From assembly GCF_038562415.1 (NCBI RefSeq), contig NZ_JBCFBA010000001.1, forward strand, positions 186,001 through 250,000: a DNA stretch of 64,000 nt, written 5' to 3'. Source of the DNA: Solidesulfovibrio sp. GTDB taxonomy: Bacteria > Desulfobacterota > Desulfovibrionia > Desulfovibrionales > Desulfovibrionaceae. The position numbers and the translations under genes were made by a program. Under the pieces are notes generated by a model. That model saw only the letters and a list, made by a program, of their open reading frames with translations. It made no database searches and was not told the origin of the DNA. This document shows, in pieces, positions 1 through 64,000 of this stretch; positions within the stretch are counted from its first letter, which is position 1; every line of letters starts with the position of its first letter.

Positions 1-186
1 TTTTTGTATCCGTGTCCGTTTTGCCGCCGCGAGGTGCCGGTGGTGGCGCCGACCAAGCCCACCATGATCGCCTGCGACGCCTGCCGGGGCCGGTTTCCCA
101 TCGTGCCCGTGGACGAGCGGTCGGTGCGCTTCGTCAAGATCATGCTGGCCGGCGGCAAGGCGGCGGTGGACCCGGATTTCATCTGA
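1..186 (+). CDS. small zinc-ribbon protein, 5' end at or near window edge
   Basis: Sixty codons are visible from a possible TTG start at 4. The frame is also open at codon 1, so the true start may lie outside the window. Two CxxC pairs (CPFC near residue 4 and CDAC near residue 24) form a four-cysteine zinc ribbon, and little sequence follows it. The stop lies 23 bp before the next gene, which also carries a zinc ribbon. No enzymatic motif is visible; a nucleic-acid or protein-binding role is only inferred. Confidence 0.55.
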
Positions 187-209
187 CGCCGCCGGGAGCC
201 GCTCTTGCC

Positions 210-602
210 ATGCCCCGCAAGCGCCCGTCAGTCCCGGCCTGCCGGGAAACGACCCTGCCCCGGGCCCTGGCCGGCATCCTGGCGGCAAGCGACGCGCCGC
301 TGACCGCCCTGGAACTGTCCGGCCTGGCCGGGTACGGCGAAAAGGCCGTGCTGGAGGCCCTGGCCCATCTGCGCCTGTCCCTGCGCCGCACGCCGCGCCC
401 CTTGCGCCTGCATCCCGCCCGTTGCCTCGCCTGCGGCTTCGCCTTCGCCAAACGCGACCGGCCGGGCAAGCCCGGCAAGTGTCCGGCCTGCCGGGCCACC
501 CACATCGAACCGCCCCGTTTTTCCCTCGAATCGTCGCCGGATGTGGACGCCCGCGCCGCTTTGGGTCACTCTACCGGCGCCCCATCCCAAGGAGGACTCC
601 CC
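210..602 (+). CDS. winged-helix/zinc-ribbon regulator domain, in frame with pgm
   Basis: From the ATG at 210 the first ~65 residues look like a winged helix-turn-helix. A zinc ribbon follows (CLACGF near residue 71 and CPAC near residue 92), as in small DNA-binding regulators of delta-proteobacteria that are normally free-standing proteins of about 110 residues. No stop codon separates it from the pgm reading frame, so the open frame runs uninterrupted from 210 to 2255. The strong Shine-Dalgarno AAGGAGG just before the ATG at 603 suggests that pgm is also translated independently. The regulator may have lost its stop codon, or the two may make a real fusion; the last ~25 codons before 603 have no domain character and look like former spacer. 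Confidence 0.55.
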
Positions 603-2255
603 ATGGCCATAAGCCCCCTTGCCGGCAAGCCGGCGCCCCGGTCCCTGCTCGTCAACGTGCCCCGGCTCGTCGCCTCCTATTACGCCATCACCCCCGATCC
701 GTCCGACCCCTTGCAGCGCGTGTCCTTCGGCACCTCGGGCCATCGCGGCACGTCCTTCGACGGCTCCTTCAACGAGGCCCACATCCTGGCCACCACGCAA
801 GCCATCTGCGACTACCGGGCCGGCCAGGGCATCGCCGGGCCGCTCTACCTTGGCATGGACACCCACGCCCTGTCCGAGCCGGCCTTTATCACCGCCCTGG
901 AAGTGCTGGCCGCCAACGGCGTGGCCACGTTCATCCAGGCCGGCCGGGGCTATACCCCCACTCCCGTCATCTCCCACGCCATCCTGACCTTCAACCGCGA
1001 CCACAACGGCATCGTGGCCGACGGCATCGTCATCACGCCCTCCCACAACCCGCCGTCCGATGGCGGCTTCAAGTACAACCCGCCCTCGGGCGGCCCGGCC
1101 GACACCGACGTGACCGGCATCGTCCAGGACATGGCCAACGCCTACCTGGAAAAAAAGCTCGCGGGCGTGAAGCGTATGCCCTACGAAAGGGCGCTTCGGG
1201 CCGACTGCGTCACCCAATACGACTATGTCGCGCCCTATGTGGCCGACCTGGCCACCATGGTGGACATGGCCGCCATCCGGGATTCGGGCATCCGCATCGG
1301 CGTCGATCCGCTCGGCGGCTCGGGCATCGCCTTCTGGGAGCCCATGGTGGAGCGCTACGGCCTCGACCTGTCGCTTATAAGCGACGTGGTGGACCCGACC
1401 TTTTCGTTTATGACCGTGGACAAGGACGGCAAGATCCGCATGGACTGCTCCTCGCCCTACGCCATGGCCCGGCTCATCGAACACAAGGCCTCCTACGACA
1501 TCGCCTTCGGCAACGACCCGGACTACGACCGCCACGGCATCGTCACCAGGGGCGCCGGGTTGCTCAACCCCAACAACTACCTGGCCGTGGCCGTGAGCTA
1601 CCTGTTTTCCACCCGCCCGGGCTGGCGGGCCGACGCGGCCGTGGGCAAGACGCTGGTCTCGAGCGCCATGATCGACCGGGTGGCGGCGGCGCTTGGCCGG
1701 CGGCTGTGCGAGGTGCCGGTGGGGTTCAAATGGTTCGTGCCGGGGCTTCTCGACGGCTCCTTCGGCTTCGGCGGCGAGGAGAGCGCCGGGGCGTCCTTCC
1801 TGCGCCGCGACGGCACGGTCTGGACCACGGACAAGGACGGCATCGTCATGGACCTGCTGGCCGCCGAGATCACGGCCAAAACCGGCCAGGACCCGGCCGA
1901 GCACTACGCGGCCCTGACCGGGCGCTTCGGCCAGCCCCTCTACGAGCGCCTGGACGCCCCGGCGACCAAGGCCCAAAAGGCCGTGCTGTCCAGGCTTTCG
2001 CCGGAGATGGTCACGGCCACGAGCCTGGCCGGCGAGGCCATCGTGGCCAAGCTCACCCGCGCCCCGGGCAACGGCGCGCCCATCGGCGGGCTCAAGGTCG
2101 TCACCGAAAACGGCTGGTTCGCCGCCCGGCCCTCGGGCACCGAGGATGTGTACAAGATCTACGCCGAAAGCTTTGGCGGCCGCGACCACCTGTCCGCCCT
2201 GCAAGCCGAAGCCCGCGAGATCGTCGACGCCGCCTTCGCGGCGGCCGGGGTGTGA
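603..2255 (+). CDS. pgm: phosphoglucomutase (alpha-D-glucose phosphate-specific)
   Basis: Interconverts glucose 1-phosphate and glucose 6-phosphate in the cytoplasm, linking glycogen/exopolysaccharide precursor synthesis to glycolysis. The 550-residue product matches the usual length of bacterial Pgm (~546). The phosphoserine loop TPSHNPP places the catalytic Ser at residue 147, the metal loop DPDYDRHG has its aspartates at 305, 307 and 309, the sugar-binding loop GGEES is near residue 390, and the phosphate-binding ARPSGTED segment is near the C-terminus. The ATG at 603 was chosen because AAGGAGG lies about 8 bp upstream, although the frame stays open back to 210. All key residues are intact. 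Confidence 0.95.
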
Positions 2256-2281
2256 GCGCGGGGAGAGGGAGGGGAAGAGCG

Positions 2282-2374
2282 GATGCCTGCGGCGGCCGGG
2301 GGGTGAGCGAGGGCGGCGAGGGGAGAGGAGGAGAAGATGCCTCCGGCGGCCAGGAGGGGGTGACCCCCTCCTGG
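2282..2374. repeat. structured intergenic repeat (REP-like), one full and one partial copy
   Basis: The core GATGCCTCCGGCGGCC at 2336-2351 runs into a perfect 11-bp hairpin: arm CCAGGAGGGGG at 2350-2360, loop TGA, arm CCCCCTCCTGG at 2364-2374. A degenerate copy of the core (GATGCCTGCGGCGGCC) starts at 2282. A second full copy with a different but still complementary hairpin occurs at 14773-14809. The preserved pairing despite different arms suggests that the folded form matters. It could be a terminator-like or REP-type element between pgm and the next operon. Confidence 0.6.
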
Positions 2375-2413
2375 ACCTCCCCGATGGGGTTGCCTCGGGC
2401 GGGGGAGGCGGGT

Positions 2414-2659
2414 ATGGGAGACGGCCTGGATGGGGACGCCCGGCGGCTGCTCGCGGCCTTGGCAGCGGTGGCGGATGCGCCGTTCCCGGATCGGGTGATG
2501 CCGGGCGAGACGGCCACGCGGCTGGGCTACGGGCCGGCCAGGGCCTGGCGGCTGTTGCGGGCGCTTTGTGCCGCCGGGTATTACGAGTACGACATTTCGG
2601 CCTACAGCGGCCGCCTGACCGAAGCCGGCCGCGAGGCCGCGAGGAATGTGACGACGTGA
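2414..2659 (+). CDS. small winged-helix-like protein
   Basis: Encodes 81 residues. The pattern of short helices followed by a segment with the features of a winged-helix wing (GYYEYDISAYSGRLTEAGRE) resembles a winged HTH regulator domain. The start ATG at 2414 follows a GGGGGAGG tract. The last codon region overlaps by 4 bases (GTGA) with the downstream membrane hydrolase gene, so the two are very likely co-translated. No effector-binding or catalytic motif is visible, and the function is unknown. Confidence 0.6.
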   Translation: MGDGLDGDARRLLAALAAVADAPFPDRVMPGETATRLGYGPARAWRLLRALCAAGYYEYDISAYSGRLTEAGREAARNVTT

Positions 2660-3129
2660 AGCTTGCCCAACACTGCTTAAGCGCCATCCCCCTGGCCGTG
2701 GCCGGTTACGCCGCGGCCGGCGGCAGCTGGCCGGCGGCCTTTGCCGCCGGCATCTCCAGCGTGCTGCTGGATCTGGACCACCTCTCGGATTACGTGTTGT
2801 GCAATCGCGGCTGGGGCGGATTGGACCACTTTTTCAAAAGCTGCGAGGAGGGAAAGCTCGACCGGCTCTACCTGGTCCTGCATTCCTTCGAGCTGGTGAT
2901 CCTGCTGTGGCTTCTCATCGGCTTCGGCACGGCCGCCGCCTGGGGCGTGGGCTTGGCCATCGGCGTATCCGGCCACCTGCTGCTCGACTGGCTGGGCAAC
3001 CGCCACATCGTGCAGCCGTCGTTTTACTGGCTGTGGTTTCGGGCCGCAAACGGCTTCGACGGCAACGCGCTCTACCGCGTGCCGCCCGGGCGCCTGGCCC
3101 AAGCCCGCAATCCCTCCCCCCGCGCCTAG
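2656..3129 (+). CDS. membrane-bound metal-dependent hydrolase, YdjM/DUF457-like
   Basis: A 157-residue integral membrane protein that starts at a GTG overlapping the previous stop. It has several hydrophobic helices and histidine/aspartate motifs typical of the YdjM (DUF457) family: DLDHLSDY near residue 38, HSFE near residue 76, and GHLLLDWLGNRH near residue 110. In this family the His/Asp residues are thought to bind a divalent metal at the inner membrane; the substrate is not known. It ends 49 bp before the convergent adenylate cyclase gene. Confidence 0.7.
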   Translation: MKLAQHCLSAIPLAVAGYAAAGGSWPAAFAAGISSVLLDLDHLSDYVLCNRGWGGLDHFFKSCEEGKLDRLYLVLHSFELVILLWLLIGFGTAAAWGVGLAIGVSGHLLLDWLGNRHIVQPSFYWLWFRAANGFDGNALYRVPPGRLAQARNPSPRA

Positions 3130-3177
3130 CGCCGTTTCCCGCACCAACGTCCCGCTGCCGTCCGTCCGGCCCCGCGG

Positions 3178-6100
3178 TTACCGCCTGGCTTCCCGGGCGG
3201 CGGCGCATTGGGATTTGGCCGGCGCGAAGACCGCAAGCTGCAGTTTCTGGTCCAGGCCGAGGCCGGCCGCCTCGGTCAGGAAAATCGACGGCGAACCGTC
3301 GAAGACGTCGAGCTCGCTGGTGCGCTCCAGCTGAAACAGTTCGCCCCAGCTCGTGGCGTAGAACGCGTCCACGCTGACGGTATGGCGCTCCTCGCGGGCA
3401 GCGGCCAGGTTGACCAGCAGCAGCGCCCGGGTGACCCGCTCCCGGGCCAGGCCCCAGGACAGCGGCGGGGCGAAGGTGTCCTTGACCGGAAAGGCCGCGT
3501 GCAGCGCATCCAGCAGGGCGGTCACGTCGGGCAGGGTCAAGGGCGCCGGCAAGGTGCTGGCCTGGACGTGCATGCCCGGCCGGTAGATCTCGTTGGCGAT
3601 CAGCCAGGCGCACAGGCGCGGCAGCGAGGCGTCCTGGCGCACGGTTTCCTTTTTGCGGTTCTTGCGGTCCCCCCCGGTCGGTTCCGCCCGGACGACGAAG
3701 ATTTTTTCGCGCGGGGCGACCTCCTCGAAGGCGATCTCCAGGGAGGCGAACAGGTCCCGGCCCGGGCGGATGAACGGCATGCGCACGATTTTCCCCACCT
3801 TGCGGCCGAAACTCGCGGCGATACGCCGCGACAGCATGGCCTGGTCGCGCTCGGTGAGTCCGCCCCCGCTTTCCAGGGCCTTGCTGCGGTCTTTGAGGCG
3901 CTCGTAAGCCCGCAGGAAGTGGTTGGCGATGGCCTCGCCCAGGGCCTGGGCCTGGGCGAAGCCGTCGGCCTCGGCCGCGCCGTCGCGCTTGGGCGGCGGC
4001 GGACAGGCGCCGGCGGCCGGCGGGGCGTAGGGGAAATAGTGGTCGAGCAGCGCCTCGCCGGTGCGGCTGGCGTATTCGTCGCACGGGTCGAAGCCGGTTT
4101 TTTGCAGGAACGCCTGGCGCAGCAGCTCCACCGCCCCGGGCCGGCCGTCCTCCTGGTAGAAGCGCGTCACCTCGCGAAACAGCAAGGCATACGGGTCGCA
4201 GCGCCAAAGCCCGCCCTGATTGGCGAAGATGTGGCTTTTGAGCGTATCGCACAGCGGTTCGGGCTCTCCCGGGTGGGCGGCGTATTTTTCCAGCAGCCCG
4301 AATTTGATGATGGACTTGAAGGGGCTGGTCAGGGATTTGACGATCATCCACAGCGAGGCCCCGAAGTATTCGTCCCCGGCGATGGGTTGCAGGCAGCCGA
4401 AGTCCAGGCTTTCGGCCGCGGCCTCGGGCGCCACCCGGACCAGGCCGGCCATGGCCCTGGCATGGGCCTCCCGGCCCAGGCCCGGCGGCAGGCACCACCA
4501 GGCCGGCTTGCGCCCGGCCACCACCAGGGCCGTGCGGTAGAACTCCTCCTTAAGCAGCCTTCCCTGGGCCGAGCCGTAGCCCTCGTCGTCGGAATAGCCG
4601 AAAACGTTGTCGCGCACGTCCTCGACGCTCATGCAGAAAAAGTGGATTTCCAGGCCCGCTTCCTCCAGGGCCTGGCGGCTTATGACTTCGAGCTTGGCCG
4701 TGAAGGCCGCCATGTCCGGATGGCCGGCCGCGCCCCGGCCCAGGCACACCCAGACGTCCAGGTCCGAATCCGCGCCCTGGGCCACGGTGCCGACGCTGCC
4801 GATGGTGTAGAGGGCCTCCACGGGGATGGCCTCCTGGGGGACGTGCGGCAGGGCGGAAAGCGGGCGGTCGAAATGGCGTGCCAGGTCCCGGGCCGTGCCC
4901 AGGTGGGGGAAGGCCGCGGTGACATGGGCGGCCGGGGCCGGCGCGACACGGCCGCCGGCCTCGCGCACCAGCGGCAGGCCCACAAGCTCCGGCAGCATGT
5001 CCAGGTAGGCCCCGCCCGCCTCGCCGAGCCGGCGCCTGGCCCAGGCCAGCCGGCGCTTGTTGCCGGCCAGCATGGCCAGGCGCCGGCGTTCCACGTCGCG
5101 GGCGAAAAGGGCGGCGTCGCAGCAGGCGGCCAAAAGCCGGGGCCCGGCGCCCGTGGCCAGGGACTGGGGCAGCGGGGGCGACAGCACGGCGTCGGCCAGG
5201 GCCAGGGCGTCGTCCTTGGCCATGGCCCCCAGGATGTCGGGCTCGTCGGTGGGGCCGCTAAACCGGGCCCCGGCGAAATAGCAGCCTTCCGTGCGCGTGC
5301 CGGGGAAGGCGGCCTGGGCGAAGGCGGCCATTTCGAAGAGGCAGTCGGAAAAAAGCGTTCCCCGGGCGCGCAGGGCATGGGGCACGGCCCGCACCAGGCT
5401 CACCGCCCGCAAACGGCAGGTGTCCAGGGTCAGGCCGGCGAGCGTGGCGGCGAAAAAGTCGCATTCCGCGAGCTCGGACCGGAAAAAGGCCAGGTCCTGT
5501 CCCGCGGCCTCGCCAAAGGCGCAGCCGCGCACCTCGCAGTCCTCGAAACGCACCGATTCGAGCACCGCCCCGGAAAACCGGCAATGGGCCAGCCGGCAGC
5601 CCCGAAAGGTGACGCGGCTTAAGTGCGCCTCCTCGAAACCGACATCCGTGAACTGGCACTGGGAAAAGGTCGTGTCCGCGATCGTCGCCCGGGCCAGCCC
5701 CACGGCCCGCAGCACGCAGCGGTCCAGAAGCATGTCGGCCACGGCCGCCTCGGCAAGGCCGGCCCAGAGGATCTGGCGCCTTTGCATCTCCCCGCCCTGG
5801 GCCAGTTCCCGGCGCAGGGCCTCGGCCGCGTCGTCGGCCTGGCCGTTGCCCGGCGCGGCGACCAGGTTCTTGACGCGTTTCCACAGCCCCCTGGGCGCCG
5901 CCTCCTTCTCGACCGGCCGGGGCGGCCGGGGCCGGCTGGGGAAGGGCCGCGAGGCGGCCCGGGAACGCAGGGCCAGGTCGTCGCGCAGGGCCTGGGACAG
6001 TTCGGGCGTGGCGGCCGGTGTCTTGGCCACGGCCCGCGCGGCCACGGTCATGGTGCGCGGGGCGGCCCCGGCCAGCACGGCGTAGACCGCGCCCAGGGCC

Positions 6101-7062
6101 TGCTGCCGGATTGCCGGCGGCAAGGCCCGCAGGGCCTGGCCAAAGGCGGACACGGACAGCCTGGCCAGAAACGGGGTCAGCTCCTCCAGGCGCCCGGGGT
6201 TGGCGGCGAGCAGGTCCGCGGCGGCCAGGGCCGCCCGGGTCGCGTCGCACCGGGACAGGGCGGCCAGGGCGGCCCCGGCCAGGGAGGGCTCGGCCGCGGC
6301 GCACAGGGCCGCAACCGGCCCGGCCACGGCCTGGGCGTCAAGCCCCGGGGTCTCGGCCAGGGCCCGGCAGACGGTCTCGGCCGAGATCTCGTCGAGTTCG
6401 CCCAGGCGCGGCACCAGGCGCGAGATGAGCGTCGGCTCGCGCAGGCGGCCGATGACCCTGGCCATGTAGCGGGTCTGCTCGGCGGACAGGTCCATCTGGA
6501 GCAGGCGGGCGAGCCACATGCCCAGCCGGCCGCGCACCAGGGCGTTGCGCACGGGCAGGGCCGGGTATTCGTGGCGGGTGGCCAACAGGTCCAGGAGGAT
6601 GAGCACTTCGTCGGGCGTGCGCTCCACGATGTCGGCGAGCGTGGCCAGGCCCCAGGCGGCGGTCCTGGCCCGGGCCGGCCGGGGGCGGCGGAAAAAGGCG
6701 TTGACGAAAAGCAGCTTCTCCTCGTCGCCCAGGTAGCCCAGCAGGCCGACGGCCTGGTCCTCGGGCATCTTTTCCAGGTGGATGACCGAGAGCACCTCGC
6801 CCTCGACGCCCAGGCGAAACAGCAGGGTGAAGGCCTGCCGGGCAAAGGCCTCGTCGCCGGCCTCCAGCAGGGCGGCCAGCAGGAAGGCCAGCTCGGAGGC
6901 CTCGCCGGCCGTGGCCGGGTCGTCGGCCGCGCCCCGGTCGATAAACGCCAGGGCCTGCCTGGCCAGGGGGACGAGCGGTGTCAGGTCGGAGCCCGGCGGC
7001 TGGGACAGCCCCGTGCGCAGGGTGCGCATGATGGCCCGGGCCGGCGAGCCCGGCCGGCTCAC
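3178..7062 (-). CDS. class I adenylate cyclase with HEAT-like and pentapeptide-repeat N-terminus
   Basis: Predicted to make cAMP from ATP. The 1294-residue product far exceeds the ~850 residues of enteric CyaA. Residues ~20-360 are helical HEAT-like repeats. A basic linker follows, and residues ~440-600 form a pentapeptide-type repeat segment rich in A/C-D/R-F/L-x-x units. The class I catalytic core starts near residue 750 with YTIGSVGTVAQGADSDLDVW, containing the GSxGT and SDLDxW nucleotidyltransferase signature. The long C-terminal half matches the rest of the CyaA catalytic region. A GTG start at 7062 gives the longest form; an ATG at 7029 is an alternative. It lies 30 bp downstream of the HD-GYP gene on the same strand, so it is probably co-transcribed with it. 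Confidence 0.85.
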   Translation of the reverse strand: MSRPGSPARAIMRTLRTGLSQPPGSDLTPLVPLARQALAFIDRGAADDPATAGEASELAFLLAALLEAGDEAFARQAFTLLFRLGVEGEVLSVIHLEKMPEDQAVGLLGYLGDEEKLLFVNAFFRRPRPARARTAAWGLATLADIVERTPDEVLILLDLLATRHEYPALPVRNALVRGRLGMWLARLLQMDLSAEQTRYMARVIGRLREPTLISRLVPRLGELDEISAETVCRALAETPGLDAQAVAGPVAALCAAAEPSLAGAALAALSRCDATRAALAAADLLAANPGRLEELTPFLARLSVSAFGQALRALPPAIRQQALGAVYAVLAGAAPRTMTVAARAVAKTPAATPELSQALRDDLALRSRAASRPFPSRPRPPRPVEKEAAPRGLWKRVKNLVAAPGNGQADDAAEALRRELAQGGEMQRRQILWAGLAEAAVADMLLDRCVLRAVGLARATIADTTFSQCQFTDVGFEEAHLSRVTFRGCRLAHCRFSGAVLESVRFEDCEVRGCAFGEAAGQDLAFFRSELAECDFFAATLAGLTLDTCRLRAVSLVRAVPHALRARGTLFSDCLFEMAAFAQAAFPGTRTEGCYFAGARFSGPTDEPDILGAMAKDDALALADAVLSPPLPQSLATGAGPRLLAACCDAALFARDVERRRLAMLAGNKRRLAWARRRLGEAGGAYLDMLPELVGLPLVREAGGRVAPAPAAHVTAAFPHLGTARDLARHFDRPLSALPHVPQEAIPVEALYTIGSVGTVAQGADSDLDVWVCLGRGAAGHPDMAAFTAKLEVISRQALEEAGLEIHFFCMSVEDVRDNVFGYSDDEGYGSAQGRLLKEEFYRTALVVAGRKPAWWCLPPGLGREAHARAMAGLVRVAPEAAAESLDFGCLQPIAGDEYFGASLWMIVKSLTSPFKSIIKFGLLEKYAAHPGEPEPLCDTLKSHIFANQGGLWRCDPYALLFREVTRFYQEDGRPGAVELLRQAFLQKTGFDPCDEYASRTGEALLDHYFPYAPPAAGACPPPPKRDGAAEADGFAQAQALGEAIANHFLRAYERLKDRSKALESGGGLTERDQAMLSRRIAASFGRKVGKIVRMPFIRPGRDLFASLEIAFEEVAPREKIFVVRAEPTGGDRKNRKKETVRQDASLPRLCAWLIANEIYRPGMHVQASTLPAPLTLPDVTALLDALHAAFPVKDTFAPPLSWGLARERVTRALLLVNLAAAREERHTVSVDAFYATSWGELFQLERTSELDVFDGSPSIFLTEAAGLGLDQKLQLAVFAPAKSQCAAAREARR

Positions 7063-7092
7063 GGCGCGCCCCGGCGAGACCGGGCGCGGCGG

Positions 7093-8379
7093 CTAGGTCC
7101 GCGCGGCGACATCGACATAGTAGGCCACCTGCTTGCCGGGGCTCAGGTACTGGATCACCTCCGGCGCAAGCTCCGCCGGCTTGAGGGCCTTGACCACGGC
7201 CAGTTCCGTTTCGATGCACAGGTCGATGATGAGCGCCTCGCGCTTGGGAATGTCGGGGTGGTAGACCTTGACGCTGGGGCGCATGGAATCGCGCAGGTTG
7301 GCCGAAACCACCATGCCCTGCATGCCGTTGGACAGCTCCACCAGCGAACCCGGCGGATAGACGCCGAGCTTGCGGATGAACATGGTCACGGCCTTGGGAT
7401 CGAACAGGGCCCGGCGTTTGTACAGGGCCTTCATGGCCTCGTGGGGCGTGGGCGGTTCGGCCCCTTCCTTGGGGTTGAGGGTGCGGTCGTAGAGGTTGGC
7501 CACGGCGGCGATGCGCCCGCCGACGGAAATGGCCGCGCCCTTGAGGTGGCCGGGGAAGCCCGTGCCGTCCACGTGCTCGTGGTGCTGCAGGACCAGCAGT
7601 TGGCCGGCGGGCGGAAAGCCGGGCACGGCGGCGAGCATGCGGGCGCCGATCTTGGGGTGCTCCATGTAGTATTCCTTGAGCACCTTGTTCATGGTCACCA
7701 GGTTGCCCTTGGTGAAGCGCTGGATGGGCACGCGCCCCTTGCCCACGTCGTGGAACAGCGAGCCCAGGCCGATGTCCTCGATGTCGGCCTTGGGCAGGCC
7801 CATCTCCTTGGCCAGCATCATGGACAGTACGGCCACGTTGAGGGCGTGGTAGTGCTTGGCCTCCTCGCGCATCTTGGCGGTCATGACGTTGATGAGCACG
7901 TCGAGGTCGGAGAGGAACGTTTCGGCCATCGGGCCGACCACCTCGCCGGCCGCCTCCATGACTTCCGGGTTGGGCGAGGACACTTTCTTGATCGCCTCGA
8001 CCACCTGGCCCATGGCTTTTTCGTAACGGCGCTCGCAGGCGGCGAAGCGCTCGATGCGGTCCTTGTTGCGTTCGATGGTTTCGCGCTTGAGGCTGGACAG
8101 CTCGGCCGAGACCGGGGTGCGCGACGTGCTCCAGGGCCCTTTTTGCCGTTTGCCGGTCATGCCGTCGATCTCTTCCAGGGAGATGGGCAGGCGGTCGGAT
8201 TTCTCGGGCAGGCACAGGACGTGGGACAGGCCCAAGGCCATGACCTTGGCCACGTCGGTGGCACTGGCGATCTTGAACCCCTTGGCCGGGAAGGGATGGG
8301 TCAGCCCCGGTTCGTCGATGCGGATGAAAAGCCCCGGGCACAGCTGTTCCACCAGGATGGGATATTCGTCGATGTGCAT
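7093..8379 (-). CDS. HD-GYP domain cyclic-di-GMP phosphodiesterase (DUF3391 N-terminus)
   Basis: Predicted to hydrolyse cyclic di-GMP. The 428-residue protein opens with a DUF3391-type domain (residues ~1-110), then an HD-GYP domain. The catalytic HD pair lies in LFHDVGKG (H210, D211). The second signature HHEHVDGTGFP (about residues 266-276) has Phe where GYP usually has Tyr, a tolerated variant. No membrane segment is visible, so it is cytoplasmic. It is the first gene of a minus-strand pair with the class I adenylate cyclase 30 bp downstream, and diverges from the TPR gene across a 196-bp intergenic region. Confidence 0.9.
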   Translation of the reverse strand: MHIDEYPILVEQLCPGLFIRIDEPGLTHPFPAKGFKIASATDVAKVMALGLSHVLCLPEKSDRLPISLEEIDGMTGKRQKGPWSTSRTPVSAELSSLKRETIERNKDRIERFAACERRYEKAMGQVVEAIKKVSSPNPEVMEAAGEVVGPMAETFLSDLDVLINVMTAKMREEAKHYHALNVAVLSMMLAKEMGLPKADIEDIGLGSLFHDVGKGRVPIQRFTKGNLVTMNKVLKEYYMEHPKIGARMLAAVPGFPPAGQLLVLQHHEHVDGTGFPGHLKGAAISVGGRIAAVANLYDRTLNPKEGAEPPTPHEAMKALYKRRALFDPKAVTMFIRKLGVYPPGSLVELSNGMQGMVVSANLRDSMRPSVKVYHPDIPKREALIIDLCIETELAVVKALKPAELAPEVIQYLSPGKQVAYYVDVAART

Positions 8380-8575
8380 GAGGGCCTCGTTGCGGGGTAA
8401 CCTTGGCGACAGCGGCCTCGGGACGTTTCGGCCAGCCGCATGGGCAATTGCCGGTATACGCGTCGGGAAAAAAAACTGTCAACACGCGCCGCGCCGCCAG
8501 CCGCCCGCGCGGGCCGCGCCGTCTTGCCCAAACCCCGGCCAGAGGTTATATTCCCCGGACAAACCCCGGAATTTT

Positions 8576-9379
8576 ATGGCACCTCCCGCCGCGCCAAGCG
8601 CCCCACCGGCTCCCGGAGCCAAGCCCGTCAAGGGGGCTTTTTCCACCGACACCGAGCAGTTCGTGGGCACAAGGGTCCTCGGGCGCGTGCGCCAGCGGGT
8701 CTTCGTCTACGCCGAGGAGCAGGACGACGGCCGGGTGGCCATCTGGCGCTTAAGCCGCAACTTCATCCCCACCGGGGCCAAGCGGCTCATCGCCAAGGAA
8801 CGCCTGCTGGCCGACTACCTGCCCGAACCGTCCATCTACATCAACAAGGTCGTGCCGCTCATGCGGCGCCTGGACGAGACCGTGGCCGTGGCCGACCGGC
8901 ACCGCGAGCGCCAGGAGCTTTTCGTCGCCGAGTTCGAATACAAAAACGTGTTGCGCCTGGACGAGGACCACGTCAAAGCCACGTTCGGCCTGGGTTTGAC
9001 CTATCTTGAGCGTCAGGAAAAAGACAACGCCGATATCGTTTTTCGTAAAATCATGCGCATCGAGGCGGCGTTCACCCCGCAGCACAAGCACCTGTTCAAC
9101 GACTTCGGCATCCAGATGCGCAAGCTCGCCATGTACGACGAGGCCATGCGCTACTACGGCCGGGCCTATCGCCTGTGCCGTACCGACGAGCACCTTCTCT
9201 ACAACATGGCCAGGACGCAATATGAAAAGGGCCGCCTGAAAAGCGCCCGGATGATGCTGTCCAAGGCCCTGCGCCTCAACCCCGACTTCCCGGAAGGAAA
9301 AGTGTTCATGGCCTTTCTGGAATCCCGTTTGCGCGGCGAGCCGGCCGCCGAACCACCCGCGCCAGAGTCGATCCAATAA
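8576..9379 (+). CDS. tetratricopeptide-repeat protein
   Basis: A 267-residue cytoplasmic protein. After a proline/alanine-rich N-terminus (residues 1-20), a beta-rich segment resembles a response-control domain. From about residue 110 onward, helical TPR-like units carry the usual G-x3-Y/F-x8-A spacing (for example FGLGLTYLERQEKDNA and LLYNMARTQYEKGRLKSAR). This kind of protein scaffolds partners rather than catalysing a reaction. The start ATG at 8576 follows a poor Shine-Dalgarno. It diverges from the HD-GYP gene, which may share a promoter region with it. Confidence 0.7.
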   Translation: MAPPAAPSAPPAPGAKPVKGAFSTDTEQFVGTRVLGRVRQRVFVYAEEQDDGRVAIWRLSRNFIPTGAKRLIAKERLLADYLPEPSIYINKVVPLMRRLDETVAVADRHRERQELFVAEFEYKNVLRLDEDHVKATFGLGLTYLERQEKDNADIVFRKIMRIEAAFTPQHKHLFNDFGIQMRKLAMYDEAMRYYGRAYRLCRTDEHLLYNMARTQYEKGRLKSARMMLSKALRLNPDFPEGKVFMAFLESRLRGEPAAEPPAPESIQ

Positions 9380-9580
9380 ACAGCCGGAAGACATCTCCAC
9401 GATTTCCAATCCTTTCGTGATGTTGGAGTTCCTTTGCCCGTTTTGGCCCGGCCGCGCCCACGGCAGTCGCGCTATTTGACATCCGACGCCCGCCGATGAG
9501 AAATAACGGCCGCGCAAGGTGCGCGTCCTCAATGTGTCACGGGGAACTCCCCGAGCGGAAATCTTGCCAGGAGTTGGGCC

Positions 9581-11368
9581 ATGGGCAGTCTCAAGGTCGG
9601 CGTCAAGTTGTTCGCCTCCCTGATCGTCACCTCGCTGATTACCGTATTGATCGGCCTGCTGGGCTACCACGGCCTCCAGGAGACGAGCGAGGCCGTCTCC
9701 GCCGTCACCGCCACGGCCCTGCCGATCACCGCCGGCCTGAGCCTGATCGAGGAGGGGCTGCTGGCCGCCCAGACGGCCGAACGGACCATCCTGGTGCCCG
9801 AGCTGGCCAATTCCAAGGAATTCGACCGCCAGCGCGAAAGCCTGGACAAGGCCCTGGCCCGGGTGGACCAGGGGCGCGGCGCCGTGGACGGCCTCCTTTC
9901 CGGGGACGAGGAGGCGGCCCAGTGGAAGAAATTCAACGACGCCCTGGCCGACTGGCGCAAGACCAACGCCAAGGTCATGGAATTCGTCGCCCAAAACAAG
10001 CGCAGCAATGCCCTGACCCTGTCCGTGGGCACCTCCATGCTGTCCATGCGCACGGCCGCGGCGGCCTTGGATTTCCTCCAGGAACGCGCCCGCGCCCAGG
10101 CCGACGCCCTGGCGGCCACGACCCAGGCCCAGGCCGCCCGGCGCGGCCTGATCCTGGTCGTGGCCGCCGTGTCCTGCCTGGTCGTGTCCGTGGCGTTGGG
10201 CACGGCCGTGACGCTGTCCATCGTGCGGCCCCTGCGCAAGGGCCTGGGCTTTGCCCGGGCCGTCGCCGGCGGGGACCTCGAAGCGAAGCTGGACGTGAAA
10301 GGCCGCGACGAGATCGGCGAACTGGCCGAGGCGTTGCGCCGGATGCTGGCGGCGCTTATGGAAAACATCGACGCGGCCCGGCGCCGGGGCGAGGAGGCCG
10401 CCGCCGAGGCCCAAAACGCCAGGCAGGCCCAGGCCGCGGCCGAGGAACACCGCCAGGCCGCCGAAACGGCCCGTCGCGAAGGCATGCTCCAGGCGGCGGG
10501 CCGCCTGACGGACGTGGTCGAGGCCCTGTCCGGGGCCGCCGCCGCGCTGGCCGCCCAGGCCGAGCAGGCGACCCGGGGCGCGGCCGAGCAGGCCTCGCGG
10601 CTTGCGGAAACCGTGGCCTCCATGGGCGAGATGCGCTCCACGGTCCTGGACGTGGCCCAAAACGCGGCCACGGCCTCGCAGACCGCCGCCGCCGCCCGGG
10701 AGCGGGCCGTGGCCGGTTCGGACGTGGTCCGCCGGGCCGTGGCCGGCATCGGCCAGGCCCGGGACAAGGCCCTGGCCCTGACCGGCGACATGGCCGAACT
10801 GGGCGGCAAGGCCCAGGGCATCGGCCGCATCCTGGGGGTCATTTCCGACATCGCCGACCAGACGAACCTGCTGGCGCTTAATGCCGCCATCGAGGCGGCC
10901 CGGGCCGGCGAGGCCGGGCGCGGCTTCGCCGTGGTGGCCGACGAGGTGCGCAAACTGGCCGAAAAGACCATGGCCGCCACGGCCGAGGTGGGCACGGCCA
11001 TCCACGACGTCCAGATCGGCACCCAGAAAAGCGTGACCGGCGTGCGCGAGGCCGTGGACGTCATCGAGTCCGCCACGAGCCTGGCCGACGAGTCCGGCCG
11101 GGCGCTGTCCTCCATCGTTTCCCTCATCGAGACGGCCTCGGACCAGGTACGGGCCATCGCCACCGCCTCCCAGCAGCAGTCCGTCGCGGCCGAGGCCATC
11201 GAAGCCTCCATCGCCGACGTCAACCGGGTGTCCGGGGATACGGCGCAAGCCATGGAACATTCGAGCCTGGCCGTGGCCGGCCTGACCGAACAGGCCCGGG
11301 TGCTCGGCGCGCTCATCGACGAACTGGGCGGATCGGGCCGGGCGGCCCTGGCCCCGGGCCGGGCCTAG
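9581..11368 (+). CDS. methyl-accepting chemotaxis protein
   Basis: A 595-residue transmembrane chemoreceptor that signals to CheA/CheW. TM1 is at about residues 10-30 and a ~155-residue sensor region follows (four-helix-bundle type with many charged helices). TM2 lies near 185-210 and is followed by a HAMP domain. The cytoplasmic signalling tip has the conserved hairpin sequence [20 protein letters not shown] near residue 425 and the downstream [14 protein letters not shown]. No PAS domain is present. The start ATG at 9581 is preceded by CAGGAG. It is followed by an AT-rich region with two inverted repeats. The ligand cannot be deduced. Confidence 0.95.
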
Positions 11369-11379
11369 TGCGGCGTTCG

Positions 11380-11405
11380 CTAAAAAATATGTTGATATTT
11401 TTTAG
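11380..11405. terminator. AT-rich hairpin downstream of the chemoreceptor gene
   Basis: Perfect 11-bp inverted repeat: CTAAAAAATAT at 11380-11390, loop GTTG, ATATTTTTTAG at 11395-11405. It is followed by a run of A residues, so on the minus strand it would end in T. It is unusual for such GC-rich DNA and may act as a bidirectional terminator or as a protein-binding site. Confidence 0.5.
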
Positions 11406-11431
11406 AAAAAAATAATTATTTAAATGTGTTA

Positions 11432-11463
11432 TTCTCGAAATTCGTATGCACGTATTTCGAGAA
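11432..11463. promoter_or_regulatory. dyad-symmetry element upstream of ilvE
   Basis: Inverted repeat TTCTCGAAAT (11432-11441) and ATTTCGAGAA (11454-11463), separated by 12 bp. It lies about 185 bp before the ilvE start in the only strongly AT-rich stretch of the chromosomal part of the window. It looks like an operator or promoter-associated site; the regulator is unknown. Confidence 0.4.
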
Positions 11464-11647
11464 CGCGACACTAGGCCCGGCCGCGCCGTCCCGCCGGGCG
11501 GCCGTGACAGCGTAGCGGGCCATCCGTCTTGACCGTGCCGGACGAAACGCCTACACTGCCGTGTTTACGTTCCTATCGACACGGATGCGCGACACTCTAC
11601 GGCCGATCCGGGATGGTGCCGGCGGCCCAAGCAACGGGGGAAGGAAG

Positions 11648-12577
11648 ATGGGGCTTCGCACTGATTTCATCTGGATGGACGGCACGCTCACGCCCTGGGA
11701 TCAGGCCAACGTGCACGTCCTGACCCATGCCCTGCACTACGGCTTCGCCGTGTTCGAGGGCATCCGGGCCTACGAATGCGTCGACGGTTCTTCGGAGGTC
11801 TTTCGCCTCAAGGAACATACGGAACGGCTGTTCGGTTCGGCCAAGGCCCTGGGCCTGACCATTCCGTTTGCCGCCGACCAGATCTCCGCCGCCTGCGTGG
11901 AGACGCTTGTGGCCAACAAGATGCCCGCCGGCTACATCCGGCCCATCGTGTTCGTCGGCTCGGGCGGCTCCATGGGCGTCAACCCGGCCGGCAACCCCAT
12001 CCGCGTCGCCATCGCCGCCTGGCCCTGGGGCGCCTACCTCGGCGCCGAGGCCCTGGAGAAGGGCATCCGCATCCGCACCTCCAGCTACACCCGCCACCAC
12101 GTCAACGTCATGATGACCAAGGCCAAGGCCGCCGGCAACTACGTCAACTCCGTGCTGGCCAAGACCGAGGCCCTGGCCGACGGCTACGACGAGGCCTTGC
12201 TGCTCGACCCCGCGGGCTACGTGTCCGAGGGCAGCGGCGAAAACGTGTTCATCGTGCGCAAGGGCGTCATCAAGACTCCGCCCCTGACCTCGATTCTGGG
12301 CGGCATCACCCGCGACAGCATCATCACCCTGGCCCGGGAGCTGGGCTACGAGGTGGTGGAGCAGCTTTTCACCCGCGACGAGATGTACATGGCCGACGAG
12401 GCCTTTTTCACCGGCACCGCCGCCGAGTTGACGCCCATCCGCGAACTCGACCGCCGCGTCATCGGCGAGGGCCATGCCGGCCCCGTGGCCAAGGCCCTGC
12501 AGGCCGCCTTCTTCCGGGTGGTCAAGGGCGAGGACCCGGCCCACGCCGACTGGCTGGCCAGGTACAGCCTGAAGTAA
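11648..12577 (+). CDS. ilvE: branched-chain-amino-acid aminotransferase
   Basis: PLP-dependent last step of valine, leucine and isoleucine synthesis. The 309-residue product has the same length as E. coli IlvE. The fold-type IV signatures are present: the catalytic Lys lies in the MTKAKAAGNYVNSVLAK segment, and the cofactor loop EGSGENVFIV and the late substrate loop FFTGTAAELTPI are intact. The ATG at 11648 was chosen because GGGGGAAGGA precedes it; a longer frame from 11561 adds 29 residues of no family character. An AT-rich region with a dyad lies upstream. dnaX follows after 49 bp. Confidence 0.93.
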   Translation: MGLRTDFIWMDGTLTPWDQANVHVLTHALHYGFAVFEGIRAYECVDGSSEVFRLKEHTERLFGSAKALGLTIPFAADQISAACVETLVANKMPAGYIRPIVFVGSGGSMGVNPAGNPIRVAIAAWPWGAYLGAEALEKGIRIRTSSYTRHHVNVMMTKAKAAGNYVNSVLAKTEALADGYDEALLLDPAGYVSEGSGENVFIVRKGVIKTPPLTSILGGITRDSIITLARELGYEVVEQLFTRDEMYMADEAFFTGTAAELTPIRELDRRVIGEGHAGPVAKALQAAFFRVVKGEDPAHADWLARYSLK

Positions 12578-12626
12578 CGTCTTCCGGGCGGCCCCCGAGC
12601 CGGGAGGGGCCGCCCGGACCCCAGCC

Positions 12627-14429
12627 ATGAGCACCACCAGCCTCACCGCCAAATACCGGCCCCAGCGCTTCGCCGACGTGGCCGGCCAGGACGCCGTCAA
12701 GCGCATCCTGTCCCGGGCCGCCGCCGAGGACAAGATCGCGCCGGCCTACCTTTTCAGCGGCACGCGCGGCGTGGGCAAGACCACCCTGGCCCGGGTGCTG
12801 GCCAAGGCCCTCAACTGCCAGACGGCGCCCACGGCCGAGCCCTGCAACGTCTGCGCCCAGTGCCGCCAGATCACGGCCGGCGTCTCGCCCGACGTCATCG
12901 AGATCGACGCCGCCACCCACGGCAAGGTCGAGGACGCCCGGCGCCTCAAGGAGGACGTGGGCTACGCCCCGCTCAACAGCCGCTACAAGGTCTTCATCAT
13001 CGACGAGGCCCACATGCTCTCCACGGCGGCGTTCAATGCGCTGCTCAAGACCCTGGAAGAGCCGCCGGCCCGCGTCACCTTCATCCTGGCCACCACCGAG
13101 GCCCACAAATTTCCGGCCACCATCATCAGCCGCTGCCAGCATTACCTCTTCAAGCGCCTGACCCAGGCCGAGCTCGAAGCCCATCTGACGGGCCTGCTCA
13201 ACCGCGAGGCCGTCCCCTTCGAGCAGACCGCCGTCACGCTCATCGCCCGGCGCGGCGCGGGCAGCGTCCGGGATTCCATGTCCCTGCTCGCCCAGGTCCT
13301 GGCCCTGGGCGGCGCGGAACTCACCGAGGCCGACGCCCGCAATGTCCTGGGCCTGGCCGGCCAGGAGGTCTTTTTCGGGCTCATCGAGGCCATCCACGCC
13401 CAGGACGGCCCGGCCGTGGTCGGGGTGTTGCGCCAGGTCCTGGACAAGGGCCTGGACATCGGCTTTTTCTTGCGCGAGCTGGCCGCCATGTGGCGCAACC
13501 TCTTCCTGTTGCGCCAGGCCGGGGAGAAGGGCCTGGCCGTGGTCGACCTGCCGGCCGAGGAAACGGGCCTGTGGCTGGAGTGGGCCGGCCGCTTCGACGC
13601 CGCTCACATCCACGCCTGCTGGCAGATGACCCTGGAAGGCCAGCGCCGGGTGCTCACCAGCCTGGAGCCGGCCCTGTCCCTGGAGCTGATGCTGCTGAAC
13701 CTGGCCTACCTGCCGCGCCTGCTGCCCCTGCAAAACCTCGCCTCCTGCGCCATGCCGCCCTCGGGCGGCCCCGGCCCGGCCCCAACCGGTCCGGGCGCGC
13801 CGTCCGGTCCGTCCCGCATGCCTGGCTCGCCTGGCTCGGCCGGCCCGTCCGGGACGCCGGGGGGGTATGGTGCGTCCGGCCAGCCCGGCGGTTCGGCCGG
13901 CCTGCCGCCCCGGCGGATCGCCCCGGTCCCCGGGCAGGCCCCGGGCCAGGCGGCCGCATCGCGTCCGGCCTGGCAGGCGCCGTCCACCGCCGCGTCTGCC
14001 CCGCCCCCCGCCGCCTTGGGCGCATCCCAGGCCGTACCCCGGGACCCGGCCACCGCGCCAAGGCCCCCCTCCGGGCCGCCCACCTTCGACGGCTTCAAGC
14101 GGTTTGCCGCCAAAAACGGCGAAGTCATGGGCCTCAAGCAGGCCAGGGGCGTCTATGAGCCCGAGGCCGAGCCGCCGCTTTTGCGCCTGCTGTGCACCAA
14201 CGCCTTCCACGTCAACCAACTGCGCCATCCGGACAAGCTGCGCGTGTTGTCCGGTCTGGCCGCCGACTATTTCGGCCGGCCCGTGGACATCAGCGTCGAA
14301 GCCGCGGACAATGGCAACGCCGACCGCATGTCCCCGGACGACCTCAAGCGCTACATCGACGAGCGGCCGGAAGTCCGGCAGGCCCTTTCGGCCTTCGACG
14401 CCGAAATCATCGAACGAAAACCCCGCTAA
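12627..14429 (+). CDS. dnaX: DNA polymerase III subunits gamma/tau
   Basis: Clamp-loader ATPase of the replicative polymerase. The 600-residue product has the Walker A GTRGVGKTT (residues ~45-53), a zinc-binding cysteine cluster around residues 64-79 (CNVCAQC), the Walker B/DEAx box IIDEAHML, and a sensor/arginine-finger region ISRCQHY. Residues ~370-480 form a Pro/Gly/Ala-rich linker, and the C-terminal ~100 residues are a tau-type tail. It starts the conserved dnaX-ybaB-recR cluster. No A-rich slippery site as strong as that of E. coli is apparent, so separate gamma production is not supported. Confidence 0.95.
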   Translation: MSTTSLTAKYRPQRFADVAGQDAVKRILSRAAAEDKIAPAYLFSGTRGVGKTTLARVLAKALNCQTAPTAEPCNVCAQCRQITAGVSPDVIEIDAATHGKVEDARRLKEDVGYAPLNSRYKVFIIDEAHMLSTAAFNALLKTLEEPPARVTFILATTEAHKFPATIISRCQHYLFKRLTQAELEAHLTGLLNREAVPFEQTAVTLIARRGAGSVRDSMSLLAQVLALGGAELTEADARNVLGLAGQEVFFGLIEAIHAQDGPAVVGVLRQVLDKGLDIGFFLRELAAMWRNLFLLRQAGEKGLAVVDLPAEETGLWLEWAGRFDAAHIHACWQMTLEGQRRVLTSLEPALSLELMLLNLAYLPRLLPLQNLASCAMPPSGGPGPAPTGPGAPSGPSRMPGSPGSAGPSGTPGGYGASGQPGGSAGLPPRRIAPVPGQAPGQAAASRPAWQAPSTAASAPPPAALGASQAVPRDPATAPRPPSGPPTFDGFKRFAAKNGEVMGLKQARGVYEPEAEPPLLRLLCTNAFHVNQLRHPDKLRVLSGLAADYFGRPVDISVEAADNGNADRMSPDDLKRYIDERPEVRQALSAFDAEIIERKPR

Positions 14430-14452
14430 AGGCGGGTCGCGGAGGATACCCC

Positions 14453-14764
14453 ATGAAGGGCATGAACGAACTGGTGCGCCAGGCCCAGATCATGCAGAAG
14501 AAAATGGCCAAACTTCAAGAAGAACTTGAAGTCCGCACCGTGGAAGGCACGGCCGGCGGCGGCATGGTCACGGCCGTGGTCTCCGGCTCCAACGAGCTCA
14601 AGTCCCTGGCCATCGACAAGGCCGCCGTGGACCCAAACGACGTGGAAATGCTCCAGGACCTCGTCGTGGCCGCGGTCAACGACGGCATCAAGAAGGCCAA
14701 GGCCATGATGGAAGCCGAAATGGGCCAAGTCACCGGCGGCATCAAGATGCCGGGGTTGTTTTAG
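14453..14764 (+). CDS. ybaB: YbaB/EbfC family nucleoid-associated protein
   Basis: A 103-residue DNA-binding protein of the usual YbaB length, located between dnaX and recR as in most bacteria. A coiled-coil N-terminus (MNELVRQAQIMQKKMAKLQ) precedes the conserved glycine-rich GTAGGGMVTAVVSG strand region, and the C-terminus is helical. The ATG at 14453 follows GGAGG. It probably acts as a dimer that binds DNA and assists RecR-related repair; that role is known from the family, not shown here. Confidence 0.92.
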   Translation: MKGMNELVRQAQIMQKKMAKLQEELEVRTVEGTAGGGMVTAVVSGSNELKSLAIDKAAVDPNDVEMLQDLVVAAVNDGIKKAKAMMEAEMGQVTGGIKMPGLF

Positions 14765-14772
14765 AAGATGAA

Positions 14773-14809
14773 GATGCCTCCGGCGGCCGGGGGGGATCAT
14801 CCCCCCCGG
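14773..14809. repeat. structured intergenic repeat (REP-like), second copy
   Basis: The core GATGCCTCCGGCGGCC at 14773-14788 is identical to the copy near 2336. It is followed by a perfect 10-bp hairpin: CCGGGGGGGA at 14787-14796, loop TCA, TCCCCCCCGG at 14800-14809. The stem bases differ from those of the first copy yet remain paired. The element sits between ybaB and recR and could attenuate or terminate transcription. Confidence 0.6.
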
Positions 14810-14860
14810 ACCCCCTGGAAAGGGGCGAACCGTCGGTGGGTAGGATGGAAGTGAATTGAC

Positions 14861-15475
14861 ATGGCGGTGCGTACGACGTTGCCGGCTCCGCTGGCCGAGC
14901 TGGTGGAACAGTTGGCCCGGTTGCCCGGGCTTGGCCCCAAGTCGGCCCTCAAGGTGGCCATGACGCTGCTCGAGTGGCCGCGCGGCCGGGCCGAGACCCT
15001 GGGCGAGGCCATCTTGCGCCTGCGCGAGCGGCTGTGCCTGTGCCGACGCTGCTTCGGGCTGTCCGAGGACCCGGTCTGCCCGGTCTGCGCCGACCCCACG
15101 CGCTCGCCGGCCGAGCTGTGCCTGGTGCCCCAGTGGGACGCGGTCATGCTGCTCGAGGAAACGGCCCAGTTTTCGGGCTATTATCTGGTCCTCGGCGGCC
15201 TGCTCGATCCGTTGGAGGGGGTCGGCGCCGGCCAGCTGCGCCTGGACGCCTTGCGCGCCCGGCTGGCCGAGGGGACGGTGACCGAGTGCATCCTGGCCCT
15301 CGGGGCCACGCTGCCGGCCGAGTCCACGGCCTCGCACATCAAGAACCTCCTGGCCCGGGAGTTTCCCCAAGTGCGCCTGACGCGGCTGGCCCAGGGCATT
15401 CCGCTTGGGGCCGAGGTCAAGTACGTGGACAAGGAAACCCTGTCCCAATCCCTGCGTTACCGCCAGGACCTGTAG
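14861..15475 (+). CDS. recR: recombination protein RecR
   Basis: Acts with RecO (and RecF) to load RecA on gapped DNA. The 204-residue product is the family length. The N-terminal helix-hairpin-helix region (ARLPGLGPKSALKVAM) is followed by a four-cysteine zinc finger (C-x2-C from CRRC near residue 60, then CPVC near residue 71), and the Toprim domain includes a C-terminal Walker-like segment. The downstream recD2 gene starts 14 bp after its stop, so the two are probably one transcript. Confidence 0.95.
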   Translation: MAVRTTLPAPLAELVEQLARLPGLGPKSALKVAMTLLEWPRGRAETLGEAILRLRERLCLCRRCFGLSEDPVCPVCADPTRSPAELCLVPQWDAVMLLEETAQFSGYYLVLGGLLDPLEGVGAGQLRLDALRARLAEGTVTECILALGATLPAESTASHIKNLLAREFPQVRLTRLAQGIPLGAEVKYVDKETLSQSLRYRQDL

Positions 15476-15489
15476 GACGACTGCCCAGG

Positions 15490-17682
15490 ATGGCCGTCGC
15501 GGCGCAACCCACCGAACTGTCCGCCGAGGTGCAGACCGTCACCTTCTTCAACGAAGGCACGAACTACTGCATCGCCAAGGTGCGCTCCAAGGACGAGCCC
15601 GGCCCCTTTTCCATCGTCGGCCACCTGGGCAAGCTCACGCCCGGGGAAATGCTGCGCCTAACCGGCACCTGGGCCACCCACCCCAAGTACGGCCGCCAGT
15701 TCCAGGTGACGGCCTCCGCCCGGGAGATGCCGGCCACCGTCAACGGCATTCGCCGCTACCTGGCCTCGGGCATGATCAAGGGCGTGGGCGGCGTGCTGGC
15801 CACGCGCATGGTCGACGCCTTTGGCGAAAAGGTCCTGGAGATCCTCGACAAGGAGCCGGAAAAGCTCCTGGCCGTGGAGGGCCTGGGCAAAAAAAAGCTC
15901 AAGGAGATCGTGGAGTCGTGGACGGCCCAGCACGAGGTCCGCTCCTTGATGCTCTTTCTGCAGACCCACGAGATCGCCACCACCCACGCCGGCAAGATCT
16001 TCAAGCTCTACGGCAACGCCGCCGAGGCGCGCATCCGGGCCAATCCCTACGAGCTGGCCTACGAGATCCGCGGCATCGCCTTTAAGACCGCCGACGCCAT
16101 GGCCCTGCGCCTGGGTTTCGCTCCGGACAGCCCCGAACGCCTGCAGGCGGCGCTGGTCTACATGCTGTTCACCATGGGCGAGCAGGGACACCTGTTCGTG
16201 CCCCGCGACGTCCTGTTCGAGAAAACGGCGGCCATGATCGCGGGCGTGTCCGTCACGCTCCTCGACGAAGCCCTGGGGCAGCTCGAAGCCCTCAAGCGCG
16301 TGAAGGTCGAGGCCCTGCCGGCCCAGGACATCGAGGCCGCCGTCTACCTGCGCCATTTCTACGCCCTGGAAGTCGAGATCGCCAAACGCCTGCACGACCT
16401 GGCCAGCCATCCCGGGGCCGACCTGCGGGGCAAGGTGGAAAAGCTCCTGCCGGCGCTCGAATCCGAGGCCCGCCTCCAGCTTTCCCCCGAGCAGCGCCAA
16501 GCCGCCGTGGACGCCTGCGCCGAGAAGGTCTTCGTCATCACCGGCGGCCCGGGCACGGGCAAGACCACCATCACCCGCATGGTGGTGGCCGCCCTTGACA
16601 AGCTCTCGCTAAAAGTCAAACTTGCCGCGCCCACGGGCCGGGCGGCCAAGCGCCTGGCCGAGGCCACGGGCTTCCCGGCTGCCACCTTGCACCGGCTGTT
16701 GCAGTCCACGCCGGACGGCAACTTCGCCCTATGCGAGGACAACAAGCTCAAGGCCGACGTGCTGCTTGTCGACGAGGTCAGCATGCTCGACGCCAGGCTT
16801 TGCGCCCATATGCTGCGGGCCTTGCCGTTCACGGCCCGGCTCATTTTAGTCGGCGACGCCGACCAGTTGCCGTCCGTCGGCGCGGGCAACGTCCTGGCCG
16901 ACGTCCTGGGCAGCCAGGCCGTGGGCAGCGCCCGGCTGACCCGGATTTTCCGCCAGGCCCAGCAGAGCATGATCGTGGTCAACGCCCACCGCGTCAACCA
17001 GGGCCAGTTTCCCCTGACCTGCGACCGGCAGCCGCCGGAAGCGGATTTTTTCTGGGTGGAGCAGGACGACCCGGCCGGCGTGCGGGACATGATCGCCACC
17101 CTGGTCACCGAGCGCATTCCCCGGGTCTACGGCCTGGACCCCATGCGCGACGTGCAGGTGCTCTCGCCCATGCACAAGGGCGAGGCCGGTACCCAGTCCC
17201 TCAACGAGGCCCTGCGCGAGCGCTTAAACCCCAAGGGGCCGGAGATCACGCGCGGCACCACGCGCTTTCGCCTGCACGACCGGGTGTTGCAGACGAAAAA
17301 CGATTATGAAAAGGACGTCTTCAACGGCGACCTGGGCCATATCGTGGAGGTCGACCCGTCGGAAGGGGAGTTGGTGGTTTCCTTCGACGGCCGGTCCGTG
17401 GCCTACGACCGCACCGAACTGGACGAACTGGCTCCGGCCTATGCCGTGAGCATCCACAAATCCCAGGGGAGCGAATACCCGGCCGTGGTCGTTCCCATAC
17501 TGACACAGCATTACGTCATGTTGCGCCGAAACCTCATCTATACCGCCCTGACCAGGGCCCGGCGGCTGGCCGTGCTCATCGGCAGCAAGCGGGCCATGCT
17601 GCTGGGGCTTCGCAACGCCGGCGGCGACAGGCGCTACACCCATCTCAACCATCGGCTTCGGGAGCTTTTCAATGCGCTGTAG
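15490..17682 (+). CDS. recD2: ATP-dependent DNA helicase RecD2
   Basis: 5'-3' SF1 helicase of the RecD2 type, which works without RecBC. The 730-residue product has an N-terminal OB-like segment, then two helix-hairpin-helix units near residues 95-140 (GVGGVLATRM and VEGLGKKKL). The motor domain has Walker A GGPGTGKTT at ~352-360, motif II LLVDEVSML, and a C-terminal UvrD_C_2 motif AVSIHKSQGSEYPAV near residue 655. The start at 15490 removes an unrelated overlap with recR. The neighbouring recR suggests a repair operon. Confidence 0.93.
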   Translation: MAVAAQPTELSAEVQTVTFFNEGTNYCIAKVRSKDEPGPFSIVGHLGKLTPGEMLRLTGTWATHPKYGRQFQVTASAREMPATVNGIRRYLASGMIKGVGGVLATRMVDAFGEKVLEILDKEPEKLLAVEGLGKKKLKEIVESWTAQHEVRSLMLFLQTHEIATTHAGKIFKLYGNAAEARIRANPYELAYEIRGIAFKTADAMALRLGFAPDSPERLQAALVYMLFTMGEQGHLFVPRDVLFEKTAAMIAGVSVTLLDEALGQLEALKRVKVEALPAQDIEAAVYLRHFYALEVEIAKRLHDLASHPGADLRGKVEKLLPALESEARLQLSPEQRQAAVDACAEKVFVITGGPGTGKTTITRMVVAALDKLSLKVKLAAPTGRAAKRLAEATGFPAATLHRLLQSTPDGNFALCEDNKLKADVLLVDEVSMLDARLCAHMLRALPFTARLILVGDADQLPSVGAGNVLADVLGSQAVGSARLTRIFRQAQQSMIVVNAHRVNQGQFPLTCDRQPPEADFFWVEQDDPAGVRDMIATLVTERIPRVYGLDPMRDVQVLSPMHKGEAGTQSLNEALRERLNPKGPEITRGTTRFRLHDRVLQTKNDYEKDVFNGDLGHIVEVDPSEGELVVSFDGRSVAYDRTELDELAPAYAVSIHKSQGSEYPAVVVPILTQHYVMLRRNLIYTALTRARRLAVLIGSKRAMLLGLRNAGGDRRYTHLNHRLRELFNAL

Positions 17683-17727
17683 CGACAACGCCGGCCCTCG
17701 CCCGGCCATGCCTCGGGACGGTCGGCC

Positions 17728-18696
17728 ATGCTGGTAAAAAAAGCCGCCGGCTTGCTTCTCCGTCTGGCCCTGGTGGGCGGCTGCCTGGTCTACGCCTTCT
17801 GGGGCATCGATTTCGGCCAGTTGTGGGACACCCTCCTGCGTTACGACGACGTGGCCCTGTTCTGGACCACGGTCTTTTCCTTTGCCGGGTATGGCGTCAT
17901 GGCCTTGCGGCTCAATTTCCTTTCCGGTTTTGCCGCCGGCAACTGGCTGTGCTTCAAGGCCTTCCTGATGTCCATGGCCGTCAACAACATCGTGCCGGCC
18001 AAGCTGGGCGAGTTGGCGAAAGCCTTTTACCTGCGCCGGGAATGCCGTTTTTCCCTGTCGCGCAGCATCACCATGGTCTTTTGGGAGCGCTTTTTCGACC
18101 TCAACGCCATCCTGGCCATGGGCCTGGTGGTGGCCTTCCATTTCAAGTTGAAGATGGCCTTCGTGCCCCTGGCCGGAGCCGTGGGCGGCATCTGGGTGGC
18201 CCTTTGGATCGTGCGCACCTATCCCGATTTCGTCGGCCGCATCATCGACAGGATGCCGTCCAACCGCCTGGCCGAGTTTCTGGCCGAACTCAAGCTGCAA
18301 GTGCTGCATGGCGTCACTCCCGGCTTCATGATCGTCCTTGGCCTTTATACCCTCGTCTGCTGGGTTTTTTACGCCAGTTCCACCTTCCTGGTGCTGCTGT
18401 GGGTGGCCAAGATGCCGCTGTCCTGGGGCCAGGCGGCGGCGGTCTTCGTCATCTCCTCGCTGGGCATGGCCATGCCGTCCTCGCCCGGGGCGCTGGGCGT
18501 GTTCGAGGCGGCGGTGGTTTTTTCCCTGGGCCTTTTCGGCGTGGACCGTTCCCAGGCCCTGGCCGCCGGGCTGGTGCTGCACATGGTGCAGTACATCCCG
18601 GTGACCGTGGCCGGCTTGCTGGTCCTTGGCAAAAGCGGGTTGAGCCTGCGCAAGATCCGCGAAAGCGACGAAGCCCTGGAAGAAGCGGAGGGGTGA
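17728..18696 (+). CDS. lysylphosphatidylglycerol synthase TM-region/UPF0104 family membrane protein
   Basis: A 322-residue polytopic inner-membrane protein with about eight hydrophobic segments. Two family signatures are visible: NNIVPAKLGELAKAFYLRR near residue 90, and SSPGALGVFEAA near residue 255. These occur in the YbhN/AglD (flippase-like) family, and in the membrane half of MprF. No catalytic aminoacyl-transferase domain is present. It may move a lipid or lipid-linked sugar; the substrate is unknown. thiD begins 1 bp after its stop. Confidence 0.8.
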   Translation: MLVKKAAGLLLRLALVGGCLVYAFWGIDFGQLWDTLLRYDDVALFWTTVFSFAGYGVMALRLNFLSGFAAGNWLCFKAFLMSMAVNNIVPAKLGELAKAFYLRRECRFSLSRSITMVFWERFFDLNAILAMGLVVAFHFKLKMAFVPLAGAVGGIWVALWIVRTYPDFVGRIIDRMPSNRLAEFLAELKLQVLHGVTPGFMIVLGLYTLVCWVFYASSTFLVLLWVAKMPLSWGQAAAVFVISSLGMAMPSSPGALGVFEAAVVFSLGLFGVDRSQALAAGLVLHMVQYIPVTVAGLLVLGKSGLSLRKIRESDEALEEAEG

Positions 18697-18697
18697 T

Positions 18698-19588
18698 ATG
18701 CCCATGCTGCCGCCTTGCGTCCTGACCGTGGCCGGTTCCGACAGCGGTGGCGGGGCCGGCATCCAGGCCGACCTCAAGACCTTCATGATGCAGGGCTGCT
18801 ACGGCCTGTCGGCCATAACGGCGCTCACCGCCCAGAACACCCGCGCCGTCACGGCCATCGAGGCGCCGACACCGGGGTTCGTGGCCGAGCAGTTGCGCGC
18901 GGTCCTGGCCGATTTCCCCATCAAGGCGGCCAAGACGGGCATGCTGTTTTCCGCGCCCATCATCGAAGCCGTGGCCGATGCGCTCGGGACCAGGGATTTT
19001 CCCCTGGTCGTCGATCCGGTTTGCGTGGCCCAATCCGGGGCGCGGCTGCTGCTGCCCGAGGCCATGGAGGCGCTTGTCGTCCGCATGCTGCCCCTGGCCG
19101 ACCTGCTGACCCCCAACCGCCTGGAGGCCGAGGCGTTGGCGGGCATGGCCGTGACCACGCGCGCGGACGCCGGCGAGGCGGCGTCGCGCCTGCTGGCCTT
19201 GGGGGCCAAGGCGGTGCTGCTCAAGGGAGGCCATTTCGCCGATGGGGCAGGGGGGAGCGCGGCCACGATCACGGACCTGCTGGTCACGGCGGACGGGATT
19301 TCGCTGGAGTACGTCCGGCCGCGCCTGGCCACGAAAAACGCCCACGGCACGGGCTGCACCCTGTCGGCGGCCATCGCCGCCCATCTGGCCCTGGGCAAGG
19401 GCCTGGCCGAGGCGGTTGCGGCGGGGCGCGACTACCTGCAACTGGCCCTGGAGACGGCCTGGCCGCTTGGCGGCGGCGACGGGCCGGTCAACCATCTGGC
19501 GCCGTACCAGCAGGCCTTGGAGCGCCTGCGAGGACGGGAAGGGGCGTCGTCCGGCGCGGCCTTTTTGGAGGGGAAGGCGTTTCCCTGA
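18698..19588 (+). CDS. thiD: hydroxymethylpyrimidine/phosphomethylpyrimidine kinase
   Basis: Phosphorylates HMP and HMP-P in thiamine synthesis. The 296-residue product has the ribokinase-fold N-terminus VAGSDSGGGAGIQADLKT (residues 9-26), and the C-terminal ATP/anion-hole motif KNAHGTGCTLSAAIAAHL near residue 213 with the catalytic Asp/Cys region. Two adjacent ATGs (18698, 18704) are possible starts. No TPP riboswitch is visible upstream. It is the last protein gene before tRNA-Leu. Confidence 0.9.
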   Translation: MPMLPPCVLTVAGSDSGGGAGIQADLKTFMMQGCYGLSAITALTAQNTRAVTAIEAPTPGFVAEQLRAVLADFPIKAAKTGMLFSAPIIEAVADALGTRDFPLVVDPVCVAQSGARLLLPEAMEALVVRMLPLADLLTPNRLEAEALAGMAVTTRADAGEAASRLLALGAKAVLLKGGHFADGAGGSAATITDLLVTADGISLEYVRPRLATKNAHGTGCTLSAAIAAHLALGKGLAEAVAAGRDYLQLALETAWPLGGGDGPVNHLAPYQQALERLRGREGASSGAAFLEGKAFP

Positions 19589-19642
19589 TTGTGGGCGCGA
19601 CCGGATTCGCGTATGAGGGCACGCCCGTAGCTGGCGCGCTGT

Positions 19643-19727
19643 GCGAGAGTGGCGGAACTGGGAGACGCACCAGACTTAGGATCTGGCGCCGCAAGGCATG
19701 GGGGTTCGAGCCCCCCCTCTCGCACCA
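19643..19727 (+). tRNA. tRNA-Leu (anticodon UAG)
   Basis: The 85-nt cloverleaf has acceptor arms GCGAGAG (19643-19649) and CTCTCGC (19717-19723), discriminator A, and an encoded CCA (19725-19727). The anticodon stem CCAGA/TCTGG closes the loop CTTAGGA, which has UAG at positions 34-36. A long variable arm of the class II type is present, and the T arm has GTTCGAG. tRNA-Leu genes are frequent integration targets, and phage-type genes begin just downstream. Confidence 0.96.
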
Positions 19728-19800
19728 AGCTGAATTTGCAGGAAAAATCCTCCTTCTCTCTGTCCTCAATATTTACGCCCGTCTAAAAATGCCCCAACAT

Positions 19801-19836
19801 AGCCCCAAAAAGTTCGCAACTTTTGGGGCTTTTTTG
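19801..19836 (+). terminator. Rho-independent terminator after tRNA-Leu
   Basis: Stem arms AGCCCCAAAA...GTT and AACTTTTGGGGCT pair across a CGC loop, and a T tract follows (to 19836). It would end the thiD/tRNA-Leu transcript and coincides with the likely chromosome/phage boundary. Confidence 0.8.
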
Positions 19837-19928
19837 GTTTGGGGCAGGCCATGGACGGTCTGATTTTCGCGCATTCCTGCCGCGCGCCCGCCTCGTCGGG
19901 GGGCCGTTCCCGTCCCGGTCCATGGAAA

Positions 19929-19954
19929 CGAAAAGCCCCGTCGGAGCGGGGCTT
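19929..19954 (-). terminator. terminator of the hicAB transcript
   Basis: The arms AAGCCCCG (19933-19940) and CGGGGCTT (19947-19954) form a hairpin. On the minus strand it is followed by TTTTCGTTTCC, as expected for a terminator 59 bp beyond the hicB stop. Confidence 0.7.
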
Positions 19955-20012
19955 GATCGTGGGTGTGGCCACATTTCCGACGATTCGGGGTGTCCAGGGC
20001 GGCGCCCAAAGA

Positions 20013-20354
20013 TCACAGAACAGCATCCCGCGCCGCTTTTTCGGCCGCATCGGCTACGAATTCGTTCAGGCTCTTGCCCTTGGCCTTGGCGGCAACGGCC
20101 AAAAGCCGATGCACCTCCGGGGACAAACGCAGCCGGAATTGCCCGGAGTAGGGCTTTTCCGGAGTTCTGCCTGTCTGGGCGCACAGATCAAGATAATCCT
20201 CCACGGAATCGGCCAGGGCTTGGCGCAGTTCATCGACCGAGCTGCCGGAGAAATGGATCACATCGCGGATGCCGATCACGCGACCATGGAATTCATTGTC
20301 ATCGGGAATGAATTCAAAAATCCCCGTATACCCCTTGTATGTCATGGCGTTCAT
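20013..20354 (-). CDS. hicB: HicB-family antitoxin
   Basis: A 113-residue antitoxin. The N-terminal part (YKGYTGIFEFIPDDNEFHG) is the HicB RNase H-like fold, and the C-terminal part (RLRLSPEVHRLLAVAAKAKG then SLNEFVADAAEKA) is the ribbon-helix-helix DNA-binding segment typical of HicB proteins that repress their own operon. It overlaps the hicA stop by 4 bases, and the operon runs on the minus strand against the rest of the phage. A terminator follows at 19929-19954. Confidence 0.88.
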   Translation of the reverse strand: MNAMTYKGYTGIFEFIPDDNEFHGRVIGIRDVIHFSGSSVDELRQALADSVEDYLDLCAQTGRTPEKPYSGQFRLRLSPEVHRLLAVAAKAKGKSLNEFVADAAEKAARDAVL

Positions 20355-20608
20355 GGCGTCACTCCTGCGTTTTTTAACAACTCCCTGACACTTTCCACCG
20401 CGCCTTTCTTGGCGACGGGCCCGGGATGCGGCCGATGGAACGTGGCCGCCACGCCGTTAAGGATGACCCGGACTCGCGATCCCCGGCCTTCGGTGACCAC
20501 GGCGTTCAAGGCGCGGAACAGTGCCTCGATGTCTTCCCACCGGATATTCGGGAGGGTTGGGCGGGCAAAGATCGCGACGAGCGTCTTTTGGTTCCGACTA
20601 TTCATCAT
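20351..20608 (-). CDS. hicA: HicA-family mRNA interferase toxin
   Basis: A small toxin with a double-stranded RNA-binding-like fold that cleaves mRNA when free of HicB. From the ATG at 20608 the product has 85 residues; the active-site region RVILNGVAATFHRPHP contains the HRPHP motif with the catalytic His. A longer frame to 20665 exists but would include the direct-repeat region, so the inner start was preferred. It lies upstream of hicB with a 4-base overlap, the classic hicAB order. Two tandem copies of ACAAATGG just upstream may be the HicB operator. Confidence 0.85.
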   Translation of the reverse strand: MMNSRNQKTLVAIFARPTLPNIRWEDIEALFRALNAVVTEGRGSRVRVILNGVAATFHRPHPGPVAKKGAVESVRELLKNAGVTP

Positions 20609-20629
20609 ACAAATGGTACCAACAAATGG
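20609..20629. promoter_or_regulatory. direct repeats in the hicA promoter region
   Basis: ACAAATGG occurs at 20609-20616 and again at 20622-20629, 13 bp apart, directly upstream of the hicA start. A minus-strand TTGACA lies at 20635-20640. The arrangement suits a HicB ribbon-helix-helix operator; no convincing -10 box was found. Confidence 0.4.
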
Positions 20630-20724
20630 AACCTTGTCAAGTGCGGGAACCTGTCTTCGCTCCATGCCCGGCTTTTATGCGGGGCCGAGCGGAGGCCGTG
20701 GTGGGTGGAAAAAACGGGGGGCAT

Positions 20725-22089
20725 ATGGTCGCGTCGCGACGTTCTAGACTTGAACCGGGGCCGGCTGACCTGTCCACGATGCTGCTGCGCAACGTGCCGC
20801 CACACAACCGGGAGGCCGAGCAAGCGGTGCTCGGCGGCGTGCTCCTCAAGCCGTCGCTTCTGGATAAGCTGGTGTCCGAACTGCGGCGAGGGGACTTCTA
20901 CGACCCGCGCCACCAACTGGTCTGGGAGGCCATGGCCGGCTTGTGGCGAGGCAACAAGCCGGTTGACCTGGTCACGCTGGCCGAGGCGCTCGCGGCTGCT
21001 GGCAGCCTCGAAAAGGTCGGAGGAGCCGCCTATCTGGCCGAGCTTTCCTCCTTCACCATCAGCGCCGCCCATGCCCTGCACCATGCCGGCATCATGCGGG
21101 GCCACGCCAAGCGCCGGGCCATGTTGGATATGGGGCGGCGCATGATCGAGATCGCCTACGATCCGGAGCGCGATCCATCCGAGTTCGTGGGCATCGCCCA
21201 ATTGGCCGCCGATGCCGTGCTCAAGGACCGCCTCGATGCCCATGGCGAGTCGCCGGCCGAATTCCTGGACCCTTACACCCACTATCTTGAACGGCTGGAG
21301 GAATCCGGCGGCGGTGGGGTGGCCACGCCGTTTTGGAAACTGAACGCGTTGATCCGTTCGTTCATGCCAGGCGAAATGATCGTCATCGGCGCCCGGCCGA
21401 GCCACGGCAAGACGGCGCTGGCCCTGACCCTTGCCGAGCATGCCGTGGGCCTTGGCCATCCGTCCGGCATCTTCTCCCTGGAGATGGCCAAGTATCAACT
21501 GCTCAACCGTATCTTCTCCTCGGGTACAGGCGTGGCGGCCCAGCGGTTTCGGGACGGGAAGTTCTCGGATGACGACTGGGCCCGCATCTACGCCCTGTGC
21601 GACCGCATGCGGGATATGCCGCTGCGCATTTACGACAAGCCCGCCCGCAAGCCTTCCGACATCCGGGCCACCTGCCGGCGCTGGCGTCAGGACGGCGGCC
21701 TGGACATCGTGTTCATCGACTACGCGCAACTCATCCCGCCGGATGGCCACCACCACAACCGGGAACAGGAGATCGCCTCCATCTCCCGGTCCATCAAGCT
21801 CCTGGCCGAAGATCTGGCCTTGCCCGTGGTGCTGCTGGCCCAGGTCAACCGCGAGGTGGCCAAGCGGAAATCGCCCAAGCTGGTGGAATCCGACCTCCGG
21901 GAGTCGGGCGCCATCGAACAGGATGCCGACATCATCCTGCTGATCCAGCCCTGGGACCGCTCGGGGCGCGAGGACATCCAGTTCACGCAGCTGACCGTGG
22001 CCAAGAGCCGCAACTCCATGACGGGCGACGTGCCGGTGGCATACAACAGAAAAAACGTGCGATTCGAGCAGGATGACCGGCTGAATTAG
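20725..22089 (+). CDS. replicative DnaB-like helicase of the phage
   Basis: A 454-residue hexameric helicase. The N-terminal DnaB interaction domain begins at PPHNREAEQAVLGGVL. The RecA-like C-terminal domain has Walker A GARPSHGKTALAL (~222-234), Walker B IVFIDYAQL, and the later DLRESGAIEQDADIIL segment, with the arginine finger in the usual position. The ATG at 20725 was chosen for its GGGGGG leader; an inner ATG at 20779 (before PPHNRE) is equally possible. Immediately downstream are 11-bp iterons and an initiator-like gene, so this is the replication module. Confidence 0.92.
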   Translation: MVASRRSRLEPGPADLSTMLLRNVPPHNREAEQAVLGGVLLKPSLLDKLVSELRRGDFYDPRHQLVWEAMAGLWRGNKPVDLVTLAEALAAAGSLEKVGGAAYLAELSSFTISAAHALHHAGIMRGHAKRRAMLDMGRRMIEIAYDPERDPSEFVGIAQLAADAVLKDRLDAHGESPAEFLDPYTHYLERLEESGGGGVATPFWKLNALIRSFMPGEMIVIGARPSHGKTALALTLAEHAVGLGHPSGIFSLEMAKYQLLNRIFSSGTGVAAQRFRDGKFSDDDWARIYALCDRMRDMPLRIYDKPARKPSDIRATCRRWRQDGGLDIVFIDYAQLIPPDGHHHNREQEIASISRSIKLLAEDLALPVVLLAQVNREVAKRKSPKLVESDLRESGAIEQDADIILLIQPWDRSGREDIQFTQLTVAKSRNSMTGDVPVAYNRKNVRFEQDDRLN

Positions 22090-22099
22090 TGTCTGCCCA

Positions 22100-22165
22100 G
22101 CAGGTGCAATGCAGCTGCTATGCAGCTGCAAAGCAGGTGCAGAAAAGTGCATATGCAGCAGGCGA
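22100..22165. repeat. 11-bp iteron array, candidate phage origin
   Basis: Tandem 11-bp units in strict register: GCAGGTGCAAT (22100), GCAGCTGCTAT (22111), GCAGCTGCAAA (22122), GCAGGTGCAGA (22133), then degenerate units at 22144 and 22155. The consensus is about GCAGSTGCWAW. The array lies between the helicase stop and the initiator start, with related copies inside the next gene at 22616-22637, as in origins where the initiator gene carries binding sites. Confidence 0.75.
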
Positions 22166-22192
22166 CAACGCACATGCAGAGGCGGTGAACCC

Positions 22193-23074
22193 ATGGGTTG
22201 GGATTTTCGGGTGGAGTCCACGTATCGGACGCATCCAAAATTTATCCTGCTAAAACAGTTGTATGGCAGCGAAGGCGTTGATGCCGTTTTCGCCTTGTGG
22301 GCGTTCGCAACCGAGGAACGGCCCAAGGGCATCCTCGCCAATATGACGGACAAGAAGATCGCGGCAGCCTGCGGCATTGATCCCACGGTGATCGATCCTT
22401 CAGAGTTTGTGAATAATCTTGTCGAGATAGGCTTGCTGGACCGTGGCGAGGACGACGTCGTCGCCATTCACAACTGGAAGAAGCGGCAGCCCAACATCTG
22501 GAGCCGGGGCGAAAAGGACCCGGTCAAAGTCGCGGCCGCAAACGCGCGGTGGGGGAAAAAAGAGCCGGATTCAAAAGAGAACAATGAGAAAAAACAAGCT
22601 GTTGTCAACGCTGATGCAGCTGCAATGCAGTGCATGCCTTCTGCAATGCCCCATCCCATCCCATCCTATCTTAAATCTCTCTCTCAAGCCCCTGACGGGG
22701 AGAGAGCGAGAGCGCTCGTTTTCGCCCTCATGTCCGAGTCCACGACGAAAGTCCGAGCCAAAAGCCCGGGAACCTGGCCAGGCATGCTGCAAGGGCTCCT
22801 CGACGAGGGGACAACCCTCGAGGATCTCGAACGCGCCACGCGGTTTGCCGTGCAAGACCCGTTTTGGCGATCGCGTATCGTCTCGCCAAAGGCATATCGT
22901 GACAACTACGGCCAGATTCTTGACCAGGCCAACAAGGCAATGGTGCAAGAACAAACGCAGCAAGGGGACAAGACACAACAGGGAATGAGTGCCGAGGCCT
23001 GGGAAGCACTCAAGAAAAAAGCCAAGTCTGAACAGAAAGTCTCCAGTAAAGCGGTTAATGCAAAGCCTCCTTAG
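22193..23074 (+). CDS. phage replication initiator-like (DnaD/Lin1244-type N-terminus)
   Basis: A 293-residue protein, probably the origin-binding and helicase-loading partner of the adjacent DnaB-like helicase. The N-terminal ~110 residues (WDFRVES... NWKKRQPNIW) resemble the winged-helix N-terminal domain of phage DnaD/DUF4373-type replication proteins. The middle, around residues 125-175, is polar and low complexity, and encodes iteron copies at DNA level (22616-22637). The C-terminal ~110 residues are helical and conserved in phage primosome components (TWPGMLQGLL). The start at 22193 was preferred over an upstream ATG lying within the iterons. Confidence 0.7.
   Translation: MGWDFRVESTYRTHPKFILLKQLYGSEGVDAVFALWAFATEERPKGILANMTDKKIAAACGIDPTVIDPSEFVNNLVEIGLLDRGEDDVVAIHNWKKRQPNIWSRGEKDPVKVAAANARWGKKEPDSKENNEKKQAVVNADAAAMQCMPSAMPHPIPSYLKSLSQAPDGERARALVFALMSESTTKVRAKSPGTWPGMLQGLLDEGTTLEDLERATRFAVQDPFWRSRIVSPKAYRDNYGQILDQANKAMVQEQTQQGDKTQQGMSAEAWEALKKKAKSEQKVSSKAVNAKPP
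22616..22637. repeat. internal iteron copies within the initiator gene
   Basis: GCAGCTGCAAT at 22616-22626 is an exact match to the upstream iteron consensus, and a degenerate unit GCAGTGCATGC follows at 22627-22637. A pyrimidine-rich, then AT-rich tract (near 22650-22680) lies just beyond and could melt easily. Confidence 0.55.
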
Positions 23075-23082
23075 CTGAAAGC

Positions 23083-23107
23083 TGGTGAAGGTGGTGAATA
23101 TTCACCA
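23083..23107. promoter_or_regulatory. palindromic operator candidate
   Basis: A perfect 16-bp palindrome TGGTGAATATTCACCA at 23092-23107 is preceded by a half-site TGGTGAA at 23083-23089, 9 bp away. It stands in the only sizeable gap (92 bp) between the initiator gene and the HTH gene at 23167. Confidence 0.55.
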
Positions 23108-23166
23108 GGAAAAAACACTGATGCAGTGAAGTAGAGTTAACAAATCTGCTGAATAGAGTAGAGTGC

Positions 23167-23709
23167 ATGGCAAAGTTCACCGAGCAGGATTACCTGACTT
23201 GCCGGAAGGAGGGCTTGACCCAAAGGCAAATGGCCGAGCGCTTTGCCATCTCGGAAGCGTACGTTTCCAAGGTGAAGCGGCGGTGCGAAGGAGCCGTGGA
23301 GAAAGCCACGCCATCGGTAATTCAGACCGAGGTTTTGTCGCGGCAGTATGATGCGCTTTCAAAGCTCTCGTTGCTCGCTGACAAGGCCGCAGCACTTGCG
23401 GACCTGTGCGAAAAGGCGCTCGCAGGAGATTGGGAGGCCAAGGGCCGACTGCAACAACTCGTTGGGCGCAAGGGCAACGGGTTGCAGGCCTACGTCGCTA
23501 TTCTGGCCGAAATGCGCAAGCAGTTGGAGTTGGATAATACGATAAAGCGCACCAAGTTCGACATCGAGAGGTGCATGCGATTCCAGGAGGAGACGCTACA
23601 GGCAATCCAGGAGGAGTCGCCGGAGATGGCGCAACGGATCGTCAGGCGACTCATGGCAGCCGATGCAACGCTCAACGCCCTGGATTTCGGACTGAAAACG
23701 TCGGATTAG
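23167..23709 (+). CDS. HTH phage protein, candidate small terminase or regulator
   Basis: A 180-residue protein. Residues ~6-45 form a helix-turn-helix (TQRQMAERFAISEAYVSKV). The remainder is predominantly helical with heptad-like patterns (coiled-coil from ~60 to 150). This layout suits the small terminase subunit, an oligomer that recognises packaging DNA; its place two genes before the large terminase agrees. A regulator is the alternative, because a palindrome lies just upstream. No cysteines or catalytic motif are seen. Confidence 0.5.
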   Translation: MAKFTEQDYLTCRKEGLTQRQMAERFAISEAYVSKVKRRCEGAVEKATPSVIQTEVLSRQYDALSKLSLLADKAAALADLCEKALAGDWEAKGRLQQLVGRKGNGLQAYVAILAEMRKQLELDNTIKRTKFDIERCMRFQEETLQAIQEESPEMAQRIVRRLMAADATLNALDFGLKTSD

Positions 23710-23710
23710 A

Positions 23711-23740
23711 TTCGTCGTCTTTCACATAAAAGACGACGAA
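23711..23740. terminator. perfect inverted repeat between HTH gene and integrase
   Basis: TTCGTCGTCTTT (23711-23722), loop CACATA, AAAGACGACGAA (23729-23740). The 12-bp stem is perfect. The same AAAGACGACGAA arm is repeated at 23848-23859, close to the integrase start. It could end transcription or serve as a recombinase/regulator site. Confidence 0.55.
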
Positions 23741-23874
23741 AAAGGAAATGATAATTCGACGCAAATTCAAATGGTTGCCCTGAAACAACCGAAAACGGCG
23801 CGGCGCGCGGTCTGGCCAAACGTCGTGTCCTGCCAGCCACAGCCAGAAAAGACGACGAAAAGGAGGGCCGAAAC

Positions 23875-24468
23875 ATGACGCCCAACAACCACGCCCCGCA
23901 AGGGGCGGCCATCGCCGTGGACCCGATCAAAAGCAAAAAGGCGCTCGGGACCATCGCCAAGCTGCTCTACGATCGGCCGCGCGACCATGCGCTGTTCGTG
24001 GTCGGGATCCACTCGGCCTTGCGGGCCAGTGACCTGTTGGCCTTGACGGTCGGCGGCATCAAGGCCGTCCTGGACGATCCGGACGACGGCGACGTGGTGC
24101 GGGAGAAAAAGACCGGCAACCTGCGCCGGATCAGCGCCAACAAGGCCGTCAGGGCGGCCGTGGAGCGGCTTTTGGCTTCCAGGCCCTACCAGGACTCGGA
24201 CTTGCTCTTCCAGGGCAAGCGGGGGCCGCTGACGGCGTCATGGCTGCGCCGCCTGGTCATCGGCTGGTGCGCGGCCGTCAACCTGCCCGGCCATTTCGGC
24301 AGCCACACCTTGCGCAAGACCTGGGGCTATCACATGCGCGTGACCTGCGGCGTGGACATTCCCACGCTGATGGCCGTCTTTGGCCACGCGACGCAACGGC
24401 AAACCCTTGATTACCTGTGCATTCAGCCCGACGAAATCCGGTCAGTCTACGCCTTCGAGCTGGTGTGA
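23875..24468 (+). CDS. tyrosine recombinase (catalytic domain only)
   Basis: A 197-residue phage integrase-family protein with the full catalytic set: Arg50 in ALRASDL, His144 and Arg147 in HTLRK, His171 in GHATQ, and nucleophile Tyr180 in LDYL. It lacks the N-terminal core-binding domain normally present in ~380-residue integrases, so it is either a minimal enzyme or a resolvase for genome dimers. It sits within the packaging operon, not beside an attachment site. GGAGG precedes the ATG. Confidence 0.9.
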   Translation: MTPNNHAPQGAAIAVDPIKSKKALGTIAKLLYDRPRDHALFVVGIHSALRASDLLALTVGGIKAVLDDPDDGDVVREKKTGNLRRISANKAVRAAVERLLASRPYQDSDLLFQGKRGPLTASWLRRLVIGWCAAVNLPGHFGSHTLRKTWGYHMRVTCGVDIPTLMAVFGHATQRQTLDYLCIQPDEIRSVYAFELV

Positions 24469-24477
24469 GGCAAGACG

Positions 24478-26112
24478 ATGGCGAAAGGTGGACCCAAGGG
24501 GAGCAAGTCAATCATGGCCGACTTCCTGACCAAGGTACAGACCGTGGTCACGATGCCGGAGCAACCTCCTCCTGGTGGCGTGGGGGCGTGGGCGGTGCAG
24601 GCGGGCATCAAGCTCGACCGAGGGCCTTTTTCATTCAAGCGCCATGAGTTCCTGGAGGAACCATATGCTGACGAGCATCCGCAGCAGGTGGACATCAAGG
24701 CTACCCAGAGCGGTAATACCACAGAAGCGTTATTGAGTTCGATCTATGCTGGCGTCTATCGCGGCTTCGTCGGCGTGCTCTACCTCTTCCCGAGCGCCAA
24801 AGGCGTGGGTGATTTCTCCAGGACCCGCGTATCCCCTCTCTTTGATCGTAACCCGGATACCATCGGCAAGTATGTTCGTGACACGGATGCGGTAGGCGTG
24901 AAGCGCATCAAGGACTGCAATCTGCTGTTTCGCGGTGTGCGATCCAAGGAATCCATCGTTTCCGACCCAGTGGATAGGGTCGTTGTGGACGAAAAGGATC
25001 TCATGCCGGAGGGTGTCGATGATATCGCCCGGGAGCGATTGGCGCACTCCGACTTCCGCTGGTGGAAAGAGCTCTCCAATCCCTCGATCCCGGATTTTGG
25101 CGTGGACAAGACCTACAAGCTCTCGGACGGACGACGCTGGTTGCTCCGGTGCCCGCGTTGCAACGGGTGGACCGACCCGGTGAGTGAATGGGAGCGAAAC
25201 GCCAAGCCGGATGAGCGGGGGTTGCCGGACCTGATCTGGGAGCGCAAGGACGGTTCCGTGGTCCTGCGCTGCATGAAGTGTCGTGAAGGCGTACTCGACC
25301 CGGCCATCGGCCAGTGGGTGGCCCAGCGGCCGGGCGTCACGGCCTGGAGAGGCCGCCAATATTCTCAGCTCTTTTCCCAGTATGTGCCATTGTCCGATAT
25401 CGTAGACCGATATCTGCATGCCACGAGTTTGCAGGCTGTTTACAATTTCAAACTTGGGTTGGCCTATATTGAGTCCTCAAATCGGTTAAGTGAAGAGGAA
25501 GTCCTGGCTCTTTGCGGTTCTCATGGCGTGGCTGCTTCTGACCCAGGCCCCTGCTATATTGGCGTTGACCAGGGTAAGCACCTCCATACCCTCATCTTGC
25601 GCCGAGACACGGGTGCCATTGTCCATCTGGGTGTCTACAAGGAGTGGGAGGAGCTTGATCCGCTGATCGAAAATTTCCATATCGCCCGGGGTGTTGTCGA
25701 CGGTATGCCCGAGGCCCGCGCCGCCAGGGACCTGGCCAAGCGGCATGTGCTCAACGACATGCCCAAAATCTATCTCTGCCAGTACGACGAAAATATGCGG
25801 GGTGACTACGCCTGGAACGATGCGAGAATGTCCGTCAAGGTCAACCGCACCGAATCGCTCGACGGTTCGCAGGGGAAGGTGCGCAAGAAAGACGTGTTCC
25901 TGCCAAAGCAGTGTGAGATCGTGGAGGATTTTGCCAGGCACATGCATAACACGGCAAAAAAACTCGAAGACTCCGAAAAAAACGGAGTAGTTTCCCAGCG
26001 ATACGTTTATGTGAAGCTTGGACCTGATCACTTCGCCCATGCTTACAACTATGCCTGTATTGCTGCTTATGGGGCACCATCTTCCTATTTTGACGGTGCG
26101 GACTTGCGTTAG
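24478..26112 (+). CDS. phage terminase large subunit
   Basis: DNA-packaging motor of 544 residues. The ATPase has a degenerate Walker A (ATQSGNTT near residue 80) and Walker B acidic pair in VVVDEKD (near residue 170). A CPRC/CMKC zinc-ribbon pair lies between residues ~225 and ~265, as in GpA-type terminases, and the nuclease domain begins with YIGVDQGKHLHT near residue 360, where the Asp would be catalytic. The length is normal. It begins 9 bp after the recombinase stop. Confidence 0.88.
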   Translation: MAKGGPKGSKSIMADFLTKVQTVVTMPEQPPPGGVGAWAVQAGIKLDRGPFSFKRHEFLEEPYADEHPQQVDIKATQSGNTTEALLSSIYAGVYRGFVGVLYLFPSAKGVGDFSRTRVSPLFDRNPDTIGKYVRDTDAVGVKRIKDCNLLFRGVRSKESIVSDPVDRVVVDEKDLMPEGVDDIARERLAHSDFRWWKELSNPSIPDFGVDKTYKLSDGRRWLLRCPRCNGWTDPVSEWERNAKPDERGLPDLIWERKDGSVVLRCMKCREGVLDPAIGQWVAQRPGVTAWRGRQYSQLFSQYVPLSDIVDRYLHATSLQAVYNFKLGLAYIESSNRLSEEEVLALCGSHGVAASDPGPCYIGVDQGKHLHTLILRRDTGAIVHLGVYKEWEELDPLIENFHIARGVVDGMPEARAARDLAKRHVLNDMPKIYLCQYDENMRGDYAWNDARMSVKVNRTESLDGSQGKVRKKDVFLPKQCEIVEDFARHMHNTAKKLEDSEKNGVVSQRYVYVKLGPDHFAHAYNYACIAAYGAPSSYFDGADLR

Positions 26113-26121
26113 GGAGGCGAC

Positions 26122-26718
26122 ATGGCGAAAGACAAGGCCGCAACACAAGTTGCTTTGGAGCAATTCAAGGAACAGCAGTGGAAGCAGGCGCGAAAATTTG
26201 GCGGTATCGGTTGGCCATGGCGGGACAAGTCGGCCTTTGCTTTGATTTTGGCTGTGCTGGGAAATGAGGTGCGGCTTGTGGTTGAAAGCAGCGCGCCAAC
26301 ACTGCCGTGGCTCTACGAGTGGTGCAAGGCGCGGCGGGCCGAATATCGGGTCCTGGATTGGTTCACCGACCTTGCCGATCCGGCCATGGAAGCGTGGCGG
26401 TATTTGTCCGACCAGGATGTTGCGGGAGGGCGGTGGGATGTCGAACCCACTGCGGCGCCCATGTGCGGGCATCCCGATGAACTTGCTGCCTACTTCTTTG
26501 ACGTCCGGTTGCGGACTATGGGCGGACCCAAGACCCTGCACTTTGGTGAAAGCATCTTACCGGGGATATTGCGGCAATTCCCCGTGGAGGACATGGGCCG
26601 GCAGGCAAGGGAATACCCGCCCCTGGCCGCCCTGGGCTATGTGCTGACCGGCGTGGCCATGGCCGGCTCTCCCTCCGTGGCCGGTGTGACGCGTGGAGGG
26701 TGGGCGGCATGGACTTGA
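26122..26718 (+). CDS. conserved-looking phage protein of unknown function
   Basis: A 198-residue protein downstream of the large terminase. It is soluble (no membrane segment or signal peptide), and rich in tryptophan and aromatic residues (WPWRDKSAF, WLYEWCK, WRYLSDQD). No motif was recognised. Its last codons overlap the start of the small HTH gene at 26709, so they are co-translated. It may be a packaging accessory protein; there is no positive evidence for this. Confidence 0.6.
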   Translation: MAKDKAATQVALEQFKEQQWKQARKFGGIGWPWRDKSAFALILAVLGNEVRLVVESSAPTLPWLYEWCKARRAEYRVLDWFTDLADPAMEAWRYLSDQDVAGGRWDVEPTAAPMCGHPDELAAYFFDVRLRTMGGPKTLHFGESILPGILRQFPVEDMGRQAREYPPLAALGYVLTGVAMAGSPSVAGVTRGGWAAWT

Positions 26719-26918
26719 TGGAGCGCGATCCTGACGTTCTGACCTCGCGCGATGAGATCATGCGTTGCCTGGGGATCGGGCGGCGTCTTTTCGACCGTTG
26801 GAAGACCGAGGGGATGCCAGTGACGCAGGAAGGCAACGCCTACCGGGGGTATCGGCCAACACTGATGGCCTGGTATGCTAGGAAGATGCAACAGGCGGTG
26901 GATGCTGACGAAACATGA
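26709..26918 (+). CDS. small excisionase/Nu1-like HTH protein
   Basis: A 69-residue DNA-binding protein. LTSRDEIMRCLGIGRRLFDR followed by a WKTEGMPV strand turn resembles the winged HTH of MerR/excisionase and of terminase small subunit Nu1. Position beside the large terminase makes a terminase accessory role as likely as an excisionase role. The ATG at 26709 lies inside the end of the previous gene after GGAGGGTGGG. Confidence 0.6.
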   Translation: MDLMERDPDVLTSRDEIMRCLGIGRRLFDRWKTEGMPVTQEGNAYRGYRPTLMAWYARKMQQAVDADET

Positions 26919-26949
26919 GTCCACGAAAAACTGTCAAGAAAAATATTCA

Positions 26950-27006
26950 GGTACTTTCCGGTACCCTACACGACCAATCTGGTACACTACCCGACCTTTC
27001 TGGTAC
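26950..27006. promoter_or_regulatory. helically phased GGTAC repeats before the lysis cassette
   Basis: GGTAC occurs at 26950, 26960, 26981 and 27002, spaced 10, 21 and 21 bp (about one and two helical turns). The last three share a longer context (CTGGTAC or CCGGTAC, then an A/C-rich tail such as CTACCCGACC). This 212-bp gap precedes the endolysin gene and may hold a late promoter control region. No strong -35/-10 pair was recognised. Confidence 0.45.
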
Positions 27007-27130
27007 ATCCCCCGGACGCCTCCCAAACCCGTGCTAGGCAAAAGCCTGCACGGCCGCCAACCCGTCACCATGCGCGCCTGACCCTCTCCTTTTAAGCTCG
27101 GACACGGCGGCCTTCCACAAGGAGGTCGCC

Positions 27131-27697
27131 ATGTCCGCTTTCCCTGCCCTCTCGAAAAACCAACTTCTGCAACTCGTTGATGAAGGCGTGCAGGCCTACG
27201 GCATCGTGCCGGCGGTAATCACCTGGGGGGTGATCCAGGTCGAATCCGGTGGCGATCTGTGGGCCTGGAACCCGGAACCGAAGTGGCGTTGGTTCTGGAA
27301 CGTGAGGACCAACAAGGCATTCCGGGCCGTAAGCGCGACCGAAATCGCTTCCGAGACACCTCCAGAGGACTTCCCTTCCCCCCGGAGCGGGGTGGACCCG
27401 GACGCCGAGTGGTGGGGGCAACAGGCCTCCTGGGGCCTCATGCAGATCATGGGGGCCGTGGCCCGGGAAAACGGCTTTGTCGGCCCCTTCCTCAACGCCC
27501 TTCATGATCCGGCCATCAATGTCCAGATCGGCTGCAAGGTCCTGGCCGGCTACGCCCGGCGCTACCTGGCCAAGTACGGCTGGGAGGGCGTGCTGCGCGC
27601 CTACAACGGCGGCCCCTATGCCGTCGTGCACAATACCAATCCCAAATACCCGGCCAAGGTCCGCGAAGTGCTCGGGGGGAGGTTTCCCGATGCGTAA
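27131..27697 (+). CDS. lytic transglycosylase (SLT domain) endolysin
   Basis: A 188-residue peptidoglycan-cleaving enzyme without signal peptide. The SLT family 1 pattern is present: catalytic Glu38 in IQVESGG, the SWGLMQIM motif near residue 101, and the AYNGG motif near residue 157. An insertion between the Glu motif and the GLMQ motif (residues ~45-95) is rich in Trp and Pro. GGAGG at 27121-27125 decides the start. It opens a compact lysis-type cassette and overlaps the next gene by 8 bp. Confidence 0.88.
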   Translation: MSAFPALSKNQLLQLVDEGVQAYGIVPAVITWGVIQVESGGDLWAWNPEPKWRWFWNVRTNKAFRAVSATEIASETPPEDFPSPRSGVDPDAEWWGQQASWGLMQIMGAVARENGFVGPFLNALHDPAINVQIGCKVLAGYARRYLAKYGWEGVLRAYNGGPYAVVHNTNPKYPAKVREVLGGRFPDA

Positions 27698-28229
27698 GCC
27701 CTTCCTGGAACGGCTGCGGCATTGCTGCAATCCGCTGCACCTCTTTTGCCGGCTCAAGGATGCCGGCTTCTCGGACGCCGGTGCCCGGCGGCTGAGCGCG
27801 GTCTGGGAGTGGGTCTACCGGCGGCCGCGCGTCGTCTTGGTGGCCCTGGCCACGGGGTTGGTGCTGGTGTCCTGTTCCCAGGTGCTGGCCGGGCATGACC
27901 AGCCTGAAAAGCACTACCAGACCATCTGGTGCGCGGAAAAAGGCGGCGTCGTGGAAACCAGGCCGCGTGCCGGGCTGCGGGTGGACTGCGAGACCGACAC
28001 TCACGCCGTGGAATTCGACTTCGCCCGAAAATGGGCGGAGGCCGTTGGCCAGGCCCTGGCCTACGGCGGGGCCACGGGTAAGCGGGCCGGGATCGTGCTG
28101 ATCCTGGAACGGGCCGAGGACGCGCGTTACCTGGACAAACTCCGCTTCACCATCGCCGCCGGCAATCTCCCCATCGATGTCTGGACCATGGGCGCGGGTG
28201 TGCCAGTCGGAGGCGGCGATGGGCGCTAA
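27690..28229 (+). CDS. membrane-anchored protein with possible PD-(D/E)XK nuclease-like core
   Basis: A 179-residue protein. A basic N-terminus and a hydrophobic stretch (VVLVALATGLVLVSCS, residues ~48-63, with a lipobox-like VSC) suggest an inner-membrane anchor or a lipoprotein. The globular part has VDCETDTHAVEFDFARKWAE near residues 95-115 and a late IVLILERAED strand. The D-x(n)-ExD...KW...GQ pattern and alternating strands recall restriction-endonuclease folds. This is inferred from pattern alone. It overlaps both the endolysin and the next gene, so it belongs to the lysis cassette. Confidence 0.55.
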   Translation: MRKPFLERLRHCCNPLHLFCRLKDAGFSDAGARRLSAVWEWVYRRPRVVLVALATGLVLVSCSQVLAGHDQPEKHYQTIWCAEKGGVVETRPRAGLRVDCETDTHAVEFDFARKWAEAVGQALAYGGATGKRAGIVLILERAEDARYLDKLRFTIAAGNLPIDVWTMGAGVPVGGGDGR

Positions 28230-28545
28230 GGACGTGCTGGCGGCCTACGCCAAATCCAAGACGCAGTACGGGGGCACGGGCCTGTACCTGCTCTCCCTCT
28301 GGAACATCGTTGCTTCCGGTGGCTCCCATTCCTTCAAATTCAGCATGGATGAGACCGTCATCTTTTCCACTGTGCTCAACATGTCAGGCCTGCTGGCCGC
28401 CTTGGCCACGGCCCTTTACGGCCTGCTGCTGTACGGCCGGGGAACGGCCAAGGGTCCCCTTGTCGCCGCCGCCCTGCGCCAGGCGGCGGATTGCCTCGAA
28501 CCCAAACCCGAGGCCCAGGCCCCGGAGCAAGGAGCCAAGTCATGA
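28219..28545 (+). CDS. holin-like membrane protein
   Basis: A 108-residue protein with two hydrophobic segments (residues ~22-40 and ~57-80) and a charged, proline-rich C-terminal tail. Its size, topology and place between an endolysin and a lipoprotein fit a class II holin that opens the inner membrane for the endolysin. The ATG at 28219 has GGAGG just ahead and overlaps the previous stop; its own stop overlaps the next start (ATGA). The role is not shown directly. Confidence 0.6.
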   Translation: MGAKDVLAAYAKSKTQYGGTGLYLLSLWNIVASGGSHSFKFSMDETVIFSTVLNMSGLLAALATALYGLLLYGRGTAKGPLVAAALRQAADCLEPKPEAQAPEQGAKS

Positions 28546-28790
28546 AAGCCCTGATCGTGGCCGTTTTCCTGTGCATCGCCCTGGGCGGCTGTGCCGGCCT
28601 GGGCACGGTGTCTTCCGATGCGTTGGAAAAGCAGGCGGCCGGCGTGGTCGCGGCCCTGGACGCATTGCCCCCGGTTCCGGCCGATGCCGCGACCCAGGCC
28701 CAGCTGGACGGGTGGAAGACCTGGCTGGCCTACCTGGCCAAGGCCGGTTCCGCCGTGGCCGGCGCCGCCCTCAAGGCACGGGGGTTGTGA
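28542..28790 (+). CDS. small lipoprotein, candidate o-spanin (Rz1-like)
   Basis: An 82-residue product with a signal peptide ending in the lipobox LGGC (Cys17), then a short helical, alanine-rich domain (residues 25-80). Rz1-type spanins are small outer-membrane lipoproteins made in lysis cassettes, though they are usually proline-rich. Its start overlaps the holin stop by 4 bases. Absence of a clear Rz partner leaves the role uncertain. Confidence 0.6.
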   Translation: MKALIVAVFLCIALGGCAGLGTVSSDALEKQAAGVVAALDALPPVPADAATQAQLDGWKTWLAYLAKAGSAVAGAALKARGL

Positions 28791-28792
28791 CC

Positions 28793-29677
28793 ATGCGCAT
28801 CCTGAGCATTGACGGCGGCGGCATCCGGGGCCTGCTTCCGGCCCTGGTGCTGGCCGAATTCGAGACCAGGACGGGGCGGTCCGTCGCCAAATTCTTCGAT
28901 TTGATCGCTGGCACCAGCACGGGCGGCATCCTGGCCCTGGGCCTGGCGGCCGGCATCCCGGCCATGCGCCTGGCCGAGTTCTACCTGGAGCGGGGACCGG
29001 CGATTTTTTCGCGGTCCCTCGGGAAGCGCGTGACCTCGCTTGGGGGGCTTGCGGACGAGCTGTACGACGCCGGGGAACTGGAAGTGGCCTTGGCCGATGT
29101 CTTCGGCGATCGCCTGCTGTCCTCGGTGGAAACACGCGCCCTGGCCGTGGCCTTCGATATCGAGGCCCGGGAACGGGTGCTGTTTCGTTCCTGGGCCGGC
29201 GAGGACTACCGGCTGGCCGATGTGGGGCGGGCGACCTCGGCCGCGCCGGTCTATTTCGAGCCCTTTCCCATCCGCAGCCAGTCCGGCCAGGTCCGACCCT
29301 GCATCGACGGCGGCATGGTGGCCAACAACCCGTCGCTTTTGGCCTTCACCGAGGCCGAAGGCCCGCATTACCTCGTGTCCATGGGGACCGGCCGGCGTGA
29401 CAGGCCGATCCTGTATGCCGACGCCCGTGATTTTGGCGCGGCGCAATGGACGTCCCATTTGATCGACATCGTCTTCAGCGGCCAGGCCGAGGAGGCGCAC
29501 CTGGCCTGCCGCGCCTGGCTTGGCGGCAACTATGTCCGGTTGCAGGCCGATCTGCCCGAGGAAGTGGCCATGGACGCCACGGACGCCCGGGCCTTCGCCG
29601 TGCTCAAGCAGGCGGCCAAGCGGTTGGCGGATTCTCCGGAAGCCGTGCGGGCGCTGGAACTGGCGGGGGCAGCGTGA
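28793..29677 (+). CDS. patatin-like phospholipase
   Basis: A 294-residue lipid acyl hydrolase. The oxyanion-hole motif SIDGGGIRG is at residues ~4-12, the nucleophile motif GTSTG places Ser near residue 42, and the DGG motif with the catalytic Asp lies near residue 172 (CIDGGMVANNP). It has no signal peptide. The architecture resembles single-domain bacterial patatins, including those used as CBASS effectors (CapV); no cyclase gene is next to it. It is embedded in the lysis cassette, with a GTGA overlap to the next gene, suggesting a membrane-attack or lysis role. This is unusual in phages. Confidence 0.88.
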   Translation: MRILSIDGGGIRGLLPALVLAEFETRTGRSVAKFFDLIAGTSTGGILALGLAAGIPAMRLAEFYLERGPAIFSRSLGKRVTSLGGLADELYDAGELEVALADVFGDRLLSSVETRALAVAFDIEARERVLFRSWAGEDYRLADVGRATSAAPVYFEPFPIRSQSGQVRPCIDGGMVANNPSLLAFTEAEGPHYLVSMGTGRRDRPILYADARDFGAAQWTSHLIDIVFSGQAEEAHLACRAWLGGNYVRLQADLPEEVAMDATDARAFAVLKQAAKRLADSPEAVRALELAGAA

Positions 29678-29922
29678 ATAAGGAGGATGTGCAGGATTGG
29701 GTTCGTGAGGCCGTCGGCGAAGCTGTGGCCGAGGCACTGCGGGCGGCCAATATCGTGGATGGCCCGACCCATCTGCGGCATCACCAATTCATTGAGGATT
29801 TCTACTGCACCTATGGCCAGGTCAAGAAGGCAGGCATCACCGCTGTTGTCACGATATTGGTAACCGGATTGATCGCGCTGCTTGTCCTTGGTTTTACGCA
29901 TTGGTCCGGGAAAGGGGCGTGA
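29674..29922 (+). CDS. small membrane protein, second holin candidate
   Basis: An 82-residue protein that starts at a GTG overlapping the patatin stop. The N-terminal ~50 residues are soluble and helical. A single hydrophobic helix (AVVTILVTGLIALLVLGFTH, residues ~57-76) sits near the C-terminus. One membrane helix with the soluble part at the other end is seen in class III holins and in antiholins. No motif allows a firm call. Confidence 0.5.
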   Translation: MNKEDVQDWVREAVGEAVAEALRAANIVDGPTHLRHHQFIEDFYCTYGQVKKAGITAVVTILVTGLIALLVLGFTHWSGKGA

Positions 29923-29924
29923 AC

Positions 29925-30320
29925 ATGGCCGAAGACGAAACCTTTGAAACAACGGCAGAGCACTTCGCCATGTTCGAGGAAGAAGTGGCCTTGTGGATTG
30001 AACGCTTCGGACTCAAGAGCTGGCAACTTTTCATTGAGCATGTCGATTGTGGCGACCTGGGGACCCGGGCGAGGGTCCATTGGAGCCTTGGACAGCGTCA
30101 AGCGAAAATCAAACTCAATAAGGTCTGTAATTCGGCAGCCTCGGAAACGAACGTCCGCGTGGCTGCCTTTCACGAGGTCTGTGAACTCTTCTTCTCGGAT
30201 CTGACCAGCGAACTGTGGTTGACGCGCTCCGACGCGTTTGTGGACGCGCTGACGCACGGGCTCATTCGGACGCTCGAAAATGTCGTCTGGTGGCCGGACT
30301 GGAAGGCGAGGAAACGCTGA
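29925..30320 (+). CDS. phage protein with metal-binding HExxE-like motif
   Basis: A 131-residue soluble protein. AAFHEVCELFF (His83, Glu84, Glu87) followed later by a His in ALTHGLIRT recalls a small zinc-metallopeptidase-like arrangement often seen in uncharacterised phage proteins near the portal. No third ligand can be assigned with confidence. Its stop overlaps the portal start (TGATG). Confidence 0.5.
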   Translation: MAEDETFETTAEHFAMFEEEVALWIERFGLKSWQLFIEHVDCGDLGTRARVHWSLGQRQAKIKLNKVCNSAASETNVRVAAFHEVCELFFSDLTSELWLTRSDAFVDALTHGLIRTLENVVWWPDWKARKR

Positions 30321-32377
30321 TGCCCGGCTTGCTGCTCGTCAAATCCAACGCCGAGCTCGAGGCCGAGGAGCGCGCGGAAGCGTTGCAACGGGTGCAATCC
30401 CGGCGCGACCTGTTCCAAAGCAACCTGGCCTCGCATATCCAGTCCTGTTGGCAAGCGGCGCGGCAAGCCAAGGAGGAAGTGCAACAGCGGATGCTGCGCG
30501 CCCTGCGCCAGCGGACCGGCCTCTACGAACCCGACAAGCTGGCCGCCATCCAGGAGGAGGGCGGGCCGCTCGTGTTCATGATGCTCACGGACGAGAAATG
30601 CACGGCCGCCGAAGCCTGGCTGGAAGACATCCTGCTCGTGGCCGGGGAAAAGCCCTGGGCCGTGCGTCCCACCAAGGTCCCGGACCTTTCCCCGGACCAG
30701 CAAACCAGGATCGTCGGTCAGGTGGAGCTCGAGGTCCTCCAGGGGCTGCAGGCCGGCATGGCCGTCACCCGCGAGGACATCCAGGCCCGGGCCAAAGAGT
30801 TGCAAGCCGAGTTCGAACAGGCCTTGCGGGCCGAAGCCGAACGGCTGGCCGGGCGCATGGAATACCACATCGAAGACCTGTTCCAGGAAGGCGGCTGGTA
30901 CGCGGCCCTGCGCGAGGCCATCCAGGACATCGTCACCTTTCCCGCCGGTTTCATCAAAGGCCCTGTCATTCGCCGTCGCCGGGCCCTGACCTGGGGCCGC
31001 GACGCCGCGGGCGATTCGGTGCCCGTGGTGTCGTGGGTGCTGCGGCCGGAATGGGAATGCGTTTCGCCCTTCGACATCTATCCGTCGCCGTCCGCCAAGG
31101 GGCTCGACGACGGCGATCTGTGCGAGCTGGTGCGCATGACGCCCGGCGAGCTCCATGCCCTCATCGGCGTGGAAGGCTACGACGAAGCGGCCATCCGCCA
31201 GGTCCTCGAGGACGGCGGCGGCCGGGTATCGTCCTGGCTCTGGGACAGGCAAAGCGAGCGGGCCCGGTTGGAGGACAGGCCTCAGGAATGGGCCGATCCC
31301 AAGGGAAAGATCGAAGCCCTGAACTACTGGGGGCAAATCCAGGGGCAGTTGCTGCTCGACTGGGGCATCGACCCGTCCGAGGTCGATGATCCCGAAGCCC
31401 AGTACCAGTGCGAGGCCTGGCAGATCGGGCCATGGACCATCAAGGCCCAGGTCAACCCGCATCCCCTCGGCAAGGTTCCCTACCACAAGGCCAGCTTCCG
31501 CAATAAGCCCGGGAGCTTCTGGGGCATCGGCGTGCCGGAGATCATCACCGACTGCCAGGACATGTGCAACGCCTCGGCGCGTAACCTGGCCGCCAACATG
31601 GCCATCACCAGCGGCCCGCAAGTCGGGGTGGACCTCGATCAGGTCGATCCCACCACCAACATCCGGAAAATCTACCCGTGGAAGGTCTGGCCGTTCAAAG
31701 GCAACCGGGCCAAGGCCGGCGGCGCGCCCATAAGCTTCTACCAGGCGTCGAGCAATATCGACCAGCTCATGAAGGCCTACGACAAGTTCAGCCTGGAAGC
31801 GGACACGAAGACCGGCATTCCCAAATACATCTACGGCTCCGGCCAGACCTCCGGCGTGCTCAATACGGCCTCCGGGTTCTCCATGATGGTCAACAACGCC
31901 ACCAAGGGCATCAAGCGGGTGGTGGGCAACATCGACACCGGCGTCACCAAGCCTTCCGTTACCGAGGCCTGGGTGTTCGTCATGCTCTACGACCCCGATC
32001 CCTCCATCAAGGGCGATGTGGAAATCGTGGCCCTGGGTTCCAGCGCCATGATGGTCAAGGAACAGCAGCAGCTGCGACGAAACGAGTTCATGCAGACCAC
32101 GTCCAACCCCGTGGACCTGCAGATCATGGGCATGAAGGGCCGGGCCCAGTTGCTGCGCGAATCGCTCAAAAGCCTGGATTTCACGCCCGACAAGATCGTT
32201 CCGAGCGAAGAGGAGCTGCAACGGCTCGAACAGGCCCAGCAGCAGGCGGCGCAAAACCAGATGCAGATGGGCCAGCTTGGCGGCCAGCCGGCCCCGGCCC
32301 GCCAGGGTACGCCCATGCTGCCCGATGGCTCCGCCGCCGGCGGCGACGGCGCCAACCTCATGAGGATGCGGACATGA
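30320..32377 (+). CDS. phage portal (head-tail connector) protein
   Basis: A 685-residue dodecamer-type portal at the unique capsid vertex. The length and the order terminase-portal-scaffold-capsid fit podovirus portals of the P22/T7-like class. The N-terminal ~120 residues are helical and highly charged. The central region contains the portal-type stretch EFVSP-like 'WECVSPFDIYPSPSAKG' near residue 255 and GSFWGIGVPEIITDCQD near residue 395. The C-terminal ~60 residues are Gln-rich helices (QQQAAQNQMQMGQ), as in a barrel. The next gene starts at the overlapping ATGA. Confidence 0.85.
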   Translation: MPGLLLVKSNAELEAEERAEALQRVQSRRDLFQSNLASHIQSCWQAARQAKEEVQQRMLRALRQRTGLYEPDKLAAIQEEGGPLVFMMLTDEKCTAAEAWLEDILLVAGEKPWAVRPTKVPDLSPDQQTRIVGQVELEVLQGLQAGMAVTREDIQARAKELQAEFEQALRAEAERLAGRMEYHIEDLFQEGGWYAALREAIQDIVTFPAGFIKGPVIRRRRALTWGRDAAGDSVPVVSWVLRPEWECVSPFDIYPSPSAKGLDDGDLCELVRMTPGELHALIGVEGYDEAAIRQVLEDGGGRVSSWLWDRQSERARLEDRPQEWADPKGKIEALNYWGQIQGQLLLDWGIDPSEVDDPEAQYQCEAWQIGPWTIKAQVNPHPLGKVPYHKASFRNKPGSFWGIGVPEIITDCQDMCNASARNLAANMAITSGPQVGVDLDQVDPTTNIRKIYPWKVWPFKGNRAKAGGAPISFYQASSNIDQLMKAYDKFSLEADTKTGIPKYIYGSGQTSGVLNTASGFSMMVNNATKGIKRVVGNIDTGVTKPSVTEAWVFVMLYDPDPSIKGDVEIVALGSSAMMVKEQQQLRRNEFMQTTSNPVDLQIMGMKGRAQLLRESLKSLDFTPDKIVPSEEELQRLEQAQQQAAQNQMQMGQLGGQPAPARQGTPMLPDGSAAGGDGANLMRMRT

Positions 32378-32631
32378 TCGAACTGCCCGAAGGCAAGGAA
32401 CGCGATGCCCTGGCCTTGCTGGCCGTGAACCCGCATTGGCGGGCCGTCATCCGGCCATGGCTCGCGCGATGCCTCGAGGTCACGGAGCAGGGGCTTCGCC
32501 TGGAAGAGGATCTTGTCCAACTGCGCTGGCGCCAGGCCGAGGCGCGTCAGCTGCGGGAACTGCTCGAGGTGATCGACCAGGCTCCCGAGAACCTACAAGC
32601 CCGCAAGGCCGGCCGCTATCCCATCGGGTAA
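32374..32631 (+). CDS. small helical phage protein
   Basis: An 85-residue protein between portal and scaffold. It is charged, mostly helical, and shows no motif. The start overlaps the portal stop by 4 bases (ATGA). Position suggests a head-assembly accessory role, which is inferred. Confidence 0.6.
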   Translation: MIELPEGKERDALALLAVNPHWRAVIRPWLARCLEVTEQGLRLEEDLVQLRWRQAEARQLRELLEVIDQAPENLQARKAGRYPIG

Positions 32632-32761
32632 TGGGGCCGGCATCGTCTCAACGCCGAAGACCGTGAAGCCGGCTCGGCACAACCGCGAAGACCGCCGGGT
32701 TGCCCGGGAAGACCGCTTGGACGGCTCCCAGGCCACAGCGGCAGGCTCGTCGGAGGCAGTC

Positions 32762-33727
32762 ATGGAGTTACCGAAGCAGGCCAGAGAGGCAGGGGAACGC
32801 GCCGATGCGCTTATCGGCGCGATGCGGGACGGAAAGACCCCGGGCGATGATCCCGGCGAGGCTTCCGACAAGGGGCAGGCGGCGCCCGAGGAACACGAGG
32901 CCAGAGACCCCGGCCATCCCTCGGAGCCAACCGAGGAGGGCTGGAAGACCCGGTTCCACGTGCTCCAGGGGAAATACGACGCCGAAGTGCCCAACCTGCA
33001 ACGCCAGCTTCGGGACCTCGAGGCGCGCTATGCCGGCCTGTTGGCGGAACACAGCGCGCTGCAGCGGGATGCGGCCGGGAACAAGAGGGCCGAGGCCGAT
33101 CCCCAGGGGATGGCCAAGGCCCTCGATCCCGACGCGTTCGGCGACTACGGCGAAGAGTTCCAGAACCTTGTGAAGGAGTTCCAGCGGGCGACCGGCGAAC
33201 TGGCCGCGGCCAAGGACAAGATCGCCGCCCTCGAAGGGCGTGTCGGCGACGTTTCCCAGCAACAGGCCAGTACCGCCGCGCAGACCTTCGTGAGCCAGCT
33301 CGATGCCAAGTTGCCGTCCTGGCGTGAATGGAACGACGATCCGCGCTGGCATGACTGGCTGCTCAAAAGCGACCGGGCCACCGGCATCGTGCGCCAGGCC
33401 ATCCTGGAGCGGGCCGAGAAGGCCCACGACGTGGAACGGATCAAGGAGCTCTTCACCCTGTGGCGCGAAAGCCTCAGCGAGGCCGCGCCAGACAAAGGCA
33501 AAGGTGGGGCCAACGCTCCCGACAAGCGTCTGGAACGCCTGGTCACGCCGGGAAAAGCCGCTGGTTCGCCTTCCCCCGGGAAGGCGGAGCGGGTTTGGTC
33601 TTCCGGTGAGATCAAGGAGTTCTACCGCAAAAAGGCCGGCGGCCTCTACGCCGGCCGCGAGGAAGAAGCGAAAGCCCTTGAGGAAGATATCCTATTGGCC
33701 TCCAAGGAAGGGCGGGTCAGGCGTTGA
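32762..33727 (+). CDS. capsid scaffolding protein
   Basis: A 321-residue acidic, highly helical protein preceding the capsid gene, as expected for a scaffold. Residues ~75-195 form coiled-coil (LQRQLRDLEARYAGLLAEHS...). The C-terminus is positively charged and helical (EIKEFYRKKAGG), like the coat-binding helix of phage scaffolds. The ATG at 32762 was chosen for GGAGG about 6 bp upstream; a frame starting at 32663 adds 33 low-complexity residues. Confidence 0.8.
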   Translation: MELPKQAREAGERADALIGAMRDGKTPGDDPGEASDKGQAAPEEHEARDPGHPSEPTEEGWKTRFHVLQGKYDAEVPNLQRQLRDLEARYAGLLAEHSALQRDAAGNKRAEADPQGMAKALDPDAFGDYGEEFQNLVKEFQRATGELAAAKDKIAALEGRVGDVSQQQASTAAQTFVSQLDAKLPSWREWNDDPRWHDWLLKSDRATGIVRQAILERAEKAHDVERIKELFTLWRESLSEAAPDKGKGGANAPDKRLERLVTPGKAAGSPSPGKAERVWSSGEIKEFYRKKAGGLYAGREEEAKALEEDILLASKEGRVRR

Positions 33728-33765
33728 CCCCGGCCATGCCCCCTTGAGGCATGGAGAGCAAGACT

Positions 33766-34704
33766 ATGGCCTATCCCAGCGCAAGCGGCACGCCGTCCAT
33801 GTCCGGGACCTATACCCCGGAAATATGGTCGGGCAAGTTGTTGGAGAAGTTCTACGGCGCCACGGTGCTCGCCTTCATCGCCAACACGGACTACGAAGGC
33901 GAGATCAAGGACTCCGGCGACACGGTCTGGATTCGGACCCTGCCGGACATGATCATCCGGGACTACATCAAGGGGCAACCGCTGATCGCGGACAGCCCCG
34001 AGCCGGAGAAGAAGGCTCTGCTCATCAACAAGGGCCTGTACTACAACGTGGCCATCAGCGACGTCGACGCCAAGCAGTCCGATATCGCCTTCATGGACAA
34101 ATGGGGCGCCGATGCCAGCCAGCGCATCAAGCTCCGCCAGGACACCGTGATCCTGGCCGACATCTACGCCGACGCGGGCGTGGACAATGCCGGCACCACG
34201 GCGGGGAAGATATCCGGCAACATCAACCTGGGCACCACCGGCGCGCCCCTCGCCCTGGCCAACGTCGCGTCCGCCGGCGTGGCGGCCATCGTGGACAAGG
34301 TCGTGGAGTGCGGCCAGGTGCTCGACGAGCAGGACCGGCCCGACGAGGACCGCTGGATAGTGCTGCCGGCCTGGGCCTGTACCCGGATCAAGACCAGCGA
34401 GCTCAAGGATGCCTCCATGACCGGCGACGGCAAGAGCACCTTGCGCAGCGGCCGCATCGGCATGATCGATCGCTGGACCATCTATTCCAGCAACAGCCTG
34501 CCCTACGTCACGGACGGCGGGGCCCGGTCGTTTCACTGCCCCTTCGGGCACAAGTCCGCCCTGACGTACGCCTCCCAGTTCGTCAAAAACGAGGTCCTCA
34601 AGAACCCCAACGACTTTGGCGATCTGATGCGCGGCCTCCACGTCTTCGGCTGGGAAGTCATCAATCCCGATTCCATGGGCGTGCTCTACGCCAAGGCGGC
34701 GTAA
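33766..34704 (+). CDS. major capsid protein
   Basis: A 312-residue HK97-fold-type coat protein, placed after the scaffold. The N-terminal arm is followed by a P-loop-free alpha/beta body. Late segments WIVLPAWACTRIKTSEL and GWEVINPDSMGVLYAKAA resemble the C-terminal region of phage P22/BPP-1-like coat proteins. ATG at 33766 follows GGAG; a start at 33751 adds five residues. No protease gene precedes it, so coat processing is not indicated. Confidence 0.85.
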   Translation: MAYPSASGTPSMSGTYTPEIWSGKLLEKFYGATVLAFIANTDYEGEIKDSGDTVWIRTLPDMIIRDYIKGQPLIADSPEPEKKALLINKGLYYNVAISDVDAKQSDIAFMDKWGADASQRIKLRQDTVILADIYADAGVDNAGTTAGKISGNINLGTTGAPLALANVASAGVAAIVDKVVECGQVLDEQDRPDEDRWIVLPAWACTRIKTSELKDASMTGDGKSTLRSGRIGMIDRWTIYSSNSLPYVTDGGARSFHCPFGHKSALTYASQFVKNEVLKNPNDFGDLMRGLHVFGWEVINPDSMGVLYAKAA

Positions 34705-34757
34705 CACCGTAAACGGCCCGGCGGGGTTGCGGCCCCGCCGGCCACGGAGAACACAGC

Positions 34758-35195
34758 ATGGCTACCTATGATCTGACCACGGGCGGCAACGGCGCGCTGC
34801 CCGTGACCAAACTCAACCGCCATTTCGTCATCGACAAGACGCTGGATTGTTCCAAGCGGAACCTGGCGGCCGGCGACGTGGCCCAGTTGCTCAACATCCC
34901 GGCCAAAACAACGGTGAAATGCCTGTTTTACGAGGTTCTCACCCCGGAGGGCGCGGCCGTGACCTTTACCGCCGGCGACGGCGCCGATCCGGACGGCTTC
35001 CTGGCCGGCATCAACGGCAACGCGGCCGGCTCCGGCGTCACGTCTCTGGCCCTGACCGAGGGCACGCCCAATACCGTGAGTGGCTATTCGGCCGGCAAAT
35101 ACTACGCCGCCGCCGACACCATCGACCTGGTCAGCGGCGGCACGGCCACGAAATGCGTGATCCGCATCGCGGCCGAGGTCGTCACGTTCGCCTAA
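34758..35195 (+). CDS. phage structural protein, possible capsid decoration or fibre
   Basis: A 145-residue protein following the coat gene. It is rich in beta-forming Thr/Gly/Ala, has no cysteine-rich motif and is soluble. The sequence (for example FTAGDGADPDGFLAGINGNA) resembles small capsid-decorating or head proteins. The function is inferred from position only. GGAG-type leader sequence precedes the ATG. Confidence 0.6.
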   Translation: MATYDLTTGGNGALPVTKLNRHFVIDKTLDCSKRNLAAGDVAQLLNIPAKTTVKCLFYEVLTPEGAAVTFTAGDGADPDGFLAGINGNAAGSGVTSLALTEGTPNTVSGYSAGKYYAAADTIDLVSGGTATKCVIRIAAEVVTFA

Positions 35196-35205
35196 GGAGC
35201 ACACC

Positions 35206-35517
35206 ATGCCGGATTACCTTCTGCAGACCACCACGGGGCGGACGTACCCCTGGACGGCGGCCCTGGCCGGCCGCAAGGACATGGTCCCCTGCAACGAAGC
35301 CGGGGAATTGAACCTCAAGGCAGCCAATGTCGGCGGCGGCCCCAGGCCGGTGGAAATACCCGAGCGCGCCGAGGGCGTTCCCCTTCTGGACTTCCTCAAG
35401 GGGCTCACCAACCGGCAAATCGCCGAATACATGTTGGCCAAGTACGAGGTGGTGATCGAGGCGGGCAAGAAGGACGACATGATCGCCAAGGCCCTCGAGG
35501 CCGTGGGTGAGGCATGA
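35206..35517 (+). CDS. small phage protein, head or adaptor region
   Basis: A 103-residue soluble protein between the capsid-region gene and the adaptor genes. The first half has beta-like strands; the second (LTNRQIAEYMLAKYEVVI) is helical. No motif was recognised. Its last codons overlap the next start by 4 bases. Role unknown. Confidence 0.6.
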   Translation: MPDYLLQTTTGRTYPWTAALAGRKDMVPCNEAGELNLKAANVGGGPRPVEIPERAEGVPLLDFLKGLTNRQIAEYMLAKYEVVIEAGKKDDMIAKALEAVGEA

Positions 35518-36167
35518 GCCTGACCGCCGAAACCATTATCGATCAGGCGGCCCGGGAGCTCAACGACTCCCGGGCCAATGCCGCGGCCGACCGGACCTGG
35601 TCGGACCCGGTGCTGATCGCCTACCTCAACAACGGGATCATCCAGATCGCCCTGGTGCGGCCGGACCTCTCGGCCAAGACCGCCTCGGTCAAGCTGGTCC
35701 CCGGAACGCGCCAGGCGCTGCCGGCGGACGCGGCCCGACTGCTGAGCGTGGTGCGCAACCGGGGCGCCACGGGGACGGTTGATGGCCTGGTCATCACCCA
35801 GGCCGACCGGGATTCGTTGGATGCCGTCTCGCCCGCCTGGCACGCCTCCCGGGCGGCGGCCGTCAGGAACTACGTCTACGACCTGCGGTTCGGCACGGCC
35901 TTTTACGTCTATCCCGGGGCCACGGATACCATCGGTGTCTGGGTGGAGCTCATCTATTCCGCCATCTTCACGGTGACGGGCCTGCAGGACGTCGTGCCAC
36001 TCTCGGATCTGTGCCTGAGTCCCTTGAAACATTGGATCAAATACGAGTGCCTGGGCAAGGAAACCGACGACGCCACAAGCGCCGAGCGGGGACAGGCCCA
36101 TTACACCGCGTTTTTCCAGGAACTGGGCGTGAAGACCACGACCGACAGTTCCCTGCCGCCGGACTGA
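35514..36167 (+). CDS. head-tail adaptor protein
   Basis: A 217-residue protein resembling podovirus adaptors that follow the coat gene (gp4/gp11-like). N-terminal helices (TAETIIDQAARELNDSRANA, and LIAYLNNGIIQIALVRPDL) are typical of such adaptors, and the middle is beta-rich. It overlaps the previous gene, and the next adaptor starts 4 bp later. Confidence 0.7.
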   Translation: MSLTAETIIDQAARELNDSRANAAADRTWSDPVLIAYLNNGIIQIALVRPDLSAKTASVKLVPGTRQALPADAARLLSVVRNRGATGTVDGLVITQADRDSLDAVSPAWHASRAAAVRNYVYDLRFGTAFYVYPGATDTIGVWVELIYSAIFTVTGLQDVVPLSDLCLSPLKHWIKYECLGKETDDATSAERGQAHYTAFFQELGVKTTTDSSLPPD

Positions 36168-36171
36168 TGCC

Positions 36172-36807
36172 ATGCAGATCAAATGGGATGCCTTCTTTCC
36201 GCTGGTGAAGCTGCACTGCGACGGGGTCGCCGATCCGCTGCTCGTCATGGCCATCCGGGCGGCGGCCATCGTGTTTTGCACGGAAACCCTCGCCTACAGG
36301 GCCGATCTCGATCCGTGCGATATCCGGGCCGGGCTGGCGGAATACGCCCTGGACCCGCCGGACCTGGACACGCGCATTGTTGCTCCCGTCTATGTGGCCG
36401 TGGCTGGCCGGGAAATCGATGCCCTGTGCGAAGAGCAGATGCCGCGGGGCTGGCGGGCGCGGGGCGCGGGCCCGGCGCAGGGGTATCTGCGCATGACGCC
36501 GCAGCTGCTGCGCCTGCATCCCGTGCCGGATACGGACATTGCCCGGGGCCTGTTCGTCCGGGCCGGGCTGGCGCCGGTTCGCGGCGCCGACGAGGTGGAA
36601 GAGGAGCTGCTCGAAACCTACGGCGAAACCATCGCCCATGGCGCGGCGGCCAGGCTGTTCGAGATCCCCAGGAAGGCCTGGTCCGATATGCAGTTAAGCG
36701 CCTACCACCAGCAGCTTTTCGAGCGGGGCCTGTCCGACGCCAAGGTCAGGGTCAGAAAGGGCGACAGCACGGCGGACCTGCGCGTCGCCATGAGGGCCTT
36801 CGTATGA
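36172..36807 (+). CDS. second head-tail adaptor-like protein
   Basis: A 211-residue protein with an N-terminal helical segment (WDAFFPLVKLHCDG...AIRAAAIVFCTETLAY) characteristic of podovirus tail-tubular/adaptor A proteins, then a beta-rich body. Both adaptors precede the tail fibre genes, as in BPP-1/T7-like order. The next gene overlaps it by four bases (ATGA). Confidence 0.65.
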   Translation: MQIKWDAFFPLVKLHCDGVADPLLVMAIRAAAIVFCTETLAYRADLDPCDIRAGLAEYALDPPDLDTRIVAPVYVAVAGREIDALCEEQMPRGWRARGAGPAQGYLRMTPQLLRLHPVPDTDIARGLFVRAGLAPVRGADEVEEELLETYGETIAHGAAARLFEIPRKAWSDMQLSAYHQQLFERGLSDAKVRVRKGDSTADLRVAMRAFV

Positions 36808-36995
36808 ACCGGAAACTGCAGGACGCCTTGAACCTCATCCCGGACGCGGCCACGCGCAACGCCATTGGCGAGGCCCTGTCCTGGCTCAAGGAAGCCTATG
36901 ACAGCCACACCCATGAGGTGACCCTGGGCGAGGCGAGGGCAACCAGCACGACACCCATGACCGGCGGCAACGCCAGCCGGTTCCCGGAGCGATAA
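36804..36995 (+). CDS. short phage protein
   Basis: A 63-residue protein beginning at an ATG that overlaps the previous stop. Predicted helical at the N-terminus (LQDALNLIPDAATRN) and His/Asp-containing near residue 35 (DSHTHEVTLGE), like a small tail protein. Little more can be said. Confidence 0.55.
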   Translation: MNRKLQDALNLIPDAATRNAIGEALSWLKEAYDSHTHEVTLGEARATSTTPMTGGNASRFPER

Positions 36996-36998
36996 GCC

Positions 36999-39317
36999 AT
37001 GGCCCTATTCCCGGCCTTGCCGGCGCCGTGCCTGGGCGATGCGCCGACTTCCCCCAGGTTGTCGCTGGCCAACATGGCGGCCACGCGCCTGGTCGCGGAT
37101 GTCGCGGCGGATACGACCTTGTTGCCGGTTGTGCACGTGGCATCGGCTCCCGATCTGTCTTCGGGCCGTTTCGCCTATGCGGTGCTGCGCGACGCCGAGG
37201 CCAACGCCGAAGTGGTCAAGGTGACGGCGGTGCAGTCCGCTCCGGCGGCCTTTGTGGTCCAACGGGGCCAGGACCAGTCCCTGGCCCGGGCCTGGAAGGC
37301 CGGCGACCTTGTCGAGTTCCGCCTGACCAAGGGTGCGGTGTCCCAGCTGATCCAGGACGCGACGCAGCAGGCCCTGGCCGCGACCTGCGCCATGCTGGGC
37401 GTGGCCGAGCCGTCGATTTTCGAGGAATGCCGCCGGCGCATCAATGCCGTCTTCGCGGCGGCCTTGCCGGTTGGCGGCGTGGAATTCTGCTTTGCCGACG
37501 ATGTCGCCGCCTTTGGCGAGGCGTTTTCCGAGCTGGACGGCGGGTATTTGTGGGTATCGGAGGCCCAGGAGTTGTTCGATCTCTGGGGTTACCGCTTCGG
37601 CACGGCGGAAAGCGGGGCCATGTTCGGCAAGCCCGACCTGCGCGGGCGCTATATCCGGGTGTGCGACAACGGCGCGGAAGTCGATCCCGACGCGGCGGAC
37701 CGGGACGGCGGCGATGCGCCGGGATCGACGCAGGAGGATGCGTTCAAGGAACACAACCACTCCTTGGACATGGGCGGCCAGGGCATCAAGGATGGAGGCA
37801 ACTGGGCCTGGGGTGACCGGGAGCATGGGGAGGGGCTCAACACGACGCTCCTGCAGGCCACGGGAGGCAATCAGACCAGCTTTCGCGATGTCTCGCTGAC
37901 GGCCGTGGTGCGGTGCCGCCCAGGGACCATGGGCGAAACGTACAAGAAGTACGCAGTGCGCGAGGACCTTTCGATCCAGCACAACGGGCTGACCCTGTAC
38001 CAGATTGAGGCCCTGGTTTCCTGGGAAGCAACCAGCATGACGGTCCAAGCCGGGGATCTGGGCGGGTATGTCGCCTCGGAAAGCAATCTTTCCCAGTATG
38101 GCAAGGCCTGGGTGGGGCCTGGTTCCAAAGTGTACGGCAATGCGTTCGTTGGTGGGGATGCCCTCGTTGTTGCAGGCGGCGGGGAGGTGTTTGATGCGGC
38201 AAAAGCGTATGGGGCCGCCCAGATCATCAACGCCAAGTTGTACGAGAACGCAAGGGCCTTTGGCACCATTGCGGTGGTGGACTCGGAAGTCCACGGGAAT
38301 GCCAGTGTTTCGGGAAGCGGCATTGTTGTCGATGCGACGGTCTATGGCGAGGTGATAATCAAGGACAATGCCAGAGTCCATGACGGAGCGACTGTCTATG
38401 GATATACAACACTGCAAGACAATGCCGCAGTATTTAACAATTCTACTGTTTATGGTGGTATGGACGACCCTGTTTTGCTGAAAGACAATGTTATGGTGTT
38501 TGGAAATTGTCAAATATATTCCAATGTAATTTTGGAAGGAAGCGTGCAAATTCATAGTTCATGTTCTGTCTATGACAATGTCAGAATGTCAGACAATGGA
38601 ACTGTTTTTGAAAATTGCTCTGTATATAATAACGTAACTATAAAAGGGAATGCAGCCGTTTTCAACGGTAGCCAGGTTTACGATGATGTTGTTGTTGAAG
38701 GCGACGCTAGTGTTTTTGGTGACAACAACATTCATTCGCATGTGCGGCTGTCCGGGTTTTGTGACATTGATGGCGACGGGGCTCTTGGTATGGGGAATTC
38801 CATTTATGAGAATGTCGATGTGTCCGGAAATTCTTATATAGAAGGGTGTAATATATACGACAATGTCACTGTCTCAGGGGCAAGCACATTGGTAGGCTCC
38901 GATATTTACAACGATGTTGTAATTGATTGCCCTGCTGTCGAAGGCCCGAATCTGTATATCCATGATTCATCCGTCTATGGCGGGGCCAGAGTGTCCGACT
39001 CGCCGGCCATCGTCTCGGCAAGTGTATACGGGCAATGCCGGTTTCATGGTGACGCCTACATTAATAATTCGACCTTGAGTGGCGTTGCCGAAGCCTCAGG
39101 CAATGCCTCGATTACCAATGGCGCCATCGTGACCGATCAAGCCAAAGTCTATGACTCGGGCCATGTCGATGGGGGCAAGCTCTTTGATACCTGCCGCGTC
39201 TATGAAAACGGCCAGGTCCTGGCGCCGGCGGAATTGCGCGGCAACGTTCGCGTGCATGGCGATGCCGTGGTCGACTACTCCGTGTCCGGCGACGTGGATA
39301 TCGCCCAAGCGGCCTAG
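36999..39317 (+). CDS. tail fibre: tail-collar N-terminus fused to YdcK-like left-handed beta-solenoid
   Basis: A 772-residue receptor-binding protein. Residues ~1-310 share the organisation of the next gene (fibre): beta-rich N-terminus, a coiled region, then a tail-collar domain ending in GDREHGEGLNTT. From residue ~317 the protein continues into a segment like the YdcK family (KKYAVREDLS, then GDLGGYVASESNLSQYG), and residues ~365-770 are hexapeptide-like beta-helix turns (patterns such as NARVHDGATVYG). The DNA from about 38340 to 38960 is AT-rich (a 60-bp sample is 35% GC) while its flanks are GC-rich, indicating transfer of the tip. The frame is intact. Confidence 0.8.
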   Translation: MALFPALPAPCLGDAPTSPRLSLANMAATRLVADVAADTTLLPVVHVASAPDLSSGRFAYAVLRDAEANAEVVKVTAVQSAPAAFVVQRGQDQSLARAWKAGDLVEFRLTKGAVSQLIQDATQQALAATCAMLGVAEPSIFEECRRRINAVFAAALPVGGVEFCFADDVAAFGEAFSELDGGYLWVSEAQELFDLWGYRFGTAESGAMFGKPDLRGRYIRVCDNGAEVDPDAADRDGGDAPGSTQEDAFKEHNHSLDMGGQGIKDGGNWAWGDREHGEGLNTTLLQATGGNQTSFRDVSLTAVVRCRPGTMGETYKKYAVREDLSIQHNGLTLYQIEALVSWEATSMTVQAGDLGGYVASESNLSQYGKAWVGPGSKVYGNAFVGGDALVVAGGGEVFDAAKAYGAAQIINAKLYENARAFGTIAVVDSEVHGNASVSGSGIVVDATVYGEVIIKDNARVHDGATVYGYTTLQDNAAVFNNSTVYGGMDDPVLLKDNVMVFGNCQIYSNVILEGSVQIHSSCSVYDNVRMSDNGTVFENCSVYNNVTIKGNAAVFNGSQVYDDVVVEGDASVFGDNNIHSHVRLSGFCDIDGDGALGMGNSIYENVDVSGNSYIEGCNIYDNVTVSGASTLVGSDIYNDVVIDCPAVEGPNLYIHDSSVYGGARVSDSPAIVSASVYGQCRFHGDAYINNSTLSGVAEASGNASITNGAIVTDQAKVYDSGHVDGGKLFDTCRVYENGQVLAPAELRGNVRVHGDAVVDYSVSGDVDIAQAA

Positions 39318-39326
39318 GGAGGATGT

Positions 39327-40259
39327 ATGGGCATCCACTATGACGAGACAACGCATACCTTCACCTGCGATGTGCCGCAGTACGATACGGTCGTCTTTTC
39401 CAATTTCGCCCAAACCACCCTGGTCGGCGGCATCACCGACCAGGACACGCTGGTCAGCGTTGCCGATGGGGCGGTCTTTCCCGCCCTGGGCGCTGGCCAG
39501 CTCTTTTATGCGGTGCTCATCGATGCGGTGTATCGGCGGGAGATCGTCAAGGTCACGGGCCGCAACGGCTCCACCCTGACCGTCGCGCGCGCCCAGGAAG
39601 GGACGCAGGCGCGCGCCTTCGTCACCGGCGACCGCCTGGAACTGGTGGCCTCGGCCGCCGCCTTGGAGGCCTTGCGCCTGCGGGCCAAGGAAGAGGCGGC
39701 GGCCGAGGCTTGCGCCACGATCGCCGACATGGCCAACCTTCTCTATGAAACCATCGAAGACTTGGCCCAAAAGCTGGTTGACGGCGTCTGCCCCATTGGC
39801 ACGGTCCGGTTTTTCCTCGTCACGGACATCCCCAGCAACTTCGTCCGGCTGGACAACGGCACGGCCATTTCGCGCACCGTCTATCCGGACCTGTTCGCGA
39901 AATGGGGAACGACCTTCGGGCCGGGCGACGGCTCCACGACGTTCGGCACGCCCAAGATGGCCGGACGCTTCATCCGCATCTGCGACCACGGCGCCGGCGT
40001 CGATCCCGACGCGGACACGCGACTCAGCCGCGGCGATGGGCTGGGAGGCGACCGGGCTGGCACCATCCAGGAGGACCAGACCAAGTCCCATGCCCATGAC
40101 CTGGATGTGGGCTGGCAAGGCATCGCCCAGGGCGGCGCCTGGGCCTATGGCGATCGCGAGCACGGCGAGGGGCTCAACACCACGGTCGTGCAGAGCTCGG
40201 GCGGCAATGAAACCAGGGGTAAGAACATCTACCTGGTGGCCGCCGTGAGGGCGCTGTGA
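39327..40259 (+). CDS. tail-collar fibre protein, paralogue of the preceding gene
   Basis: A 310-residue fibre without a solenoid tip. Its N-terminus (FYAVLIDAVYRREIVKVTG) matches the same segment of the preceding fibre (FAYAVLRDAEANAEVVKVTA), and its tail-collar C-terminus shares GDREHGEGLNTT and GGNxT. This shows a duplicated gene. It is preceded by GGAGG. Collar fibres bind receptors or connect to the tail; which of the two binds the host is not clear. Confidence 0.78.
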   Translation: MGIHYDETTHTFTCDVPQYDTVVFSNFAQTTLVGGITDQDTLVSVADGAVFPALGAGQLFYAVLIDAVYRREIVKVTGRNGSTLTVARAQEGTQARAFVTGDRLELVASAAALEALRLRAKEEAAAEACATIADMANLLYETIEDLAQKLVDGVCPIGTVRFFLVTDIPSNFVRLDNGTAISRTVYPDLFAKWGTTFGPGDGSTTFGTPKMAGRFIRICDHGAGVDPDADTRLSRGDGLGGDRAGTIQEDQTKSHAHDLDVGWQGIAQGGAWAYGDREHGEGLNTTVVQSSGGNETRGKNIYLVAAVRAL

Positions 40260-42118
40260 TGGGCGTGCTCACCCTTGCCTCGTTCTCCGGCCAGGGGCCG
40301 CGCACCAGCCCCGGCCTGCTGCGGGACAACATGGCCGTGGCGGCCATGAATTGCGACCTGGCCTCGGGCGAGATCCGGGCCTTCAAGGACACGCAAGCCG
40401 TCTGGACGCCGACCAAGCCGGGCTATCTGGAGACGATCTATCTGTACGAACGGTCCTTCTGGTTCCACTGGGCCACGGATGTGGACGTGGTGAAGGGGCC
40501 GATCATCGATGACGAGGCCAAACGGGTCTATTTCACAGGCGACGGCAAGCCCAAGCTGACGACGCTGGCCCTGGCCACCCAGGGCCAGGGCACGAACTAC
40601 CCGCTTGCCTCCCGGCCCCTGGGGATTCCCGCCCCGGACTCCACCGACGACAAGCATCCCCTGACCGTGACCCCGGGCGGCGGCGTGACGGAAAACGCCC
40701 GCAGCGTGACCTACGTCTACACCTACGTCAGCGACCTCGGGGAAGAGGGGCCGCCCAATACCGCCTCGGACGTCGTGACCACCCATAATGGCGAAACCGT
40801 GGGGCTCGGCGGCTTCCGGCCGCCGCCGGAAGGCTACGCCTGCATCACCAGGTTGCGCATCTACCGCGCGGCCAGCGGGTCCGGCGGGTCGACCTATTTC
40901 CAGTTCGTGGCCGAGGTGGACGCGGATACGGTCACCTGGAACGACCAGGTCCTGGACAAGGACCTGGTCGAAGTGCTGCCCAGCGCCACCTGGAAGGCGC
41001 CGCCGGAGAACCTGCGCGGGCTGGTCTCCATGCCCGGCGGGCTCATGGCCGGTTTTTTCGACAAGACCGTCTGCTTTTGCGAGCCGTACTACCCCCATGC
41101 CTGGCCCACGGCCTATCAGTACCCGGTGGACTTCCCCATCGTGGCCTTGGGCGTGTTCGGCTCGACCCTGGCCGTTTTGACCGAGGGGCATCCCTATCTC
41201 ATGTCCGTGTCCCATCCGTCCGTGGTCCAAAGCGCCAAGCATCCCAACCCGCAGGGCTGCGTATCCAAAAAGGGCGTGGTCAGTTCGGAACTGGGCGTGA
41301 TCTTCCCCACCCCGGACGGCTTGTTCCTGCTTTCGGACAACCAGAGCGGGCTTATTGCCCGCGACCTCGTCACCAAGCGGGACTGGCGCAATTTCAACCC
41401 GGCCACGCTCAGGGCCGTGGTCCATGACGGCCGCTACTGGGGGTTTTACCGCAAGGAGGTCACGGCCGAGGGCGAGATCCTGGGCGGCGGGTTCGTGTTC
41501 GACCCCCAGGACCAGGATGTCCGCTTCACCGAAGTGGATTTCTTCGCCCACTGCGCCCAGTCCATCCCCGAGAGCGATGACCTGTTCTTCGTGTTCCGCG
41601 GCAACGGCATCAACACCATCCACAAGTGGGACAGCGGCACGGCGCCCAGGCCCTATGTCTGGCGTTCCAAGACTTGGGAGATGAGCCCGCGCAATTTCGC
41701 CGCCGCCCGGGTGGAAGCCAATTTCGAGGCGCCGTTGACACCGGCCGAGCTGGCCCAGCGCCAGGCCCTGCGCCAGGCGGTCATCGACGCCAACCAGGCG
41801 CGTATCGAGGCCTATTTCGATGAGCAGGGCGGCCTGCTGGCCGGGGTGGACGGCGGGCTGGCCATGGCCCCCGTGGCGGACGTGCTCTTTGCCGGCGACC
41901 TCCTGGAAACGCCGCCGGTTGTCGATATTTCCCGCCGCTACGTGGATTTCAAGCTCATCGTCGACGACCTGGTCCGGTTCGTCCACCGCGTGGCCGATCC
42001 CAAGCCCTTCCGGCTGCCGGGCGGCTACACGGGCCGCAAGGTGCAAATCGAGATCGCCGGAACGGCTGATGTGAAAAAGGTGCTCGTGGGCACGTCCGTG
42101 ACGGCCCTGGCCCAATAG
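40259..42118 (+). CDS. tail tubular/hub (nozzle) protein
   Basis: A 619-residue protein. The N-terminal GPRTSPGLLRDNMA start, the repeated beta-strand body with many WxP/YxxP turns, and a length near 620 fit the beta-propeller nozzle protein (gp12/tail tubular B) of podoviruses. Residues ~490-540 contain a helical insertion (ELAQRQALRQAVIDANQARI). It begins at an ATG overlapping the previous stop. Confidence 0.7.
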   Translation: MGVLTLASFSGQGPRTSPGLLRDNMAVAAMNCDLASGEIRAFKDTQAVWTPTKPGYLETIYLYERSFWFHWATDVDVVKGPIIDDEAKRVYFTGDGKPKLTTLALATQGQGTNYPLASRPLGIPAPDSTDDKHPLTVTPGGGVTENARSVTYVYTYVSDLGEEGPPNTASDVVTTHNGETVGLGGFRPPPEGYACITRLRIYRAASGSGGSTYFQFVAEVDADTVTWNDQVLDKDLVEVLPSATWKAPPENLRGLVSMPGGLMAGFFDKTVCFCEPYYPHAWPTAYQYPVDFPIVALGVFGSTLAVLTEGHPYLMSVSHPSVVQSAKHPNPQGCVSKKGVVSSELGVIFPTPDGLFLLSDNQSGLIARDLVTKRDWRNFNPATLRAVVHDGRYWGFYRKEVTAEGEILGGGFVFDPQDQDVRFTEVDFFAHCAQSIPESDDLFFVFRGNGINTIHKWDSGTAPRPYVWRSKTWEMSPRNFAAARVEANFEAPLTPAELAQRQALRQAVIDANQARIEAYFDEQGGLLAGVDGGLAMAPVADVLFAGDLLETPPVVDISRRYVDFKLIVDDLVRFVHRVADPKPFRLPGGYTGRKVQIEIAGTADVKKVLVGTSVTALAQ

Positions 42119-42127
42119 GAGGAAGCC

Positions 42128-42991
42128 ATGATGCGACAGGGACCGATGGCCGGCCCGGGGCCGGCGTATCTCGTCGGCGAACGGGGACCGGAAATGTATG
42201 TCCCGGATCAGGGGCAACCGCGAATGGTCGGACGCGCCGGGCCGGAGATCATGGTGCCGCCCCGCGACGGCGTCGTCATCCCCTTCCACCTCTTGCAGAT
42301 CGCCTTGAAGCTCGGCCTTACCCTGGAGCAAACCCTCGGGCTGCTCCAGGAGTTCCAGGGAGCGGGGCAGGCCTCGCCCGAGGCAGGGAGCGCGCCGCCC
42401 GGCCAGGGAGTGCCGCCGGGACCGCCCCCCGCCGCCCCGGCCGGAGGCCTGCGCCTGGAACCCAGGGCCGAGGGCGGCGAGGTCGAAGGCACGGATGATC
42501 CGGAACTGCGCCAGCGCATCGAAGAGATCGTCCTGTCCACCTTGTCGGGCGGGCAGGGCCAGGGCGGGGCCGGCAGGGGCGGTCCGGACAGGGAAAGGGC
42601 CTTGCAGGCGGCCAAGTGGGCCAGCGATCCGCTCTATTACGGCGGGGCCGGCACGGGCGACGATGCCTTGGTGCGGGACAAGGGCGGCAACACCTCCACC
42701 GTGGGCCTGCTCAAACAGGCGGCGACGACCAATCCCGAGGACATTCCCGCGTCCATGCGCAACGAGCCGCGCAGCACGGGGCTCAATCAGGCGATCATGG
42801 CCACCGAGGGGGGCGACCAGGCGCCCCAGGAAAGCCAGGGAGAAACGGCCCCATCGACCGGCGGCGCCGGGCTTCGCTCCGAGGCCCTGCCGACGACTGG
42901 CGGAACGGCCTGGGGCTTTCCGGACCAGAATGCGGAAGCCAGGCCGTTTTCCATTCCCGCCGCCCTGACTGGGCTGCGCGGCAGGGGGTAG
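42128..42991 (+). CDS. virion protein with tape-measure-type VGERGPE motif
   Basis: A 287-residue protein rich in Pro/Gly. YLVGERGPEMYVPDQGQP near residue 13 and a degenerate second copy (GRAGPEIMVPP near residue 35) match the motif found at the ends of phage tape-measure proteins. The remainder, from residue ~90, is disordered (Pro, Gly, Gln). It comes between tail hub and internal virion proteins, so it probably enters the virion; exact role unknown. Confidence 0.6.
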   Translation: MMRQGPMAGPGPAYLVGERGPEMYVPDQGQPRMVGRAGPEIMVPPRDGVVIPFHLLQIALKLGLTLEQTLGLLQEFQGAGQASPEAGSAPPGQGVPPGPPPAAPAGGLRLEPRAEGGEVEGTDDPELRQRIEEIVLSTLSGGQGQGGAGRGGPDRERALQAAKWASDPLYYGGAGTGDDALVRDKGGNTSTVGLLKQAATTNPEDIPASMRNEPRSTGLNQAIMATEGGDQAPQESQGETAPSTGGAGLRSEALPTTGGTAWGFPDQNAEARPFSIPAALTGLRGRG

Positions 42992-42994
42992 GCC

Positions 42995-44149
42995 ATGTCC
43001 ACCGACCAGTACAACGACATGTTCAACCAGTACAACTGGTACGGCCTGGGCTCGCTCATGACGGGCATGGACCAGAACCAGAAGGCCTATGACCTGCTCT
43101 ACCAGCAGCTCGCCAATTATTACACGGACAGGCAGAGCCAGTCTGAAGATCGCCAGCGGTATTACGACATCTGGGACGACGTCGAGCGTGCCCAGGCCCA
43201 GCAGATGCTCAGCGACGTCTCGAAATACAACAATTACAATGACAAATTGATGGCCGCCAATATGGAGGCCCTGTCTCGGCGGTCGCTTTACTATCCCTTG
43301 GAAGAGCAGTCCATCCAGTCGGCCATGGACGAACTCGGTTTCGAGTCCGATCAGCGAAACCGCATCAAATCCATGTACTGGCCCTACGAGGAAAAAGCGC
43401 TGCAATCGGCGACAAAGGACCTGCAGGAGCAAGAGGACCTGCGCAAGATGCGCTATGAAACCACCTATCCGGCCATGCAGGAATACGCCGCCGAGGTGGG
43501 GAAGATCAATCCCGAGGCCTATGCCGACCAGGCCGGCACGGATGTCCAGCAGGCCTATGCCAACACCATGGGCCAGACGGTGCGCAATGCCTCGCGCATG
43601 GGCATCAACCCCAATTCCGGGGCCTTTGCCCAGACCATGGCCGACAACGCCAACAGTCAGGCCCTGGCCCTGGCCGGCGGCCGCAACGCCGGGCGGCAGC
43701 AGGGCACGCAAGCCAAGCTGGCCGGACTGCAAAGCGTGGTTTCCATGGGCTCCTTCCAGGCGCCGACGTCCACCGGCAGCCAGGTAACCGCTAATTTCGG
43801 CAGCAAGACGGCCGGCACGGCTGGCCTCAGCACGGCGGCCAGCGGCGGCCTGCGCACGGGCCTGACCAACGTGATGAATCCCATGAATTCCTCCTCCGTG
43901 GCCGGCATGTCCTATGGCTGGCGTACGCAGCCGGGCAGTTATCCGAGCTATGCGCCGTTACTGGCCGCCGGCACGACGAACATGGGCCGGTACAAGGAGG
44001 GGCTGGATGGCATGTCGTCCATGACCAAGGCCTCCGATGCCTACAGCGCCGCCGAGCAGCAGAATTCCTTCGGCTTGGGCGATATCGGCAGCATCATCGG
44101 CACGGGTCTCAAAGTTGCCGGCACGGGCGCAAGCCTCGGCTGGTGGTAG
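42995..44149 (+). CDS. internal virion (ejection) protein candidate
   Basis: A 384-residue protein with a helical N-terminal half rich in Tyr, Gln and Asn (for example MFNQYNWYGLGSLMTGMDQN) and a Gly/Ser/Ala-rich C-terminal half that may be flexible or membrane-active (near residues 265-380, ending with GLKVAGTGASLGWW). Such composition and position before the giant protein suit a DNA-ejection protein. No enzymatic motif was found. Confidence 0.6.
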   Translation: MSTDQYNDMFNQYNWYGLGSLMTGMDQNQKAYDLLYQQLANYYTDRQSQSEDRQRYYDIWDDVERAQAQQMLSDVSKYNNYNDKLMAANMEALSRRSLYYPLEEQSIQSAMDELGFESDQRNRIKSMYWPYEEKALQSATKDLQEQEDLRKMRYETTYPAMQEYAAEVGKINPEAYADQAGTDVQQAYANTMGQTVRNASRMGINPNSGAFAQTMADNANSQALALAGGRNAGRQQGTQAKLAGLQSVVSMGSFQAPTSTGSQVTANFGSKTAGTAGLSTAASGGLRTGLTNVMNPMNSSSVAGMSYGWRTQPGSYPSYAPLLAAGTTNMGRYKEGLDGMSSMTKASDAYSAAEQQNSFGLGDIGSIIGTGLKVAGTGASLGWW

Positions 44150-44164
44150 GCGCGAGGGGGCAGT

Positions 44165-45559
44165 ATGGGCAGGGATTTGCAGCAGGGCATGGCCTACATC
44201 GGCGCGGGGCTGGATAGCTTGTCGCGTGGTTACCAGGAAGGCGAGGACCGGGACTGGCTGCGCAAGAAACGCGCCCAGGAAGAGGAGCTGTGGCCGTTGC
44301 AGAAAGAGCAGGCCGAGCTCGGCGTGCAGAAAACGCGCATCGATACGGCCCGGATGCAGCAAGACATGGCCAAGGAAGCGGCCTGGATGCAGCAAAACGG
44401 CATCGATCCGACGAAACTGTTCCAGGAAATGACCTTTACCGGGGCGGTCGCGCAAAACCCCGAACTCATGGACGCCAACAAGGGGCAGGATTTGCCGGTC
44501 CCCAATATCATCAGTTTCAACAACGCGTTTCCAGGCAATCCCAAGATCGACCGGCTGCAGGTCGGCGAAAGTGGCGGCTACGTGGCCCAGGGGACCGATC
44601 CCCAGACCGGCGAGTCGCGCAGTTGGCCGGTCATGCCGGACGAAATCAAGCGGGCCATCATCTTCGCCGGGCCCAAGGCGACCATGCAGTTTTATTCCGG
44701 CATCATGAAGCAGCAGATGTCCAACCGGGGGGCGGCGGATCGAGCCAGGGAAACGACGCGAATGCGCATCGATGCCGATGCGCCGCTTCGCCAGGCCCAG
44801 ACCGACCAGGCCCGGGCCACCACCGGCCTGCGCGTGCAGCAGACGGCCAATGCGCAAAAAGGCCGATCGGATTTCGACCAGGCCTATCAATCCCTGCTCG
44901 AGCAGGGCTACAGCCCGGAAGAGGCCATTGATCGGCTCCGGCCCGGCGGCAGCGACCGGTATTGGGACGACAAGGAGCAGGGCCGCGACATCCAGCGCCA
45001 GGGCCTGGATTTTCGCGGACAGGCCCAGGAGGAGCGCCGGACCCAATACGCCATCCAGGGGGCCGATGCTTCCGTGCGCAACACCTTGCGCAAGTATGCC
45101 CCCCAGGAGGCGTCCCAGATCGGCGCCATGACCTCCGAGCAGCTTCTTGCCTCGCTGCTGGCCGGCAAAAGCGTGGCCATGACCGAACTGCAAAAGCGCG
45201 CCCAGGCCGGCGACGAGGAGGCCAAGCGCGACCTGCAGCAACTCCAGGACGACGTGGGGCTTATCCAGGAGGTGTCCCGCGACCGGGCCAACCGCTATCG
45301 TTCCGGCAAGGGGCTTTCCGTGGGCGGCGGGCAAGGCCAGCCCGCTCCGCAACCCGGGGGAGCTTCCGGGCCGCCACCCGCCGCTTCGCCCGCGCCGCCG
45401 GCGTCTGGTTCGCCCTCCACGGCCGGGAACGGGCCGTCCGCGAGCGGCATCACGGATGCGCGCACCGGCCGGTTCATTCCCGAGGGCACGGTGTTGCCCA
45501 AAAAAGACGGCAGCAAATGGATCGTGCGCGGCGGGCGTTTGTTGCCGCTGCAGGAGTAG
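44165..45559 (+). CDS. internal virion protein candidate, helical
   Basis: A 464-residue protein, mainly alpha-helical and charged (long Arg/Gln/Glu-rich helices near residues 40-75 and 215-330), ending in a Pro/Gly/Ser-rich tail (~390-435) followed by a short KKDGSKWIVRGGRLLPLQE strand end. It lies between the ejection-protein candidate and the giant gene. Function by position: internal virion or ejection component. Confidence 0.6.
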   Translation: MGRDLQQGMAYIGAGLDSLSRGYQEGEDRDWLRKKRAQEEELWPLQKEQAELGVQKTRIDTARMQQDMAKEAAWMQQNGIDPTKLFQEMTFTGAVAQNPELMDANKGQDLPVPNIISFNNAFPGNPKIDRLQVGESGGYVAQGTDPQTGESRSWPVMPDEIKRAIIFAGPKATMQFYSGIMKQQMSNRGAADRARETTRMRIDADAPLRQAQTDQARATTGLRVQQTANAQKGRSDFDQAYQSLLEQGYSPEEAIDRLRPGGSDRYWDDKEQGRDIQRQGLDFRGQAQEERRTQYAIQGADASVRNTLRKYAPQEASQIGAMTSEQLLASLLAGKSVAMTELQKRAQAGDEEAKRDLQQLQDDVGLIQEVSRDRANRYRSGKGLSVGGGQGQPAPQPGGASGPPPAASPAPPASGSPSTAGNGPSASGITDARTGRFIPEGTVLPKKDGSKWIVRGGRLLPLQE

Positions 45560-45562
45560 GCC

Positions 45563-48500
45563 ATGCCGCAAGCGGTCGATCTTTCCGACTTCGATCTTGA
45601 GGAAGCCCTTTCCCAGCCGATCGAAATCCCGGAGGAGCCGGAGGCCCAGGGGGCAGGACCCCGCTTCGATGCGGATGCCGACCTGGACGATCCGGGCGGG
45701 GAGACTCCATGGGTTCCGGGTATCCGGGCGGGCCGCCAGCCCAGGCAATCCCGGCGGCCCGGCTTTCGGTCCCAGGCCGGGAGCGTGGACCTTTCCGATT
45801 TCGATCTCGGCGTCCTGGATACGCCGTCACCGAAGGCCGTTGCTCCCGCATCGGCGTCACGCGCCGGCGTCGACCTTTCGGAATTCGACCTGAGCGGATT
45901 GGATGTCGGCTCCAACACGGTCCCCCAGGCGGAACCGACACCCGCCGCCAGTCTCCCCGGTTCGGTCATGGATGGCTATACACCGGCGCGCACGCCCCCG
46001 GAGGCGCCGTCGCCGGCGGCCGGCGAGGTCTTGCGCCGCAAGCTGCCTGAAACGTTTCCCACGCCGCCGGACGGTCCCCAGGCGACACCAGTCGATGCGT
46101 ACGGCCCGGAGAGCTTTTCTTTGCCCCAGGAGCCCGCCGGCACCAGGTTGGAGCAAGGCAAGGAGCCCACCGGGACCAGGCTGGAGCAGGGCAGGGAGCC
46201 CTCTTTCTGGGAAGGCGTCCAGGAAACCTTGCGACGCGGCACGGGCGTTTCCCGGGACCGCCTGGCCAATGCCCTGGCCCTGGCCGAAGACCTGGGCGTG
46301 CCGCCGTCCCAGGTGGTCAAGAACTGGGATTACTACCGGACGCAGGCCGGGCTGCATCCGGAGCCGACGACCGGGCAGCTCGCCGGCGGGATCATGACCC
46401 TGCCGATCGTGGCCGGCATGATGACCAACCCGGGCGCCACGCTGCTTGGCCTGGCCGCTTACGAGGCCCTTGGCGAAGCCGAAAGCTACGGCATTTCCAA
46501 GGCCCTGGGAGAGCAATACCGGCTGGGGCTGCGCAAGGGCTTGGCCGACTTGCTGCCGGACGAAACCGGCGACGTCGGCAAAGGCGCGGCCGAGATCGCC
46601 GACTTCATGGCCAAGGCCGGCATCCTCGGGGCGGCGCACGGCAAGGTCCCGGAGGCCTGGAAGAAAGTCCAGGCCAGCCAATGGTATCGGGAACTGACCA
46701 TTCCCGAGCGGTCCGTGGTGGCCACCGACCTTGCCAACAACCTGGACGGCCTGCTTGGGCTGGACCCGAATTCCGGGCAGTACATCCGGCGACGCCTGGC
46801 CGCGCTCAAGGAGATGTTCGGGGCGGATTCGCCGCAATACAAGAGCTATTACGAAGAGGCCCTGTATGGCTCGGGCCGGGCTGGCCCACCTCCCCAGGGG
46901 CCGCCCGGGGCCGGCGGGACCAGCGGCGGCGGCCCCACGCTTGGAACGCCCGGGGCGCGGGCGGAAGGCGCGCAAGCCCCGGCGATGGACTTGTCCGAGT
47001 TCGATCTTGGCCCCCAGCCCGGGAGCGTTTCCCCGGGGCCGGCCCGGGGCGCTTCGCCGTCAGGCAGGCCGCCGCTGGACGTTCCGGACATTGGCGACCT
47101 GATCGAGGAAGCCCCGGCCATCCCCCTGCCGCCGGCGGCGACCGCGCCAGGGGCGCCTTCTTCCGCGCCCGAGGTGAACGCCGGGGCTGCGGCCTACGAC
47201 GTCCACCGCCTCAACGCCACGAGCTTTTCCGGTTCCAGCCAGGGCAATCGCCTTTCTCCGGAACAGCTTGGCGTGTTCATGAACGAAATGTCGGCCGGCC
47301 AGGCCCTGGCCAGGACGCTGGCGGATCTGCGCGGCGCTGGCCATGGTGACCTGGCCGACAAGGTGCAGATCACCAGCGCCAATGCCGGCGAGCATGCCCC
47401 GCATTCGCTCCATTACCGCGGTGAGGCCGTGGACCTTAATTCCAAGGCCCTGTCGGCCCAGGAACAGGCGACCATCGCGGCCTTCGCCGAGAAAAACGGC
47501 CTGGTTCGCGACGTGGCCGGCGAACCCTGGCATTTCAGCTACCGGGGGGAAAAGCCCGCCAAGCCCCCCTCGGCGAACAAGGAGGTCTCCCATGTCCCGT
47601 CTCAGGCTGTTTCTGGCCCCCAAGGCGACGTCGGGCGGCTACCCGTCGACACCGGCGCCGAAGATGCCGTCCCCGCGCCCGCCGGCGCCCAAGGCCCCTT
47701 CCGTGCGCAAACCGAACCCGGCCAAGGGGACCAGGCCGCCCAAACCCAACCCCGGCAAGAGCTGACGGATGAACTGGCGCCGGCCGTGGACGTGGCCGCC
47801 CATGAGGCCGCCACGTCGCCGCAAAACGACCTGCCGGAGCCTTCCGAGGCGCAAAAGGAAGCGGGGAACTACCGCAAGGGCCACGTGCGCCTCCAGGGGC
47901 TGGACATTTCCGTGGAGAATCCCGCTGGCTCCATGCGCACCGGCACCGCTCCGGACGGCACAGAATGGGCCACGGAGATGGCCAACCACTACGGCTACAT
48001 CAAAGGAACCACGGGCAAGGACAAGGATCACCTGGACGTGTTCCTCGGGCCTCAGGCCGAAGCGTCGCCCTGGGTGTTCGTGGTCAACCAGGTCGACCCG
48101 GCCACGGGGAAATTCGACGAACACAAGGTCATGCTCGGTTTCGACAGCCCGGAAGCGGCCCGGGCCGCCTACCTGGCCAATTACGAAGCCGGCTGGCAGG
48201 GCCTGGGCTCCATGGCCAGCATGGACATGCCCGGCTTCAAGGGCTGGCTGAAAAACGGGGACATGTGGCAGCCGGCCAGGACGCGCAAGCCGGTGCGACA
48301 GCCGGCGCCGGCGGAAGGAAGCGGCCCGGGCCAGGCGCTACGTTTCCAACGCACCTGGCAAGGGTCGCCCACGCGCGGCATTGAGCGCATGGATGATGCC
48401 TATCTGGGGACCGGCGAAGGTCGGCGCTCGGAAACGAATAACGACTACAGCGGCGGCTACGGATGGGGGCATTACTCGGCGCAAAACAGAGAAACCGCTG

Positions 48501-51500
48501 AATGGTATCGCGAAGAGCTATCCCGGGAAAAAGCGTCTCCGCAGGCCAGGGATCTAAAAAACGCGCTTCAGGAAGTCGATTATCTTGGTTTCGACACGGC
48601 CAGCCAGGCGGCGACAGCCATTGATAAACATCCGGACTGGGCAAAGCGTTGGGACGTCTTGCCTGAGGAGAAAAGCCGCATTGAGGCAGCCCTACGTAAT
48701 TTCAATGAGGCCAAGAAAGGTCAGTTGTACCAACTGGCTATACCCGATCCTGACAAATTGTTGGATTGGCATAAGCCTCTGAATGAGCAACCGGAAAGCG
48801 TAAAGGAAAAGCTTAAACAGGCCAGTTTATATCAAGAGAATGCCTATCCGACCATCGAACGTTCGGACTCTGGAAAAACCTGGTGGGTTAAAGGCCCAGG
48901 CGGCTGGGAACCGGCTGGAGCCCCCCGTTTTCGGAGCCTGGAAAAAGCACAGCAATGGTTGCGCGAAAACCGCGAAACGTTCGCGTTCAAGCCGACCGGC
49001 GAGCTCCTTTATCGAAAGCTGGCCACGAGCAAGGGCGGACAGAAAGCCGCTTCCCAGTACCTCGATTCCATAGGCATCCCTGGCCATCAGTATTTGGACG
49101 CCGGCTCGCGTGGGGCGAGTAAAGGCACACACAATGTCGTCACCTATTCGGACCGGCATATCGACATCACAGGGCGTTTTCGTCGGCGTCAGGCCCCCGG
49201 CGTGGCCGGCTTCGGTGATGTTGCCACCGTGCGCCAGGCCCTGGCGCCGGGCCTGGAACAGTATCCGGCCGTGGCGCGCCTGGTGGACGTCTTCGCTACG
49301 GAAGGCGACATGCCGCCGGCGCTGCGTCGCAGTATCGAGGCGGCCGGCATGTCCCGGCGTTTCTACGCCGTCTATGATCCCGAGAGCGGCCGCATCGCCT
49401 TTGTCGCGGCCAACATTCCCTCGGCCCGGGCCGCGCAAGCCGGATTCCTCAAGATGCTGTTGCACCATGAAGGGCGGCACGCGGGCCTTTCCTTCGTGTT
49501 CGGTTCGGAGGCGGCCAAGCTCGACTGGATGGGACGGGCGGCGGCGACCCTGCCGCGCGAGGTCGCGGCCTGGCTGCGGAAGCACAAGCGGCCGGACACG
49601 GCGGCGAACCGGGCCGAGGCGGCGGAAGAAATCCTCGTGGATTGGGCGGCGGCCGGAAAGGTCCACAACTGGGTGGACCGCTTGCTGGCCAGGATCGCGG
49701 CCTGGATACGGAAGTTCTTCCCGAAACTGCGCCTGACGCGGGCCGAGATGCGGGACCTGCTGGCCCGGGTGGACGACTGGCTGACGGGCAAGGGGCCGCG
49801 TTTCGTGGGCGAGCGGGAGGCTTCGCGGGGCTCGCGCGAAGTCGCGCCGGCGTTTTCGCGGGAGGAGACGAGAGGGCTTCCGGAGCGCGTCAGGATTGTC
49901 GCATTGCCCTCGGAACGGTTCCCGGCGAGGCATATCGCGGAACTTCGCAAGGAAGCCAGGAAATGGGCTTTGAAGCATCTTCCCGGAAGCTACAGGAATG
50001 ATCATACGGGCTGGGATATCGAAATAACGCGCCGCCGCATCGACAAACAGACGAGCCAGCGTGAAAACCCGCTGCACTATGAAACTCTTCGGGTGTTGCC
50101 GCAGATCATCAAAGAAGCCGTGTTGGCCGAATCGGCCCCGGATCGGAGCAACGATCCATACATCAAGGCGGTGCATCGCCTGTATGCGCCGTTACGTGCG
50201 GAGGGGGAGATTTACCGGGTCAAGTTGACCGTCAAGGAATACACGGACGGCCGAAAGCTCTACGACCATTCTCTGACGGAAATGGAAAAGCCGGCCCGAC
50301 CCGTTCGCGACATGCCCGATGGGCAGCGGATCGACGAACCTGCGACCGGCTCTCCCGCGCCTGGCCATGAAGGCCAAGACGATATTTCCGTAAGACAGCT
50401 TCTGGACGGCGTCAAGGGCGGCGATATCCGGATGGCCAGGGCCGAACCCCAACGCCTGTACGGCGTGACCGATGGAAAGGTCAGGGCTCTGGCGGAAGCG
50501 GACGGTGAAGGCGTGACGGTTCATTTCGCCGAAGGCGACAGCCTGCGCGAAGGCGCCTACCGGACCGAGGCCTTCCCGGACATGGCGGCCGCGCGCAAGG
50601 CCATGGCCGATGCCGGGCTCACCATCATGCGGCAAGCGGTTTCCGGTCGGGCCGAACGGCAGCCCGGGCGGGCGCGGGAAAGCGGGCAGGGGGGTGGCTC
50701 CTTTGGCTCGGTCCCGCCGGCCACGGCACCGGCACAGGAGAAGGCCTCCCAGGGGGCCGGAGGCGGAAATGGCGCCACAGAAGGGGGCAAGGCCGCCGCA
50801 GACGAAGGGCCCCAGGCGTTGCGCCTGGAAATGCCCGAACTGGTGCGCCTGGCCCGGGGGCTGCTGGGGCGCTACCCGGCGGTCCTGGAAAAACTTTATG
50901 GCCGTCGCCTGGGTTCGTTCCATCCCCGCCAGGGCCAGTCACAGATCAAGCTCAAGGCGGACATCTTCATCGGCCCCAAGCTCGCCGAAGCCGAGTTCAA
51001 AACCCCGGCGGAAGCGGAGGCCTTCGTGCATGAGGTCCTCCAGAAACACGGCCTGGCCTGGGACGACGCGCATGTGGTCACGGCCAAGACCCCCAAGGGC
51101 CAGGCCGTCAGCGTCTACCGGGTGGACCCGGATTATGCCGCCATGGTGCTGGCCCACGAGATCGGGCACCTGATCGATTATCTGCCGGATCACGAGCTGC
51201 GGCGGGGCAACATTTTGGGCCACGTGGCAGGGTTAAAGAAGTACCTGAAACATTGGTTGGCCAACCGGCCGGGCGGCGAAGGGCCGCTCACGCCCAAGGA
51301 CCGGCTGCGGCTCATGTCCGTCGCCCGCCGTATGACCGCCGGCCGGCAATACGAGATCCAGGTCGAGGAAGAGATCGTCAAGACGCTCGGCGTGACGCCC
51401 GAGGACATCCTCGGCATCTGGAACGACGTGGCCGGCCGGGACAAGGTCTCGCCCAAACTCTATGACTACATCGCCGGACTGTCCTCGGCCGAGAAGAAAT

Positions 51501-54409
51501 CCATCCTGCGGGAGGCCATGCGCGGCCTGGTGGCCAAGGAGCTGGAACGCTTCGGCCGCACCGTCCGGGAGAAAACCGGCCGGATGCTCACCAAGATCGT
51601 GGCGGAGCCAACCAGGGATGCGGCGGTCCAGGCCAAGTACCGGGACCTGGTGCGTGAGGAGATCGAGAAGCGGCGGCTCTTTTCCCGGGACGACCTCAAG
51701 GAGGAGCTGAAAACCCTTTCCCGCTGGTGGTCCCCGTTCGATCCCGCCGCAGACGCCCAATACACCGCCTACCGCTACGGCAACGAAGAGCTGTACGCCG
51801 ACGCCCTGTCGGCCTTGCTCAATTCGCCCTACGAGGTCAAAGCGCGCGCACCGGGCTTTTACGAGGCCTTTTTCAACTGGTTGGGCGAAAAGCCCGAGGT
51901 CAAGGCCCTGTACGACGCCATCCAGGAGGACATCCGGTCCGGCGAGTACAAGACGGACCGGGTGAAGCGGCTGCACCAGATGTTCCGCAAGGCCGACGAA
52001 GCGTACCGGGAGAAATACGAAAAGAAACTGGAATATGGCCGGCCGATCAAGGCAGCCCTGGTCAACCGGCATGCGCCCGTATTCGCGGCGCTTACCGACA
52101 AGCGCGTGCGGTTCCTGGTGGAAAAGGCCGTGTACACCGGCAGCCAGCGGGAAGGGTATCTTCGGGAAGTGTTCACGAAGGTGACCAAGGTCCTGGAAAA
52201 AGCCGGCCTCGAGCTCGAGGATTTTGGCGAATACCTCTTTCACAAGCGGGTGCAGGGGGAACGGTCGAAAATGGCCAACCCCCAGGGGTGGACGGCCAAG
52301 GCCTCGGGCGAGCGCCTCGAGGAGATGCGCGACGCCAGTTTCACTCCCGACCAGGCCCGGAAGCTGGAAAAGGCGCGCAAGGACTTCCTGGCCATCCGCC
52401 GGGAATGGGTCATCGCCGAGATGGAAAAGGCGGATATGTTCGCGCCGGAGCTCATGAAGGCCATCAGCGAGGCCGAGGACTACGCCACCTTCGACGTCTT
52501 TTCGCACAGCCTCGAGGAGGGCTACGGCCGGGGCGTGGGCGCGGCCATTCACCGCCAGATCGGCACGGTAAACGAAATCACCAACCCCTTCACGGCCACG
52601 GTAATGAAGGATCTTTCCGTCCTGGCCGCAGTCAATTGGAACACGGCCAAACGCGGCGTGCTCGAGGACCTGCTGGCCGGGAAGCCGGGGCGGATCGAGC
52701 CGGCCAAGCGCGTCTGGAACGGCAAGCGCCTGGCCCCGGTCGAGCCCAAGGCAGCGGATCAAGGCATGGTCGTTTACCTGGATCGCGGCGAGCTCAAGGC
52801 GTTCTACGTCGATCGCATGGTGGCCGATGCCTTTGACCAGCAAACGGCCGAGGAGGTTTCGGCTCTGGGGCGGCTGCTGCAGCATGTGGCCAACCCGTTC
52901 CGGCTGGTCTTCACGCAGTTCAACCCGGGGTTTCAGATGTACAACGTGATCAAGGACTTCCGAAGCGCCTTGATCAACCTGCCCGGGGCCAATCCCGAAG
53001 TGCGGTTCCTGCGCGAATACGTCAAGGCGCTCGTTCCGGCCTTCCAGTCCGCCTTCGGCCTGCCGCCGGAGACGGTCAAGGAGATGGAAAAGGCCGGCAT
53101 GTTCGTGTCCGTGGCCAACCCCATGGGCGTGGAGCGCGAGGACGTGCAAATGCGCCGGCTCGAACAGATGTACGGGTTGCGGCCGAAGGAGTGGGAGCTG
53201 CACGTCTGGCGGCCCATGGATGCCCTCTTCAACTGGGTGGCTCATGGTGCCATGCGGGCGGCGAACTTCGCCTTCAACCTGTCCGGGGCCCTGGAGCGCG
53301 TGCCGAAGATCGCCGGCTATACCTACCTGAAACGCTACTTCCCGGGCCGCAGCGAATACGAGCTGGCCCATATGGTCCGTTCCTGGGCCGGGTCGCCGGC
53401 ATTTCTCAACAAAGGCACGGCCCATGCGATCACGAACAACCTGATCCTGTTCAGCAATGCCTTCGTGCAGGGCAACGTGGCCAGCCTCGAGGCCATGCGG
53501 GCCAACCCGAAGCAGTACTGGTGGAAGTGGGCCAAGTGGTCCCTGGTGCCGAAGCTGCTCATGTGGGGCGCGGCCCTGGGGGCCTTTGGCGAAGCCATGC
53601 GCCAGGTGATGGACGGAGTCGGGGAATACGACAAGACCAACTATCTGATCATCCCCCTGGGGCAGACGCAGAACAAAAAAAGCGTCGTCCTACGGCTGCC
53701 GCTGGATGAGTTTTCGCGCCTCACGGGCGGCATCCTGTGGAAGACGCTACAATTCGTCCGGACCGGCGATGCCGATGGGTTGAACAGCTTGGCGGATTTC
53801 ATGGCCGGTCAGGTGCCGAGCCTCAATCCGGCCTTCAGTGTCGGGACGAATGTCTGGTCCTACCTTTCGGGGCACAATCCCTATGACATGTTCCGACAGC
53901 GGCCCATTATGGACGAAACGACTTTCCGCGCCGGCGGCACAGCCGCGGCCAAGGCCATGGGCAAGTATGTCTGGAACACCGTTGGCGGCGGTGTGGTCTA
54001 CGTGTTCCGAAATGATGACGCCATTGATGTGAAAAAGGAGCTCTTCGAGCAGGTGGTGCAAGCGCCTTTTCTGGCCAATACCCTGGGCCGGTTCGTGAAG
54101 GTCACGGACCTGGGGGTGCGCGAGCAGCTCACGGCCGCCAAGGGCGAGCCGCAGCAGAGCCGAGCCCGGACGATCCTGGCCGTGCGGTCGGCCATGGCCA
54201 GGTTGGTCAACGGCGATCCATTGACCCAGGAAGAGCTCGGCCTGTTGGCGCAGGAGCGGGATTATCTCCGGCGCAATATGCCGCAAGCCTTGATGCGGCG
54301 CGAAGGGAGCGCTCTTTGGGATGCGCTCATGCGGGCCGCAACGAAGGAAGAAAAGATCGCCATCTTGCGCAAATGGCAGGAAATGGGCCGGGCAGCCAAC
54401 GACCGCTAA
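45563..54409 (+). CDS. giant polyvalent virion protein (2948 residues)
   Basis: Likely packed in the virion and injected. Domains in order: a disordered N-terminus with four DLS(D/E)FDL motifs (6-12, 76-82, 104-110, 476-482) and a tandem GTRLEQG repeat near 190; an M15/VanY-type peptidase, HSLHYRGEAVDL at 614-625 and EPWH at 654-657; an inorganic-pyrophosphatase-like domain (~770-910); an ART-PolyVal ADP-ribosyltransferase-like domain (~930-1200); a zincin HEGRH (His1302, His1306); an LPD3/barnase-like region (~1435-1576); a second zincin HEIGH (His1865, His1869); helical LPD-type regions; and an LPD38-like end (~2800-2910). The assemblage matches the polyvalent proteins described for phages and conjugative elements. 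The frame is uninterrupted. Confidence 0.85.
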   Translation: MPQAVDLSDFDLEEALSQPIEIPEEPEAQGAGPRFDADADLDDPGGETPWVPGIRAGRQPRQSRRPGFRSQAGSVDLSDFDLGVLDTPSPKAVAPASASRAGVDLSEFDLSGLDVGSNTVPQAEPTPAASLPGSVMDGYTPARTPPEAPSPAAGEVLRRKLPETFPTPPDGPQATPVDAYGPESFSLPQEPAGTRLEQGKEPTGTRLEQGREPSFWEGVQETLRRGTGVSRDRLANALALAEDLGVPPSQVVKNWDYYRTQAGLHPEPTTGQLAGGIMTLPIVAGMMTNPGATLLGLAAYEALGEAESYGISKALGEQYRLGLRKGLADLLPDETGDVGKGAAEIADFMAKAGILGAAHGKVPEAWKKVQASQWYRELTIPERSVVATDLANNLDGLLGLDPNSGQYIRRRLAALKEMFGADSPQYKSYYEEALYGSGRAGPPPQGPPGAGGTSGGGPTLGTPGARAEGAQAPAMDLSEFDLGPQPGSVSPGPARGASPSGRPPLDVPDIGDLIEEAPAIPLPPAATAPGAPSSAPEVNAGAAAYDVHRLNATSFSGSSQGNRLSPEQLGVFMNEMSAGQALARTLADLRGAGHGDLADKVQITSANAGEHAPHSLHYRGEAVDLNSKALSAQEQATIAAFAEKNGLVRDVAGEPWHFSYRGEKPAKPPSANKEVSHVPSQAVSGPQGDVGRLPVDTGAEDAVPAPAGAQGPFRAQTEPGQGDQAAQTQPRQELTDELAPAVDVAAHEAATSPQNDLPEPSEAQKEAGNYRKGHVRLQGLDISVENPAGSMRTGTAPDGTEWATEMANHYGYIKGTTGKDKDHLDVFLGPQAEASPWVFVVNQVDPATGKFDEHKVMLGFDSPEAARAAYLANYEAGWQGLGSMASMDMPGFKGWLKNGDMWQPARTRKPVRQPAPAEGSGPGQALRFQRTWQGSPTRGIERMDDAYLGTGEGRRSETNNDYSGGYGWGHYSAQNRETAEWYREELSREKASPQARDLKNALQEVDYLGFDTASQAATAIDKHPDWAKRWDVLPEEKSRIEAALRNFNEAKKGQLYQLAIPDPDKLLDWHKPLNEQPESVKEKLKQASLYQENAYPTIERSDSGKTWWVKGPGGWEPAGAPRFRSLEKAQQWLRENRETFAFKPTGELLYRKLATSKGGQKAASQYLDSIGIPGHQYLDAGSRGASKGTHNVVTYSDRHIDITGRFRRRQAPGVAGFGDVATVRQALAPGLEQYPAVARLVDVFATEGDMPPALRRSIEAAGMSRRFYAVYDPESGRIAFVAANIPSARAAQAGFLKMLLHHEGRHAGLSFVFGSEAAKLDWMGRAAATLPREVAAWLRKHKRPDTAANRAEAAEEILVDWAAAGKVHNWVDRLLARIAAWIRKFFPKLRLTRAEMRDLLARVDDWLTGKGPRFVGEREASRGSREVAPAFSREETRGLPERVRIVALPSERFPARHIAELRKEARKWALKHLPGSYRNDHTGWDIEITRRRIDKQTSQRENPLHYETLRVLPQIIKEAVLAESAPDRSNDPYIKAVHRLYAPLRAEGEIYRVKLTVKEYTDGRKLYDHSLTEMEKPARPVRDMPDGQRIDEPATGSPAPGHEGQDDISVRQLLDGVKGGDIRMARAEPQRLYGVTDGKVRALAEADGEGVTVHFAEGDSLREGAYRTEAFPDMAAARKAMADAGLTIMRQAVSGRAERQPGRARESGQGGGSFGSVPPATAPAQEKASQGAGGGNGATEGGKAAADEGPQALRLEMPELVRLARGLLGRYPAVLEKLYGRRLGSFHPRQGQSQIKLKADIFIGPKLAEAEFKTPAEAEAFVHEVLQKHGLAWDDAHVVTAKTPKGQAVSVYRVDPDYAAMVLAHEIGHLIDYLPDHELRRGNILGHVAGLKKYLKHWLANRPGGEGPLTPKDRLRLMSVARRMTAGRQYEIQVEEEIVKTLGVTPEDILGIWNDVAGRDKVSPKLYDYIAGLSSAEKKSILREAMRGLVAKELERFGRTVREKTGRMLTKIVAEPTRDAAVQAKYRDLVREEIEKRRLFSRDDLKEELKTLSRWWSPFDPAADAQYTAYRYGNEELYADALSALLNSPYEVKARAPGFYEAFFNWLGEKPEVKALYDAIQEDIRSGEYKTDRVKRLHQMFRKADEAYREKYEKKLEYGRPIKAALVNRHAPVFAALTDKRVRFLVEKAVYTGSQREGYLREVFTKVTKVLEKAGLELEDFGEYLFHKRVQGERSKMANPQGWTAKASGERLEEMRDASFTPDQARKLEKARKDFLAIRREWVIAEMEKADMFAPELMKAISEAEDYATFDVFSHSLEEGYGRGVGAAIHRQIGTVNEITNPFTATVMKDLSVLAAVNWNTAKRGVLEDLLAGKPGRIEPAKRVWNGKRLAPVEPKAADQGMVVYLDRGELKAFYVDRMVADAFDQQTAEEVSALGRLLQHVANPFRLVFTQFNPGFQMYNVIKDFRSALINLPGANPEVRFLREYVKALVPAFQSAFGLPPETVKEMEKAGMFVSVANPMGVEREDVQMRRLEQMYGLRPKEWELHVWRPMDALFNWVAHGAMRAANFAFNLSGALERVPKIAGYTYLKRYFPGRSEYELAHMVRSWAGSPAFLNKGTAHAITNNLILFSNAFVQGNVASLEAMRANPKQYWWKWAKWSLVPKLLMWGAALGAFGEAMRQVMDGVGEYDKTNYLIIPLGQTQNKKSVVLRLPLDEFSRLTGGILWKTLQFVRTGDADGLNSLADFMAGQVPSLNPAFSVGTNVWSYLSGHNPYDMFRQRPIMDETTFRAGGTAAAKAMGKYVWNTVGGGVVYVFRNDDAIDVKKELFEQVVQAPFLANTLGRFVKVTDLGVREQLTAAKGEPQQSRARTILAVRSAMARLVNGDPLTQEELGLLAQERDYLRRNMPQALMRREGSALWDALMRAATKEEKIAILRKWQEMGRAANDR

Positions 54410-54423
54410 ACCGGAGGAGCGAC

Positions 54424-54843
54424 ATGGCCAATCTCGTGTACGATTCCTTTTTGACCAATATCGCCAACGGCGTTTTCGACATGGACGGCGATACGTTCAA
54501 GGTCGCGTTGCTTGGTTCCGGCTATACGCCAAACGCCGGCCACAGCGTGTTCGCCAATGTGTCGGCCAGCGAGGTTGCCGGCACGGGCTACACCGCCGGC
54601 GGAAAGGAACTGCTCAACCGCACCTGGTCGTTTCGCGACGGCAAGGGGCGCCTCGAAGCGGATGACCCGGTCTGGACCGGCGCCACCTTCATTGCCCGCT
54701 ATGCGGTGTTGTACGCGGCCAAGATCGTGGCAGGCATCGTCAATCCCCTGGTCGGGCTGATTGACTTCGGCGTGGACAAGACCGTTTCCGAGGGCGATTT
54801 CACTGTGCTCCTCAACAGCGCCGGCATTGTGACCCTGGGGTAG
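54424..54843 (+). CDS. phage structural protein
   Basis: A 139-residue protein preceded by GGAGG. It begins MANLVYDSFLTNIANGVFDM and contains alternating beta strands with FKVALLGSGYTPN and FIARYAVLY; similar proteins in many phages lie near tail fibres and may cap or decorate the tail. No motif is decisive. Confidence 0.65.
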   Translation: MANLVYDSFLTNIANGVFDMDGDTFKVALLGSGYTPNAGHSVFANVSASEVAGTGYTAGGKELLNRTWSFRDGKGRLEADDPVWTGATFIARYAVLYAAKIVAGIVNPLVGLIDFGVDKTVSEGDFTVLLNSAGIVTLG

Positions 54844-54846
54844 GGC

Positions 54847-55383
54847 ATGGTTTGGTCCGACAGGAAATCCTTCTGGACCGATCGGCCGTTGGCCTGGCTC
54901 GACCAGCCCGTGACCGTGTGGACGGATGCCACCGTCTCGGCCGAGGCTTTGGCGGTTGCGCTGGCGTTCCCGGAGGCGCGGGTACGCATTGATGCCGCGG
55001 CCGACGCGCCGGCCTTTGCCCTTGGCGTTGCGTTGCCCGGCGTCGGGGTTTCGATATCCACGGCCGTGGCCGTGGACGCCCTGTCGGTTCCGCTCGGACT
55101 GCCGGCGGTTGTCGGAGCGGTGTCCGCGACGGCGCGGGCGGCCTCCCTGGCCCTGGCCCTGGTCCTGGGAGACGCCCAGGCCTTCACGGGTATCGGCGAC
55201 CAGGTGCGCCTGGTTTCCGTGATCGGCCCCCGGCAGGTGCTGGCCAGCAGCCTGGAGCGCACGGCCGCCGCTGGGGAGCCCGTGCGCCTGGCCAGTCCTT
55301 TCAACTCAGTGGCCACGTTGGAGTCTCCTTTTTGCTCCATGGTGTTGCTGCGCTCAGGTTCCCTGCGCGCGCAACGGGAATAA
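54847..55383 (+). CDS. alanine-rich repeat protein, probable virion fibre component
   Basis: A 178-residue protein with four imperfect ~22-residue repeats spanning residues ~28-115, each with the pattern A-x-x-A-x-x-L-x-V-x-L-x-x-P (EALAVALAFPEARV, PAFALGVALPGVGV, DALSVPLGLPAVVG, ASLALALVLGDAQ). Such repeats occur in minor phage structural proteins. It starts 3 bp after the previous stop. Tail-fibre or host-contact function is inferred. Confidence 0.6.
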   Translation: MVWSDRKSFWTDRPLAWLDQPVTVWTDATVSAEALAVALAFPEARVRIDAAADAPAFALGVALPGVGVSISTAVAVDALSVPLGLPAVVGAVSATARAASLALALVLGDAQAFTGIGDQVRLVSVIGPRQVLASSLERTAAAGEPVRLASPFNSVATLESPFCSMVLLRSGSLRAQRE

Positions 55384-55403
55384 TCACCGTTTGCGAGGCC
55401 CCT

Positions 55404-55700
55404 ATGAGCAGCGTTGTCTATGTCGGCGATATCGGAACGGAATTGCTTGTGGATTGCGGCCAGGACATTTCCGGCGCGACCAATACCTTTCTGACGGTGC
55501 GGTTTCCCTCGGGCAACGTGGTGAACTGGCCGGCCACGGTGGCCACGGTGGAGGGCAAGGCCCAGTTCCTGCGCTGCCTGACCCGGGCCGGCGATCTGGC
55601 CGAGGCGGGCAATTATCGGGTGCAGGCCATGCTGACCCTGGGCGACTGGAGCGGTTCAGGCAAGACGGCCGTGCTGCAGGTGCGGGAACGTTTTGCGTAG
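55404..55700 (+). CDS. small phage protein, Ig-like or baseplate accessory type
   Basis: A 98-residue beta-rich protein. YVGDIGTELLVDCGQDISGA followed by FPSGNVVNWPATV resembles N-terminal domains of phage receptor-binding accessory proteins. It ends the structural gene run. ATG at 55404 follows GAGGCCCC. No certain function. Confidence 0.6.
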   Translation: MSSVVYVGDIGTELLVDCGQDISGATNTFLTVRFPSGNVVNWPATVATVEGKAQFLRCLTRAGDLAEAGNYRVQAMLTLGDWSGSGKTAVLQVRERFA

Positions 55701-55733
55701 TAAAGAAGTCCAACGGTTCTAACAGAGGCCCGC

Positions 55734-56393
55734 ATGTCGCTTTCCGATCGTATCGAGTACCGCACCTACAAAATAACGTTGGTGGAGCCGATCCTCGGGT
55801 CGCTCCCGTCACAGCGCCAAGTCTACCAGGACCTGGTGGCGGCAAGAGCGCCGGAGCCGGATGTCGAGGGGGCGGAAGAAATGGCCATGCTGCCGACGCT
55901 TCCGGAGGGGATGGATGAACGGACGACAGTCTTTTTGCGCAACAATGACGGCTGGTGCTCGATCCTCGACTACCAATTCTTCGGTTTTCTCAAGGAAGCC
56001 GGGAATACGCTGAAAGATATCGTGCAGTACGAGACGACGGGGAAAAGGGCCAAATCGACGAAGGAAGGCATCGCGGCACTTCGCAACAAACTTGGGCGGT
56101 ATGCCTTTTGCGGGCCTCGGATCATCCCTTTGCAGAAAGAGCCGAACGGGATTTTCAAGCGCCCTCTCCGGCGGATAACGAAAGACGGCCCGATGAGCTG
56201 TCTCGCCACCTCGGAATTGATCAATGCCGGGGTTGCCTTCGATGTCTGGATAGGGCTTCTTCCCCATGGTGAAGTTCAGTGGAGCGTCATCGAGCAATGT
56301 CTGGAGTATGGCCAGATGAAAGGGCTTGGTCAATTTCGTGGCGGAGGCTTCGGTCGGTTCACGTTCGACCTGGTCTCCCAGAGTGCAATGTAA
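55734..56393 (+). CDS. RAMP-like phage protein of unknown function
   Basis: A 219-residue soluble protein. The start YKITLVEPILGSLP resembles the first strand and turn of a ferredoxin-like fold, and the C-terminus has a glycine-rich loop followed by a strand (GLGQFRGGGFGRFTFD, residues ~199-214). That arrangement is seen in Cas5/Cas6/Cas7 RAMP proteins and in a family of uncharacterised phage proteins. There is no catalytic His triad that could be assigned. It is encoded 1.5 kb from the CRISPR array. Whether it binds nucleic acid, mimics a Cas subunit, or does something else is unknown. Confidence 0.55.
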   Translation: MSLSDRIEYRTYKITLVEPILGSLPSQRQVYQDLVAARAPEPDVEGAEEMAMLPTLPEGMDERTTVFLRNNDGWCSILDYQFFGFLKEAGNTLKDIVQYETTGKRAKSTKEGIAALRNKLGRYAFCGPRIIPLQKEPNGIFKRPLRRITKDGPMSCLATSELINAGVAFDVWIGLLPHGEVQWSVIEQCLEYGQMKGLGQFRGGGFGRFTFDLVSQSAM

Positions 56394-56474
56394 CAGCTAC
56401 GTCCGGTATCGTTGCGTGCCGCGACGCGCGGTGTATTGAGATCAAGCCCTTTCCCCTGACCATAGGTCGGCAGC

Positions 56475-57239
56475 ATGGAATTATTCGAATGCAAGGGGCT
56501 GCGCGCCCGCCTTAGCCCAGCCGCTTGCCGGGCGAACCGGACCCGGCCGGTGTCGTCCTCGCTGGCGACCATCGCCACGCGTCCTCCGGCCTGCCGCGCC
56601 TGCGTCCAGTGGAAGGAGATCGATCCGCCGCTGCCCGAGGCGGTCGACCCGGCGGAACAGGCCCTGGCGGAGACGCTGGCCACGTTGTGGCAGGACATCG
56701 ACGAAGGGCGGCTCGGAATAAAGCATGTCCTGAGCGCCTACAACCGGCGGGCGCCTGCGGAATTGCGCAAGCGCCGGTCACAGCAAATGAGCGATTGGCT
56801 ACGGATGCTCGGACTCCGGGTGGTCGAGGGGGAGAGCTTTCGCGATGTGAAGGGCCTGCGATGCCTGCTGGTGGATGGGGCGACCGAGGCTTTCGTAAGG
56901 GGCCTGGGTTTTGCGCCTCTGCAAGACGGCCGGGAGATCGCGGCGGTGGACCGGCTGTTGGAGGTGGTCGGCCTTGACCAGGCCCGATCCGGGTCAGCGG
57001 TCGAGGGAGCGGATGATCCGCCTGGGGAGGCTGCCATCGGTCCGGAGCATGGGCCGGCTTCGTCCACAGGCGGGGCCCCTGGCGCTCCTTGCTCCCGATG
57101 CCGGTATTTCCGGCCCTTGGCGACATACTACGACGGCATAGAAGGAGTGCGCTTGTGTTGGGCCAGGCAAACGGCCTGGGATTTCACCTGTTTTGCGCAA
57201 CGTGCGGAGGAGCATCATGAAGCTCGTGTTGACTCGTGA
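56475..57239 (+). CDS. zinc-binding phage protein with wHTH-like middle
   Basis: A 254-residue protein with two cysteine clusters: residues ~6-44 (four Cys, ending CRAC) and ~215-245 (C-x2-C then two Cys). The middle (~85-135), HVLSAYNRRAPAELRKRRSQ then SDWLRMLGLRVVEG, resembles a winged-helix found in phage regulators and primase-associated proteins. Function unknown; a nucleic-acid binder is likely. It leads a run of small genes at the right end. Confidence 0.55.
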   Translation: MELFECKGLRARLSPAACRANRTRPVSSSLATIATRPPACRACVQWKEIDPPLPEAVDPAEQALAETLATLWQDIDEGRLGIKHVLSAYNRRAPAELRKRRSQQMSDWLRMLGLRVVEGESFRDVKGLRCLLVDGATEAFVRGLGFAPLQDGREIAAVDRLLEVVGLDQARSGSAVEGADDPPGEAAIGPEHGPASSTGGAPGAPCSRCRYFRPLATYYDGIEGVRLCWARQTAWDFTCFAQRAEEHHEARVDS

Positions 57240-57285
57240 ACTGCTGCTGGCCGTCAGGAATGCCGTGGCCTGGCCGGAGGCGTAG
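57217..57285 (+). CDS. possible 22-residue peptide
   Basis: A short frame (MKLVLTRELLLAVRNAVAWP...) with a strong GGAGGAGCATC leader begins inside the end of the preceding gene and ends 1 bp before the next ATG. It could be a real small peptide or a translational coupler for the 57287 gene. Coding evidence is weak. Confidence 0.25.
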   Translation: MKLVLTRELLLAVRNAVAWPEA

Positions 57286-57286
57286 C

Positions 57287-57580
57287 ATGTTGACGCCGAA
57301 GGTCGCACGCGGGCCGGTGGGCAAGGGGTTGACCGATCCGCTGGCTGTGCTCGAGTCAAAGGGCGCGCGCGTTTCCCTGGTGGAGGGCGAGATCCGGCTG
57401 CTCTTCGAGAACCACGTGCGCCGGGATATCCGCAAGCGGTGCTATGAATACGCCGCCCACTTCGACGCGCTGCTCAAAGTGCAGCTCGACGTGCCCCCTG
57501 GGGAAGATCCTCGCACGATCCAGCAGTTGGTGGGCGTCGGCCGTGTGCTATGGCGCAACGGCCGGTTCGTGATCCCATGA
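57287..57580 (+). CDS. small protein of unknown function, next to HTH gene
   Basis: A 97-residue soluble protein, moderately charged (RRDIRKRCYEYAAHFDALLK in the middle). No motif was recognised. The GGAGG leader and the ATGA overlap with the HTH gene show a two-gene operon. A small unknown gene followed by a small HTH regulator is the layout of known acr-aca anti-CRISPR operons, but nothing in the sequence itself proves it. Confidence 0.6.
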   Translation: MLTPKVARGPVGKGLTDPLAVLESKGARVSLVEGEIRLLFENHVRRDIRKRCYEYAAHFDALLKVQLDVPPGEDPRTIQQLVGVGRVLWRNGRFVIP

Positions 57581-57810
57581 GCCGCCCCCAGGGCCTGGCC
57601 TTGCCGGCGGACTGGTCGATGCTGCCCCGGGAGCAGCGGCTCAAGCTGTGGTTGCGGGGGCAGGGATTGACATTGACCACACTGGCGGCACGGCTGGGCG
57701 TGCATAAGTCTACGTCGGGGAAGTGGTTGGTGCGATGTAACGAAGAACTGCCACAAACGCGACGGCTGCAGTTGCTGGCGATGGGGATGCCGGAAGAGTA
57801 CCTGCCATAA
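57577..57810 (+). CDS. HTH regulator (Aca/Cro-like)
   Basis: A 77-residue protein with a classic helix-turn-helix (LTLTTLAARLGVHKSTSGKW near residue 31). It starts at an ATG overlapping the previous stop. It could autoregulate the operon (56475-57810). It is the last gene before the CRISPR array; the first degenerate repeat begins within a few bases of its stop. Confidence 0.7.
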   Translation: MSRPQGLALPADWSMLPREQRLKLWLRGQGLTLTTLAARLGVHKSTSGKWLVRCNEELPQTRRLQLLAMGMPEEYLP

Positions 57811-57811
57811 T

Positions 57812-57843
57812 TTATAGAATGTTACACCTCACGAAGGGGCGAC
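57812..57843 (-). repeat. degenerate terminal CRISPR repeat (trailer end)
   Basis: Only the end of this segment (CACGAAGGGGCGAC) matches the repeat, with gaps. A 35-nt spacer-sized segment (57844-57878) separates it from the first good repeat. A decayed repeat marks the leader-distal end of the array. Confidence 0.6.
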
Positions 57844-57878
57844 ATGAACCGCTTGAAGTAGCCGTCCTGCTGGATGGC

Positions 57879-60800
57879 GTTTCAACCCACGCCCCCGCGA
57901 AGGGAGCGACGTTTGGCCCCGCGCACAGGACAGTTTGAACAGGTTTTGTTTCAACCCACGCTCCCGCGAAGGGAGCGACCGCGGCGCGGCGTACAGGACC
58001 GGGTCGAAAATGCAGTTTCAACCCACGCTCCCGCGAAGGGAGCGACATTTCGTCACGCGCTTCTCGGCGCAGAGCTGGGCGTTTCAACCCACGCTCCCAC
58101 GAAGGGAGCGACCTCGGTCACGGCGACGCGCGACGCGAGCTGCGTCGTGTTTCAACCCACGCTCCCGCGAAGGGAGCGACTTGATGCCAGCCAGACGGGC
58201 GGCGGCCCGGCCGTGGAGTTTCAACCCACGCTCCCGCGAAGGGAGCGACGGCCACGCTGCCCCGGGAATGGCTGTCGAGGAGAGGTTTCAACCCACGCTC
58301 CCGCGAAGGGAGCGACCGCGACAAGCCGGCGCTCCTCTGTGCCCTTAATCGTTTCAACCCACGCTCCCGCGAAGGGAGCGACCAGCCATCGTATTTCAAC
58401 CAAATCGTCAATAAAACGTTTCAACCCACGCTCCCGCGAAGGGAGCGACCCCTTCTCACACCAGCGACAGTTTTCGTTTTTGCAGTTTCAACCCACGCTC
58501 CCGCGAAGGGAGCGACCAGGCCCATGCTTTTGAAGTGGTCGATCTGTGACTGTTTCAACCCACGCTCCCGCGAAGGGAGCGACATGATGCCCTGACCAAG
58601 CGTCGGCTGCTCGGTCGGTTTCAACCCACGCTCCCGCGAAGGGAGCGACCGACTTCCGGGGCAATGGCCTGTCGGAGCATCTCGGTTTCAACCCACGCTC
58701 CCGCGAAGGGAGCGACAGGTGGCCGACGGCTGCGACCTTGTGGGCCTGGACGTTTCAACCCACGCTCCCGCGAAGGGAGCGACCCCGGCGGGCATTGTCC
58801 GCCCGCTCGAAGCCCAGGGTTTCAACCCACGCTCCCGCGAAGGGAGCGACAATTGGCCGCCGTTTCGATTCTGGGGATGTATGGCGTTTCAACCCACGCT
58901 CCCGCGAAGGGAGCGACGAGTCGTTAACGAATGACCAAGGAGTGCTATAAGCTGTTTCAACCCACGCTCCCGCGAAGGGAGCGACTGGCGGCGCAACGGG
59001 ACAAATATCAGGCCGTGCTGGTTTCAACCCACGCTCCCGCGAAGGGAGCGACCGTTCTCCTCGGCCCAGGCCTCCAGGATGCGCAGGTTTCAACCCACGC
59101 TCCCGCGAAGGGAGCGACGCGGCCAGGGCGGAAGTGGCGTCGGCCGGGATCTGTTTCAACCCACGCTCCCGCGAAGGGAGCGACCCCGCGAAAGGCGGCC
59201 GGCGCGGCCAGGGCCACGGGTTTCAACCCACGCTCCCGCGAAGGGAGCGACACAGTGACCGTGGTCATCCCCCCGGCGTAGGTGGCGGTTTCAACCCACG
59301 CTCCCGCGAAGGGAGCGACCCGACCTTGTCGCCCAGGCCCGCATCGCCCTCGCCGTTTCAACCCACGCTCCCGCGAAGGGAGCGACCCTATCGCGGCCGC
59401 ACGGTGGAGGACGTGGAACAGTTTCAACCCACGCTCCCGCGAAGGGAGCGACCGGCGGCGTCGGCCGTGGACACGCACAGGTTCAGGTTTCAACCCACGC
59501 TCCCGCGAAGGGAGCGACCGTCACTCGACGAGGCTCTCGTCGTCGCCAAGGCGGTTTCAACCCACGCTCCCGCGAAGGGAGCGACTGAGGGCGCCGTGGA
59601 TGCAGCTACCATCGTTGCTGTTTCAACCCACGCTCCCGCGAAGGGAGCGACCACCCCGGCCGGCCATTCCTCGCCCTACACCGTGGTTTCAACCCACGCT
59701 CCCGCGAAGGGAGCGACCGATGAGCTCGTCGAGCTCGGCATTGGTGTAGAGGGTTTCAACCCACGCTCCCGCGAAGGGAGCGACAGTTCGTGGCCACCGT
59801 TGTCGGCGACCAGCGGCAGTTTCAACCCACGCTCCCGCGAAGGGAGCGACTGGAGCGCAACGCATGGGCATCACAGGCCTTGCGGTTTCAACCCACGCTC
59901 CCGCGAAGGGAGCGACATGACCGCGCCGTGGGCCATGTGGTCGCCCTTGCGGTTTCAACCCACGCTCCCGCGAAGGGAGCGACTTCGGCCAGGTCGAGCG
60001 CCACAACGGCGGCCGATCGGTTTCAACCCACGCTCCCGCGAAGGGAGCGACCTCGGCCCAGACATCCACGACCGCCGCCGAGGTAGCAGTTTCAACCCAC
60101 GCTCCCGCGAAGGGAGCGACGGATCCACGTCGCAGCCGGCCGGCGGCAACCGGATGTTTCAACCCACGCTCCCGCGAAGGGAGCGACCCTCACGTTCATA
60201 ATCACCCTCCCATCACCATGCGGTTTCAACCCACGCTCCCGCGAAGGGAGCGACTAGCCGTAGGCCGACAGCCCGCCGACCACGGTGGTTTCAACCCACG
60301 CTCCCGCGAAGGGAGCGACGGTTTCGGTCCGGCAAAAGGCCATCACGGCCGAGGTTTCAACCCACGCTCCCGCGAAGGGAGCGACGGGCCAGAGTCTCCA
60401 CGGACACGGCGGCCTGGGGTTTCAACCCACGCTCCCGCGAAGGGAGCGACGTTGATATAAGTTGCATCGTTATTGAGTTGAGAGAGTTTCAACCCACGCT
60501 CCCGCGAAGGGAGCGACACCCGGCATTGGAGGCGGCGGCGAAGCATTTCACGGTTTCAACCCACGCTCCCGCGAAGGGAGCGACTCTTCCGGCGGGTCAA
60601 GTCAAAACCTGGGCGACGAGTTTCAACCCACGCTCCCGCGAAGGGAGCGACCTTGGACAAATACATGCGCGACCGCAAGCGCGACCGTTTCAACCCACGC
60701 TCCCGCGAAGGGAGCGACCGTAGGCGGCCGGGAATGGCGAAGGCTGAGCATGGTTTCAACCCACGCTCCCGCGAAGGGAGCGACAATGACTGGAGTAGAC

Positions 60801-62846
60801 CGGTCGTTATTGGGTTCGTTTCAACCCACGCTCCCGCGAAGGGAGCGACTTTTTTTTCAACCCTAGACTGGCCAAATTATTACGTTTCAACCCACGCTCC
60901 CGCGAAGGGAGCGACCTGGCGCCGGGGCTTGGGTCAAAAAAGCCCTGGCCGTTTCAACCCACGCTCCCGCGAAGGGAGCGACACGGGTTTTGCGATGAGT
61001 GCCACGCCGCCATCGCGGTTTCAACCCACGCTCCCGCGAAGGGAGCGACCCAAGCGTCGGCCCGGGCTCCCCGTCCTCGTCGGTTTCAACCCACGCTCCC
61101 GCGAAGGGAGCGACGTTATCCTTTATTTCCGCCCATCCCCTCGGTATTGTTTCAACCCACGCTCCCGCGAAGGGAGCGACGCCAAGCGTCGGCCCGGGCT
61201 CCCCGTCCTCGTCGGTTTCAACCCACGCTCCCGCGAAGGGAGCGACTCGCGCATGATCAAGATCATCGCCGTTGAGTTGGGTTTCAACCCACGCTCCCGC
61301 GAAGGGAGCGACCGAGGTGACTATCCTGGCCGGGCGCGCGGGGACGGGTTTCAACCCACGCTCCCGCGAAGGGAGCGACCTGGCGGCCTACATAATCGAG
61401 CGGTGCTCGTCGGGTTTCAACCCACGCTCCCGCGAAGGGAGCGACATCCATAGGAAAGTCGCTCAATTCTATCTTTGCAGGTTTCAACCCACGCTCCCGC
61501 GAAGGGAGCGACCGCCTTCGCCGTTGGTGTTCGTGCCCAGGTATGCGGGTTTCAACCCACGCTCCCGCGAAGGGAGCGACCCTTGCAGGTCGGCCAACGT
61601 GGCGTCGGCCTGGTCGTTTCAACCCACGCTCCCGCGAAGGGAGCGACGGTCGGGGCGGTCACGTAGCCGCCGCTACCCGAGGAGTTTCAACCCACGCTCC
61701 CGCGAAGGGAGCGACCACGCACCACCGAACACCCCGCGCCGTGGGCCGGGTTTCAACCCACGCTCCCGCGAAGGGAGCGACGGTCTTGCATAGAGTTGAT
61801 GGAGCCGTCGAGCAGTGTTTCAACCCACGCTCCCGCGAAGGGAGCGACAAAACACCGGCCCCGTTTACGGCGCAGGCTACGGTTTCAACCCACGCTCCCG
61901 CGAAGGGAGCGACCGTCGGGTTCTCGGCCGGTGCCAAGGGTTTCTCCATGTTTCAACCCACGCTCCCGCGAAGGGAGCGACCTTGCTGGCCGCGTATTCA
62001 GCCACAGGGGCATAGTTTCAACCCACGCTCCCGCGAAGGGAGCGACCGGCCAAGGCTGTGGCGTAGGGCGGAGAGTTTGGTTTCAACCCACGCTCCCGCG
62101 AAGGGAGCGACTGTATGTCGAGGGGACGCTGCGCACGAGGTCCTGGGTTTCAACCCACGCTCCCGCGAAGGGAGCGACATGGGTGGACTTGGTGGTTTTG
62201 CGACTGGCCTCATGGTTTCAACCCACGCTCCCGCGAAGGGAGCGACACTGGTCATGCGTTCCAAGGGCGCGAAGCTCTATCCGGTTTCAACCCACGCTCC
62301 CGCGAAGGGAGCGACATTACAATAAAAGCGTCCAATGACGTCACATCCATAGTTTCAACCCACGCTCCCGCGAAGGGAGCGACCGGCGTCGACGTTCAGG
62401 GCGACCGCATCGAGGTCGTTTCAACCCACGCTCCCGCGAAGGGAGCGACGAGGAAATTATACAGCGATGCACGGACGGAATTGGTTTCAACCCACGCTCC
62501 CGCGAAGGGAGCGACCGGGGGCTTTAGGCGCTTTCGCGCCTGGACAAAGTTTCAACCCACGCTCCCGCGAAGGGAGCGACAAAAACTGTACGCGCATCGC
62601 ATGGCCCGGTGGTGGTTTCAACCCACGCTCCCGCGAAGGGAGCGACATGGCCGGCAAAGGGGGCCGTGAACTGCCCAGATTGGTTTCAACCCACGCTCCC
62701 GCGAAGGGAGCGACCATGGCCGCAGTCTCCGACGGGCAGGCATTTTTTGTTTCAACCCACGCTCCCGCGAAGGGAGCGACCACCCCGAGCGGCGGTGATA
62801 ATTCTGGTGGTATGGTTTCAACCCACGCTCCCGCGAAGGGAGCGAC
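57879..62846 (-). CRISPR. CRISPR array, 75 repeats/74 spacers, type I-C-like repeat
   Basis: I counted 75 copies of a 32-bp repeat starting GTTTCAACCCACGCTCCC and ending GAAGGGAGCGAC on the plus strand, with spacers of 32-37 nt (average about 35). Read on the minus strand it ends GTGGGTTGAAAC, the normal type I-C 3' handle orientation, and its CGCTCCC/GGGAGCG arms form a hairpin. The array is therefore probably transcribed right to left from the leader at 62847-62962. Mutated repeats occur at the low-coordinate end (57893 T to C; 58099 G to A), as expected for the oldest end. Long frames through the array are artefacts of the repeat period. Confidence 0.97.
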
Positions 62847-62962
62847 CGCCACCCCTTTTTGCCGGCTTATTATCAGTCTCCGCCGGCCAACTTTCGCGAA
62901 CCGTGGGATTCGCATGTCCGGTAAAAAGAGAAAGGCGACATGCTCTTTAAAACACCTTGTTT
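62847..62962 (-). promoter_or_regulatory. CRISPR leader
   Basis: The 116 bp between the last repeat and the cas3 stop. It is AT-rich toward the cas3 side (TTTAAAACACCTTG, TTTTTATAATG). It should hold the array promoter for minus-strand transcription and integration signals. No other gene fits here. Confidence 0.7.
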
Positions 62963-64000
62963 TTATAATGTGATAGGTCCTGCGCGAACCTCCCCGGATT
63001 TTATGGGGGACTTGAGGTTCGCGCGCGGTTCCGCGAGATACCCAAGGAACTCATCATAGCAACCCTGCCAGGCGTAGAGTTGCGGCCAGCCTTCAACCGG
63101 TTTGATGGGTTCCCGCTCGAGGCGGGAGGACCAGATTTGCACGGAGGTGTCCTGCAACAGCCTTTGCGGCACGAGATAGCCGGCCTGGAGGCGCTCCAGG
63201 GTCGTCGCATCCACCACCACCGTCACGGTATCGCTGGCAATCAAGCGAAACCGGTGTTGGACGTAACGAAACTCGTACGCCGCATCGTTCTCGCTGATGG
63301 ACAGGCCAAGCCCTGTGCCGCCGTGATGCGCCCCCAGGTTCAACTCCCGACGCAACGCCTCGCGGCAATGGTCCGGGCCGATCAGGCCGTCCTGGAACAG
63401 GCTTGCCAAAGCCCGCGCCGGAAAGCGCGCGCCGGGATGGGGGTGCACCTCATCCGCTAGGAGCACAAAATCGTAAACCACGCCCTCGGCCTCGGCTTCC
63501 CGGCAGACCCGGCCGCCAAGCTGGAGCAGGTTGCACAGCCCGAAACGCTCCCGAAATCCCGTGCGAAAGGAGAAATCCACACCGGCCTCGACACAGGATG
63601 TGGCGACCAGGATCCACTGGGCGTCCGCGACGTCCCGTAGCCGCCGCTTGACCCGTTGCAGCGTCCGAGCCCTGTCCCGAGGGCACAACGCCGTGGAGAG
63701 GTGTTCCACATGCCTTCGGCCCAATCGGGCCGCCAGACGTTGAGCCAGCAACGCCGCGCCGCGCACCGTGTTCATGACCACGATACGCGGGCCGGGAGCC
63801 GCAAGAACATGCCCCACAAGCGCATCAAGACTGAGGGCCTCGGGAATCGTGACGTAGCGCAGCCGCTGGTTTTCCGCCCCTGTCGCCCTGCGCCGCACCT
63901 CCTCGGGCACAAGCGCCGGGACTTCCAAGGCCGAGAGGCCATGGGCGCTTTCCGCCTTGCGGAAATGCTCCAGCTCCCAAAAGCGGGTAAGGGAGCCGGA
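62963..64000 (-). CDS. cas3: CRISPR-associated helicase/nuclease Cas3, C-terminal part
   Basis: The 3' part of cas3; the frame is open to the window edge (codons continue past 63928, where a TTG could be misread as a start). Visible are helicase motifs of the second RecA-like domain: HLSTALCP, motif V ATSCVEAGVDFSF and motif VI GGRVCREA. The nuclease HD and Walker A lie outside. It degrades DNA marked by Cascade. It reads toward the leader, so it is last in its transcript on this side, which is unusual because cas3 is generally first in type I-C operons. A type I-U/I-G origin is not excluded. Confidence 0.85.
   Translation of the reverse strand, partial: SGSLTRFWELEHFRKAESAHGLSALEVPALVPEEVRRRATGAENQRLRYVTIPEALSLDALVGHVLAAPGPRIVVMNTVRGAALLAQRLAARLGRRHVEHLSTALCPRDRARTLQRVKRRLRDVADAQWILVATSCVEAGVDFSFRTGFRERFGLCNLLQLGGRVCREAEAEGVVYDFVLLADEVHPHPGARFPARALASLFQDGLIGPDHCREALRRELNLGAHHGGTGLGLSISENDAAYEFRYVQHRFRLIASDTVTVVVDATTLERLQAGYLVPQRLLQDTSVQIWSSRLEREPIKPVEGWPQLYAWQGCYDEFLGYLAEPRANLKSPIKSGEVRAGPITL

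Follow-up and report, generated by a model that had tools for sequence, protein, structure and literature searches.

The closest known counterpart of the locus examined here is VIPR, for which a 2026 bioRxiv preprint (PMC13142463) was the sole paper on the system among those listed in our literature search. That preprint describes a phage RAMP protein, Vipr, that is guided by a pentanucleotide-repeat RNA (vrRNA). As set out there, vrRNAs consist of 9-16 YNNGG repeats and double-stranded DNA is read with a one-base skip; the skip bases fall mostly at codon wobble positions, and many of the natural targets are competing phages. The preprint also reports guide function for the SUSP1 VIPR, describes systems with a single vrRNA and allows a consensus related to GGY/NN (YNNGG; fig. 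S17). VIPR systems fall into seven types, and among their further traits are a vap accessory gene, a structured 3' tail and hypervariable guides. Two further points of comparison come from structure. Csm3, the Cas7 of type III-A, and the Cas7 of type VII share their fold with the protein studied here over nearly its whole chain, including a glycine-rich loop. The closest predicted viral structure is UniProt A0A8S5R426 (E 1e-16, 29% identity), known from its entry name alone, 'Cas system-associated RAMP superfamily protein' (Siphoviridae sp. ctcMb1).

The gene under study lies in the window (the whole stretch of 64,000 nucleotides of Solidesulfovibrio sp. DNA that was analyzed), directly ahead of a short repetitive tract and about 1.5 kb from a CRISPR array. 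Several of its features are those described for VIPR in the preprint: a phage-borne, single-domain RAMP of about 20 kDa, adjoining, apparently non-coding stretches of five-base repeats, a one-base skip at wobble positions and putative targets in other mobile elements. We consider it very probable that the gene encodes a Vipr RAMP and belongs to a VIPR-type system whose own tract guides repression of a matched gene. The locus also departs from the published description in unit consensus, guide length and guide conservation.

Fold and distribution of the predicted RAMP

The gene and its product are as follows.

55734 to 56393, plus strand: vipr ORF, ATG start, 219 amino acids plus stop, a RAMP of the Vipr kind
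Layout of the 219-residue protein, of the Vipr kind: a single RRM/ferredoxin core, a hairpin at the thumb position and a C-terminal glycine-rich loop

Core, thumb and loop were named by reading the AlphaFold (AF2) model, which scored a pLDDT of 94.1 and a pTM of 0.87, together with the alignment. CRISPR effector entries made up all of the best 50 Foldseek matches to this model. In VIA the scores for Csm3 (9g9f_D; Z 12.1, rmsd 3.4, 160 aligned) and type VII Cas7 (8yhd_O; Z 12.0, rmsd 4.7, 172 aligned) were tied. The window protein is 12 and 14% identical to these subunits and is encoded outside a cas operon, and its relatives lack the host repeat in the stretches examined. Structure prediction and Foldseek had been suggested in an earlier, sequence-only reading of the gene as a check on its RAMP-like character, and this check returned the RAMP fold. 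Profile searches point the same way: against the PDB, a profile of nine members matched type VII Cas7 at E 1.8e-4 and Csm4 at E 7.8e-4, and a profile of 65 members matched the same two at E 5.8e-4 and E 8.7e-3. Single family members weakly match Csm4, Cas7 III-D, Cas6 and RAMP models; the window protein itself matches none of these models and has no match in Pfam, PHROG, NCBIfam or PADLOC. By profile and predicted fold, the 219-codon ORF is real and its product a true RAMP.

The glycine-rich loop that the sequence-only reading had placed at the C-terminus is indeed there. The C-terminal part of the protein contains GLGQFRGGGFGRF, and in the alignment of 65 RAMP members (A2) six of the 14 invariant columns lie between Y192 and G207, at this loop.

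The description of the gene as phage-borne likewise holds, since copies 59-89% identical to the window protein occur in seven viral contigs and stretches 28-30% identical to it in four gut phage records. A pattern search of viral contigs gave 313 matches, 272 of which were confirmed as RAMP relatives by profile scan and 80 of these kept; on this evidence relatives of the protein are widespread in phages. The genome contigs searched did not contain the window protein, and among 99 genomes, made up of its own and 98 related ones, it was found in its own only.

A five-base tract adjoins the gene across the family

In most relatives an apparently non-coding tract adjoins the RAMP gene on the same strand, with a G every five and sometimes every six bases, and in the non-redundant loci its units read YRNNG. 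Counts out of 71 refer to such loci, obtained by removing 14 near-duplicates from 85. Counts of neighboring genes were rough and left aside, as the simple gene finder had missed the RAMP in 7 of 84 loci. The autocorrelation of G at lag 5 averaged 0.27 over the 300 nt downstream of the gene (70 loci); upstream it was 0.07, and within the gene -0.03. When a unit model was applied leave-one-out, with the tested locus excluded, 54 of the 71 loci had a tract scoring 20 bits or more in the 400 nt downstream of the gene, and 17 had one upstream. Control stretches after other genes held such a tract in 8 of 918 cases, and these are probably vipr tracts as well, because seven of the eight loci behind them have a tract upstream of vipr; the maximum among 1420 shuffles was 14.3 bits. 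With one model for all loci, a tract of at least 18 bits stands beside vipr in 66 of the 71, the five exceptions being the window, L001, L004, L005 and L037.

SUSP1, which was kept out of the training of the unit model, served as a positive control. In 50 kb of this phage exactly four tracts of at least 18 bits were found. All four lie on the minus strand, with one preceding and three following the presumed vipr and vap genes, which is the arrangement given in the preprint (PMC13142463). The SUSP1 vipr gene was assigned from layout and sequence, and its product matches the A2 profile weakly (10.5 bits).

The composition of the units sets the family apart from SUSP1. Among 5382 five-base units taken from 95 tracts, 95% have G at base 5, a value biased towards G because the same model cut the units; 82% have Y at base 1 and 73% have R at base 2. 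Only 25% have G at position 4, compared with 76% of 54 units in SUSP1. The units of the family have the form G-Y-R-N-N. A further difference from VIPR lies in six-base CAAHGG-like units, which recur in the tracts, most often every 4-5 units (a spacing count that took in the tract of L026 twice, unlike the locus and unit counts above).

Individual loci show further arrangements. In tracts such as those of L025 and L062 the six-base units come most often every 4-5 units and create a 31-base superperiod. Downstream of vipr in L048 (8719-13202) thirteen separate tract segments follow in a row, perhaps a large vrRNA array. In L058 the gene two places upstream encodes another protein, which resembles that of SUSP1 (E 1.4e-6 against the SUSP1 vipr), and one tract has G at base 4 in 16 of 16 units; the locus perhaps carries two kinds of VIPR side by side.

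The short tract of the window phage

Three features follow the coding sequence of the window gene.

56391 to 56396, plus strand: TAACAG, the stop codon plus three bases, at the place where a six-base unit precedes a guide
56397 to 56431, plus strand: short putative vrRNA tract, with units CTACG TCCGG TATCG TTGCG TGCCG CGACG CGCGG
56439 to 56452, plus strand: AGATCAAGCCCTTT, partly conserved, after the tract; 10 columns invariant in the A3 alignment

The tract, which was not part of the sequence-only observation, consists of seven perfect five-base units directly after the vipr stop codon. Taking positions 2 and 3 of each unit as guide and position 4 as skip base, the seven units decode to TAnCCnATnTGnGCnGAnGC. 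Bases 2 and 3 give TANCCNATNTGNGCNGANGC, which is identical in seven phages (the window phage and L001-L006). In score alone the tract is not significant, at 10.8 bits against the shuffle maximum of 14.3, and no other tract of at least 18 bits lies within the window. It is nearly invariant in the seven phages, with a mean pairwise identity of 94.2%. Fourfold-degenerate vipr sites reach 58.6% and the remaining spacer 75%, but the best of the 38-nt coding windows of vipr equals the tract (also 94.2%; mean 82.9%). What argues for the putative tract is this conservation in seven phages together with the target match described below.

The RNA of 56391-56435 folds in an ordinary way (z 0.19), with no hairpin signal in the tract. 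TAA[AC]AG stands at the vipr stop in all seven aligned phages, and TAACAG may take the role of the six-base unit before the guide. AGATCAAGCCCTTT may form a 3' tail, or it may instead belong to the next gene as a signal. With seven units the window guide is shorter than the 9-16 repeats given for vrRNAs in the preprint (PMC13142463), and it is conserved rather than hypervariable.

The window guide matches a phage-like element in the host genome

Under the skip rule, TANCCNATNTGNGCNGANGC has exactly one match in its own genome, at C20:40149-40168, where a third-order Markov model gives a chance expectation of 0.0085. The site, TAGCCGATCTGCGCCGAGGC, lies antisense in a gene that there codes ASAQIGY (phase GCx TCx GCx CAx ATx GGx TA), so that all skip bases coincide with wobble positions. 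The targeted gene belongs to phrog_10969 (E 5.9e-81) and lies close to portal, major head and virion genes; its distant relatives in Pseudomonas phages carry the annotations structural protein, LigA or hypothetical. In this family, and here in a further difference from VIPR, position 4 often matches the target too: guide base 4 agrees with the C20 site at between 4/7 (window, in which 3/7 differ) and 6/7 (L002), where chance gives at least 4/7 in 7% and at least 6/7 in 0.13% of cases.

Two registers were tested, since register 3,4 had been tried before 2,3. Register 3,4 as guide (ACNCGNTCNGCNCCNACNCG) had no exact match in the own genome and seven with one mismatch, and allowing up to two mismatches it had 154 matches there compared with 320 for the backward control. 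In the family it matched 18 places in 16 of 288 genomes, below control, and it was rejected.

In the family, the register-2,3 guide matches 12 of 288 genomes, compared with two places for the backward-pattern control. In 11 of the 12 the match falls in the same gene and in the twelfth it is unrelated. Within the genus the match is exact in 9 of 14 genomes, the other five having one or two mismatches at bases 2,3. The targeted gene and the portal gene are present in 14/14 of these genomes and the major head gene in 13/14; because target, portal and head are near-universal in these genomes, the C20 element appears to be a fixed phage-like element and not a passing phage, and its presence in all 14 genomes argues that it is not simply a recent rival, a point that weighs against the reading preferred below. 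It is a candidate gene transfer agent or fixed prophage, perhaps the former. The element, with portal, head and tail genes, occupies about 36-54 kb of C20 in G000 (L333, L334).

Neighboring genes and a second guide-target pair

Three genes near vipr are as follows.

54424 to 54843, plus strand: phage gene phrog_644, whose relative in L002 and L003 is the target of the L013 guide
55404 to 55700, plus strand: phage gene just upstream of vipr, with no PHROG match
56475 to 57239, plus strand: next gene, candidate accessory (vap), 254 amino acids with two Cys clusters

The first of these is 49% identical to the gene adjoining the target of the window guide, and the second 59% identical to another gene near the targeted C20 gene. 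The candidate accessory gene has eight invariant Cys in a nine-row alignment, a best PHROG match of only E 0.41 and a low-confidence model (pLDDT 56). Upstream of vipr, the prophage also contains a single 2948-aa ORF (45563-54409).

A second pairing was found in L013, a relative at 60% identity. Its guide has seven units, one of them (TTCGT) without G5, between six-base units. Against the phrog_644 gene it matches 21/21 bases in L002 and L003, and 14/14 at positions 2,3 in L007, in the same wobble phase as the match of the window guide. Counting matches of at least 18/21, there are six real rows, representing two independent pairs, compared with none in five shuffled sets. A one-nucleotide skip at wobble positions is therefore seen, at the level of sequence, in two guide-target pairs.

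Wider decoding was less productive. When all tracts were decoded and compared with 1.03 Mb of phage DNA, matches were no more frequent than for shuffles; exact contiguous matches showed no clear excess at 5-6 units and at seven units involved L013 only, and a 13-unit pattern from L061 had no viral matches. Short-match BLAST of the guides returned 614 rows compared with 245 and 284 in controls; the figure is inflated, since the database includes loci that had been chosen for their match to the window guide. A match of L027 to L029 at 32/37 was set aside as repetitive and purine-rich.

The adjoining CRISPR array is a host type I-C locus

The CRISPR locus lies beyond the candidate accessory gene.

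57879 to 62846, minus strand as judged by the cas genes: type I-C CRISPR array of the host, with 75 repeats and 74 spacers
62963 to 63928, minus strand: C-terminal part of cas3 (I-C), its frame continuing open past the window

The array is thus real, as the sequence-only reading had it, but the connection drawn from it to the RAMP gene is not borne out. It is assigned to type I-C because of cas5c, cas8c, cas7c and cas3, which lie beyond it on the strand opposite to vipr. None of 84 related loci has this repeat in the stretch examined, from which we take the closeness of vipr to the array to be incidental; vipr is not part of a cas operon with a CRISPR array, and what stands beside the family is its own tract. 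A CRISPR-directed role fares no better, as the only exact own-genome match of the window guide lies in a phage-like element and in no cas gene. The remaining suggestion, of an unknown RNA-binding system, came close; the family is, in our reading, that of the published VIPR.

The I-C effector genes are spread over L335 (1439-5068) and window positions 62963-63928. By eye, none of the L335 ORFs of at least 180 aa that were listed is like cas1 or cas4, so the adaptation genes seem not to be adjacent. The first spacer of the array, nearest the prophage, matches phage L003, a member of the same vipr clade, at 28/30 bases, and by this match the host does hold a spacer against a phage of that clade.

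Discussion

The mechanism we propose builds on the RAMP fold, the family-wide tract, the conservation of the short tract, its unique own-genome match in wobble phase and the second guide-target pair. RNA from the tract just after the stop codon would be coated by Vipr subunits, each covering a single five-base unit. Within the unit G5-Y1 would act as scaffold, bases 2 and 3 would pair with DNA and base 4 would lie over the skipped target base. The small Vipr RNP would then repress the matched gene, and in the window copy TAnCCnATnTGnGCnGAnGC would guide it to the C20 site, antisense in the phrog_10969 structural gene. Transcription of the tract, assembly of the RNP, repression and a benefit in competition between elements are what we infer from these sequence comparisons. 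The system looks like a weapon between phages and not a CRISPR mimic, because its guide spells a gene of another phage-like element.

Such a mimic is one rival reading. Viral cas genes can antagonize CRISPR, and a RAMP fold encoded 1.5 kb from a type I-C array, one of whose spacers nearly matches a phage of the same clade, could be a Cas5/6/7 look-alike that poisons or copies the host Cascade as an anti-CRISPR. We regard this as extremely improbable: the host repeat is missing from the stretches examined of all 84 related loci, the constant companion of the family is its own periodic tract, and the best fold matches are type III and VII subunits, though such matches are also compatible with I-C. 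Nearly as improbable is a role of the periodic RNA as filament scaffold or sponge (for protection, packaging or recombination) instead of guide. Some tracts are very long, reaching 1200 nt in L056, and some gut phage relatives lie near YqaJ-, RecT- and SSB-like genes, named by eye from sequence, which would suit recombination with such neighbors; set against this are the variability of bases 2-4, the two guide-target matches and the guide function of the SUSP1 VIPR reported in the preprint (PMC13142463).

Two other explanations accept the VIPR family and question the window guide, and each seems to us improbable. The guide of the window clade could have its true target elsewhere, for example in type IV csf2 of a rival element. 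Type IV systems ride on mobile elements, and among 76 viral-contig matches to the register-2,3 pattern, mostly in unrelated proteins, one in L199 fits better than the C20 target itself: 20/21 bases and 14/14 at bases 2,3, in sense in a type IV Cas7 (csf2) gene (L199:12234-12944; E 1.1e-51), with the skip bases again on wobble positions. A match as good as this is expected 0.1 times among 76, and the only plasmid relative found for the L199 gene is 67.7% identical and in Rhodovastum, so that the host is probably a different one. The first position 4 divides the clade, as C in the window, L001 and L003 fits L199, whereas G in four of the six other clade phages fits the C20 site and not L199. Alternatively, the window-clade tract could be vestigial, or simply regulatory, and its target match a coincidence, the protein serving another RNA or autoregulation only. 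The insignificant score, the mere seven units and the lack of any other tract of at least 18 bits in the window would agree with this, but exactly these bases are conserved, the RNA shows no unusual fold, and a unique match at an expectation of 0.0085 falls in wobble phase in a phage structural gene.

The VIPR-type reading thus remains the one we prefer. The window system would be a new member of VIPR, and its features may make it a variant. More tentatively, and with considerable doubt, we suggest that the subfamily reads a variant VIPR code. In this code the three free bases of each GY/NNN unit would jointly track contiguous target triplets, with bases 2 and 3 obligatory and base 4, which falls at the wobble position, tolerated or read weakly. 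Six-base CAAHGG-like units would divide the RNA into guides, which in both decoded cases span about seven units (21 bp), and the single guide of the window clade would be fixed against a phage-like element present in every genus genome examined, possibly a gene transfer agent.

VIPR was described only in 2026, and the present analysis arrived at the same system independently, starting from sequence alone and in phages distant from SUSP1 and P. fulva, whose systems have been tested. This rediscovery supports the one-base-skip rule through natural guide-target pairs, shows that position 4 need not be G in VIPR-type units and names a concrete target for the window guide, in an element present in all 14 genus genomes searched. 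If the variant reading is true, then, because its guide is fixed against this element, the phage would silence its host's domesticated DNA-transfer machine.
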